Below, piece by piece: positions 1-36,539 of a DNA stretch of 36,539 bases. The notes beneath the pieces were generated by a model, which worked only from the letters and a program-made list of their open reading frames with translations, did no database searches and was not told where the DNA came from. The stretch spans positions 1 to 36,539 of the forward strand of contig JANYAY010000007.1 of NCBI GenBank assembly GCA_025361065.1, in the 5' to 3' direction. The position numbers and the translations under genes are program-made. This stretch comes from Deltaproteobacteria bacterium (GTDB lineage Bacteria > Desulfobacterota > Syntrophia > Syntrophales > Smithellaceae). Position 1 is the stretch's first letter. Every line of letters starts with the position of its first letter.

Positions 1-157
1 AAGCAAGCTGGATAGCATCGTATCCTTCCTTGGCTTTGGTCTTTACCTGAACGACAACGGAAGGCTCAACCTCGATGGCGGTAACGCCAACTGCAGCGCC
101 ATCATCATCAAATACTTGAGTCATTCCTATTTTTTTTCCAATGATTCCCTTGTTCAT
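1..157 (-). CDS. rplC: 50S ribosomal protein L3, N-terminal part (runs off the window)
   Basis: This is the first 52 codons of a ribosomal protein L3 gene, cut by the window edge. The translation begins [20 protein letters not shown], which matches the typical bacterial L3 start ([13 protein letters not shown]). L3 is a primary 23S rRNA-binding protein needed early in 50S assembly. The ATG is at 155-157 and has a GGAAG ribosome binding site a few bases upstream. It follows rpsJ in the same direction after 93 bases, the standard S10-operon order. Confidence 0.95.
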
Positions 158-250
158 TATCTTCCAACTTTTTATAAAATATAAAGCCAATAACCTACAT
201 TTTGAAGAATGGCAATAATTCTGACCATCTCCCAACATCCGAATTTGAAC

Positions 251-559
251 TTACGCTTTTATCTCAACATCCACTCCGGCAGATAAATCTAATTTCATCA
301 AGGCATCCACCGTAGCTTGCGTAGGCTCGACAATATCGATCAGTCTTTTATGTGTTCGAATTTCAAACTGTTCACGGGATTTTTTATCTACATGAGGTGA
401 ACGGTTTACGCAATATTTATTGATTTCCGTAGGAAGAGGAATGGGACCGGCGACACGTGCACCGGTCCTTTTTGCCGTTTCTACTATTTCTTCAACAGAA
501 CGATCCAGCAATTTATAGTCGTAAGCTCTAAGACGAATTCTAATCTTTTGGTCTTTCAT
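251..559 (-). CDS. rpsJ: 30S ribosomal protein S10 (also NusE)
   Basis: This encodes ribosomal protein S10, 102 residues, a head protein of the 30S subunit that also acts as NusE in antitermination with NusB. The N-terminus [17 protein letters not shown] and the block [24 protein letters not shown] are family signatures (shown here as separate motifs). I start at the ATG at 557-559, giving [10 protein letters not shown], which fits the family length. A GTG nine bases further upstream is in frame, but it sits only three bases from the only AGG-like binding site. It lies 26 bases after tuf and starts the S10 ribosomal protein run. Confidence 0.96.
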
Positions 560-585
560 TTGATCCACTAACCTTTTTCCTGTTT

Positions 586-1779
586 CTATTCAACAATCTT
601 GCTTACGACACCGGCACCTACTGTCCTGCCACCCTCGCGAATAGCGAATCTTAATTGTTCTTCCATGGCGATAGGGGTAATCAACTCTATCCGCATATTA
701 ACGTTATCACCGGGCATAACCATTTCTATGCCTTCCGGCAACGTCGCCACACCGGTCACATCTGTTGTCCGGAAATAAAACTGCGGACGGTAGCCGGAGA
801 AAAATGGTGTATGGCGCCCACCTTCTTCCTTGGTCAGAATATACACAGCGGCTTCAAATTTTGTGTGCGGAGTAATGGAACCCGGTTTGGCAATAACCTG
901 GCCTCTTTCCACTTCTTCGCGTTTGATACCGCGCAGCAGCAAACCGACATCATCACCGGCACGAGCTTCATCAAGAGTCTTGCGGAACATTTCCACGCCG
1001 GTCACAACTGTTTTAAAGGTAGGACGAATACCGATGATTTCGACTTCCTCGCCAACCTTCGCAATACCTCTATCCACTCTACCGGTGACAACTGTACCGC
1101 GGCCGGAAATGGTGAAAACATCACCAACAGGCATCAGGAAGGGTTTTTCGGTATCACGTTTGGGCTCGGGAATATAGCTATCAACCGCATCCAACAGTTC
1201 CCAAATGGACTTGGCATCGGCCGATTTAGGATCATCAGATTCCAATGCCTTTAAGGCGGAACCACGAATAATGGGAATATCATCACCGGGGAATTCATAT
1301 TGATTTAAAAGTTCTCGTAATTCGAGTTCAACCAGATCGAGAAGTTCCGGATCATCGACCAAGTCTACTTTATTGAGATAAACGACCACATAGGGGACCT
1401 GAACCTGGCGGGCAAGGAGGATGTGCTCGCGAGTTTGCGGCATGGGACCATCGGATGCCGCAACGACAAGAATCGTTCCATCCATATGGGCGGCGCCGGA
1501 AATCATGTTTTTGATATAGTCGGCGTGCCCCGGACAATCGACGTGAGCATAATGCCTTTTATCCGTCTGATATTCCACATGACAGATGTTGATGGTAACG
1601 CCTCTTTCTTTTTCTTCGGGAGCATTATCTATGGAATCAAAAGGCCGAAATTCCGCAAATCCTTTCGTGGCCAGATGTTTGGTAATCGCGGCCGTTAATG
1701 TAGTTTTACCATGATCTACGTGACCGATTGTTCCGATATTTAAATGCGGTTTCGTTCTTTCAAATTTTTTCTTTGCCAT
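586..1779 (-). CDS. tuf: Translation elongation factor Tu
   Basis: EF-Tu, 397 residues, is the GTPase that delivers aminoacyl-tRNA to the ribosome. The G1 loop GHVDHGKT is at residues 19-26, the G3 motif DCPGH at 81-85, and the G4 motif NKVD at 136-139, followed by the two beta-barrel domains. The ATG has a near-perfect AAGGAGGT site eight bases upstream. It lies 64 bases after rpsG with no fusA between them, which departs from the usual rpsL-rpsG-fusA-tuf order. The sequence does not show whether this is the only tuf copy, but the second common position, before rpmG, is empty in this window. Confidence 0.98.
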
Positions 1780-1843
1780 GTCAATCTACCTCCTTAACTT
1801 TGAATGGTTAGTTCTCTTGTCGTTTAAGTAATATATCCTTTAA

Positions 1844-2314
1844 TTAAAATTTATAATGGGCGAAAGCTTTATTTGCTTCAGCCATTTTATGCACACTTTC
1901 TCTCTTTTTAATCGCTCCACCGCGGTTGTTGGCGGCATCAATCAATTCACCGGCCAGTTTTTCCCGCATTGTTTTTTCCGTACGATCCTGAGCATTGGTA
2001 ATCAACCAGCGGATGGCCAGCGCTGTACGCCGGGCCGGCACAACTTCCGTCGGCACTTGATAAGTAGAGCCGCCAACGCGCCTTGATTTAACTTCGATAA
2101 CCGGCTTAACGTTATTTAATGCTTTCTCGAAAAGCTCCACCGGCTGCTCTTTCATTTTCTTTTCAATAATATCAAAAGCACCGTAAAGAATACTTTCTGC
2201 AGTGCTCTTTTTACCCCGTTTTAATAACGAATTGACAAATTTCGCAACCAGTTTATTATTGAACTTAGGATCGGGCAAAACATCCCTTTTTTCTATTTCC
2301 CGTCTTCTTGGCAT
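1844..2314 (-). CDS. rpsG: 30S ribosomal protein S7
   Basis: Ribosomal protein S7, 156 residues, is the primary 16S rRNA 3'-domain binder that nucleates assembly of the 30S head. It starts [18 protein letters not shown] and carries the family blocks [11 protein letters not shown] and [10 protein letters not shown]. The ATG has a GGAGA site upstream. It lies 14 bases after rpsL, so the two are surely co-transcribed. In E. coli S7 represses its own operon by binding the rpsL-rpsG spacer; this spacer is far too short to hold that structure, so regulation is probably different here (inference). Confidence 0.97.
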
Positions 2315-2328
2315 TTAACTATCTCCGT

Positions 2329-2700
2329 CTAACTTGGCTTTTTCGCACCATACTTTGACCTACTCTGCTTGCGATCGGCGACGCCGACAGCATCAAGTGT
2401 ACCTCTGACAATATGATACCTTACACCCGGCAAATCCTTAACTCTGCCACCGCGTACCAGAACGACTGAATGTTCCTGCAAGTTATGCCCTATACCCGGT
2501 ATGTAAGAAGTAACTTCATAACCACTAGTGAGTCGAACTCTGGCTACTTTCCGTAAAGCCGAATTAGGCTTCTTCGGAGTCGTCGTATAAACCCGGACAC
2601 AAACACCGCGACGTTGAGGTGAAGATCCCAGTGCCGGTGTATTTGTTTTCTTCTGTATCTTGTTTCTGCCTTTGCGAACCAATTGACTTATTGTCGGCAT
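2329..2700 (-). CDS. rpsL: 30S ribosomal protein S12
   Basis: Ribosomal protein S12, 123 residues, is a decoding-centre protein. The loop [12 protein letters not shown] carries Lys43, and the second loop [12 protein letters not shown] carries Lys88 and Asp89 (counting Met1). These positions have the residues normally linked to streptomycin sensitivity. Asp89 is the residue that RimO beta-methylthiolates, and a rimO gene is present at 33753-35105. The ATG has a strong GGGAGG site upstream. It follows rpoC after 102 bases, as in many proteobacteria with rpoBC-rpsL linkage. Confidence 0.98.
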
Positions 2701-2802
2701 TTTTCCTCCCGATCTATCTTTTCCCGCTAAATTCTCAGCAGCAGCAAAGCGTTGCTAACTATCAACTCAGCGCTCATATGTCAAGCTTTTTCTCAGCTTT
2801 CT

Positions 2803-5800
2803 TTAACTTTGTTCAACATTCATCCCTGTGTTCTGATCATCCACCTGAATACCCAGTTTCCGGTACATGACAAGACCGGTCCCGGCAGGTATCAAACGGC
2901 CCATAATAACGTTTTCTTTCAAGCCTCTCAGATAATCAGTCTTACCCGAAAGAGACGCTTCGGTAAGGACTCTTGTCGTTTCCTGGAACGAAGCGGCGGA
3001 AATGAAGCTCTGCGTACTGAGAGATGCCTTGGTAATACCCAGAAGCAAAGGTTCGCCAATAGCCGGACGGCCACCTTGAGCCATAACCTTGTCGTTTTCT
3101 TCCTGGAACCGATAACGCTCAACCTGCTCATCAGCTATAAACAAAGTATCACCGGGGTCGGTCACCCGAACCCTGCGCAACATCTGACGAACAATAACTT
3201 CCATATGCTTATCGTTGATCTTAACACCTTGCAAACGATAAACTTCCTGAACTTCATCAACCAGGTATCTGGCCAGTTCTTTTTCGCCCTTAATGGCCAA
3301 TAAGTCATGAGGATTGTTCATACCATCCATTAATGCATCACCTGGAGTAACACGATCACCTTCCTGGACGCTGATATGCTTACCTTTAGCAATCAGATAC
3401 TCTTTTTCTTCACCGATTTCCGGCGTAACGATTATTTTGCGTTTACCTTTGGCATCCTTACCATAAGAGACGACACCATCAATTTCACTGATGACGGCAA
3501 AATCTTTCGGCTTACGCGCCTCAAATAACTCGGCAACGCGGGGCAAACCACCTGTTATATCCTTTGTTTTTGTAGTTTCTCGCGGAATTTTCGCGATGAT
3601 ATCACCGGCACGGACTTCGTCTCCTTCGGAAACTACAATATTGATTCCAACAGACAAAAGATAGCGGGCCACGGCATTTGTAGATGCTAATTTGGCTGTC
3701 TTCCCCTTGCTGTCTTTAATCGAAACACGAGGTCTTAGGTCCCCGCCCCTGAATTCAACAATGACTTTACGGGACAGACCGGTAACTTCGTCCACTTGTT
3801 CCTGCATGGTTTTTCCTTCGATGATATCACCGAATTTAATTATACCGTCAACTTCCGCCAGGATTGGTATGGAGAAAGGATCCCATTCCGCCATTAATTG
3901 TCCACGCTTGACGATGGAATTATCACCTACTTTTAAATGAGCACCGTAAGGAACCGTATATTTACCGCGACTGCGTTGTTGTTCATCCAAAACGTGTACT
4001 TCACCATGACGGTTCATGACCACATAATCATTTTCTCTGGTTTTGACCGCATTTAAATTCACAAACTTGACCAGACCATCATGACGCGCTTCCAAAGTGG
4101 AATGCTCGTCAAATTTGGCCGTACCACCGATGTGGAATGTTCTCATGGTCAACTGCGTACCCGGCTCACCAATAGATTGAGCGGCAACGATACCGACAGC
4201 CTCACCAATGTTCACCAGATGGCCATGAGCCAGGTCGCGCCCGTAACACATGGCACAAACGCCATGCTTGGCCCGGCAGCTCAAAACAGATCGAATATTA
4301 ACCTGTTCAATTCCGGAATGATCAATTTTTTCCGCCAAAGCTTCGTCAATGGCTTCATTAGCCTGAACAATGACTTCACCGGTAAAAGGATCTTTTATTT
4401 CCTGCAGGGCAACTCTACCTAATACGCGTTCGCCGGCAGTTTCAATTATTTCACCGCCTTCCATCAATGCGGAAACATAAATTCCATCAACCGTTTCGCA
4501 ATCCCGCTCGGTAATTATGCAGTCTTGCGCGACGTCAACCAATCTTCGAGTCAAATACCCGGAGTTAGCTGTTTTTAGAGCAGTATCAGCCAAACCCTTA
4601 CGGGCGCCGTGAGTAGAAATAAAGTATTGCAAAACGGTTAAACCTTCGCGGAAGTTTGCCGTAATCGGCGTTTCAATAATTTCTCCCGACGGCTTGGCCA
4701 TCAATCCACGCATACCGGCCAATTGCCTTAATTGAACTCCTGAACCTCGGGCACCGGAATCAGCCATCATGTAAATCGGGTTGAAGCTTTCCACTTTCCG
4801 TTTCTTACCGTCGGCGCCGGTTACTTCTTCCGTACTAATGCCGTTCACCATTTCAGTGGCGATTTTCTCTGTAGATTGCGCCCAAATGTCGATAACTTTA
4901 TTATAACGCTCACCATCTGTGATTAAACCGTCCATATACTGTTTTTGAATTTTCAGAACATCTTTTTCAGCCTGTATTACAATGTGCTTTTTATTTTCCG
5001 GAATAATCATATTACCTACGGCAAAAGAAATTCCGGAAACTGTCGCGTATTTGAATCCCAAATCTTTGAGCCTGTCGGCAAGAAGCACCGTGGTTTTATC
5101 ACCACATAGCCGGTAACAATAGTCGATTAAATTAGCCAGTTCCTTTTTGTTCATTAACTTATTAACGGCATCGAAAGAAATTTCCGGGGGCACTATTTCC
5201 GAAAGAATTATTCGTCCCACTGTTGTGTCTTTTAATACAGAATTGATCCGCACTTTAATTTTGGCATGCAAATCGATTACGCCGGCATCAAGAGCCGAGC
5301 GGACTTCATCCGGATCGGCAAAAATCATTCCTTCGCCTTTGACATCGTTTTTGGCACGAGTCAAATAATAGATACCCAAAACGATGTCCTGACTGGGAAT
5401 AATAATCGGCTTTCCATTGGCCGGAGAAAGAATATTGTTGGTCGACATCATGAGCACGCGACATTCTGTTTGTGCTTCGATGGATAAAGGAACATGTACA
5501 GCCATCTGATCGCCGTCGAAGTCCGCATTAAAAGCCGTACAAACCAAAGGATGCAGGCGGATGGCCTTGCCTTCAATGAGTACCGGTTCAAAAGCCTGCA
5601 TACCGAGGCGATGCAGCGTCGGCGCACGGTTGAGCATAATAGGATATTCACGCACAACTTCGTCCAGCGCATCCCAAACTTCGGCAGTTTCGCGCTCCAC
5701 CATTTTCTTGGCGCTTTTTACTGTAGTAACATACCCTTTTTCCAACAGGCGGTTATAAACAAATGGTTTGAAGAGTTCCAGCCCCATCTTCTTGGGCAAG

Positions 5801-6903
5801 CCACACTGGTGAAGCCTTAAATCCGGGCCTACGGTAATAACTGAACGGCCGGAGTAATCAACTCTTTTCCCCAGCAAATTCTGGCGGAAACGGCCCTGCT
5901 TACCTTTGAGCATATCCGACAGCGATCTCAGCGGTCTTTTATTGGTACCGGTTATGGCCCGGCCACGGCGGCCGTTATCGAAGAGGACATCCACAGCTTC
6001 CTGCAGCATTCTTTTTTCATTGCGGATAATAATTTCCGGAGCATTTAATTCCTGTAACCGCTTCAAACGATTATTCCGGTTAATAACGCGTCTATATAAA
6101 TCGTTGAGATCAGAGGTGGCAAAACGGCCACCATCAAGCGGAACCAGAGGGCGCAGATCCGGCGGGATAACGGGAAGAACCGTCAAAATCATCCATTCCG
6201 ATTTATTACCTGACTTGCGCAGAGCTTCAACGACTTTAAGTCTTTTAACAAGCTTCTTTTTCTTTGTCTCAGAAACAACGCCGACAACTTCAGTCCTTAA
6301 TTCTTCATAAAGCTTTTCTAAATCAATTTCTTCGAGCAGTTGTCTTACTGCTTCAGCTCCGATTCCAACAACAAAGCCATTTTCTCCATATTGTTCTATA
6401 CAGTCGCTATACTCTTCGTCTGTAAGCAGTTCTTTCTTTTTCAAAGGAGTCGCTTTGGGATCAAGCACAATCCATGATTCAAAATAAAGAACTTTTTCCA
6501 GTTCCTTCAATGACAAATCCATGAGATTGCCGATACGGCTGGGTAGACTTTTTAAAAACCAGATATGGGCAACAGGAGTAGCCAGTGTTATATGCCCCAT
6601 TCTTTCCCGGCGGACTTTGGACTGAATAACTTCCACACCGCACTTTTCGCAAACAACACCCCGGTGCTTCATCCGTTTATAGCGACCGCACAGGCATTCG
6701 TAATCTTTTACCGGCCCAAAGATTTTAGCACAAAAAAGTCCGTCTCTTTCCGGCTTAAATGTCCGGTAGTTGATTGTTTCCGGTTTCTTGACTTCGCCGT
6801 GCGACCAGGAAAGAATCTTCTCCGGCGAAGCAATTGAAATCTTCATGGCATTGAATCTAATGGGGTTTTTTGGTTTTTCAAAATAGCTGAAAACGTCTTC
6901 CAC
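2803..6903 (-). CDS. rpoC: DNA-directed RNA polymerase subunit beta'
   Basis: RNA polymerase beta' subunit, 1366 residues, the normal length for a proteobacterium. The N-terminal zinc finger is [20 protein letters not shown]. The catalytic magnesium motif [12 protein letters not shown] lies near residue 460, and the second zinc-binding cluster [13 protein letters not shown] lies in the C-terminal half, after the trigger-loop region. The start codon is GTG at 6901-6903, with an AGGAG site eight bases upstream. It follows rpoB by 49 bases. I see no insertion or truncation compared with the family. Confidence 0.98.
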
Positions 6904-6952
6904 AGCTTATTCTCCTGTACGATTAAAAACTTTAGTAAAACTTAAGAGCCAA

Positions 6953-9900
6953 TTATTGTTCTTCAACTAATTCCACGTCTAAACCGAGGCTTTGGAGCTC
7001 TTTTACTAATACGTTAAAGGACTCCGGTAAACCCGGCTCAAATGTATGTTCACCCTTGACGATAGATTCATAAATTCTTGTTCTGCCCGCCACATCATCC
7101 GATTTAACCGTGAGAAATTCCTGCAGGGTATATGAAGCACCATAAGCTTCCATTGCCCATACTTCCATCTCACCTAGTCTCTGTCCACCGAATTGAGCTT
7201 TACCCCCCAGTGGCTGCTGGGTTACCAGTGAATATGGTCCTATGGAACGAGCATGAATTTTATTATCAACCAAATGGTGCAGCTTCAACATGTATATGAT
7301 GCCGACCGTAACTTCCTGATCAAATGGATCACCGGTTCTTCCGTCAAAAAGAACCGCCTGACCTGATTGCGGCAACTCCGCCATCGTTAATAAATCGCTG
7401 ATCCTGGCCTCCGGACAACCATCGAACACAGGACTCGCCACAAGCATTCCTTTTTTCAGGCGGCCGACAAACTTCTTCGTATCTTCAGCAGAAGCCTGAT
7501 CAATAAATTTATCAAAATCAGGTGATGAGTAAGTTTTTTTCAACTCGCTCTTGATATTGATCAGATTACTATTTTTTTCTAAAAGCTCATTTAAACCTTC
7601 GCCAATTGTTTTCGCCGCCCAGCCCAGGTGTGTTTCTAAAATTTGTCCGATATTCATACGTGAAGGCACGCCTAAAGGGTTTAAAACAATATCTACCGTA
7701 GAACCATCGGCAAAATAAGGCATATCTTCTTCGGGCAGAATTCTGGATAAAACACCTTTGTTACCATGCCGTCCGGCCATCTTGTCGCCGACAGAAAGCT
7801 TCCTTTTGATGGCAACATAAATTTTAACCATTTTGATCACACCCGGAGGAAGTTCATCACTCGCCTTAATCTTCTCCAGCTTTTCTTCAAAATGAGCCTG
7901 AACGAAATCAATTTTACGCTCGAGAGCGGAATGCAAATTGTTTAACTTCTCTTCAGTGCCGTCATTTTCCGCAATGGTAATTTCTTTCCAGTAGGCGAAA
8001 GGTATCTCCGCCCAAATTTCTTTCGTAATTTTATCACCCTTTTTGATCAGGGTTTTCTTTTTGACATCGACAATTTTTGCAGCTACAGTCTTTCCGACAA
8101 CCAGTTTTGTAATATCTTTTCTCACTGTCTCGGTTAGAATATGGATTTCATCGTCTCTGTCTTTAGTTAACTGTTCGATGGCATCCGCTTCAATCGCCTG
8201 TGAACGCAAATCTCTTTCGGCACCTTTTCTCGTAAATATCTTGACGTCAACAACTGTGCCTTCAACTCCGGGAGGTACGCGCAAAGATGTATCGCGCACG
8301 TCGCTGGCCTTTTCTCCGAAAATTGCCCGCAGAAGCTTTTCTTCCGCAGACAGTTGGGTTTCTCCCTTGGGAGTGATCTTACCGACAAGAATATCACCCG
8401 GTTTGACCGAAACTCCGATGCGGATAATACCGCTTTCATCCAGATTCCGCAGGGATTCTTCACCCACATTGGGAATATCCCGCGTAATTTCTTCTTTACC
8501 CAGCTTCGTATCGCGGGCCATTGTTTCAAATTCTTCGATATGAATGGATGTATAAACGTCTTCTCTAACAATTCGTTCACTGACCAGAATCGAATCTTCG
8601 TAGTTGTTGCCACCCCAGGACATAAAAGCAACCATAACATTACGGCCAAGGGCCAGTTCGCCATTGTCTGTGGCCGGCCCGTCGGCGAGAATATCTTTTT
8701 TATGGACGCGCTCACCAACATCGACAATCGGCTTCTGGTTAAAGCAAGTATCCTGATTGGAACGCTGATATTTAGATAGTGTATAAATATCCACTCCCGT
8801 ATCGATACCATCTTCTTCCGGATGATCAGCTCTTACTATTATTCTCGAAGCATCAATACTTTCTACAACACCCGCCCGGCGAGCAGAAAGAACCGCGCCG
8901 GAATCACGGGCAACAATTGATTCCATACCTGTGCCAACAACCGGCACTTCCGGACACATCAATGGTACCGCTTGCCGCTGCATGTTTGATCCCATAAGGG
9001 CGCGGTTGGCATCATCATGCTCCAAAAACGGAATTAAGGCAGCCGCTACGGAAACAAGCTGATTGGGCGATACATCCATTAATTTAATATCTTCCGGCAA
9101 AACAGAAATAAAATCGTCCCCTTTTCTGACGGAAATCAGCTCTTCAATAAATTTACCGTTTTTATCTAAAGGACGGTCGGAGGGTGCAATGATTTGGTTT
9201 TCTTCTTCAATTGCCGTCATGAAGCGGATTTCATTCTCTACACGGCCATTTTCCACTATTTTATAGGGAGTTTCAATAAACCCAAACTCATTAACCCGCG
9301 CATAAGTACTCAAAGAAACTATCAAGCCGATATTCGGACCTTCCGGCGTTTCCACCGGGCAAATACGGCCATAATGCGTATTATGAACATCACGCACTTC
9401 AAATCCCGCCCGCTCCCGCGTTAATCCTCCGGGCCCCAATGCCGATAAACGGCGCTTGTGTGTAATTTCGGAAAGAGGATTGGTCTGATCCATAAATTGT
9501 GAAAGCTGACTGGAACCATAAAACTCGTTGACTACAGCAGAGACCGGTTTTGCATTAATCAAGTCATGAGGCATCATTGTTTCGATGTCCTGCAAGCTCA
9601 TTTTTTCTTTGATGGCCCGCTCCATGCGCACCAAGCCAATACGATACTGGTTTTCTATGAGTTCCCCAACAGAGCGTACACGCCGGTTTCCCAAATGATC
9701 GATATCATCAACGCTGCATTCTCCAACACCATTTTTTAAATCAACCAGATATTTAACTGCCGCCAGGATATCGTCATTACGCAAAACCGTAACACTTGTA
9801 GGCACATTTAAACGCAATTTGTAATTCATCTTGGCACGGCCGACATCAGACAAATCGTAAGTTTCCGATTCAAAGAAGAGGCTCTTGAAAAATTTTGTGG

Positions 9901-11068
9901 CTGTCTCCGGAGTGGGCGGATTGCTCGGACGCAGCCGACGATATATCTCTAAAACTCCATCTTCGGAGGTATCGATTTTGTCCATCAGCAAAGTATCACG
10001 GATGGAAACATTATCCAGATCTTCATCCAGATGGATGAATTTCAATTCGGAAACACCCTTCTCTTTAGCAATTTCTAAACCATTGAGGGGCAATTCTTCG
10101 TTACAACGGAAAATAATCTCTCCGGTTTTCGCATCGTGAATATCAGAAGAAAGTATCTTCCCCACGAGATCTGCTTCCTTAACGGGAATATGTTTTACGC
10201 CCGCATCTATTACTTTCTTCAAAAGAGGCTTAGTTAACTTACGCCCTTTTTTGACTATAGTATCCGCACTTTTCGGATCCTTGATATCTTCCGGTGCTTT
10301 TTGACCCACCAGAGAATCATTAACGGCGAAGTAAAGCTTTTCACCTTCAATGGTTATTTTTTCAATATTATAAAAATAATTCAAAATAAATTCTGTCGAA
10401 TTACCCATTGCCTTGAGCAAAATTGTGACGGGCATTTTGCGCCTGCGGTCAATTCGCATGTAGAGGAGATCTTTGGAATCAAATTCCAAATCCAGCCACG
10501 AACCTCTTATGGGAATGACCCGTGCCGAATAAATCAATTTGCCGCTGGCAACGGTTTTACCTTTATCATGATCAAAGAAGATGCCGGGTGAGCGGTGCAA
10601 TTGGCTGACAATTACCCGCTCCGTTCCGTTAACGATAAATGTTCCATTTTCCGTCATCAACGGAATTTCGCCAAAGTAAATTTCCTGTTCCTTAATATCG
10701 CGTATCGGCTTTGTTTCATTTGGTTCTTTATTAATCTTGCCGTCATTAAGACGGTCTGTATCAAAAACAACGAGCCTGACGACAATTTTCAAAGGAGCAG
10801 CATAGGTCATTCCTTTTTGAACGCACTCCCTTACATCATACCGGACATCACCAATCTTATAACTGACAAACTCCAACGAACATTTCCCGCTAAAATCCGA
10901 AATGGGAAAGACACTCTTGAAAGCACCCTGCAAACCGATGTTCGCCCTTTTAGTCGGCGGCAAATCCTTCTGCAGGAATTTTTCATAAGATTGTGTTTGG
11001 ATCTCAATTAGATTAGGTATATCCAGTGCTTTTTTTACCCGGCCAAAATTTCTTCTAAAATTGCCCAT
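6953..11068 (-). CDS. rpoB: DNA-directed RNA polymerase subunit beta
   Basis: RNA polymerase beta subunit, 1371 residues. The rifampicin-binding region reads [20 protein letters not shown] and continues [20 protein letters not shown]; the Asp, His and Ser at the classic resistance positions are all wild-type. The C-terminal clamp region includes [20 protein letters not shown]. The ATG at 11068 has an AAGGAT site. It follows rplL by 30 bases and precedes rpoC, as in almost all bacteria. Its dosage is probably set together with rplJL by the L10 leader upstream. Confidence 0.98.
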
Positions 11069-11098
11069 AGCATCCTTAAAATAATATATTAAATATTA

Positions 11099-11485
11099 TT
11101 ATTTAATCTCGACTGTTCCGCCAACTTCTTCAATTTTCTTCTTAATAGATGCAGCTTCATCTTTGGAAACGGCTTCTTTGATCGGCTTGGGTACTCCCTC
11201 CACCAAATCCTTGGCTTCTTTTAAGCCTAAACCGGTAATGGCCCGAACAACCTTGATTACCTGAATCTTCTCCGCACCAAATCCGGTAAGAATAGCATTG
11301 AATTCGGTCTGTTCTTCCACCGGAGCAGCAGCAGCGGCACCAGGACCTGCAACAGCCGCCATCATCGGAGCCGCCGCAGAAACACCAAATTTTTCTTCTA
11401 ATTCTTTAACTAAAGCGGAAAGCTCTAATACGGTCATACCTTCAATGAATTTGACTACATCTTCTTTTGTAATTTGATTTGACAT
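11099..11485 (-). CDS. rplL: 50S ribosomal protein L7/L12
   Basis: Ribosomal stalk protein L7/L12, 128 residues. It shows the expected layout: a helical N-terminal dimerisation domain, an Ala/Pro-rich hinge near residues 45-57, and a C-terminal domain ([20 protein letters not shown], then [11 protein letters not shown]) that recruits translation GTPases such as EF-Tu. An AGGAAAT site precedes the ATG. It follows rplJ by 27 bases. L12 binds the C-terminal helix of L10, so the pair is made from one transcript. Confidence 0.97.
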
Positions 11486-11512
11486 ATTTCCTATACCTCT
11501 CTGTATGTTTTA

Positions 11513-12037
11513 TTAGTTTAAGGTTTTTTTCTTATCACAATAAGCATTGAGCACTTGAACAAAATTTCTCGGTACGCCGCTTAACACTGTTACCAGTGAT
11601 GTCGGCACTGCTGCCATGACAGAAACCAATTTTCCAAGTAGAACCTCTCTGCTGGGTAACTCCGCCAAAAGAGTAATATCACTCTTGTTTAATATTTTGC
11701 CGTCCAGTACACCAATCTTGATTTCCAATTCCGGATTTTTCCTGGCGAAATCAATAAGAGCCTTTGTCGGCTCCACTGGATCTTTGTAGCTTAAAACAAT
11801 GGCAATGGGCCATTTGAAATGATCAGCAAGTACGCTGAACGCTGTTTCTTTCGCAGCAATGTCCAAAAGTGTGTTTTTCACAACTTTCAACTCAGCATTC
11901 GACTTGCGCAGTACATTTCTTAGCGCTTCCATCTTCGCAACATTCATCTTGCTGAAACTGGTTAAAACGCCGAGATTGGCCTCTTTGAGTTTTACCTGCA
12001 GTTCGGATACAATTTGCTCTTTCGTTCTCCGATCCAA
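11513..12037 (-). CDS. rplJ: 50S ribosomal protein L10
   Basis: Ribosomal protein L10, 174 residues, anchors the L7/L12 stalk to 23S rRNA. Family features include an N-terminus with the pattern of xKxxIVxELxxKLKEA, the block LRKSNAELKVVKNTL, and the C-terminal L12-binding helix. The start codon is TTG at 12035-12037, with a strong AGGAGG site; I accept it because no ATG or GTG nearby is better placed. The 230-base spacer upstream holds a recognisable L10 leader and a terminator-like hairpin, so autoregulation by L10(L12)4 is likely (known for the family, inferred here). Confidence 0.96.
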   Translation of the reverse strand: MDRRTKEQIVSELQVKLKEANLGVLTSFSKMNVAKMEALRNVLRKSNAELKVVKNTLLDIAAKETAFSVLADHFKWPIAIVLSYKDPVEPTKALIDFARKNPELEIKIGVLDGKILNKSDITLLAELPSREVLLGKLVSVMAAVPTSLVTVLSGVPRNFVQVLNAYCDKKKTLN

Positions 12038-12102
12038 TATATCAGCCTCCTTTCAATAATTTTTATTATCATGAGGCCGGAGAATATAGCCACATACAGA
12101 AG

Positions 12103-12142
12103 AAAAAAACGGTAACACTTTCTACAATCCGATGCCCGTTTT
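12103..12142 (-). terminator. Terminator-like hairpin (possible attenuator) upstream of rplJ
   Basis: Minus-strand AAAACGG at 12142-12136 can pair with CCGTTTT at 12112-12106, closing a 23-base loop. The 3' arm runs straight into TTTTTTTCTTC. It lies between the L10 leader core and the rplJ ribosome binding site. Partial termination here would adjust expression of rplJL-rpoBC relative to rplKA. The stem is short and A/T-rich and the loop is long, so the strength is uncertain. Confidence 0.5.
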
Positions 12143-12184
12143 CCAAAAATAGTTTACTTTAATAAAGCAACTCTTTTTATTCTA

Positions 12185-12240
12185 CGAGTCTCGGCAGGCC
12201 GCATTACGTTTAAACTTCTGTACCTGCTATCTTCGACCTT
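12185..12240 (-). promoter_or_regulatory. L10 leader: binding site for L10(L12)4 in the rplJ 5' UTR
   Basis: On the minus strand the spacer reads GGTCGAAGATAGCAGGT, then a 20-base loop, then GGCCTGCCGAGACT. GCAGG pairs with CCTGC, and GGTC pairs with GACT after the asymmetric internal segments GAAGATA and CGA. This is the conserved kink-turn-like core of the ribosomal protein L10 leader family. The core ends about 150 bases upstream of the rplJ start. Recognition is from memory of the consensus, not from a covariance model. Confidence 0.85.
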
Positions 12241-12267
12241 TTATCTTAAAATATCAACAACCGCACA

Positions 12268-12966
12268 TTAAGCGCTTCTAATATCGAGAGGATCAATTCT
12301 CACACCGGCACCCATTGTGCTGGAAAGGGAAACACTTTTAATATAGATCCCCTTGCTGGCGGATGGTTTTAATTTGATAATTGTTTCCAGCAAAGCTTGA
12401 ATATTTTCTCTTAATTTTTCGGCGCCAAAAGACACTTTCCCCACGGGAGAATGCACAATTCCGGCTTTTTCCACTCGAAATTCAACTTTACCGGCTTTAA
12501 GTTCCTTTACGGCATTGGCTACTTCAAAAGTTACAGTACCGACCTTGGGATTAGGCATCAAACCGCGGGGACCTAGAATCTTACCTATTTTCCCTACCGC
12601 TCCCATCATGTCCGGCGTGGCAACAACGCGGTCAAATTCAAACCAGCCACCTTTTATCTTTTCAATAACTTCATCATTGCCTACTAAATCAGCACCAGCA
12701 TCGAGAGCTTCTTTTTCCTTTTCACCTTTGGCAAAAACCAGAACCTTCACTGTCTTACCCAGGCCATTGGGCAAAACCACACTTCCCCTGACCATTTGAT
12801 CGGCATGGGCAGGATTAACTCCCAAACGAACAGCGGCATCGACTGTTTCATCAAATTTGGCACCTGCCATTGATACAACCATTTCCGTAGCTTCTTTCAG
12901 CGTGTACCGCCGAGTAGGCTCAACCTTTGCTTTTGCTGCTAATATACGTTTGCCTCTTCTTAACAT
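12268..12966 (-). CDS. rplA: 50S ribosomal protein L1
   Basis: Ribosomal protein L1, 232 residues, forms the mobile L1 stalk that handles E-site tRNA. The family blocks [35 protein letters not shown] and [10 protein letters not shown] are present. I start at the ATG at 12964-12966 ([15 protein letters not shown]), with a GAGG site upstream. A longer in-frame start at 13029 would overlap rplK and give a non-family N-terminus. It lies 19 bases after rplK. L1 classically represses its own rplKA message. Confidence 0.96.
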
Positions 12967-12985
12967 GATAAAAACCTCGTTTTTA

Positions 12986-13411
12986 TTAACCTGCGACTTC
13001 GATTCCCATCGACCTAGCCGTACCGGCAATTATCTTGATGGCACCTTCAATATTTACGGCATTCAAATCATTAAATTTTAATTCGGCAATTTCTTTTACC
13101 TGTGCAGCCGTAACTATTCCCACTTTTTCTCTCTTGGGATCAGCCGCCCCTTTGGCAATTTTCGCCGCCTGCTTGAGCAATACTGAAGCCGGCGGTGTTT
13201 TGGTAATAAAGGTAAATGATCTGTCGGCATAAACAGTAATTACAACAGGAATAATCATTCCTTCCTGTTTTTGCGTCAATGCATTATAAGCCTTGCAAAA
13301 TTCCATAATATTGACACCGTGCTGCCCTAACGCCGGACCAATCGGGGGCGATGGTGTTGCCTTTCCCGCTTTAATCTGCAATTTAATACTTGCAATAACC
13401 TTTTTTGCCAT
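12986..13411 (-). CDS. rplK: 50S ribosomal protein L11
   Basis: Ribosomal protein L11, 141 residues, sits at the GTPase-associated centre, where it also takes part in stringent activation of RelA. The signature [20 protein letters not shown] is complete, and the C-terminal rRNA-binding domain ends [10 protein letters not shown]. The ATG at 13411 ([12 protein letters not shown]) has an AGGG site eight bases upstream. A second in-frame ATG three codons earlier (MIIMAKK) is too close to that site. It lies between nusG and rplA, the standard order. Confidence 0.97.
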
Positions 13412-13470
13412 GATGATCACCCTGATCTGAAGAATTTTTTAGGCTTATATAAAAGCCGTGAATAAAATAA

Positions 13471-14001
13471 TTATCCCTGCATTACTTGAATAAAATCCAA
13501 CTCCACTGGTGTCGGGCGGCCAAAAATACTGACGATAACACGCAGTTTACCTTTTTCCGGCCTTACCTCATCAATAACACCATCGAAGTTCGTGAATGGT
13601 CCGTCAATTATTTTTACATGGTCGCCGACATCGAATTTAAATTTCGGCTTGGGCTTTAAAGTTCCTTCATCGATTCTGACCTTTAAATTTTCAACATCCT
13701 TGTCCGAAATCGGCGAAGGCTTATCTTTACTGCCGATAAAACCGGTAACTTTGGGAGTGTCCTTAACAATGTGCCAGGTTTCATCGTTCATTTCCATCCG
13801 GACAAGAATATAACCGGGAAAAAATTTACGTTTGGAAGTTTTCTTTTCCCCTGAAATCAATTCCACAACGTCTTCTTCCGGAATGAGGATATCAGAAAAA
13901 TAAGCCTGGGCCGAAGCGAGTTCGACTCTTTCCTGTAAGCTCATTTTAACTTTGTTTTCATATCCCGAATAAGTATGAACAACGTACCATTTAAAAGCCA
14001 T
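13471..14001 (-). CDS. nusG: Transcription termination/antitermination factor NusG
   Basis: NusG, 176 residues, binds RNA polymerase and links it to Rho or to S10 on the leading ribosome. The N-terminal NGN domain starts MAFKWYVVHTYSGYENKV and includes FFPGYILVRM. The C-terminal KOW domain begins near residue 125 (FDVGDHVKIIDGPFTNFDG). It follows secE after 4 bases, and the pair is one of the most conserved bacterial gene neighbourhoods. Its partner NusE/S10 is encoded in the same cluster. Confidence 0.97.
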   Translation of the reverse strand: MAFKWYVVHTYSGYENKVKMSLQERVELASAQAYFSDILIPEEDVVELISGEKKTSKRKFFPGYILVRMEMNDETWHIVKDTPKVTGFIGSKDKPSPISDKDVENLKVRIDEGTLKPKPKFKFDVGDHVKIIDGPFTNFDGVIDEVRPEKGKLRVIVSIFGRPTPVELDFIQVMQG

Positions 14002-14005
14002 TTTG

Positions 14006-14209
14006 CTAACCTAAAATAAATTTAATCAGTTTAGCTAAACCGAAATCAATTATACCGAAATAAATCGCCATGACAAAAACGATAATTATTACGACTAATG
14101 TGGATGCCATTGTTTGCTTTTGTGACGGCCAGGTAACCCTTTTCAGCTCAGCTTTGGCATCACTCAGAAACTGCCTTATTTTTTGAATCAATATCTTGAT
14201 TTTTTCCAT
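14006..14209 (-). CDS. secE: Preprotein translocase subunit SecE
   Basis: SecE, 67 residues, is the small essential subunit of the SecYEG translocon in the inner membrane. This is the short single-span form: an amphipathic N-terminal segment with the conserved ELKRVTWPSQKQT, then one transmembrane helix (about residues 38-58) rich in Val, Ile and Phe. The ATG has an AAGGG site. It lies directly before nusG and after tRNA-Trp. Confidence 0.95.
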   Translation of the reverse strand: MEKIKILIQKIRQFLSDAKAELKRVTWPSQKQTMASTLVVIIIVFVMAIYFGIIDFGLAKLIKFILG

Positions 14210-14237
14210 TTTTTCAAACCCTTAATAAAAGGAAAGC

Positions 14238-14314
14238 TGGCAGGCCAGGAGGGACTTGAACCCCCAGCATCCGGATTTGGAGTCCGGCGCTCTATCCATT
14301 AGAGCTACTGGCCT
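14238..14314 (-). tRNA. tRNA-Trp (anticodon CCA)
   Basis: A cloverleaf is readable on the minus strand. The acceptor arms AGGCCAG and CTGGCCT form seven pairs, the anticodon loop reads CTCCAAA, and the T-arm holds GTTCAAG. CCA is encoded at the 3' end. It is placed between rpmG and secE, a common proteobacterial arrangement. It lies in the same transcript as the flanking protein genes, so it needs RNase processing. Confidence 0.95.
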
Positions 14315-14332
14315 GTTTGCTTTATTCCAACT

Positions 14333-14482
14333 TTACTTGGTTTCCCTGTGCAACTTGTGCCCCCGGCAAAACTTGCAGTATTTCTTCATTTCCAGGCGGT
14401 TCTGCATGGTACGCTTATTTTTTGTTGTTGTGTAATTTCTTTGCTTGCATTCCGTACAAGCTAAAATAATATTGTTCCGCAT
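14333..14482 (-). CDS. rpmG: 50S ribosomal protein L33, zinc-binding form
   Basis: This 49-residue gene encodes ribosomal protein L33. The translation starts [20 protein letters not shown] and ends [16 protein letters not shown]. Four cysteines (Cys9, Cys12, Cys36, Cys39) form two CxxC pairs, so this is the zinc-binding C+ form. The ATG at 14480-14482 has a GGGAG site. It lies between the tRNA cluster and tRNA-Trp. In many proteobacteria a tuf gene stands just upstream of rpmG; here that position holds only a 142-base spacer. Confidence 0.95.
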
Positions 14483-14543
14483 AACTCTCCCTTAAGCCGT
14501 TTTCAAACAATAACTACAGCATCATAACCGGCACACCGGCATA

Positions 14544-14621
14544 AGGGGCCATAACAAAATTGTCTTGCCATAACCTGAAGGTCACAAGACCCGCATGGTT
14601 GGTCATTTCTTAACGGCCCCT
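14544..14621 (-). other. Structured spacer between tRNA-Thr(GGT) and rpmG, possible RNA element
   Basis: Three bases after the tRNA-Thr CCA, the minus strand holds AGGGGCC (14621-14615), which pairs with GGCCCCT (14550-14544). Inside, GTCTTG-TGACC, loop TTCA, GGTTA-TGG-CAAGAC forms a second stem. One pair in the inner stem is G-U on the minus strand but A-C on the plus strand, which favours an RNA copied from the minus strand. No T-run follows, so it does not look like a terminator. It could be a processing signal or a remnant structure; no known family was recognised. Confidence 0.5.
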
Positions 14622-14624
14622 AAC

Positions 14625-14700
14625 TGGAGCCCACGACCAGGATTGAACTGGTGACCTCATCCTTACCAAGGATGTGCTCTACCGACTGAGCTACGTGGGC
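14625..14700 (-). tRNA. tRNA-Thr (anticodon GGT)
   Basis: A 76-nucleotide cloverleaf with encoded CCA: acceptor GCCCACG pairs with CGTGGGC, and the anticodon loop reads TTGGTAA. It is the fourth tRNA of the cluster and corresponds to E. coli thrT in the order thrU-tyrU-glyT-thrT, but no tuf gene follows it. Confidence 0.96.
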
Positions 14701-14744
14701 ACAATTGCTGAGGCTTTTCGCCTCCAATTTAACTAACAAACGCT

Positions 14745-14820
14745 TGGAGCGGGAAACGGGATTCGAACCCGCGACCCTCAGCTTGGAAGGCTGACGCTCT
14801 AGCCACTGAGCTACTCCCGC
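14745..14820 (-). tRNA. tRNA-Gly (anticodon TCC)
   Basis: A 76-nucleotide cloverleaf with encoded CCA: acceptor GCGGGAG pairs with TTCCCGC (with a G-T wobble), the anticodon loop reads CTTCCAA, and the T-loop holds GTTCGAATC. It is the third tRNA of the cluster and equivalent in position to E. coli glyT. Confidence 0.96.
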
Positions 14821-14840
14821 TAATTGCACTGCAAAAATTC

Positions 14841-14925
14841 TGGTGGAGGGGGGAGGGTTCGAACCTCCGTAGGCTTCGCCGGCAGATTTACAGTCTGCTC
14901 CCTTTGGCCGCTCGGGAACCCCTCC
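14841..14925 (-). tRNA. tRNA-Tyr (anticodon GTA)
   Basis: An 85-nucleotide type II tRNA with a long variable arm (CCGGCGAAGCCTACGG region) and encoded CCA. The acceptor arm GGAGGGG pairs with CCCCTCC, and the anticodon loop reads CTGTAAA. It is the second tRNA of the cluster and equivalent in position to E. coli tyrU. Confidence 0.96.
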
Positions 14926-14947
14926 AGCATATAATTCATATCGGAAC

Positions 14948-15023
14948 TGGAGCTGGCGATGGGACTCGAACCCGCAACCTGCTGATTACAAATCAGCTGC
15001 TCTACCGATTGAGCTACGCCAGC
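14948..15023 (-). tRNA. tRNA-Thr (anticodon TGT)
   Basis: A 76-nucleotide cloverleaf with encoded CCA: acceptor GCTGGCG pairs with CGCCAGC, and the anticodon loop reads TTTGTAA. It is the first gene of the tRNA-rpmG-secE-nusG transcript, about 90 bases after the predicted promoter, and equivalent in position to E. coli thrU. Confidence 0.96.
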
Positions 15024-15111
15024 GAACCCTTTACTAAATTTCACCTTCTATATCAATGACTTATAAATTTATGCACAATGAAACAATCGCACATATCCGC
15101 GCGAATTGCCG

Positions 15112-15140
15112 ACTCTAATTTTTATGGTTGTGTTTGTCAA
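15112..15140 (-). promoter_or_regulatory. Sigma70-type promoter of the tRNA-rpmG-secE-nusG cluster
   Basis: On the minus strand a perfect TTGACA is followed by a 17-base spacer and TAGAGT. The sequence just after the -10 (CGGCAATTCGCGCGG) is GC-rich, as in promoters of stable RNA under stringent control (known for the class, inferred here). It lies about 90 bases upstream of tRNA-Thr(TGT). Confidence 0.8.
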
Positions 15141-15324
15141 GGTAAATTTTCATTTTTTAATAAAAAGCTCTGGGATAATTTCGTTACCCGGAGATAACCG
15201 GGAGGCCGGAAGGATAGCCTCGGGCTTATTATCAATACTTGCCGATTTTTTTAACTTGCCGGTAGCTGACACTCGCTGAGATGAAATTCACCAGCGAATT
15301 TATATGTACTTGATAATTGGTCAG
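15141..15324. other. Intergenic region between AMMECR1 and the tRNA-cluster promoter
   Basis: This is the promoter-distal part of a 301-base gene-free stretch (15024-15324). It has no credible reading frame. On the minus strand it holds three small inverted repeats: TCGCTG/CAGCGA near 15270-15297, GAGGC/GCCTC, and CCCGG/CCGGG near 15185-15205. None is followed by a clean T-run, so a terminator for the AMMECR1 operon is not certain. Confidence 0.5.
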
Positions 15325-15873
15325 TTAATCTAGATCGCCAAAATATTCAGCCGAAAAAATATAAATTTCTGTTTCTTTATCCATCCAGTCTTCCGATGGC
15401 AGACCGGCTTTATGACAAGTTTCCCGAAGAAATGTTTCCCTGTCCCAGCCATATTCAACTGCCACTTGCGGCAGCAGCAGACCCGAATTGTATCCCCGGA
15501 CAATATATAAACCGTGCTTTCCGACTTCAATGTCGTCGATATTTTTTATACGTTGCAGTGGGCTCAATACAGATATTTCCAATGATAAATCTTTCAGCTC
15601 GTCAGCCTGTAATGATGGAAAACGTGGATCGTGAAAAGCAGCAGCGACAGCCATTTCCTGGACGGTTTCCCAAAGCGGCTTAACTGCCTTGATGTAACCG
15701 ATGCAACCACGCAAATGGCCTCTTTTCTTTAAGGTAACAAAAGCACCTCTCTTTTCCTTCAGTATTTCCGAATCCACTGTTATCTTTGGGATATTCTTAT
15801 TATTGACCCTGCTGGCAATAGTTCTTTTTACAATATCCAGAAGAGTCGCTTTTTCTTTTTGGGTCAATTCCAT
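15325..15873 (-). CDS. amrA: AMMECR1-domain protein (AmmeMemoRadiSam system protein A)
   Basis: This 182-residue protein is a complete AMMECR1-domain protein. The signature LRGCIG is at residues 54-59, followed by the blocks AAFHDPRFPSL and LLPQVAVEYGWDRETFL. The domain occurs in bacteria, archaea and eukaryotes with no settled reaction. It is typically linked to MEMO1-like and radical-SAM proteins in the so-called AmmeMemoRadiSam set. The ATG has an AGGAGG site. It lies 13 bases after the MEMO1 gene and ends the operon. The radical-SAM member is not in this window. Confidence 0.9.
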   Translation of the reverse strand: MELTQKEKATLLDIVKRTIASRVNNKNIPKITVDSEILKEKRGAFVTLKKRGHLRGCIGYIKAVKPLWETVQEMAVAAAFHDPRFPSLQADELKDLSLEISVLSPLQRIKNIDDIEVGKHGLYIVRGYNSGLLLPQVAVEYGWDRETFLRETCHKAGLPSEDWMDKETEIYIFSAEYFGDLD

Positions 15874-15886
15874 TTAAGCAATCCTC

Positions 15887-16708
15887 CTATGCATAATATA
15901 CTGCTGACGCATATCCGACCACGGAACTTTTATCACCGGTTACGTCTCCCGAATTAGCATATTTCAGCACTTGTGACTTGTCGGCACCCATCTTTTTCGC
16001 TGCCAGCATTGCCACAGCCATTGGTCCGCCGCCACAAGCCTCGCCAATATCACTGTCCAGGCTTTTTAAAAGCCCCGCGGCATCGCCTGATTGCAGATGT
16101 TTTAAAACTACGGCATCTAACTGTAAGGCATCATTATAATTATGAAAATGGGACAAATCAGAACTGCCCACAATCAATAATTTTTTATCGTGCCCGGCCT
16201 GATAAATTGCCTCAGCTAATTCGTAACAGGTATTGGCCCTCTGGTCTCCCATAACCAAAGGAACAAAGGAAATATCACCCAACGCAACCTGCAAAAAAGG
16301 CAGCTGGATTTCCAAAGAATGTTCCTGCAAATGAGCGGCAGGAATATCATTGACAATTCCACTGAATTTTTTAATATTGTCCGCTAAATCCTCGGCTACA
16401 GGCACTACCCCCAGAGGTGTCTCATAGCCACCTCTGCTAAAAATTGACACACCTGGAAAAGCCACGCGATGACTGGGACCAACAATAACAACGGCATCGT
16501 ATTTTTTACCGCGAATGAGCTTGTAGGCATAGGCGGCCACTTGTCCGGAAATAAGATAACCGGCATGAGGAGCAACCAGACCTGCTATCTCTCCTGCCAG
16601 GTCTGAATCCGGCACATAAGCAAAATACTTTTCAATATCCTGCTTCAGGGTTGAAGATTTACCGGGATACCAGGAACCAGCTATCGCCGATTTACGCAAA
16701 GTTTCCAT
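15887..16708 (-). CDS. amrB: MEMO1 family protein (AmmeMemoRadiSam system protein B)
   Basis: This 273-residue protein belongs to the MEMO1 family, related in fold to extradiol dioxygenases. His48 (in APHAGY), His80 (in GPSHR) and Cys225 (in EACGGGP) line up with the metal-binding His49, His81 and Cys244 of human MEMO1. HLQEHSLEIQLPFL and SSDLSHFH are further family blocks. The reaction in bacteria is unknown. The ATG has an AGAGGTG site. It follows cysKS after 91 bases, a spacer largely filled by a palindromic repeat, and is followed by AMMECR1. Confidence 0.92.
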   Translation of the reverse strand: METLRKSAIAGSWYPGKSSTLKQDIEKYFAYVPDSDLAGEIAGLVAPHAGYLISGQVAAYAYKLIRGKKYDAVVIVGPSHRVAFPGVSIFSRGGYETPLGVVPVAEDLADNIKKFSGIVNDIPAAHLQEHSLEIQLPFLQVALGDISFVPLVMGDQRANTCYELAEAIYQAGHDKKLLIVGSSDLSHFHNYNDALQLDAVVLKHLQSGDAAGLLKSLDSDIGEACGGGPMAVAMLAAKKMGADKSQVLKYANSGDVTGDKSSVVGYASAVYYA

Positions 16709-16750
16709 ATAGCACCTCTATGATGAACCTCACATTTACAGGATTATTAA

Positions 16751-16844
16751 CTCCTGGGTCCCGAATAGCTTCGCTTTCGGGATCAATTCCACTAACACTT
16801 CAACCTTCGCTGCACTCGTTTTCAGTGAGTGTCATTGACTTAAA
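16751..16844. repeat. Dispersed palindromic repeat, copy A
   Basis: About 94 bases that match copy B (24679-24793) with roughly ten mismatches and one 21-base gap. It contains CCCGAA...TTCGGG and CACTC...GAGTG inverted repeats. Shared landmarks are TGGGTCCCGAATAGCTTCG, TTTCGGGATCAATTCCACT and GAGTGTCATTGACTT. The right part overlaps the last codons of cysKS and provides that protein's tail and its TGA stop. No transposase is nearby, so it looks like a REP- or MITE-type element (inference). Confidence 0.85.
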
Positions 16845-19151
16845 ATGCCAAACTGTCCCTTGCGGCATATCCAGAAGTTCAACATTCATCGCGGCCAGCT
16901 GCGACCTCAAAATATCTGCTTTCTGCCACTTCTGCTCCTTGCGGGCAGTTTCTCTCTCTTCTATTAAATCCGCTATTTCTTTCGGTACCGGCAGCGCCTC
17001 AAAATTCATTACTCCGATCACTTCATTGATATTTTCCAGCGCCTCCAATATCTTCCGGCAATCATTTTGATTTATGGTTCCCCTACTCAAGGGAGAATTA
17101 ATTTTACCGATAAAATCAAAAAGCACGGCCAAGGCGCCGGCGATATTCAAATCATCATCTAAAGCCGCGGTAAAGCCGTTTTTAAGATCGTAAATCAGCT
17201 GATCCACATCTGCATAACCATTGCCACCATTATGAACAGACTTAAGCCGGCAAATAAACATGTCGAGTTTTTTGACATTATTCCTTGCCGTTTCCATTGC
17301 CTCTGCGGAATAATTAAGAGGTTTACGATAATGCAACCCCAGCAGGAAAAAACGCACATCTCTGCCCGAATAACCTTTTGCGAACAATTGAGATAAAGGC
17401 AGGGCATTATTTAATGAACGGGACATCTTTCTACCTGCGACCATCACCAATTCGGCATTAAGCCAGTAATTTGCGCCGCTCTTGCCCGAAAAAGCTTTGT
17501 TGACAGCTAATATATTTTCACAATGCGGGAAAACTTCATCAACACCACTAATGTTAATATCATAAAGTGCACCCAGATACTTATGAGAAATAGCAGCACA
17601 TTCTATATGCCATCCCGGCCGTATATTGCCCCATTTTGTTTTGTAATATATACCCCTTTTTAATTCTCCCAAACTTGCCCTTTTTAAAAGGGCAAAGTCC
17701 ATCGGGCTGTCTTTTTCATAATCATCGAGGTCAATAGTTTTAGCCTGTCTGGTTTTTTGCAGATTTACATTGGAAAGAAGCCCGTAATCGGCTAATTTGG
17801 ATATGTCGTAATAAACTGAATGCAGCTTTTCGTAGGCGTAATTTTTATCGACTAATTTCTCGACGATTTTGAGCATCTCATCAACATTTTCAGAAGCTTT
17901 AATATAAATATTATCCTGGCGAATATTCAAAGATTCCGCATCCTGCAAAAAAACCTGCAAATATTTATTCGTATAATCGGCAAGATCCAGGCCTTCTTTT
18001 TCCGAACCTTTTATAGATTTATCGGTAAGATCAACAATATCAACTATATGCTTAACCGCGTAACCCTGATAAATCAAATAGCGGCAAACCATATCGGCTA
18101 CCACCAGGCGGCGGTAATTACCCATATGAGGGGCATCGTGGACAGTAGGTCCACATGTATGCATGAGAATTTCTCCGGCATTAACGGGTTTGAAAAAAGT
18201 TTTCTGGCGCTGCAGAATATTGTAAAGACAGAAAGTCGATGCTTCCTCTTTGACAGCAAATAATTCCGTACTTAAATACCTCTCTCCGCTGTCCGGGAAA
18301 ATCACAACTATCAGGCCTTCCTGCATTTGCAATGCTTTTTGAGCGGCAATAAACATTGCAGCGCCGGAACTCATGCCGGCCATAATACCTTCCTCACGGG
18401 CCAACCTCCGCGCCGTGGCAAAAGCATCCTCATCCAGAATATTCACCTTTTCATCAAGGCACTTCTTATCAAATATACCCGGCCGGTAAGACTCGCGCAT
18501 ATTCTTCAGCCCTTGGATCTTGTGCTTCAAATATGGTTCCACACCGACAATTTTAATTTGCGGATTTAATTCTTTGAGCCTGCGGGAAATTCCCATAGCA
18601 GTACCGGTAGTACCGAGACTTGATACTACCATGGTGACGGCGCCGTCAGTTTGATCCCAGATTTCCTGCGCTGTCCCATAGTAATGAGCGGCAATATTAT
18701 CTTCATTATTGAATTGGTCGGGACCAAAATATTTGCCGGTATTTTCGCGGAGCATTTTGTATGCTACTTCAATAGCACCATCAGTTCCCTGATTGGCAGG
18801 CGTAAAATACAGCTCAGCGCCCAGAGCACGTAAAATTTTCTTTCTCTCATCACTTACCGACTCCGGCAACGTCAGACATAATTTATATCCTTTGGCAGCG
18901 GCAATCATGGCCAGACCAATACCCGTATTGCCACTGGTCGCCTCCAGTATAATTTTATCGGGTGTTAACTCTCCTCTTTTCTCCGCCCGCTCAATCATGA
19001 ATAATGCGGTGCGATCCTTAATCGATCCGCCGGGATTGGCGCTCTCCATTTTCGCCATGATCTTTATCTTTTTATTGGGATTAAGCCGGCAGATTTCCAC
19101 CAGGGGCGTATTGCCGATGCTATCAATAATGCTTTTATAAGATTTATTCAT
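16800..19151 (-). CDS. Fused cysteine synthase / cysteinyl-tRNA synthetase
   Basis: One uninterrupted 783-residue protein joins two enzymes. Residues 1-300 are cysteine synthase (CysK/CysM): PLP lysine 45 in NPGGSIKDR, TSGNTG at 72-77, GTTGT at 180-184, SSGAA at 261-265. Residues 306-769 are cysteinyl-tRNA synthetase: Cys333 in HTCGPTVHD, HMGN at 342-345, WHIEC with Cys518, His543, KMSRS at 575-579, and a family-typical end (PQGTVW). The zinc ligand equal to E. coli Glu238 is Ile547; Cys544 is nearby. The last 14 residues come from a palindromic repeat. The protein could pass newly made cysteine to tRNA, or make persulfides. I cannot tell whether another cysS exists. Confidence 0.9.
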   Translation of the reverse strand: MNKSYKSIIDSIGNTPLVEICRLNPNKKIKIMAKMESANPGGSIKDRTALFMIERAEKRGELTPDKIILEATSGNTGIGLAMIAAAKGYKLCLTLPESVSDERKKILRALGAELYFTPANQGTDGAIEVAYKMLRENTGKYFGPDQFNNEDNIAAHYYGTAQEIWDQTDGAVTMVVSSLGTTGTAMGISRRLKELNPQIKIVGVEPYLKHKIQGLKNMRESYRPGIFDKKCLDEKVNILDEDAFATARRLAREEGIMAGMSSGAAMFIAAQKALQMQEGLIVVIFPDSGERYLSTELFAVKEEASTFCLYNILQRQKTFFKPVNAGEILMHTCGPTVHDAPHMGNYRRLVVADMVCRYLIYQGYAVKHIVDIVDLTDKSIKGSEKEGLDLADYTNKYLQVFLQDAESLNIRQDNIYIKASENVDEMLKIVEKLVDKNYAYEKLHSVYYDISKLADYGLLSNVNLQKTRQAKTIDLDDYEKDSPMDFALLKRASLGELKRGIYYKTKWGNIRPGWHIECAAISHKYLGALYDINISGVDEVFPHCENILAVNKAFSGKSGANYWLNAELVMVAGRKMSRSLNNALPLSQLFAKGYSGRDVRFFLLGLHYRKPLNYSAEAMETARNNVKKLDMFICRLKSVHNGGNGYADVDQLIYDLKNGFTAALDDDLNIAGALAVLFDFIGKINSPLSRGTINQNDCRKILEALENINEVIGVMNFEALPVPKEIADLIEERETARKEQKWQKADILRSQLAAMNVELLDMPQGTVWHFKSMTLTENECSEG

Positions 19152-19245
19152 AGATTATTAATGCCTGAAAATTAAAGCCCCAGAAGAATTAGCTGTTGAA
19201 CTTCAATAAGATAATTCCGGATGTAAACCATGAAACATTGAGGAA

Positions 19246-19662
19246 CTAGCTGTCCATTTTAGGAACAGGAATTTTAACAAACTGAACGCCTTCCTCTCTT
19301 AAATTCTCATCTTCCTGAGGAGTGGTCGTTCCTTTGATATTGCGTTTTTCCTCTTCCCCGAAATGAATCTTCAAGGCAACTTCGGCAAATTGATTGCCTA
19401 CATCTTCAAAGTTTTTATCTATATATTGACGAAGCGCCTGCAAAGCTTTCAGCGGAAAATTTTCCTTTTCCTCCAACTTGCCGGCAGACCGGAAATCTTT
19501 ACCCGCAATTGTAACCGAAGAAGGGACTATATTAACGCTGCAGGTATTGCAAATAGGACAAGCCACAAGTTTTTGTGAATTTTGATCAATAAAGGCTTGA
19601 CGGTCTTTAAACCAGCCATCGAATTTATGCCCGTTTTCACATTTCAAGTCAAAGATTATCAC
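19246..19662 (-). CDS. DUF1178 zinc-ribbon protein
   Basis: A 138-residue soluble protein of the DUF1178 family, function unknown. The N-terminus IIFDLKCENGHKFDGWF and the later pair CPICNTC suggest a zinc ribbon. FEDVGNQFAEVALKIHFGEE and the C-terminal LREEGVQFVKIPVP are family-like. I choose the GTG at 19660-19662 because it lies eight bases after an AAAGG site. A GTG nine bases further upstream overlaps that site. It is the first gene of the operon that continues with cysKS after 94 bases. Confidence 0.8.
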   Translation of the reverse strand: MIIFDLKCENGHKFDGWFKDRQAFIDQNSQKLVACPICNTCSVNIVPSSVTIAGKDFRSAGKLEEKENFPLKALQALRQYIDKNFEDVGNQFAEVALKIHFGEEEKRNIKGTTTPQEDENLREEGVQFVKIPVPKMDS

Positions 19663-19694
19663 TGTTCCCACCTTTTTGTTTATGAATATAAGTT

Positions 19695-19723
19695 ATTTTA
19701 GCATGCTGCTTCACAAAAAACAA
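19695..19723 (-). promoter_or_regulatory. Possible promoter of the DUF1178-cysKS operon
   Basis: On the minus strand TTGTTT is followed by 17 bases and TAAAAT, with TG one base before the -10 (extended -10 pattern TGCTAAAAT). It lies about 33 bases upstream of the DUF1178 start codon. The -35 is weak, so confidence is moderate. Confidence 0.5.
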
Positions 19724-19824
19724 TTAAGTACATAAATTCGTCAGAAAATGAGTCGCTGTATGCTTAAACTCGTGTTGTTAAATCATCTTGCTAAATGATA
19801 AATTAGAAATCGAATAAAAAAAAG

Positions 19825-19851
19825 TGGACATTTAGAAATAAATTTTATATC
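19825..19851 (+). promoter_or_regulatory. Possible promoter of tRNA-Pro
   Basis: TGGACA is followed after 15 bases by TATATC, about 14 bases before the tRNA 5' end. The spacing is short of the ideal 17. The tRNA must have its own promoter because both neighbours lie on the other strand. Confidence 0.35.
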
Positions 19852-19864
19852 GTCCGTGCCACAT

Positions 19865-19941
19865 CGGGATGTGGCCCAGCTTGGTAGGGCACTGCGTTCG
19901 GGACGCAGGAGTCGCGCGTTCAAATCGCGCCATCCCGACCA
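19865..19941 (+). tRNA. tRNA-Pro (anticodon CGG)
   Basis: A 77-nucleotide cloverleaf on the plus strand: acceptor CGGGATG pairs with CATCCCG, the anticodon loop reads TTCGGGA, the T-loop holds GTTCAAATC, and CCA is encoded. It is a lone tRNA between two minus-strand operons, convergent with the pilus/secretion gene. A short TTTTT tract follows the CCA end directly. Confidence 0.96.
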
Positions 19942-19969
19942 TTTTTATCCTAAGATCCACCAAGTTCTC

Positions 19970-21178
19970 CTAACCAACAACAGAAGCCATCTTAAAGATC
20001 GGCAGATACATCGCGATAATCATACCGCCGACAACACCACCTAAGAAAACCATCATGATCGGCTCTAAGAGTGCCGTCATTGCCGACACCGCCGCATCAA
20101 CTTCGTCGTCGTAAAAATCGGCTATTTTGCTGAGCATAGTATCCAGCGCTCCCGTCGCCTCACCAACAGCGATCATTTGCACTACCATGGGCGGGAAAAT
20201 ACCGGTTTCCATTAACGGTTCCGCAATTGTTCGCCCTTCGCTGATACTCTGGCGCGTTTTTACCAGGGCGGCCTCAACTACAACATTACCGGCTGTCTTG
20301 CTGACAATGGATAAACCTTCCATAATGGGAACACCGGAATTCATCATGGTGGAAAGTGTTCGGGAGAATTTGGCGACCGCAACTTTTTTCAGTAATGGCC
20401 CGAAAATGGGCGACTTGAGAACCAGAGAATCAATCAGCCAATGCCCCTTTTCCGTCTTATAAAATCTGCCGAAAGCAACAACAACCGCAACGATTATGCC
20501 GACCATAACCCACCAGTAACTTTGCATAAATTGACTGGCATTGACCAAAAACTGCGTGGGACCGGGAAGTTCCCCTCCCATCCCTTCGAACATCTTCTGA
20601 AAAACAGGGATGACTTTCAGAAGTAATAGGGCGACAACGCCAAATGAAATAACAAGAACAGCCGCGGGATAAGTCATTGCTCCCTTAACCTGGCTTTTCA
20701 ATTTCATCGCTTTTTCCATATAATTGGAAAGCCGTCCCAATATAACATCTAAAATACCACCGGCCTCACCGGCGGCAACCAGATTGACAAAAAGATCATC
20801 AAAAACAGCCGGGTGTTTCCTTAAGGCTTCGGTTAAACTGGCGCCGCTCTCGACATCCTCTTTAACCGTCTTAATAATTTCTTTAAAGGTTTTGTTTTGT
20901 TCCTGCTGGCCTAAAAGATCCAGACATTGAATAAGCGGTAGACCGGCGTTAATCATTGTAGAAAAAATGCGACAAAAGACAACAACCTCTTTTTCTTTAA
21001 CTTTTCCCTTTAAAAAAGGTAAATATTCAGAAATATCTTTTGGTTTCTTTTTAATGGCAATCGATTTAAATCCTTGCCTGCGCAACAGGCCGCGAACAGC
21101 CAGCTCATCTACCGCATCAATCTCTCCTTTTTTAACTTCGTTTCTTCTGGTCGTACCTTCCCAAACAAAAACTGGCAT
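19970..21178 (-). CDS. Type IV pilus / type II secretion inner-membrane platform protein
   Basis: This 402-residue protein is a complete PilC/GspF family member, the inner-membrane platform that works with a PilB-type ATPase. It has two T2SSF domains. The first starts near residue 65 (FCRIFSTMINAGLPLIQCLD) and the second near residue 268 (FSRTLSTMMNSGVPIMEGLS). Each repeats the block VAAGEAGGILD or IAVGEATGALD. Hydrophobic segments lie near residues 168-190, 217-240 and 370-395. No other pilus or secretion gene is adjacent, so its partners lie elsewhere. It follows rlmB after 68 bases and ends the operon. Confidence 0.88.
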   Translation of the reverse strand: MPVFVWEGTTRRNEVKKGEIDAVDELAVRGLLRRQGFKSIAIKKKPKDISEYLPFLKGKVKEKEVVVFCRIFSTMINAGLPLIQCLDLLGQQEQNKTFKEIIKTVKEDVESGASLTEALRKHPAVFDDLFVNLVAAGEAGGILDVILGRLSNYMEKAMKLKSQVKGAMTYPAAVLVISFGVVALLLLKVIPVFQKMFEGMGGELPGPTQFLVNASQFMQSYWWVMVGIIVAVVVAFGRFYKTEKGHWLIDSLVLKSPIFGPLLKKVAVAKFSRTLSTMMNSGVPIMEGLSIVSKTAGNVVVEAALVKTRQSISEGRTIAEPLMETGIFPPMVVQMIAVGEATGALDTMLSKIADFYDDEVDAAVSAMTALLEPIMMVFLGGVVGGMIIAMYLPIFKMASVVG

Positions 21179-21246
21179 ACTCCTATTATCCTTTCTTACT
21201 GGGACAATATCAATATGGAATATTATAAACTATATTCCATGTTAAT

Positions 21247-21996
21247 TCAACAAATTACCTTTGTCCGGCGGCGCCGATTGAATATTTCGTACTGGATGAT
21301 CCCGGCGGCAACGGAGACATTCAGGGAATCGAAACTTCGCGGCAAAGGAACAGATAACAAAAAGTCGCATTTTTTTTTCACAAGGGGACGGATTCCTTTT
21401 GCTTCCCCGCCTAATACCAAAGCGACATTGCAATTAAAATCCATTTCTTCTAGATTACCGCCTTCATGCGCATCAGCCCCAAAAACCCAGAACTCTTTTT
21501 CTTTCAAATAATCAATGGTCTGCGATAAGTTAGTTACTCTGACAATGGGCAATTGCGAGGTGCTGCCGGCAGAAGCTTTGATTACTGTTGCAGTAACGGA
21601 TGCCGCCCGGTCGGCCGGGATTACTACTCCGTTTGCTCCCAGGCAATAGGATGTCCGGATTATCGCCCCCAGGTTCTGGGGATCCATAATACTATCGAGG
21701 ATTAAGATCAAATCGAAGCCGGATTGCGGACCTCGGTTTGTCAGCAAATCATCCAGTTCGGAATAAGCAAAAGCTCTCGTGAGCCCTAGGACTCCCTGAT
21801 GACTGGTGTTGCCGGATAATTCATCAATATATTTGCTGGTTTGAAATTCTAAAGGAATGTTTTTTTGCCGGGCAGCTTCGATTATTTCCGTAAGGGCGGA
21901 TCCGCCTCTACCCGAAGCTATAATTACTTTTTCCAACCCTGTCTTTGGCTGCTTCAGGAGAATCTTGATCGGATTTATGCCGTAAATTATCTCCAT
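21247..21996 (-). CDS. rlmB: 23S rRNA 2'-O-ribose methyltransferase, TrmH/RlmB family
   Basis: A 249-residue SPOUT methyltransferase of the TrmH/SpoU group, most like RlmB, which methylates G2251 of 23S rRNA (E. coli numbering). It has the short N-terminal substrate-binding domain (MEIIYGINPIKILL). The three SPOUT motifs are DPQNLGAIIRTSYCLGANGV, LVLGGEAKGIRPLV and VPLPRSFDSLNVSVAAGI. The latter two form the knotted AdoMet site. It lies 26 bases after pyrF. Exact target specificity within the family is inferred. Confidence 0.88.
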   Translation of the reverse strand: MEIIYGINPIKILLKQPKTGLEKVIIASGRGGSALTEIIEAARQKNIPLEFQTSKYIDELSGNTSHQGVLGLTRAFAYSELDDLLTNRGPQSGFDLILILDSIMDPQNLGAIIRTSYCLGANGVVIPADRAASVTATVIKASAGSTSQLPIVRVTNLSQTIDYLKEKEFWVFGADAHEGGNLEEMDFNCNVALVLGGEAKGIRPLVKKKCDFLLSVPLPRSFDSLNVSVAAGIIQYEIFNRRRRTKVIC

Positions 21997-22022
21997 ATAC
22001 TGCTCTTACTATCCTCAAACTA

Positions 22023-22772
22023 TTATCCGGCAGCCATTCCTGCGGCAATCTCCTGAACAATATCCCTGCAGACTGCCAGGGGATCGGCTGCCGTGCGAAT
22101 CGGCCTGCCGACGACTATATAATCGGTTCCCAATTTCACCGCATCTTGCGCACTGAGAGTTCTTTTCTGATCATCTTTCAGTACATCCTGCGGACCGCGA
22201 ATGCCCGGCGTTACAAGAATAAAATTCTCACCGAGCTCGGCACGCAATTCGACAATATCTTGTGGTGAAGCAACAACACCATCAGCGCCGGCAGCTTTAG
22301 CCAGCCGGGCCAGATGCAGAACCTGGGCATTGGTACTTTTGGCAAATCCTATTTCCTGAAGATCAGCATCATTGAGACTTGTTAACACGGTTACGGCCAG
22401 AACAATTGGTTTAACCTGACCATTTTTCGCAGCAAGTGTCTGGACGGCCTTAACTGTTTCTTGAATCATTTTGCTGCCGCCGGAAGCATGCACATTAAAC
22501 ATATCAACACCCAATTTAACTGCAGATTCGGCAGCACGGGCGACAGTATTAGGGATATCATGGAATTTAAGATCCAAAAAAACCCGCTGGTTTCTTTCCC
22601 TGATGCATTCGACTATTTTCGGGCCGACAGCAGTAAATAATTCCTTGCCGACTTTAAACATGCCGACATGTCCGGACAGGAGCTCGATCCAGGACAATGC
22701 TTCATCCAGACTCGCGGCATCAAGTGCAAAGATTAATTTATCCCGGGCTTGCTTATTCGAGGTATTCTTCAT
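22023..22772 (-). CDS. pyrF: Orotidine 5'-phosphate decarboxylase
   Basis: OMP decarboxylase, 249 residues, catalyses the last step of UMP synthesis. The active-site block [11 protein letters not shown] carries Asp67, Lys69 and Asp72. The phosphate-binding end is VTPGIRGP and then [13 protein letters not shown] start at the ATG at 22770-22772 ([18 protein letters not shown]), which fits the family. This overlaps the end of rpoZ by 20 bases and has only a weak GAG-type site, so translational coupling to rpoZ is likely. An in-frame upstream extension to 22889 would read through rpoZ and is rejected. Confidence 0.93.
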
Positions 22773-23022
22773 CGCCAATGAACTCAGTATTATCAGGTAT
22801 TGGTTTGAAATCTTCTTTTGTCCCCTCCAGATATTCCGGATGGGCATAGGTGACCTTACCCGCGGCAATTTCCCGCAACGCCAGCACAACTTCCCTGTTT
22901 TTACTCTCCAGAAGCGGCTTTGCTCCCTTTAACAAAAGGCGCGCCCGTTTTGATGCCAGCGATACCAGACCAAACCTCGTCTTGGCAACCATTAAAGAAT
23001 CTTCCACAGTAATTCTGGCCAT
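22753..23022 (-). CDS. rpoZ: RNA polymerase subunit omega
   Basis: RNA polymerase omega subunit, 89 residues, helps beta' folding and in many proteobacteria forms part of a ppGpp site. The N-terminus [20 protein letters not shown] and the block [20 protein letters not shown] are family-like. The ATG at 23020-23022 has a GGAGG site ten to eleven bases upstream. It follows gmk, as in E. coli (gmk-rpoZ), but after a 108-base spacer that holds a large inverted repeat. Confidence 0.93.
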
Positions 23023-23059
23023 ATTTTTAAATCCTCCCACGCAACTACTTTTTTATTAT

Positions 23060-23115
23060 TTAGGAGCCGTTACGAAATAACTTGTTCATTTTCTGTATTT
23101 CGTTACGGCTCCTAA
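23060..23115. repeat. Near-perfect 20-bp inverted repeat between gmk and rpoZ
   Basis: The left arm TTAGGAGCCGTTACGAAATA (23060-23079) pairs with TATTTCGTTACGGCTCCTAA (23096-23115), with one mismatch in 20 and a 16-base loop. No T-run follows on either strand, so a classic terminator is unlikely. It could be a mobile palindromic element or an RNA processing site that sets the gmk to rpoZ ratio. Confidence 0.85.
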
Positions 23116-23130
23116 TGCCGTTCTCAGTAT

Positions 23131-23763
23131 TTATTTGACCAAGCTATTTTTGCTAAACGGCTTGTTCATAAATTGTTTAATCTTAGCCTTTAATGCACTT
23201 CTTTTACACCTTTGGGCAATATAAATCGAGATCAATTGATTAACAGCCGTATCCAGATCATCGTTGAAAATTACATAATCATACCAGGAAATTTCCTGCA
23301 ATTCACTTTCTGCCTGGGCATACCTGGCCCGGATGCTGTCGGAGGCTTCGTGACCGCGTCCTTCCAAACGTTTCAAAAGTTCTTCACGCGATGGCGGCAG
23401 AACAAAAACAAAGGCACCTCCGCGGAAATTTTGTTTTATTTTTTTTGCGCCACGCGGCTCAATGTCCAGCAAAATAGTCGTACCTTTTGCTAAAAATTCT
23501 TTCATCGTCCTGATGGATGTACCATACAGATTGCCGTAATTTTCCGTCCATTCCGCAAAATCACCCTTTTGCCGGCGATCTTGAAATTCTTCGCGGGAAA
23601 TAAAAAAATAATCCTTCCCATTCACTTCACCGGGCCGCGGCAAGCGAGTAGTATAAGAAACTGAAAACTTAATTTCCGGATAGGCCTGTAAAAAACGCTG
23701 GCAAATGCTGCTCTTCCCGGCACCGGATGGCGCTGATACAACTATAAATGTTCCTTTGTCCAT
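23131..23763 (-). CDS. gmk: Guanylate kinase
   Basis: Guanylate kinase, 210 residues, phosphorylates GMP to GDP with ATP. The P-loop APSGAGKSS is at residues 11-19. The GMP-binding block SYTTRLPRPGEVNGKDYFFI and the lid region RLEGRGHEASDSIRARY follow. It begins two bases after the yicC stop, so the two are tightly coupled. Length and motifs are normal. Confidence 0.95.
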   Translation of the reverse strand: MDKGTFIVVSAPSGAGKSSICQRFLQAYPEIKFSVSYTTRLPRPGEVNGKDYFFISREEFQDRRQKGDFAEWTENYGNLYGTSIRTMKEFLAKGTTILLDIEPRGAKKIKQNFRGGAFVFVLPPSREELLKRLEGRGHEASDSIRARYAQAESELQEISWYDYVIFNDDLDTAVNQLISIYIAQRCKRSALKAKIKQFMNKPFSKNSLVK

Positions 23764-23765
23764 AA

Positions 23766-24644
23766 TTACTCGATGTTTTGTGCCTGTTCGCGCAACTTAC
23801 TTAGCTCACTCTTTGCTTCAATTACCTGACGGGCGATGTCCGCATCGTTACTTTTCGATCCTATCGTATTAATTTCCCGGTTCATTTCCTGCAAGAGGAA
23901 ATCAATCTTTTTGCCCTCGGCATCGGAACTCTGCAGCAACTCAACAAACTGGCCAATATGGCTATGCATCCGCACTATTTCTTCGGTTATATCGCTTTTT
24001 TCCGCGAGTATTGCCGCTTCCTGAGCCAGTCGCGAGTCATCTATTACATATCCGGCTGTAAGTTCCTTTATTCTTTCCGTCAAACGCCTTTGATATTCAA
24101 TGATAACTTGCGGCGACCGGGCATTGATCGTCTCCAGAATACCTCTGATGGAATTCAGCCGCTGCTCCATATCCTGATAAATAGATACACCTTCATCCTG
24201 CCTCATCTTGACCAGCATACTCATGGCTTCTTCCAGAGCATCGGCAATTTGTTTTAAAACATCAGGCTTAATTTCCGTTTCGGCGGGCTGAGAAAAAATA
24301 TCGCGAAAGCCGACCAGAGTTTTCAGTCCGATTTCCTCCGTCAGGCCAAATTCATCTTTCAAGCGTTGCAAAGCCGTAAAATAATTGCGGGCAATTTCCA
24401 GATTTATAATCGCTTCCGGAGCGTTAACACTCTCCGCTTCCAGACGGATAAATATTTCTATTCTTCCCCGCTTAACTTTCTCACCGATTTTCTTTTTAAA
24501 TTCCAATTCCAGAGGGAAAAGAGCCTGCGGCATGCGCAATGATATTTCCAGAAAACGGTGATTGACAGATTTTACTTCCACAACAATATTTCTGTCTTGC
24601 CCCGAAGTTTCTACCCGCCCGTAACCTGTCATGCTCTTGATCAT
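23766..24644 (-). CDS. YicC/YloC family endoribonuclease
   Basis: A complete 292-residue YicC-family protein. The N-terminus MIKSMTGYGRVE and the block VEVKSVNHRFLEISLRMP are signatures. The C-terminal DUF1732 part carries FLLQEMNREINTIGSKSNDA. Members have been shown to be RNases; the natural targets here are unknown. It sits directly before gmk, a very common pairing. The ATG has an AGGTG site. Upstream, the spacer to the DUF4416 gene is filled by palindromic repeat copy B. Confidence 0.93.
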   Translation of the reverse strand: MIKSMTGYGRVETSGQDRNIVVEVKSVNHRFLEISLRMPQALFPLELEFKKKIGEKVKRGRIEIFIRLEAESVNAPEAIINLEIARNYFTALQRLKDEFGLTEEIGLKTLVGFRDIFSQPAETEIKPDVLKQIADALEEAMSMLVKMRQDEGVSIYQDMEQRLNSIRGILETINARSPQVIIEYQRRLTERIKELTAGYVIDDSRLAQEAAILAEKSDITEEIVRMHSHIGQFVELLQSSDAEGKKIDFLLQEMNREINTIGSKSNDADIARQVIEAKSELSKLREQAQNIE

Positions 24645-24678
24645 TTTTTACACCTGTCTTTTTATTAAAAAACCCAAA

Positions 24679-24793
24679 CTTCTGGGTCCCGAATAGCTTC
24701 GTCCTGTATCTACAGGACTTCGCTTTCGGGATCAATTCCACTTACACCTCAAGCTTCGCTATGCTCGCTTTTAGCGAGTGTCATTGACTTTAA
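24679..24793. repeat. Dispersed palindromic repeat, copy B
   Basis: About 115 bases that match copy A (16751-16844). It carries an extra 21-base segment with a perfect palindrome, GTCCTGTA-TC-TACAGGAC, placed in the loop of the CCCGAA...TTCGGG repeat. A second perfect hairpin is CTCGCT-TTT-AGCGAG. Base changes between the copies keep this last stem paired. The right part overlaps the end of the DUF4416 gene and supplies its last codons and TGA stop, in the same frame and orientation as copy A does for cysKS. Confidence 0.88.
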
Positions 24794-25306
24794 CTGCAAT
24801 AAATATGTCGCTCTTATTTTACCCAGCATTAAAAGCTGCTTCTCATCCGCGTAATCAGGATACGTCCACGGTAAAGAACAAAACTTCTTATTCTGGTAGA
24901 ACAATGTCAAATCGGCATAAATGCCGTCGCGTAAGTAAGGCCGGTGCGCATAACCTTTACCGGTAGCCAGAATTAAGTGACCTTTGGATATATAACCGGG
25001 ATCAATATTGACTCGGCGTTTGCCTTCCTCAGTAAATTCGTTTTCTATATTATTGGTGGCAAGCTTGATGTCAGGCAGTGCCTCCGGTCTTACCAGTTCT
25101 TCCATTGACAAAAAGCGCCGTACTAAATTTTCACCCATTTCCCTGCGGTAATAATCTGTATAATCAAAAAGTACCGGGTCGCTGAGAAAATCAGGTTGAC
25201 CATAATAAACCGACAACATTGCTATGGTTTCATCCAACTGCTCAGCAGTTGACGCAAAAACACTAAATATCAATTTTACAGGCTCGGCGGGAGTCGGTTT
25301 GCTCAT
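24749..25306 (-). CDS. DUF4416 family protein
   Basis: A 185-residue protein of the DUF4416 family, function unknown. Readable blocks include FDYTDYYRREMGENLVRRFL, RRVNIDPGYISKGHLILATG and KGYAHRPYLRDGIYADLTLF. It is predicted to be soluble. The start codon overlaps the stop of the heptose kinase gene by four bases (ATGA). The family often sits near yicC and gmk in Deltaproteobacteria (from memory). The last residues, KSMTLAKSEHSEA, are encoded by palindromic repeat copy B and probably replaced or extended the native end. Confidence 0.82.
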   Translation of the reverse strand: MSKPTPAEPVKLIFSVFASTAEQLDETIAMLSVYYGQPDFLSDPVLFDYTDYYRREMGENLVRRFLSMEELVRPEALPDIKLATNNIENEFTEEGKRRVNIDPGYISKGHLILATGKGYAHRPYLRDGIYADLTLFYQNKKFCSLPWTYPDYADEKQLLMLGKIRATYLLQLKSMTLAKSEHSEA

Positions 25307-26292
25307 AAAACTCTTATTAATTCTTCCTGCGAAACCGTGGCTGTTCCTACTTTACCAACCACAATGCCTGCAGCATGATTAGCCAGACATGTTGCTTCTT
25401 GAAGATTGGCTTTGGCTGCCAGACTAAGGGCAAGCACGCCGATCACCGTATCTCCGGCACCGGTAACATCATAAATTTCTTTGGCTTGAGCCGAAAAATT
25501 AGTATAGGTAATCCTCTGACCTCTTTCAAAGAGACTCATCCCTTCTTCGCCCCGAGTAATCAACAGTGCCTGAAAATTATATTTATTTAAAAGCGTTTCC
25601 CCGACTCGCCTCAGATCATTTTCATCGGTTATTTCCATCCCTGCAGCACGCTGCGCTTCGTGGTGATTGGGAGTGATTACATAAGCTCCTTCATAGATGG
25701 AAAAATCACTTTGTTTCGGATCGAGGCAGATGTAAATTTTTGCATCTGCCACAATTTTTCTAATTCCGTCAATCAGTTCCCGCGAAATCACACCCTTACT
25801 ATAATCGGAAATAACAACAGCACCAATTTTCTTCCTCAGAGATTTTACATATTCCAGTATTTTCCCCGTGCTGGCCTGGGGAACAGGCTTGCGGCTTTCT
25901 TTATCGAAACGTACCATTTGCTGGCCATGGGCAACGATTCTTGTTTTCAAGGTTGTCGGCCGCCCTTTTTCCACGACGATACCAGCGGTCTCAATTTTCC
26001 GTTGCCGCAATTCCGCCAGCAGCCGCTTCCCGATATTGTCGGCCCCAATAACTCCAGCCACATAGACTTTACCGCCCATAGAGTAAATACTATTGAGCAC
26101 ATTAGCGCAACCACCGAGCAATATACTGTCTTTTTGCACATCCACTACGGGAACAGGTGCTTCCGGTGAAATGCGGGATACCTTACCCCAGATAAAATGG
26201 TCCACCATTATATCTCCGACAACAAGAACGCCGGAACGGGAGAAATTGGCAATAATTTCCAAGGCCCGTTTTTTTGTTAATATCTTTTGCAC
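25303..26292 (-). CDS. hldA: D-glycero-beta-D-manno-heptose-7-phosphate kinase
   Basis: A 329-residue PfkB-type sugar kinase of the RfaE domain I type. It phosphorylates D-glycero-D-manno-heptose 7-phosphate at C1 for ADP-heptose and lipopolysaccharide core synthesis. Seen: GDIMVDHFIWGKVSRISPEA near residue 26, GGCANVLNS at 60-68, and GAGDT at 278-282, with Asp281 the likely catalytic base. The adenylyltransferase domain of bifunctional HldE (about 475 residues) is absent, so that step must be encoded elsewhere. The start is GTG at 26290-26292, with a GGAG site upstream. It is the first gene of a seven- to eight-gene operon. Confidence 0.88.
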   Translation of the reverse strand: MQKILTKKRALEIIANFSRSGVLVVGDIMVDHFIWGKVSRISPEAPVPVVDVQKDSILLGGCANVLNSIYSMGGKVYVAGVIGADNIGKRLLAELRQRKIETAGIVVEKGRPTTLKTRIVAHGQQMVRFDKESRKPVPQASTGKILEYVKSLRKKIGAVVISDYSKGVISRELIDGIRKIVADAKIYICLDPKQSDFSIYEGAYVITPNHHEAQRAAGMEITDENDLRRVGETLLNKYNFQALLITRGEEGMSLFERGQRITYTNFSAQAKEIYDVTGAGDTVIGVLALSLAAKANLQEATCLANHAAGIVVGKVGTATVSQEELIRVL

Positions 26293-26320
26293 GTGATAAA
26301 AACTCCGGAAAGAATAATCC

Positions 26321-26348
26321 TGAAAATAAAAAAGCGCTGTTCGCGCTT
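26321..26348 (-). terminator. Intrinsic-terminator-like hairpin in the hldA leader
   Basis: On the minus strand AAGCGC-GAACA-GCGCTT is followed by TTTTATTTT, a compact stem with a T-tract. It lies about 20 bases after the predicted transcription start of the hldA operon and upstream of its ribosome binding site. The upstream segment TTCGC can pair with GCGAA inside the hairpin, offering an alternative fold. No gene upstream on this strand needs a terminator here. Confidence 0.6.
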
Positions 26349-26370
26349 ATATTGTTTAAAAAGCGAATCA

Positions 26371-26399
26371 ATGCTATTACTATGGCCGGAATTTGTCAA
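26371..26399 (-). promoter_or_regulatory. Sigma70-type promoter of the hldA-DUF4416-yicC-gmk operon
   Basis: On the minus strand TTGACA is followed by 17 bases and TAGCAT. It lies about 75 bases upstream of the hldA GTG in the region shared with the divergent Old Yellow Enzyme gene. Confidence 0.7.
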
Positions 26400-26428
26400 A
26401 TAGTTTCTGATTGAGCAAGGAGGGTACG

Positions 26429-27523
26429 ATGGAAAATATCCTTTTAGACCCGATTAAGATTGGCCTTTGGGAACTTCCCAATCGAATTTTCATGTCCCCC
26501 ATGACGCGCAGCCGCGCCGATAATCCTGAAAATAAGGTTACTCCGCTCATCGCCCAATATTATGAACAGAGATCGACGGCCGGGTTGATTATTACCGAGG
26601 GGTCACAGGTTTCGCCGCAGGCAGTCGGTTACATTAACACGCCGGGAATATTCAGCCCTCCCCAGGTGGAAGGCTGGCAGTTGGCGACAAAAGCCGTCCA
26701 TAAGAATAATGGACATATTTTCTGCCAGCTCTGGCACGTCGGCCGCATGTCACATCCCTATTTTCACAGTGGTAATCTTCCGTTAGCACCATCGGCAATA
26801 AATCCTCAAGATCATGCTTATACACCCGAAGGATTCAAGGATACGGTTACACCTCACACGATGACCATCGCGGAAATTCACAACACCACACAAGATTTTC
26901 GCAGAGCGGCCCAAAACGCCGTCGCGGCCGGTTTCGACGGTGTGGAAATCCATTCCGCCAACGGCTATCTTTTCCATCAATTCTTCACCAACTGTTCCAA
27001 CACCCGCACCGATGAATACGGCGGATCACACGAAAACAAGGCGCGTTTCTTTTTTGAAACTCTGCAGGCAGTCGGAAAGGATATCGGTTTTACCAGAGTC
27101 GGCATTCGCCTCAATCCATCCGCCCACGGCTTCTTCGGCATCACAATCGACAAAGCAACGATCCCCACATTTGAATATATCGTGGAGAGATTAAACGATT
27201 ACGCCAATCTGGCCTACGTTCACTTCACCGAACCTATGGCGCCGGTGGATAATGTCCCCTTTGCAGTGAAAGACATCGCCAAGCATTTCCGCCCGCGTTA
27301 TAAAGGCAAGCTTATTATCAACTGTGGATTCCGGGCACAAAGCGCCGAGCGTGTCCTTCAAGATGGGCACGCCGACGCGGTGGCTTTCGGCAAAGCATTC
27401 ATCTCCAACCCTGATCTTGTAGAACGCATCCGCAGCGGAGCTCCGTGGGCCAAATGGGATGATCAGACATTTTACACGACAGGGCCGAAAGGGTACACGG
27501 ATTATCCCTGTTTTGCAGGATAA
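26429..27523 (+). CDS. Old Yellow Enzyme family NADH/NADPH:flavin oxidoreductase
   Basis: A 364-residue FMN-dependent ene-reductase of the Old Yellow Enzyme family, most like the NemA (N-ethylmaleimide reductase) group. It reduces activated C=C bonds or nitro groups. Seen: MSPMTRSRA near the N-terminus, QLWHVGR at 100-106, and the substrate-binding pair His175/Asn178 in EIHSANGYL, then the RTDEYGGS block. It lacks the Fe-S domain of the larger 2,4-dienoyl-CoA reductase type. The ATG at 26429-26431 has an AAGGAGGG site; the in-frame start at 26411 is rejected. It is monocistronic and divergent from hldA. Confidence 0.9.
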   Translation: MENILLDPIKIGLWELPNRIFMSPMTRSRADNPENKVTPLIAQYYEQRSTAGLIITEGSQVSPQAVGYINTPGIFSPPQVEGWQLATKAVHKNNGHIFCQLWHVGRMSHPYFHSGNLPLAPSAINPQDHAYTPEGFKDTVTPHTMTIAEIHNTTQDFRRAAQNAVAAGFDGVEIHSANGYLFHQFFTNCSNTRTDEYGGSHENKARFFFETLQAVGKDIGFTRVGIRLNPSAHGFFGITIDKATIPTFEYIVERLNDYANLAYVHFTEPMAPVDNVPFAVKDIAKHFRPRYKGKLIINCGFRAQSAERVLQDGHADAVAFGKAFISNPDLVERIRSGAPWAKWDDQTFYTTGPKGYTDYPCFAG

Positions 27524-27536
27524 AGCAGGCAAGAGA

Positions 27537-27556
27537 CTCGGATATTTCCGGGTTTA
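27537..27556 (+). terminator. Weak possible terminator after the Old Yellow Enzyme gene
   Basis: CTCGGA-TATT-TCCGGG forms six pairs including one T-G, followed by only TTT and AATT. It is plausible as a terminator because an independent promoter follows within 10 bases. Confidence 0.35.
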
Positions 27557-27562
27557 ATTAAC

Positions 27563-27592
27563 TTGACACGCAAATGTTATCTCCTTTATACT
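27563..27592 (+). promoter_or_regulatory. Sigma70-type promoter of cstA-uspA
   Basis: A perfect TTGACA is followed by 18 bases and TATACT. It lies about 120 bases upstream of cstA, so the message has a long leader. No clear operator was recognised in it. Confidence 0.7.
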
Positions 27593-27711
27593 GAAAACAA
27601 TAAAAGGCAGCAGATTTTAACAATAATTTTCGCAACATCACTGGAACACACCGGGTTTTCTTTCACTTATGATTTGATAGCTGCCGAATAATTAATAAGA
27701 GGGAGGATAAA

Positions 27712-29523
27712 ATGAATGCATTGACTCTTGTGTTTGTTTCACTGTGCGTTTTCGCTATCGCCTATCGTTTCTACGGATTGTTCATCGCCAACAAAGTGCT
27801 CAATTTGCAAGAGGAAAGAGCAACCCCCGCCGTCGCCATGGCGGACGGTATTGATTATGTTAAAACCAACAAGTATGTTCTCTTCGGCCATCACTTTGCC
27901 GCAATTGCCGCAGCCGGTCCATTGCTGGGCCCGGTGCTGGCCGCGCAGTTCGGTTATTTGCCCGGAGCGCTCTGGATACTCATCGGTGCGGTGCTGGCCG
28001 GCGGTGTCCATGATATGATCGTACTTTTTGCCTCGGTAAGGCATAAAGGACACAGCCTTTCGAAAATTGCCGAAAGCGAAATCGGCAAAGTTGCGGGAGC
28101 CGTTGCTTCCTTCGCCTTTCTTTTTATTCTCATTCTTACTCTGGCCGGCCTTTCCATCGCGGTCGTCAACGCCATGTTTGAAAGCGCCTGGGGAACCTTC
28201 ACGGTCTTCGCTACCATGCCGATCGCTTTCATCATGGGAATTTATTTACATGTATTACGGCCCGGCGATGTAAAAGGAGCAACAATCATCGGCGTTGTCC
28301 TTCTTTTTCTGGCAATTCTGGTCGGTCCTTATATTGCGGCAAACCCAACCTTGTCTGCAATATTCACTTTATCGAAAAAACAGATATCCGTGATTATTCC
28401 CTGTTACGGGTTTGTCGCCTCGGTTCTTCCGGTCTGGATGCTGCTGTGTCCACGCGACTACCTTTCCACATATCTGAAGATAGGAACTATCGTAATGCTG
28501 GCGGCCGGCATATTTGTTGTGCGGCCTGATTTCCAGATGGCCGCGGTTACGCCCTACATCCACGGCGGCGGCCCGATCATCCCCGGAGCCGTATATCCCT
28601 TTGTCATGATCACGATCGCCTGCGGCGCCTTATCGGGATTTCATGCTATCATTGGTTCGGGAACCACACCGAAAATGATCAGCAATGAACGGGATATTTT
28701 GTTTATCGGCTATGGTGCAATGCTTGTTGAGGGCTTTGTGGCCATCATGGCGCTGGTTGCTGCCTGCGTACTGGTCCCGGCGGACTATTTCGCCATCAAC
28801 GTGGCGCCGGCGGTTTACGCCAAACTGGGAATGGTTCCGGTCAACCTCCCGGATCTGGCTACCCAGGTCGGAGAAAAAATCCAGGGCCGGCCCGGCGGCG
28901 CCGTGTCGCTTGCCGTCGGTATGGCCTACATTTTCGCCGCAGTGCCCTTCATGAAGGGATTGATGTCCTACTGGTATCACTTTGCCATCATGTTTGAAGC
29001 TGTATTTATTCTGACTGCCGTGGATACGGGTACAAGAGTGGGAAGATTCCTGCTGCAGGAAATGATCGGCAAGATCATTCCGCGGTTTATGGAAAAACGC
29101 TGGATACCGGGCATTGTCATCACCAGTTTCCTTTTCACCGGCGCCTGGGGCTATCTTGTCTATACCGGCGACATCTCGACCATCTGGCCGCTCTTCGGCA
29201 TGAGTAACCAGCTCCTTGCTGCAAGCGCCCTGATTATCTGTACGACCATGCTGCTGAGGATGGGGAAATTAAAGTATTGCTGGATTACCGCCGTTCCGGG
29301 AATAATCATGGCCTTTACCACACTTTATGCCGGCTACCTCAATATCACGACGAATTATCTGCCCAAGGGGAATTATCTTCTTGCCGTTCTTTCCGTCATC
29401 ATTATGATTCTGGTTATGATTGTGTTTGTTGCCGCGGTCTCGCGCTGGTATGATCTGCTGCAGATCCGACAACCGGTTGTTGACCGGCATGGCGACCTTG
29501 TTCTGCAAGAAGTAGAAGAATAA
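27712..29523 (+). CDS. cstA: CstA family carbon starvation protein, peptide/pyruvate transporter
   Basis: A 603-residue polytopic membrane protein of the CstA family. E. coli members import peptides and pyruvate. Seen: the conserved DGIDYVKTNKYVLFGHHFAA, then AAAGPLLGPVLAAQFGYLPG, GAVLAGGVHDM and SGFHAIIGSGTTPKMI, with some fifteen or more hydrophobic helices along its length. The ATG has a GGGAGG site. It is followed by uspA after 27 bases, so the two are co-transcribed. The substrate in this organism is inferred from the family. Confidence 0.92.
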   Translation: MNALTLVFVSLCVFAIAYRFYGLFIANKVLNLQEERATPAVAMADGIDYVKTNKYVLFGHHFAAIAAAGPLLGPVLAAQFGYLPGALWILIGAVLAGGVHDMIVLFASVRHKGHSLSKIAESEIGKVAGAVASFAFLFILILTLAGLSIAVVNAMFESAWGTFTVFATMPIAFIMGIYLHVLRPGDVKGATIIGVVLLFLAILVGPYIAANPTLSAIFTLSKKQISVIIPCYGFVASVLPVWMLLCPRDYLSTYLKIGTIVMLAAGIFVVRPDFQMAAVTPYIHGGGPIIPGAVYPFVMITIACGALSGFHAIIGSGTTPKMISNERDILFIGYGAMLVEGFVAIMALVAACVLVPADYFAINVAPAVYAKLGMVPVNLPDLATQVGEKIQGRPGGAVSLAVGMAYIFAAVPFMKGLMSYWYHFAIMFEAVFILTAVDTGTRVGRFLLQEMIGKIIPRFMEKRWIPGIVITSFLFTGAWGYLVYTGDISTIWPLFGMSNQLLAASALIICTTMLLRMGKLKYCWITAVPGIIMAFTTLYAGYLNITTNYLPKGNYLLAVLSVIIMILVMIVFVAAVSRWYDLLQIRQPVVDRHGDLVLQEVEE

Positions 29524-29550
29524 ACACAACCTAAGGGAAAGGGGAATGCT

Positions 29551-30054
29551 ATGGAAATCAAAAAGATCCTTTTTGCAACAGATTTTTCAGCAGGTTCCAG
29601 GCAGGCGGCGCCTTATGCGGCAGACTTGGCCCGCAGGTATGGGGCCAAGCTCTACGTAATTCATGTAATTCAGAACATGGGGAAAATGACCGCCTGGTAT
29701 GCTCCCAAAGTGGACATGAAGGAATTGGAGAAAACCATGGAGGAGAAATCCCAACAGGAGCTGCAGCTATGCTGCACAGCAGGTTTTGGTGATTTTAAAA
29801 ACGTCGAATACCGTTTGTTGAAAGGCGCTCCGTATGAGCAGATTTTGCAGTTTCAGCAGGACAATAAAATCGATTTGATTATAATAGGTACCATTGGCGG
29901 ACATAATACAGGCAAGGAAAACGCATTTGGCAGCACGGCAGACAGAGTTTTAAAAAATGCCCGCTGTCCCGTATTGACTGTTTCGCTGTCCGCTAAAGAA
30001 GCGGCGGAAAGTACCGATCCGCGGTTGTGCAGTGCCGGAGAAATCCGGTTATAA
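29551..30054 (+). CDS. Universal stress protein UspA family
   Basis: A 167-residue single-domain universal stress protein. The N-terminal strand KKILFATDFSAGSRQAAPYA and the C-terminal nucleotide-binding pattern IGTIGGHNTGKENAFGST, then CPVLTVS, are typical of ATP-binding members. The ATG has an AAAGGGG site. It follows cstA by 27 bases; stress-protein partners of transporters are common and may sense energy state (inference). A strong GC hairpin lies just downstream. Confidence 0.9.
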   Translation: MEIKKILFATDFSAGSRQAAPYAADLARRYGAKLYVIHVIQNMGKMTAWYAPKVDMKELEKTMEEKSQQELQLCCTAGFGDFKNVEYRLLKGAPYEQILQFQQDNKIDLIIIGTIGGHNTGKENAFGSTADRVLKNARCPVLTVSLSAKEAAESTDPRLCSAGEIRL

Positions 30055-30064
30055 ATTTTATATG

Positions 30065-30098
30065 GCGCAGGGCGTCGCAGATAAAAAACGCCCTGCGC
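30065..30098 (+). repeat. GC-rich hairpin after uspA
   Basis: GCGCAGGGCGT (30065-30075) pairs perfectly with ACGCCCTGCGC (30088-30098) around a 12-base loop. No T-run follows, so it may end transcription poorly but could protect the 3' end of the cstA-uspA message. Confidence 0.7.
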
Positions 30099-30109
30099 AC
30101 AATCAACCA

Positions 30110-30171
30110 CCTCGCGAGCTCGCTCGCGAGGTATGAAATAAACGTCATTATATCGCGAGCGAGCTCACGAG
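30110..30171. repeat. Palindrome cluster rich in CGCGAG
   Basis: CCTCGCGAG-CTCG-CTCGCGAGG (30110-30131) is a perfect 9-bp hairpin. A 19-base segment (30111-30129) also recurs inverted at 30153-30171 with one mismatch, so the whole region can fold as one long hairpin. It is part of a repeat-rich stretch between uspA and the zinc-ribbon gene. Confidence 0.8.
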
Positions 30172-30203
30172 AATTAACGCTCGTCCCGCGTTAGCGGGAT
30201 TAA
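30171..30203 (+). repeat. 33-base repeat, copy 1, upstream of the zinc-ribbon gene
   Basis: This matches copy 2 (30474-30506) at 30 of 33 positions. The core TCCCGC-GTTA-GCGGGA is a hairpin, and both copies begin GAATTA and end GGGATTAA. The two copies flank the small zinc-ribbon gene in the same orientation. Confidence 0.8.
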
Positions 30204-30233
30204 CCATCAACCATCAGTGGGAAAGCTAACAAT

Positions 30234-30440
30234 ATGGGCTGCTGTCTGGAAGTGGAAGAATTGACTCTATATAAAACCGTCGCGAAAGTAAAAAATCAAT
30301 ACCGGACAGGAAAATTCCTCCCGGTGGTACGCTGCTATAAATGCAATGGAATTTTAGAGCATAAATTTGTCCAAAAACAATTCCTCGGATTTACCATCCG
30401 GGTTGACTGTCCTCATTGCGGCTGGAAATTTGAAGGATAG
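30234..30440 (+). CDS. Small zinc-ribbon protein, function unknown
   Basis: A 68-residue protein I do not recognise. It has two CxxC pairs, Cys34-Cys37 (RCYKCNG) and Cys59-Cys62 (DCPHCGW), which should form a zinc ribbon. Two further cysteines, Cys3-Cys4, are at the N-terminus. No membrane segment is visible. The ribosome binding site is weak (GGGAAAG about 11 bases upstream). It is isolated between two clusters of palindromic repeats. The ordered cysteine spacing argues that it is a real gene rather than a chance frame. Confidence 0.65.
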   Translation: MGCCLEVEELTLYKTVAKVKNQYRTGKFLPVVRCYKCNGILEHKFVQKQFLGFTIRVDCPHCGWKFEG

Positions 30441-30473
30441 AAAACCGGGAAAGTCCCGAAGATAGGCTGCGAA

Positions 30474-30506
30474 GAATTAGCGCTCGTCCCGCGGGAGCGG
30501 GATTAA
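30474..30506 (+). repeat. 33-base repeat, copy 2, downstream of the zinc-ribbon gene
   Basis: Second copy of the 33-base element, with three changes relative to copy 1. Its hairpin is TCCCGC-GGGA-GCGGGA. A small separate hairpin, CGGGA-AAG-TCCCG, lies between the zinc-ribbon stop codon and this copy. Confidence 0.8.
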
Positions 30507-30580
30507 AATTTCTTTTTCCAAAGCAATATGGCATATTTTCCCAACTGACCATTCCCAATTTCAATATTATTATTTCATTA

Positions 30581-30609
30581 TTGACTTCATTGGCATTATC
30601 AAGTAAAAA
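30581..30609 (+). promoter_or_regulatory. Possible promoter of plsC
   Basis: TTGACT, a 17-base spacer and TAAAAA lie 37 bases upstream of the plsC start codon. The -10 matches at four of six positions. Confidence 0.45.
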
Positions 30610-30645
30610 TTTACCAGCAAATTTAACGTAATAAGGAAGAGATCG

Positions 30646-31401
30646 ATGATACGTTCCATGCTGCTTGTTACATTAGGTGTCGCCATTACCGGCTTTATCT
30701 CCTTCTGGTGTATAATCATATCCATTATTCCCAATTCCGAAAACAGAATTCATAAAATTGCCCAACTCTGGGCAAAAATATTACTTTTAATATCCAATAC
30801 GAAAGTAGAAGTTATCGGCAAAGAAAATATCCTCCGCGGCAAACCCCAAATTTTTATGGCGAATCATCAAAGTGATTTCGATATTTTAATTGTTCTCGGT
30901 CATATACCCGGCCAATTCCGCTGGCTCGCCAAAAAGGAACTTTTTTCCATTCCTGTTTTCGGCGCGGCCATGAAAACTGCCGGCTATATTGAAATTGACA
31001 GGCAAAATCACGAAAAAGCAATGCGCAGTCTGGATGAAGCGGCACTGCGTATCCGGGAAGGTAAGTCGGTAGTGTCTTTTCCGGAAGGAACAAGAAGCCG
31101 CGACGGAGAAATAAAGTCTTTTAAACAAGGGATATTCCATCTCGCCATCAAATCAGGCGTACCCATTATTCCTGTTTCCATTATCGGAAGCGGGAAGATA
31201 ATGCCCAAAAGATCACTGAAAGTTACTCCGGGCAGAGTAAAACTGATCATTGATAAACCCATTGATGTAAAAAAATATAATATTGAAAATCGTCACGAAT
31301 TGATCGATCAAGTTCGAAAAGTCATTATTAAAAACTATGACTATTGGAGAGAAGCAGGCACCTCCAGCATTAAAGACATGGAAGAGAATTCTTCTTATTA
31401 A
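30646..31401 (+). CDS. plsC: 1-acyl-sn-glycerol-3-phosphate acyltransferase
   Basis: A 251-residue PlsC-type acyltransferase that makes phosphatidic acid from lysophosphatidic acid at the inner membrane. An N-terminal transmembrane helix spans about residues 4-28. The catalytic HX4D motif is His74/Asp79 in NHQSDFD. The acceptor-binding block FPEGTRSRDGE lies near residue 145, and VPIIPVSIIGSG follows. The ATG has a GGAAGAG site. It appears to be transcribed alone. Confidence 0.92.
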   Translation: MIRSMLLVTLGVAITGFISFWCIIISIIPNSENRIHKIAQLWAKILLLISNTKVEVIGKENILRGKPQIFMANHQSDFDILIVLGHIPGQFRWLAKKELFSIPVFGAAMKTAGYIEIDRQNHEKAMRSLDEAALRIREGKSVVSFPEGTRSRDGEIKSFKQGIFHLAIKSGVPIIPVSIIGSGKIMPKRSLKVTPGRVKLIIDKPIDVKKYNIENRHELIDQVRKVIIKNYDYWREAGTSSIKDMEENSSY

Positions 31402-31425
31402 CTCTTTTGGCCATGTGGCTTACTG

Positions 31426-31443
31426 CCGGAAATTCGGGTTTTT
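31426..31443 (+). terminator. Weak possible terminator after plsC
   Basis: CCGG-AAAT-TCGG (three Watson-Crick pairs and one G-T) is followed by GTTTTT. The stem is short, so this is a tentative call supported mainly by position. Confidence 0.3.
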
Positions 31444-31463
31444 GCTTTAACTCTTTACTGTAC

Positions 31464-31492
31464 TTGTCAAATCATCTTTTTTCTGAAATAAT
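31464..31492 (+). promoter_or_regulatory. Possible promoter of ftsK-rimO
   Basis: TTGTCA, a 17-base spacer and AATAAT (each five of six consensus positions) lie 35 bases upstream of the ftsK start codon. Confidence 0.5.
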
Positions 31493-31527
31493 CACCAGCG
31501 ATAAATTTTTTTAACAAATGGCAAATA

Positions 31528-33756
31528 ATGGAAGAAAAACAAACTGATCATAAACGAATGCGGGAAATTAAAGGTGCAGTGTGTCTCGCCCTGGCTGCTT
31601 TTTTGCTTTTGTGCCTGCTCTCCTATCATCCGCAAGATCCCTCCTTTACGCGTTTTGTCGCCGAAGGAAGGACAGTAAACAATTTTACCGGACCGGTGGG
31701 TTCATACACTGCCGATTCCCTTATTCGTTTATTAGGAATCAGTTCATTTTTTTTACCACTGATTTTTTTGTTTTGCTCTTTTCAATATTTTTTAAGGACG
31801 GAATTTACCATCAGTAAAAGCAAATTTTTGGGCATTGTTTTTTTTGTTATTTCCTTTTCCGGCCTGATTGCCGCTATAATTAAAACGGTTACCGTTTACG
31901 GCGAAAAATTAAAAGTCGGAGGATTAATCGGTGCAGCGGCAGTACAGATATTGCTCAATTATTTCAATATTGCCGGAACATATATTCTTTTAATACTTAG
32001 TTTAATTGTCTCATTGATTTTAATGATTGAATTTTCCCTGGTTGCAGTTACCGGGGAACTATCCCAAAGCTTCCGGTCTGTTTTCCAGACAATGAAAAAC
32101 AGGATTTCTGAACTTGCTTCCTTAGCAATCAATAAAACAAAGATGGAACGGAAGTCCACACCGGTTATTGAAGACAATCCGGCAGCACCCAAAAAAGTGA
32201 AAATAAAAAAAGTGGAACAGACGCATTTTGATTTTACCAAAGCTGACGGCAAATTCCAACTGCCGCCTTTTACGCTGCTGGAGGAATCTCAGCATAAAGA
32301 TACACGCGTCAAGAGGGACTACCTCATCACCAATTCCCGTATTCTGGAAAAGAAGTTAGCTGATTTCGGGGTCGAAGGACGCGTGGTGGAAGTCATGCCC
32401 GGTCCGGTAATCACCATGTACGAACTGGAGCCGGCACCCGGAGTCAAAATCAATAAAATCACCAACCTCGCCGACGATCTGGCGCTGGCACTCATGGCCC
32501 CGAGTATCCGTATTATTGCACCTATTCCGGGCAAATCGGTAATTGGTATTGAAATACCTAATGTAAGAAGAGAACAGGTTTTTCTCAAGGATGTACTCGA
32601 CAATGATGCTTTCACGAATTCGTCATTGCGGCTGCCCATTGCTCTTGGCGTCGATTTTGTGGGCACACCCGTCATTGCCGATTTAACAAAGATGCCGCAT
32701 CTCTTAATTGCCGGCACTACCGGCTCCGGTAAAAGCGTCGCCCTCAACGCGATGATTTGCAGCATTCTTTTTAAAGCCCAGCCTGATGACGTTAAATTTC
32801 TCATGGTCGATCCCAAAAGGCTGGAACTATCTTCCTACGAAGGCATCCCGCATTTGATGCATCCGGTTGTCGTTGATCCCAAGAAAGCCTCGCAAGTATT
32901 GCGCTGGACTGTGGAAGAAATGGAAAGACGTTACCGTGTCATCAGTGATTTGGGAGTAAAAAGCATTGACACCTACAATGAGCTGCTTTTGAAAAATCCG
33001 AAGGGCAAAGCGGCAACCAAAGAACAGGCCCGGATCGATAACAATGACAACTCCGCAGCAAATCCGGACAAACAAAGTCGAGAGATAACCCAGATAACCC
33101 ATGCGAGGCTTCCTTATATAGTAGTGATAATCGATGAACTGGCTGACCTGATGATGGTGGCATCGCGGGATGTGGAAGAATCGCTGACACGGCTCGCGCA
33201 AATGGCCAGGGCGGCCGGAATCCACCTGATAATCGCCACCCAGCGGCCATCGGTCGATGTCATTACCGGCCTGATTAAAGCAAACTTCCCGACGCGTATT
33301 TCGTTTCAGGTTTCTTCCAAGATCGATTCCCGGACGATTATCGATCAACCGGGCGCCGAGCAACTACTGGGAGCCGGAGATATGCTCTTTATTCCACCGG
33401 GCACCTCCAAACTGGCGCGTATCCACGGCGCCTATGTTTCCGATCAGGAAATTGACCGCATTGTTGATTTCATTAAATTGCAGGCTCAACCGGCCTATGA
33501 CGCATCCATTGAGAATTTTGCATTGGAAGCAGCCCAGGATAAGCATGACGATGAAAATTTTGATGAGAAATACGATGAAGCCGTCGCCCTCATCGGTGAG
33601 CTGGGACAGGCCTCAATCTCACTGGTTCAGCGTTACATGAAAATAGGTTATAACCGGGCGGCTCGCATGATCGAACAGATGGAACGCGAAGGAATCGTCG
33701 GCCCATCCGACGGCGCCAAACCCAGAAAAGTCTTGATTAGAAAGCTGCCCTCTTGA
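31528..33756 (+). CDS. ftsK: DNA translocase FtsK
   Basis: A 742-residue FtsK/SpoIIIE translocase that clears the chromosome terminus at the division septum. The N-terminal part has about four membrane helices (residues 16-34, 64-89, 98-121, 131-175). A short linker then leads to the motor: Walker A GTTGSGKS near 395-402 and Walker B VVIIDELADLMM. The C-terminal gamma winged helix (EKYDEAVALIGELGQASISL) reads KOPS-type sites. Its size is that of the short, SpoIIIE-like form. No good ribosome binding site precedes the ATG. rimO starts within its stop codon. Confidence 0.94.
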   Translation: MEEKQTDHKRMREIKGAVCLALAAFLLLCLLSYHPQDPSFTRFVAEGRTVNNFTGPVGSYTADSLIRLLGISSFFLPLIFLFCSFQYFLRTEFTISKSKFLGIVFFVISFSGLIAAIIKTVTVYGEKLKVGGLIGAAAVQILLNYFNIAGTYILLILSLIVSLILMIEFSLVAVTGELSQSFRSVFQTMKNRISELASLAINKTKMERKSTPVIEDNPAAPKKVKIKKVEQTHFDFTKADGKFQLPPFTLLEESQHKDTRVKRDYLITNSRILEKKLADFGVEGRVVEVMPGPVITMYELEPAPGVKINKITNLADDLALALMAPSIRIIAPIPGKSVIGIEIPNVRREQVFLKDVLDNDAFTNSSLRLPIALGVDFVGTPVIADLTKMPHLLIAGTTGSGKSVALNAMICSILFKAQPDDVKFLMVDPKRLELSSYEGIPHLMHPVVVDPKKASQVLRWTVEEMERRYRVISDLGVKSIDTYNELLLKNPKGKAATKEQARIDNNDNSAANPDKQSREITQITHARLPYIVVIIDELADLMMVASRDVEESLTRLAQMARAAGIHLIIATQRPSVDVITGLIKANFPTRISFQVSSKIDSRTIIDQPGAEQLLGAGDMLFIPPGTSKLARIHGAYVSDQEIDRIVDFIKLQAQPAYDASIENFALEAAQDKHDDENFDEKYDEAVALIGELGQASISLVQRYMKIGYNRAARMIEQMEREGIVGPSDGAKPRKVLIRKLPS

Positions 33757-35105
33757 AATTGCATAATTCCACAAAAGTTCATATTATCAGCTTAGGCTGC
33801 TCGAAGAATTTAGTCGATTCGGAAGTAATGGGCGGACTGCTCAGTCAATCCGGCAGGCAACTCGTGTCCCGCCGCGATCTGGCTGATATAGTCATCGTTA
33901 ATACCTGCGCATTTATTAACCCCGCCAAGGAAGAAGCTCTCGAAGAAATATTGCTGCTGGCTCGGGAGAAAAAGGAAACCAATCATTCCTTGCGCATTGT
34001 TGTTGCCGGTTGCCTGGCGCAGCGTTATGGCCGGCAGCTGCTAGCCGAGATACCGGAGGTTGATTTATTTGTCGGCACGGGCGAAGTAGGCAATATTGCC
34101 CAACATCTCAGCTCGCTCGATTGCGGACAAGCAAAACCTGCCGCCGTCATCACTAAGCCCGATTTTTTAATGACGTCGCAGCATCCCCGGGTTCTATCCA
34201 ATACATCCGTGAGCACTTATTTAAAAATTTCCGACGGCTGTTCCAATCGCTGTACTTATTGTGTAATTCCGGCTATTCGCGGCAAAGCCCGCAGCCGCCG
34301 GCCGGATGATATTCTGCAGGAAGCGGAAATGCTCGCTGCCCGGGGCATCAAGGAAATCATTATTACCGGCCAGGACACAACAGCTTACGGCCGGGATTTA
34401 AAAAACCATCCTCAACTGCATGATTTATTAACCGATATGGCTAAAATAAGGGGCATTAAATGGATCAGGATCCTATATGCACATCCGGCTCACATAACCC
34501 GCGAAATGATTAAGTCGATAGCCGCCAACAAGAAACTATGCCGTTATATTGACCTGCCTGTTCAACATATAGACAATGATATTTTAAAAGCAATGAACCG
34601 CAAAGTCACCAGTATCAGGATTAAGGAAGTCATTGCGCAGGCGCGCGACATCATGCCTGATGTCGCTTTACGCACGTCAATTATTGTCGGGTTCCCCGGT
34701 GAGACACGAAAAAGATTTGACCGGCTTCTCGATTTCATTAGGGAAACAAAGTTCGATCACCTCGGCGTTTTCCCCTACTCCAAGGAAGAAGGAACAAAAG
34801 CCGCTCTCCTGTCCACAAGAATCTCCGGGGCGGAAAAAGAACGCCGCCGCGATATTATTATGAATGAACAGGCGGCAATCTCCAACAAGATCAATCAGGG
34901 TTTAGTCGACAGCATTCAGGAAGTCCTGATTGAAGGGAAAAGCGATCGCAGCGATTATACCTATGCCGGCCGCTGCCGCCGGCAGGCTCCGGAAATTGAC
35001 GGCATAACCTACGTTAAAGGCAAACAAGTAAAGACCGGCTCCATTATTCAATGCAGAATCATTGCCGCCGATGATTACGACCTGTTTGCCCGGATAATTG
35101 GTTAA
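33753..35105 (+). CDS. rimO: Ribosomal protein S12 methylthiotransferase RimO
   Basis: A 450-residue radical-SAM methylthiotransferase. The N-terminal UPF0004 domain holds Cys16 (SLGCSKNLVDSE), Cys52 (NTCAF) and Cys87 (AGCLAQRYG). The radical-SAM cluster is Cys163, Cys167 and Cys170 (DGCSNRCTYC). A C-terminal TRAM domain binds the substrate. The SLGCSKNLVDSE form points to RimO rather than MiaB. Its target, Asp89 of S12, is present in the rpsL product of this window. The start is a TTG overlapping the ftsK stop by four bases; a TTG two codons later is also possible. Confidence 0.92.
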   Translation: MKLHNSTKVHIISLGCSKNLVDSEVMGGLLSQSGRQLVSRRDLADIVIVNTCAFINPAKEEALEEILLLAREKKETNHSLRIVVAGCLAQRYGRQLLAEIPEVDLFVGTGEVGNIAQHLSSLDCGQAKPAAVITKPDFLMTSQHPRVLSNTSVSTYLKISDGCSNRCTYCVIPAIRGKARSRRPDDILQEAEMLAARGIKEIIITGQDTTAYGRDLKNHPQLHDLLTDMAKIRGIKWIRILYAHPAHITREMIKSIAANKKLCRYIDLPVQHIDNDILKAMNRKVTSIRIKEVIAQARDIMPDVALRTSIIVGFPGETRKRFDRLLDFIRETKFDHLGVFPYSKEEGTKAALLSTRISGAEKERRRDIIMNEQAAISNKINQGLVDSIQEVLIEGKSDRSDYTYAGRCRRQAPEIDGITYVKGKQVKTGSIIQCRIIAADDYDLFARIIG

Positions 35106-35140
35106 AGCTTAGTATTATATACCACTGGTGTAATTGCCAT

Positions 35141-35170
35141 TTGACAAGGAACCCTGCTTTAAAATATAGT
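35141..35170 (+). promoter_or_regulatory. Sigma70-type promoter of the polyprenyl synthase gene
   Basis: A perfect TTGACA is followed by 18 bases and TATAGT (five of six). It lies 36 bases upstream of the chosen ATG. It shows that the longer in-frame start at 35141, which lies inside the -35, is wrong. Confidence 0.75.
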
Positions 35171-35206
35171 TTAATCAATCCTCAATTAAAACAAGGTAGC
35201 AATGTA

Positions 35207-36181
35207 ATGCAAATTCAAGATGTTTTCAGCGCCTACAAAAACGACCTGCAAGAGATGGAAAAATATCTGGATAAATATTTAACTTCGGAAGTTAAATTAA
35301 TTTCCGAAGTCGCCCACCATCTGATTGACAGCGGCGGAAAAAGATTCCGGCCGCTCCTGCTCCTCATCAGTTCCAAGCTTTGCGATTACAATGGAGACCA
35401 CCGTTTCCCGATGGCTGCTGTTATGGAATTTATCCACACTGCAACCCTGCTGCATGATGATGTCATTGATCAGGCGATAATTCGCCGCGGCAAAACATCC
35501 GCCAATAACATCTGGGGAAATGCCGCCAGCGTTCTGGTAGGTGATTTTCTTTATTCCAAGGCATTCAAGTTGCTCTCCGAAGTCAGCAACATGACCATAA
35601 TCAGTCTTATGTCCAGGATCACCAACATCATGTCGGAAGGCGAAGTTTTTCAACTCATGAAGTGCGGTGACGTCAATATTACGGAAGAAGAATATCTGGA
35701 AATTATTGAAAAGAAGACTGCTGTTTTGCTGTCGGCGGCTTGCGCTGCGGGGGCAATTCTTGGTTCGGCGCCCGAGGACAAGATCGACGCCCTGACCCGG
35801 TTCGGCTATAATATCGGCATGGCTTTTCAGATCACCGACGACACACTCGATTACATAGCTCAGGAGCAGGAATTCGGTAAATCAATCGGCAAAGACCTGG
35901 AAGAAGGCAAAATGACTCTGCCGCTCATTTATGCTCTCAAAAAAGCGACAATAGAAGAAAAAAACAAGGCCAAAGATTTAATTACCAGTAAAGAAGGCCA
36001 TGAAAAAGTCATCCCTTTGATCCTGAACCTGATTCAAAAATACGAGGGAATTGATTATTCTCTGCAAAGTGCCGCCAAATATATTAAAGATGCCCGTGAC
36101 CTGCTGCAAATCTTTGGCAAGCGCCCGGAAATCGCTGAGCTCAATGCCGTAGCACAGTACGTTCTCGCCCGCCGGATTTGA
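35207..36181 (+). CDS. ispB: Long-chain polyprenyl diphosphate synthase
   Basis: A 324-residue trans-isoprenyl diphosphate synthase that makes the side chain of respiratory quinones. Seen: GGKRFRPLLLL, the first Asp-rich motif HDDVID, then RRGKTSANNIWGNAASVLVG, and the second Asp-rich motif ITDDTLDY. An Ala at the fifth position before the first Asp motif suits a long-chain product. The exact chain length cannot be read from the sequence. The ATG at 35207 has an AAGG site. It has its own promoter, although it follows rimO in the same direction. Confidence 0.88.
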   Translation: MQIQDVFSAYKNDLQEMEKYLDKYLTSEVKLISEVAHHLIDSGGKRFRPLLLLISSKLCDYNGDHRFPMAAVMEFIHTATLLHDDVIDQAIIRRGKTSANNIWGNAASVLVGDFLYSKAFKLLSEVSNMTIISLMSRITNIMSEGEVFQLMKCGDVNITEEEYLEIIEKKTAVLLSAACAAGAILGSAPEDKIDALTRFGYNIGMAFQITDDTLDYIAQEQEFGKSIGKDLEEGKMTLPLIYALKKATIEEKNKAKDLITSKEGHEKVIPLILNLIQKYEGIDYSLQSAAKYIKDARDLLQIFGKRPEIAELNAVAQYVLARRI

Positions 36182-36210
36182 TGCAATTCAGGTTCGTTCG
36201 GTTCTCCTGT

Positions 36211-36230
36211 GCTAGTTTTCGAGCTTTTTT
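36211..36230 (+). terminator. Possible terminator after the polyprenyl synthase gene
   Basis: GCTAG-TTTT-CGAGC (five positions with one A-G mismatch) runs into TTTTTT. It is 30 bases after the stop codon. Confidence 0.5.
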
Positions 36231-36387
36231 CCCAGTAACAAAGCATCCAGCAATTTTAACTTGCCTACTTTCTTTCAAATGATATGCAATATTGAATGTC
36301 GCCAACAAAGAATAAGATTCTAAGATGTGAAAGCTTTCTTTTGATGATGATCAACTCTTGGTTTCATTACTAATTCCAATATATTCA

Positions 36388-36416
36388 TTGACATAAAAGG
36401 CCCGTTTCCCTATATT
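36388..36416 (+). promoter_or_regulatory. Sigma70-type promoter of the last, partial gene
   Basis: TTGACA, a 17-base spacer and TATATT (five of six) lie 27 bases upstream of the start codon of the truncated gene at the window end. Confidence 0.75.
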
Positions 36417-36443
36417 TCAATCATAGCGAGAGGCGGATATGGG

Positions 36444-36539
36444 ATGAAAGCCAAATCCAGATCAAAGCAGCCGGATAAAAAAGGTAAGCAAAATGAAGAA
36501 GCACCTCCCTGGAGTGAAGCAGTATTCCGGGAACTGGCA
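36444..36539 (+). CDS. Start of an unrecognised gene (truncated by the window)
   Basis: Thirty-two codons run open to the window edge from an ATG at 36444-36446, with an AGGCGG site seven bases upstream and a good promoter before it. The start is basic and polar (MKAKSRSKQPDKKGKQNEE) and then reads APPWSEAVFRELA. An earlier ATG at 36439 meets a stop after one codon. Too little is present to assign a family. Confidence 0.65.
   Translation, partial: MKAKSRSKQPDKKGKQNEEAPPWSEAVFRELA

Follow-up and report, generated by a model that had tools for sequence, protein, structure and literature searches.

A short palindromic repeat contributes the last 12 residues and the stop codon to each of two unrelated proteins, a cysteine synthase-cysteinyl-tRNA synthetase fusion (CysK-CysS) and a DUF4416 protein. 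Both are encoded in the window, the whole stretch of 36,539 nucleotides analysed here, which forms contig C103 in a draft genome of 3.95 Mb. We consider this repeat, with a probability of roughly 0.78, to be a mobile palindromic element, non-autonomous and tolerated at gene ends, that belongs to Smithella and its relatives, and the protein tails look like by-products of the frame in which it landed.

The two window copies, both on the minus strand, share 86% identity over 80 nt without a gap, and copy 2 is 21 nt longer, the excess lying in its second hairpin (Table 1). Both genes enter the repeat at a codon AAG, which is followed by TCA ATG ACA CTC and so on to TGA; in this one common frame, CysK-CysS ends as WHFK followed by SMTLTENECSEG and the DUF4416 protein as QLK followed by SMTLAKSEHSEA. 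The Pfam domains end ahead of the tails, at residue 168 of 185 in the DUF4416 protein and at residue 757 of 783 in CysK-CysS, where the match lies just below the cut-off. The alignment and the translations thus uphold the sequence-only reading, which had traced the like tails of two unrelated proteins to the same repeat in the same orientation and frame, and its limits for the first copy (16751-16844) were correct to about 2 nt. It had also taken PQGTVW as the family-typical end of CysS, which needs correction: the native end lies three residues further on, as W-[HR]-[FY]-[KR]-stop, a form shown by 13 of the 19 CysS orthologues in the own family that have no sense insertion. The fusion itself has a near-full-length query match in 34 of the 40 genomes searched. 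The window also holds another small hairpin repeat (AGAATTARCGCTCGTCCCGCG..AGCGGGATTAA) at 30170-30203 and 30473-30506, whose 18-base core matches 5 of 417 loci, representing three separate places in the own genome (L015 with the overlapping L007 and L023; L045; L412), which also carry the main repeat or its relatives.

Table 1. Repeat copies, their hairpins and the genes that end in them, in window coordinates (R1 and R2 are the covariance models described in the text)
Feature	Position	Strand	Description and basis
Repeat copy 1	16753..16843	-	91 nt, 3' end of cysK-cysS; R1 match 102.4 bits, E 2.8e-19; alignment A1
Copy 1, hairpin 1 with GA/GA internal loops	16782..16839	-	R2 match 16783-16839, E 5.3e-15; folds
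Copy 1, hairpin 2 (CCCGAA...TTCGGG)	16760..16781	-	folds
12 repeat-encoded codons of cysK-cysS (SMTLTENECSEG)	16803..16838	-	stop codon 16800-16802; translation
cysK-cysS fusion gene	16800..19151	-	783 aa; PALP + tRNA-synt_1e + DALR_2
Repeat copy 2	24681..24792	-	112 nt, 3' end of the DUF4416 gene; R1 match 106.7 bits, E 3.0e-20
Copy 2, hairpin 1	24731..24788	-	R2 match 24732-24788, E 9.8e-16
Copy 2, hairpin 2, including an additional perfect inner stem (GTCCTGTagatACAGGAC)	24688..24730	-	fold
12 repeat-encoded codons of the DUF4416 gene (SMTLAKSEHSEA)	24752..24787	-	stop codon 24749-24751; translation
DUF4416 gene	24749..25306	-	185 aa; Pfam domain = residues 9-168

The repeat is found well beyond these two places. 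A blast search of the own genome gave 14 matches, which represent 13 copies, and R1, a covariance model built from 12 copies, gave 26 matches there at E 1 or better. R2, a wider model of the first hairpin built from 48 diverse copies, recovered at least 57 hairpins in the same genome at a threshold of E 0.1, from the 150 candidates scored out of 627. A hand-made structural scan returned 417 hairpins, not deduplicated, from about 1.9 Mb of fetched DNA, which is redundant and was mostly picked because it contains the repeat; the reversed sequence of this DNA returned 1. Given the 13 copies, the 57 hairpins and the ratio of 417 to 1, the repeat is not a product of chance. With stricter filters, R1 matched in 29 of 59 genomes (own included), with up to 66 matches per genome. 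In a phylum-wide sample 4 of 297 genomes were positive, all from the own family, of which six members were listed and the other two gave none; one true copy lies outside the family, in the same order (G035, locus L069). A pattern scan of named genomes found at least 112 stretches, under titles of Smithella, Syntrophaceae or Deltaproteobacteria among the matches listed. The scan pattern matches 55 of 122 known copies, so that the named-genome and viral scans miss many. There were 0 matches in viral contigs searched with one pattern and in phages and plasmids searched with one copy as query, and viral or plasmid spread was dropped as a candidate on these grounds. In draft genomes, several copies are found close to contig ends (L141, L143, L146, L153, L167, L170), which suggests that the repeats break assemblies and that the copy numbers are underestimates.

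The repeat has a conserved and elaborate architecture. In this genus the unit is about 90-150 nt long and comprises two hairpins; the consensus reads TTAA-ATCAAT-GA-CACT-CGCT-GA-AAAC-GA-GC-GNA-GC-GAA-GTTT-GA-AGCG-TT-AGTG-GA-ATTGAT, followed by hairpin 2, with CCCGAA, a loop and TTCGGGATCCAGA. In hairpin 1, ATCAAT pairs with ATTGAT, CACT with AGTG and so on, with GA standing opposite GA. Across 48 diverse copies the outer GA/GA internal loop is kept in 46 and the inner one in 16, and the triloop has the GNA form, which is very stable in DNA mini-hairpins, in 33. The flanking pairs covary (GACT/AGTC, CACT/AGTG, AACT/AGTT; TAAT/ATTA, CAAT/ATTG, TAGT/ACTA), in many copies the entire inner arm differs yet still pairs, and in hairpin 2 one pair is altered on both sides, from A-U to G-C, in 4 of 12 copies. 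Over 48 divergent copies, 95.8% of cells are paired, against 23.6-34.3% in slid controls, and changes on both sides account for 243 cells, with 16 of 18 pairs showing one; the alignment used (A5: 301 matches, 284 past the length filter, 65 after thinning, 48 used) omitted irregular copies, a bias in favour of structure.

The core hairpin is strand-specific. As RNA, the strand with the GA/GA loops folds better than the opposite strand (-26.4/-24.3, -46.1/-39.3 and -13.9/-8.7 kcal/mol), and as DNA only slightly better. An argument for DNA folding from the scarcity of G-T pairs was dropped, as their frequency of 1.9% compares with 3.3% in tRNA stems (p = 0.13; 63 tRNAs, 40 usable rows, 38 kept). 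A TIGR guide-RNA array was likewise abandoned as a candidate because the two arms of the repeat pair with each other. A TPP riboswitch is located at L131 924-1016, outside the element and directly upstream of a triple tandem hairpin array.

The extent of the mobile unit can be read from three nested insertions in relatives, in which 77-78 bp interrupt a host sequence that resumes afterwards: 78 bp between ACGAAA and TTTGAAGCG (L199), 78 bp between CTCGCTGA and GAGCAAG (L161) and 77 bp between AGTTG and AATTATCCC (L180). The nested unit runs from TAATGA to GGGA or TTGGA, and no target duplication is evident in the three cases, in two of which 2 nt or less could hide. The uninterrupted host was read from family relatives (exact stretches in other loci) and not from an ancestor, and because no fresh empty site between near-identical strains was caught, the right end and the reading without duplication rest on these three cases. 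Elements whose second hairpin has TTGGA at its end recur at one point of the host hairpin, between G and AATTATCC or near it, as about eight of the junctions printed show (junction matches were obtained for 47 elements). Hairpins also cluster with a fixed polarity: a neighbour lies within 160 nt on the same strand for 71 of 313 unique hairpins and on the opposite strand for 2 of 313. Several hairpins (L185, L230, L210) have the same tiny insert, AACCTRAAGGTCACT, inside them or alongside, as though a still smaller element had landed there.

Orthologues of the two window genes provide the comparison with and without the repeat. For each gene, 30 loci were taken as the best matches among the 40 genomes searched, own included. 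At the end of cysK-cysS a sense hairpin is present in 3 of 30 loci (G000, G003 and, degenerate, G002), an antisense relative in one (G008), and none in 26; the CysS of G001, from the same genus, ends WHYR and stop, 12 residues earlier. The insertion and the tail in the DUF4416 gene are common to G000 and G001 and absent from G002, while in G003 the insertion lies about 14 nt further on and in a different frame; antisense relatives occur in 2 of 30 loci (G022 and, weakly, G016 with E 0.0045), and 25 have no such hairpin. Orthologues without the repeat end at the native stop. In other genera, antisense relatives lie directly past the CysS or DUF4416 stops (L292 2100-2156, weak; L295 1400-1456; L324 1420-1476), and because of them we conclude that the ends of these two genes have been hit more than once. 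Within the genus the CysS tail drifts, as SMTLTENECSEG, SMITAENKFNES and TKTVPENERSEV, and the hairpin scores drop along with it (64.9, 27 and 36 bits).

These loci also bear on the left edge of the element. Of the 19 own-family CysS orthologues that lack a sense insertion, 13 have the word TTTAA ahead of the stop, G001 not among them; GTTAAA is common in DUF4416 orthologues, with GTTGAA in G002; and CTTTAA stands in L209, compared with the occupied L030. Judging from the sequences of these three sites, the TTAA-like left edge seems to belong to the target rather than to the element. The edge reads TTAA[AG]T before CAATGA and is T-rich before TAATGA, and in CAATGA-type copies the TTAA-like form is found alike in 51 free and 30 stop-coupled copies.

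Coupling to gene ends extends far beyond the window. The 301 model matches, obtained with 80 of the at least 112 pattern loci in the input, reduce to 253 unique copies, and 63 of these hold the stop codon of an upstream gene on the same strand, at element positions 2-56, as called with a simple codon-usage gene caller of our own. The commonest stop positions are 4 (16 copies), 9 (9), 22 (8), 44 (8), 12 (5) and 5 (5), and another 23 copies show one up to 56 nt ahead of the element. Read in antisense, the element contains the ends of 3 genes, and 20 more genes end up to 56 nt past it. The first stops of the consensus fall at 12, 4 and 44 in the sense frames and at 16 and 86 in two antisense frames, the remaining one having none. 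Gene ends may accept the element almost only in sense because two of the antisense frames lack early stops. A position inside a gene was scored for three of the 253 copies, in each case apparently through a reading-frame miscall.

The long frame that yields a KSMTL-type tail or a recognisable derivative accounts for nine entries from seven distinct predicted genes, namely CysS, DUF4416 and five more, one of them doubtful with 38 codons; one stops early, at position 32. Other frames yield ..NDTR, ..SDTR or ..SETR, or else run into a TAA at the edge of the element; this TAA is the native stop in the comparison of L030 with L209 and is inferred to be so at the remaining sites. The stop-coupled ends include those of what we take to be FlgK-like, FabF-like and histone-like proteins, and also genes from a glycine-cleavage region. 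Among the 63 stop-coupled genes, 38 have a homologue match, but the label N in that comparison also covers further fetched copies of occupied loci, and two pairs were used from it: CysS with G001, and L133 with L167, where the stop-coupled protein of L133 extends 15 residues beyond the match of its homologue. The tails are probably without importance as such.

Taken together, these observations favour an element whose small unit is likely moved by an enzyme acting in trans. Insertion would take place just 3' of a pre-existing TTAA-like sequence, at the few sites available without evident target duplication, and copying would perhaps proceed on the single-stranded hairpin. Sense insertion in the last codons or in a TAA stop would be tolerated because the left arm stops every frame within 44 nt, and the landing frame would decide whether the gene retains its native stop, is lengthened by a few residues (..NDTR, ..SETR) or acquires a KSMTLAENERSEV-type tail. 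Both searches that the sequence-only reading had proposed, for further gene ends carrying the repeat and for tail-less orthologues, support its suggestion of mobile tail donation. That the two proteins inherited their tails from ancestral forms, or that the likeness is due to chance, is next to impossible: the CysS tail is common to three genomes and the DUF4416 tail to two, but the orthologues examined in other genera are tail-less, and the same DNA stands at many other places, mostly not coupled to a stop.

For the means of movement, the most serious candidate is a REP-like element each of whose hairpins serves as a substrate for a Y1 (HUH) transposase from the RAYT or IS200/IS605 group, and is moved single-stranded and inserted 3' of a short target word without target duplication. 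IS200/IS605 elements insert without duplication, and the nested insertions, the one-strand structure, the shared orientation within clusters, the TTAA-like word left of CAATGA-type copies and the frequent GNA triloop are all consistent with such a process, as is the presence of Y1 genes in 26 of 36 genomes. We nevertheless hold it to be possible and somewhat short of even odds. The canonical feet looked for, GTAG and GTGG, are absent at the left edge; the copy-rich genomes G014 and G016 have no Y1 gene, and Y1 presence does not track copy number. Around 30 of the 74 Y1 matches, R1 found hairpins within 1.5 kb of none and R2 of two (about 440 and 1020 nt away); these 30 loci are not directly flanked by the repeat, and a Y1 transposase was dropped as the obvious mobiliser. 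Replication-strand bias by third-codon skew was likewise not seen (68 of 134); the intergenic skew of 99 of 134 is confounded by the element itself, which is in the count. No recurrent mobile gene stands beside the copies among the 40 largest clusters of 1747 predicted proteins, which comprise ordinary families and the Y1 loci fetched on purpose, and the Y1 and neighbour-protein searches found no mobilising enzyme. A classical DDE insertion sequence could alternatively have given rise to the repeat as a MITE, duplicating TTAA or TA as IS1380 and IS630 do. The TTAA-like left flank and the short size agree with this, but we think it quite improbable, as neither TTAA nor another word follows consistently past the right end of own-genome copies (a few have TTAA within about 10 nt), the nested cases lack an evident duplication, the ends are two separate hairpins instead of simple inverted repeats, and the surroundings of the fetched copies showed no full-length insertion sequence with such ends.

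A structured RNA at message 3' ends, acting in stability or processing and duplicated and selected as RNA, would account for the better RNA folding of the GA/GA strand and for the many sense copies at stop codons. It is unlikely: among copies located between genes of the same direction and uncoupled to a stop, 52 are sense and 34 antisense, without a clear sense bias (p = 0.066), divergent gaps account for 50 of 224 copies, and degenerate copies persist (CysS of G003). Rfam 15 gave no notable match in 16 loci, with a sub-threshold lncRNA and a sub-threshold snoRNA as the only matches apart from the TPP riboswitch outside the element, and there is no terminator-like site on the sense strand within the two window copies; the antisense strand of copy 2 has two. 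A bolder form of the mobile-element reading would make the repeat a distinct class of mobile hairpin, defined by a two-hairpin unit of 77-78 bp, fixed polarity, lack of duplication, nesting, an inner arm as recognition code and a three-frame stop cassette. Here the inner arm, repeatedly rewritten while the GA/GA frame, the loop and the flanking pairs are kept, would be a code for different mobilising proteins, and the left arm would secure safe landing at gene ends and thereby generate new C-terminal tails. This we put forward tentatively, as less probable than not.

Small repeats that fuse to genes are known from other bacteria. RU-1/ERIC, a 127 bp enterobacterial repeat, has been described to fuse to gene 3' ends, in one case removing the normal stop and lengthening an amidase, and to have TA ends and TA target duplications (PMC2759123). 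The Smithella repeat resembles it as a small mobile palindrome with many intergenic copies and 3'-end fusions, but consists of two hairpins, shows no evident duplication, has stops in all sense frames near its left end and occurs in unrelated bacteria. RU-1/ERIC is a closer precedent than the Rickettsia palindromic elements (RPE), which are described as palindromes of 105-146 bp that add in-frame coding sequence (PMC2229807). The sequence-only reading had pointed to RPE, and the likeness holds in that a mobile palindrome adds coding sequence, but not in the place of insertion, which here is the gene end: RPE lie within protein and RNA genes, whereas the 253 copies include no credible intragenic one and none with in-frame read-through inside a gene, and coding copies otherwise end the gene. 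No Rickettsia host appears among the titles listed, and the repeat is set apart from RPE by description.

REP sequences and REPINs are likewise described as numerous extragenic hairpins (PMC12306157, PMC6006769), and for E. coli 446 of 4,072 REPs are given as no more than 15 nt away from a stop codon (PMC12306157). The Smithella repeat differs from REP and RAYT systems in the canonical foot, although atypical Y1 classes with other feet, e.g., CnGA, are on record (PMC6006769), in its same-strand clusters and in its distance from Y1 genes. With the miniature elements of the IS200/IS605 group, as portrayed in the same source, it shares hairpins and insertion beside a short target word (PMC6006769). 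Here, the TTAA-like word pre-exists in orthologues at three sites and the nested cases have different words; unlike IS200/IS605 elements, the repeat occurs in G014 and G016 without a Y1 gene, and no full-length element with its ends turned up among the fetched loci. We found no prior description of the repeat in this group in the open-licence PubMed Central literature. The best reading is that of a new family for a known kind of event, as tail donation is known from RU-1/ERIC and RPE.

Smithella relatives are reported to matter in methanogenic alkane breakdown (PMC5606693), and their draft genomes are fragmented, with some copies of the repeat at contig ends. The repeat offers a countable case of mobile DNA rewriting protein ends, with 63 gene ends in several genera, for two of which (CysS and DUF4416) repeat-free orthologues were closely compared. 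The position of its stop codons suggests a possible reason why gene ends tolerate the element almost only in one orientation, and since the covariation is clear and the arms are exchangeable, how small mobile hairpins are recognised becomes a testable question.
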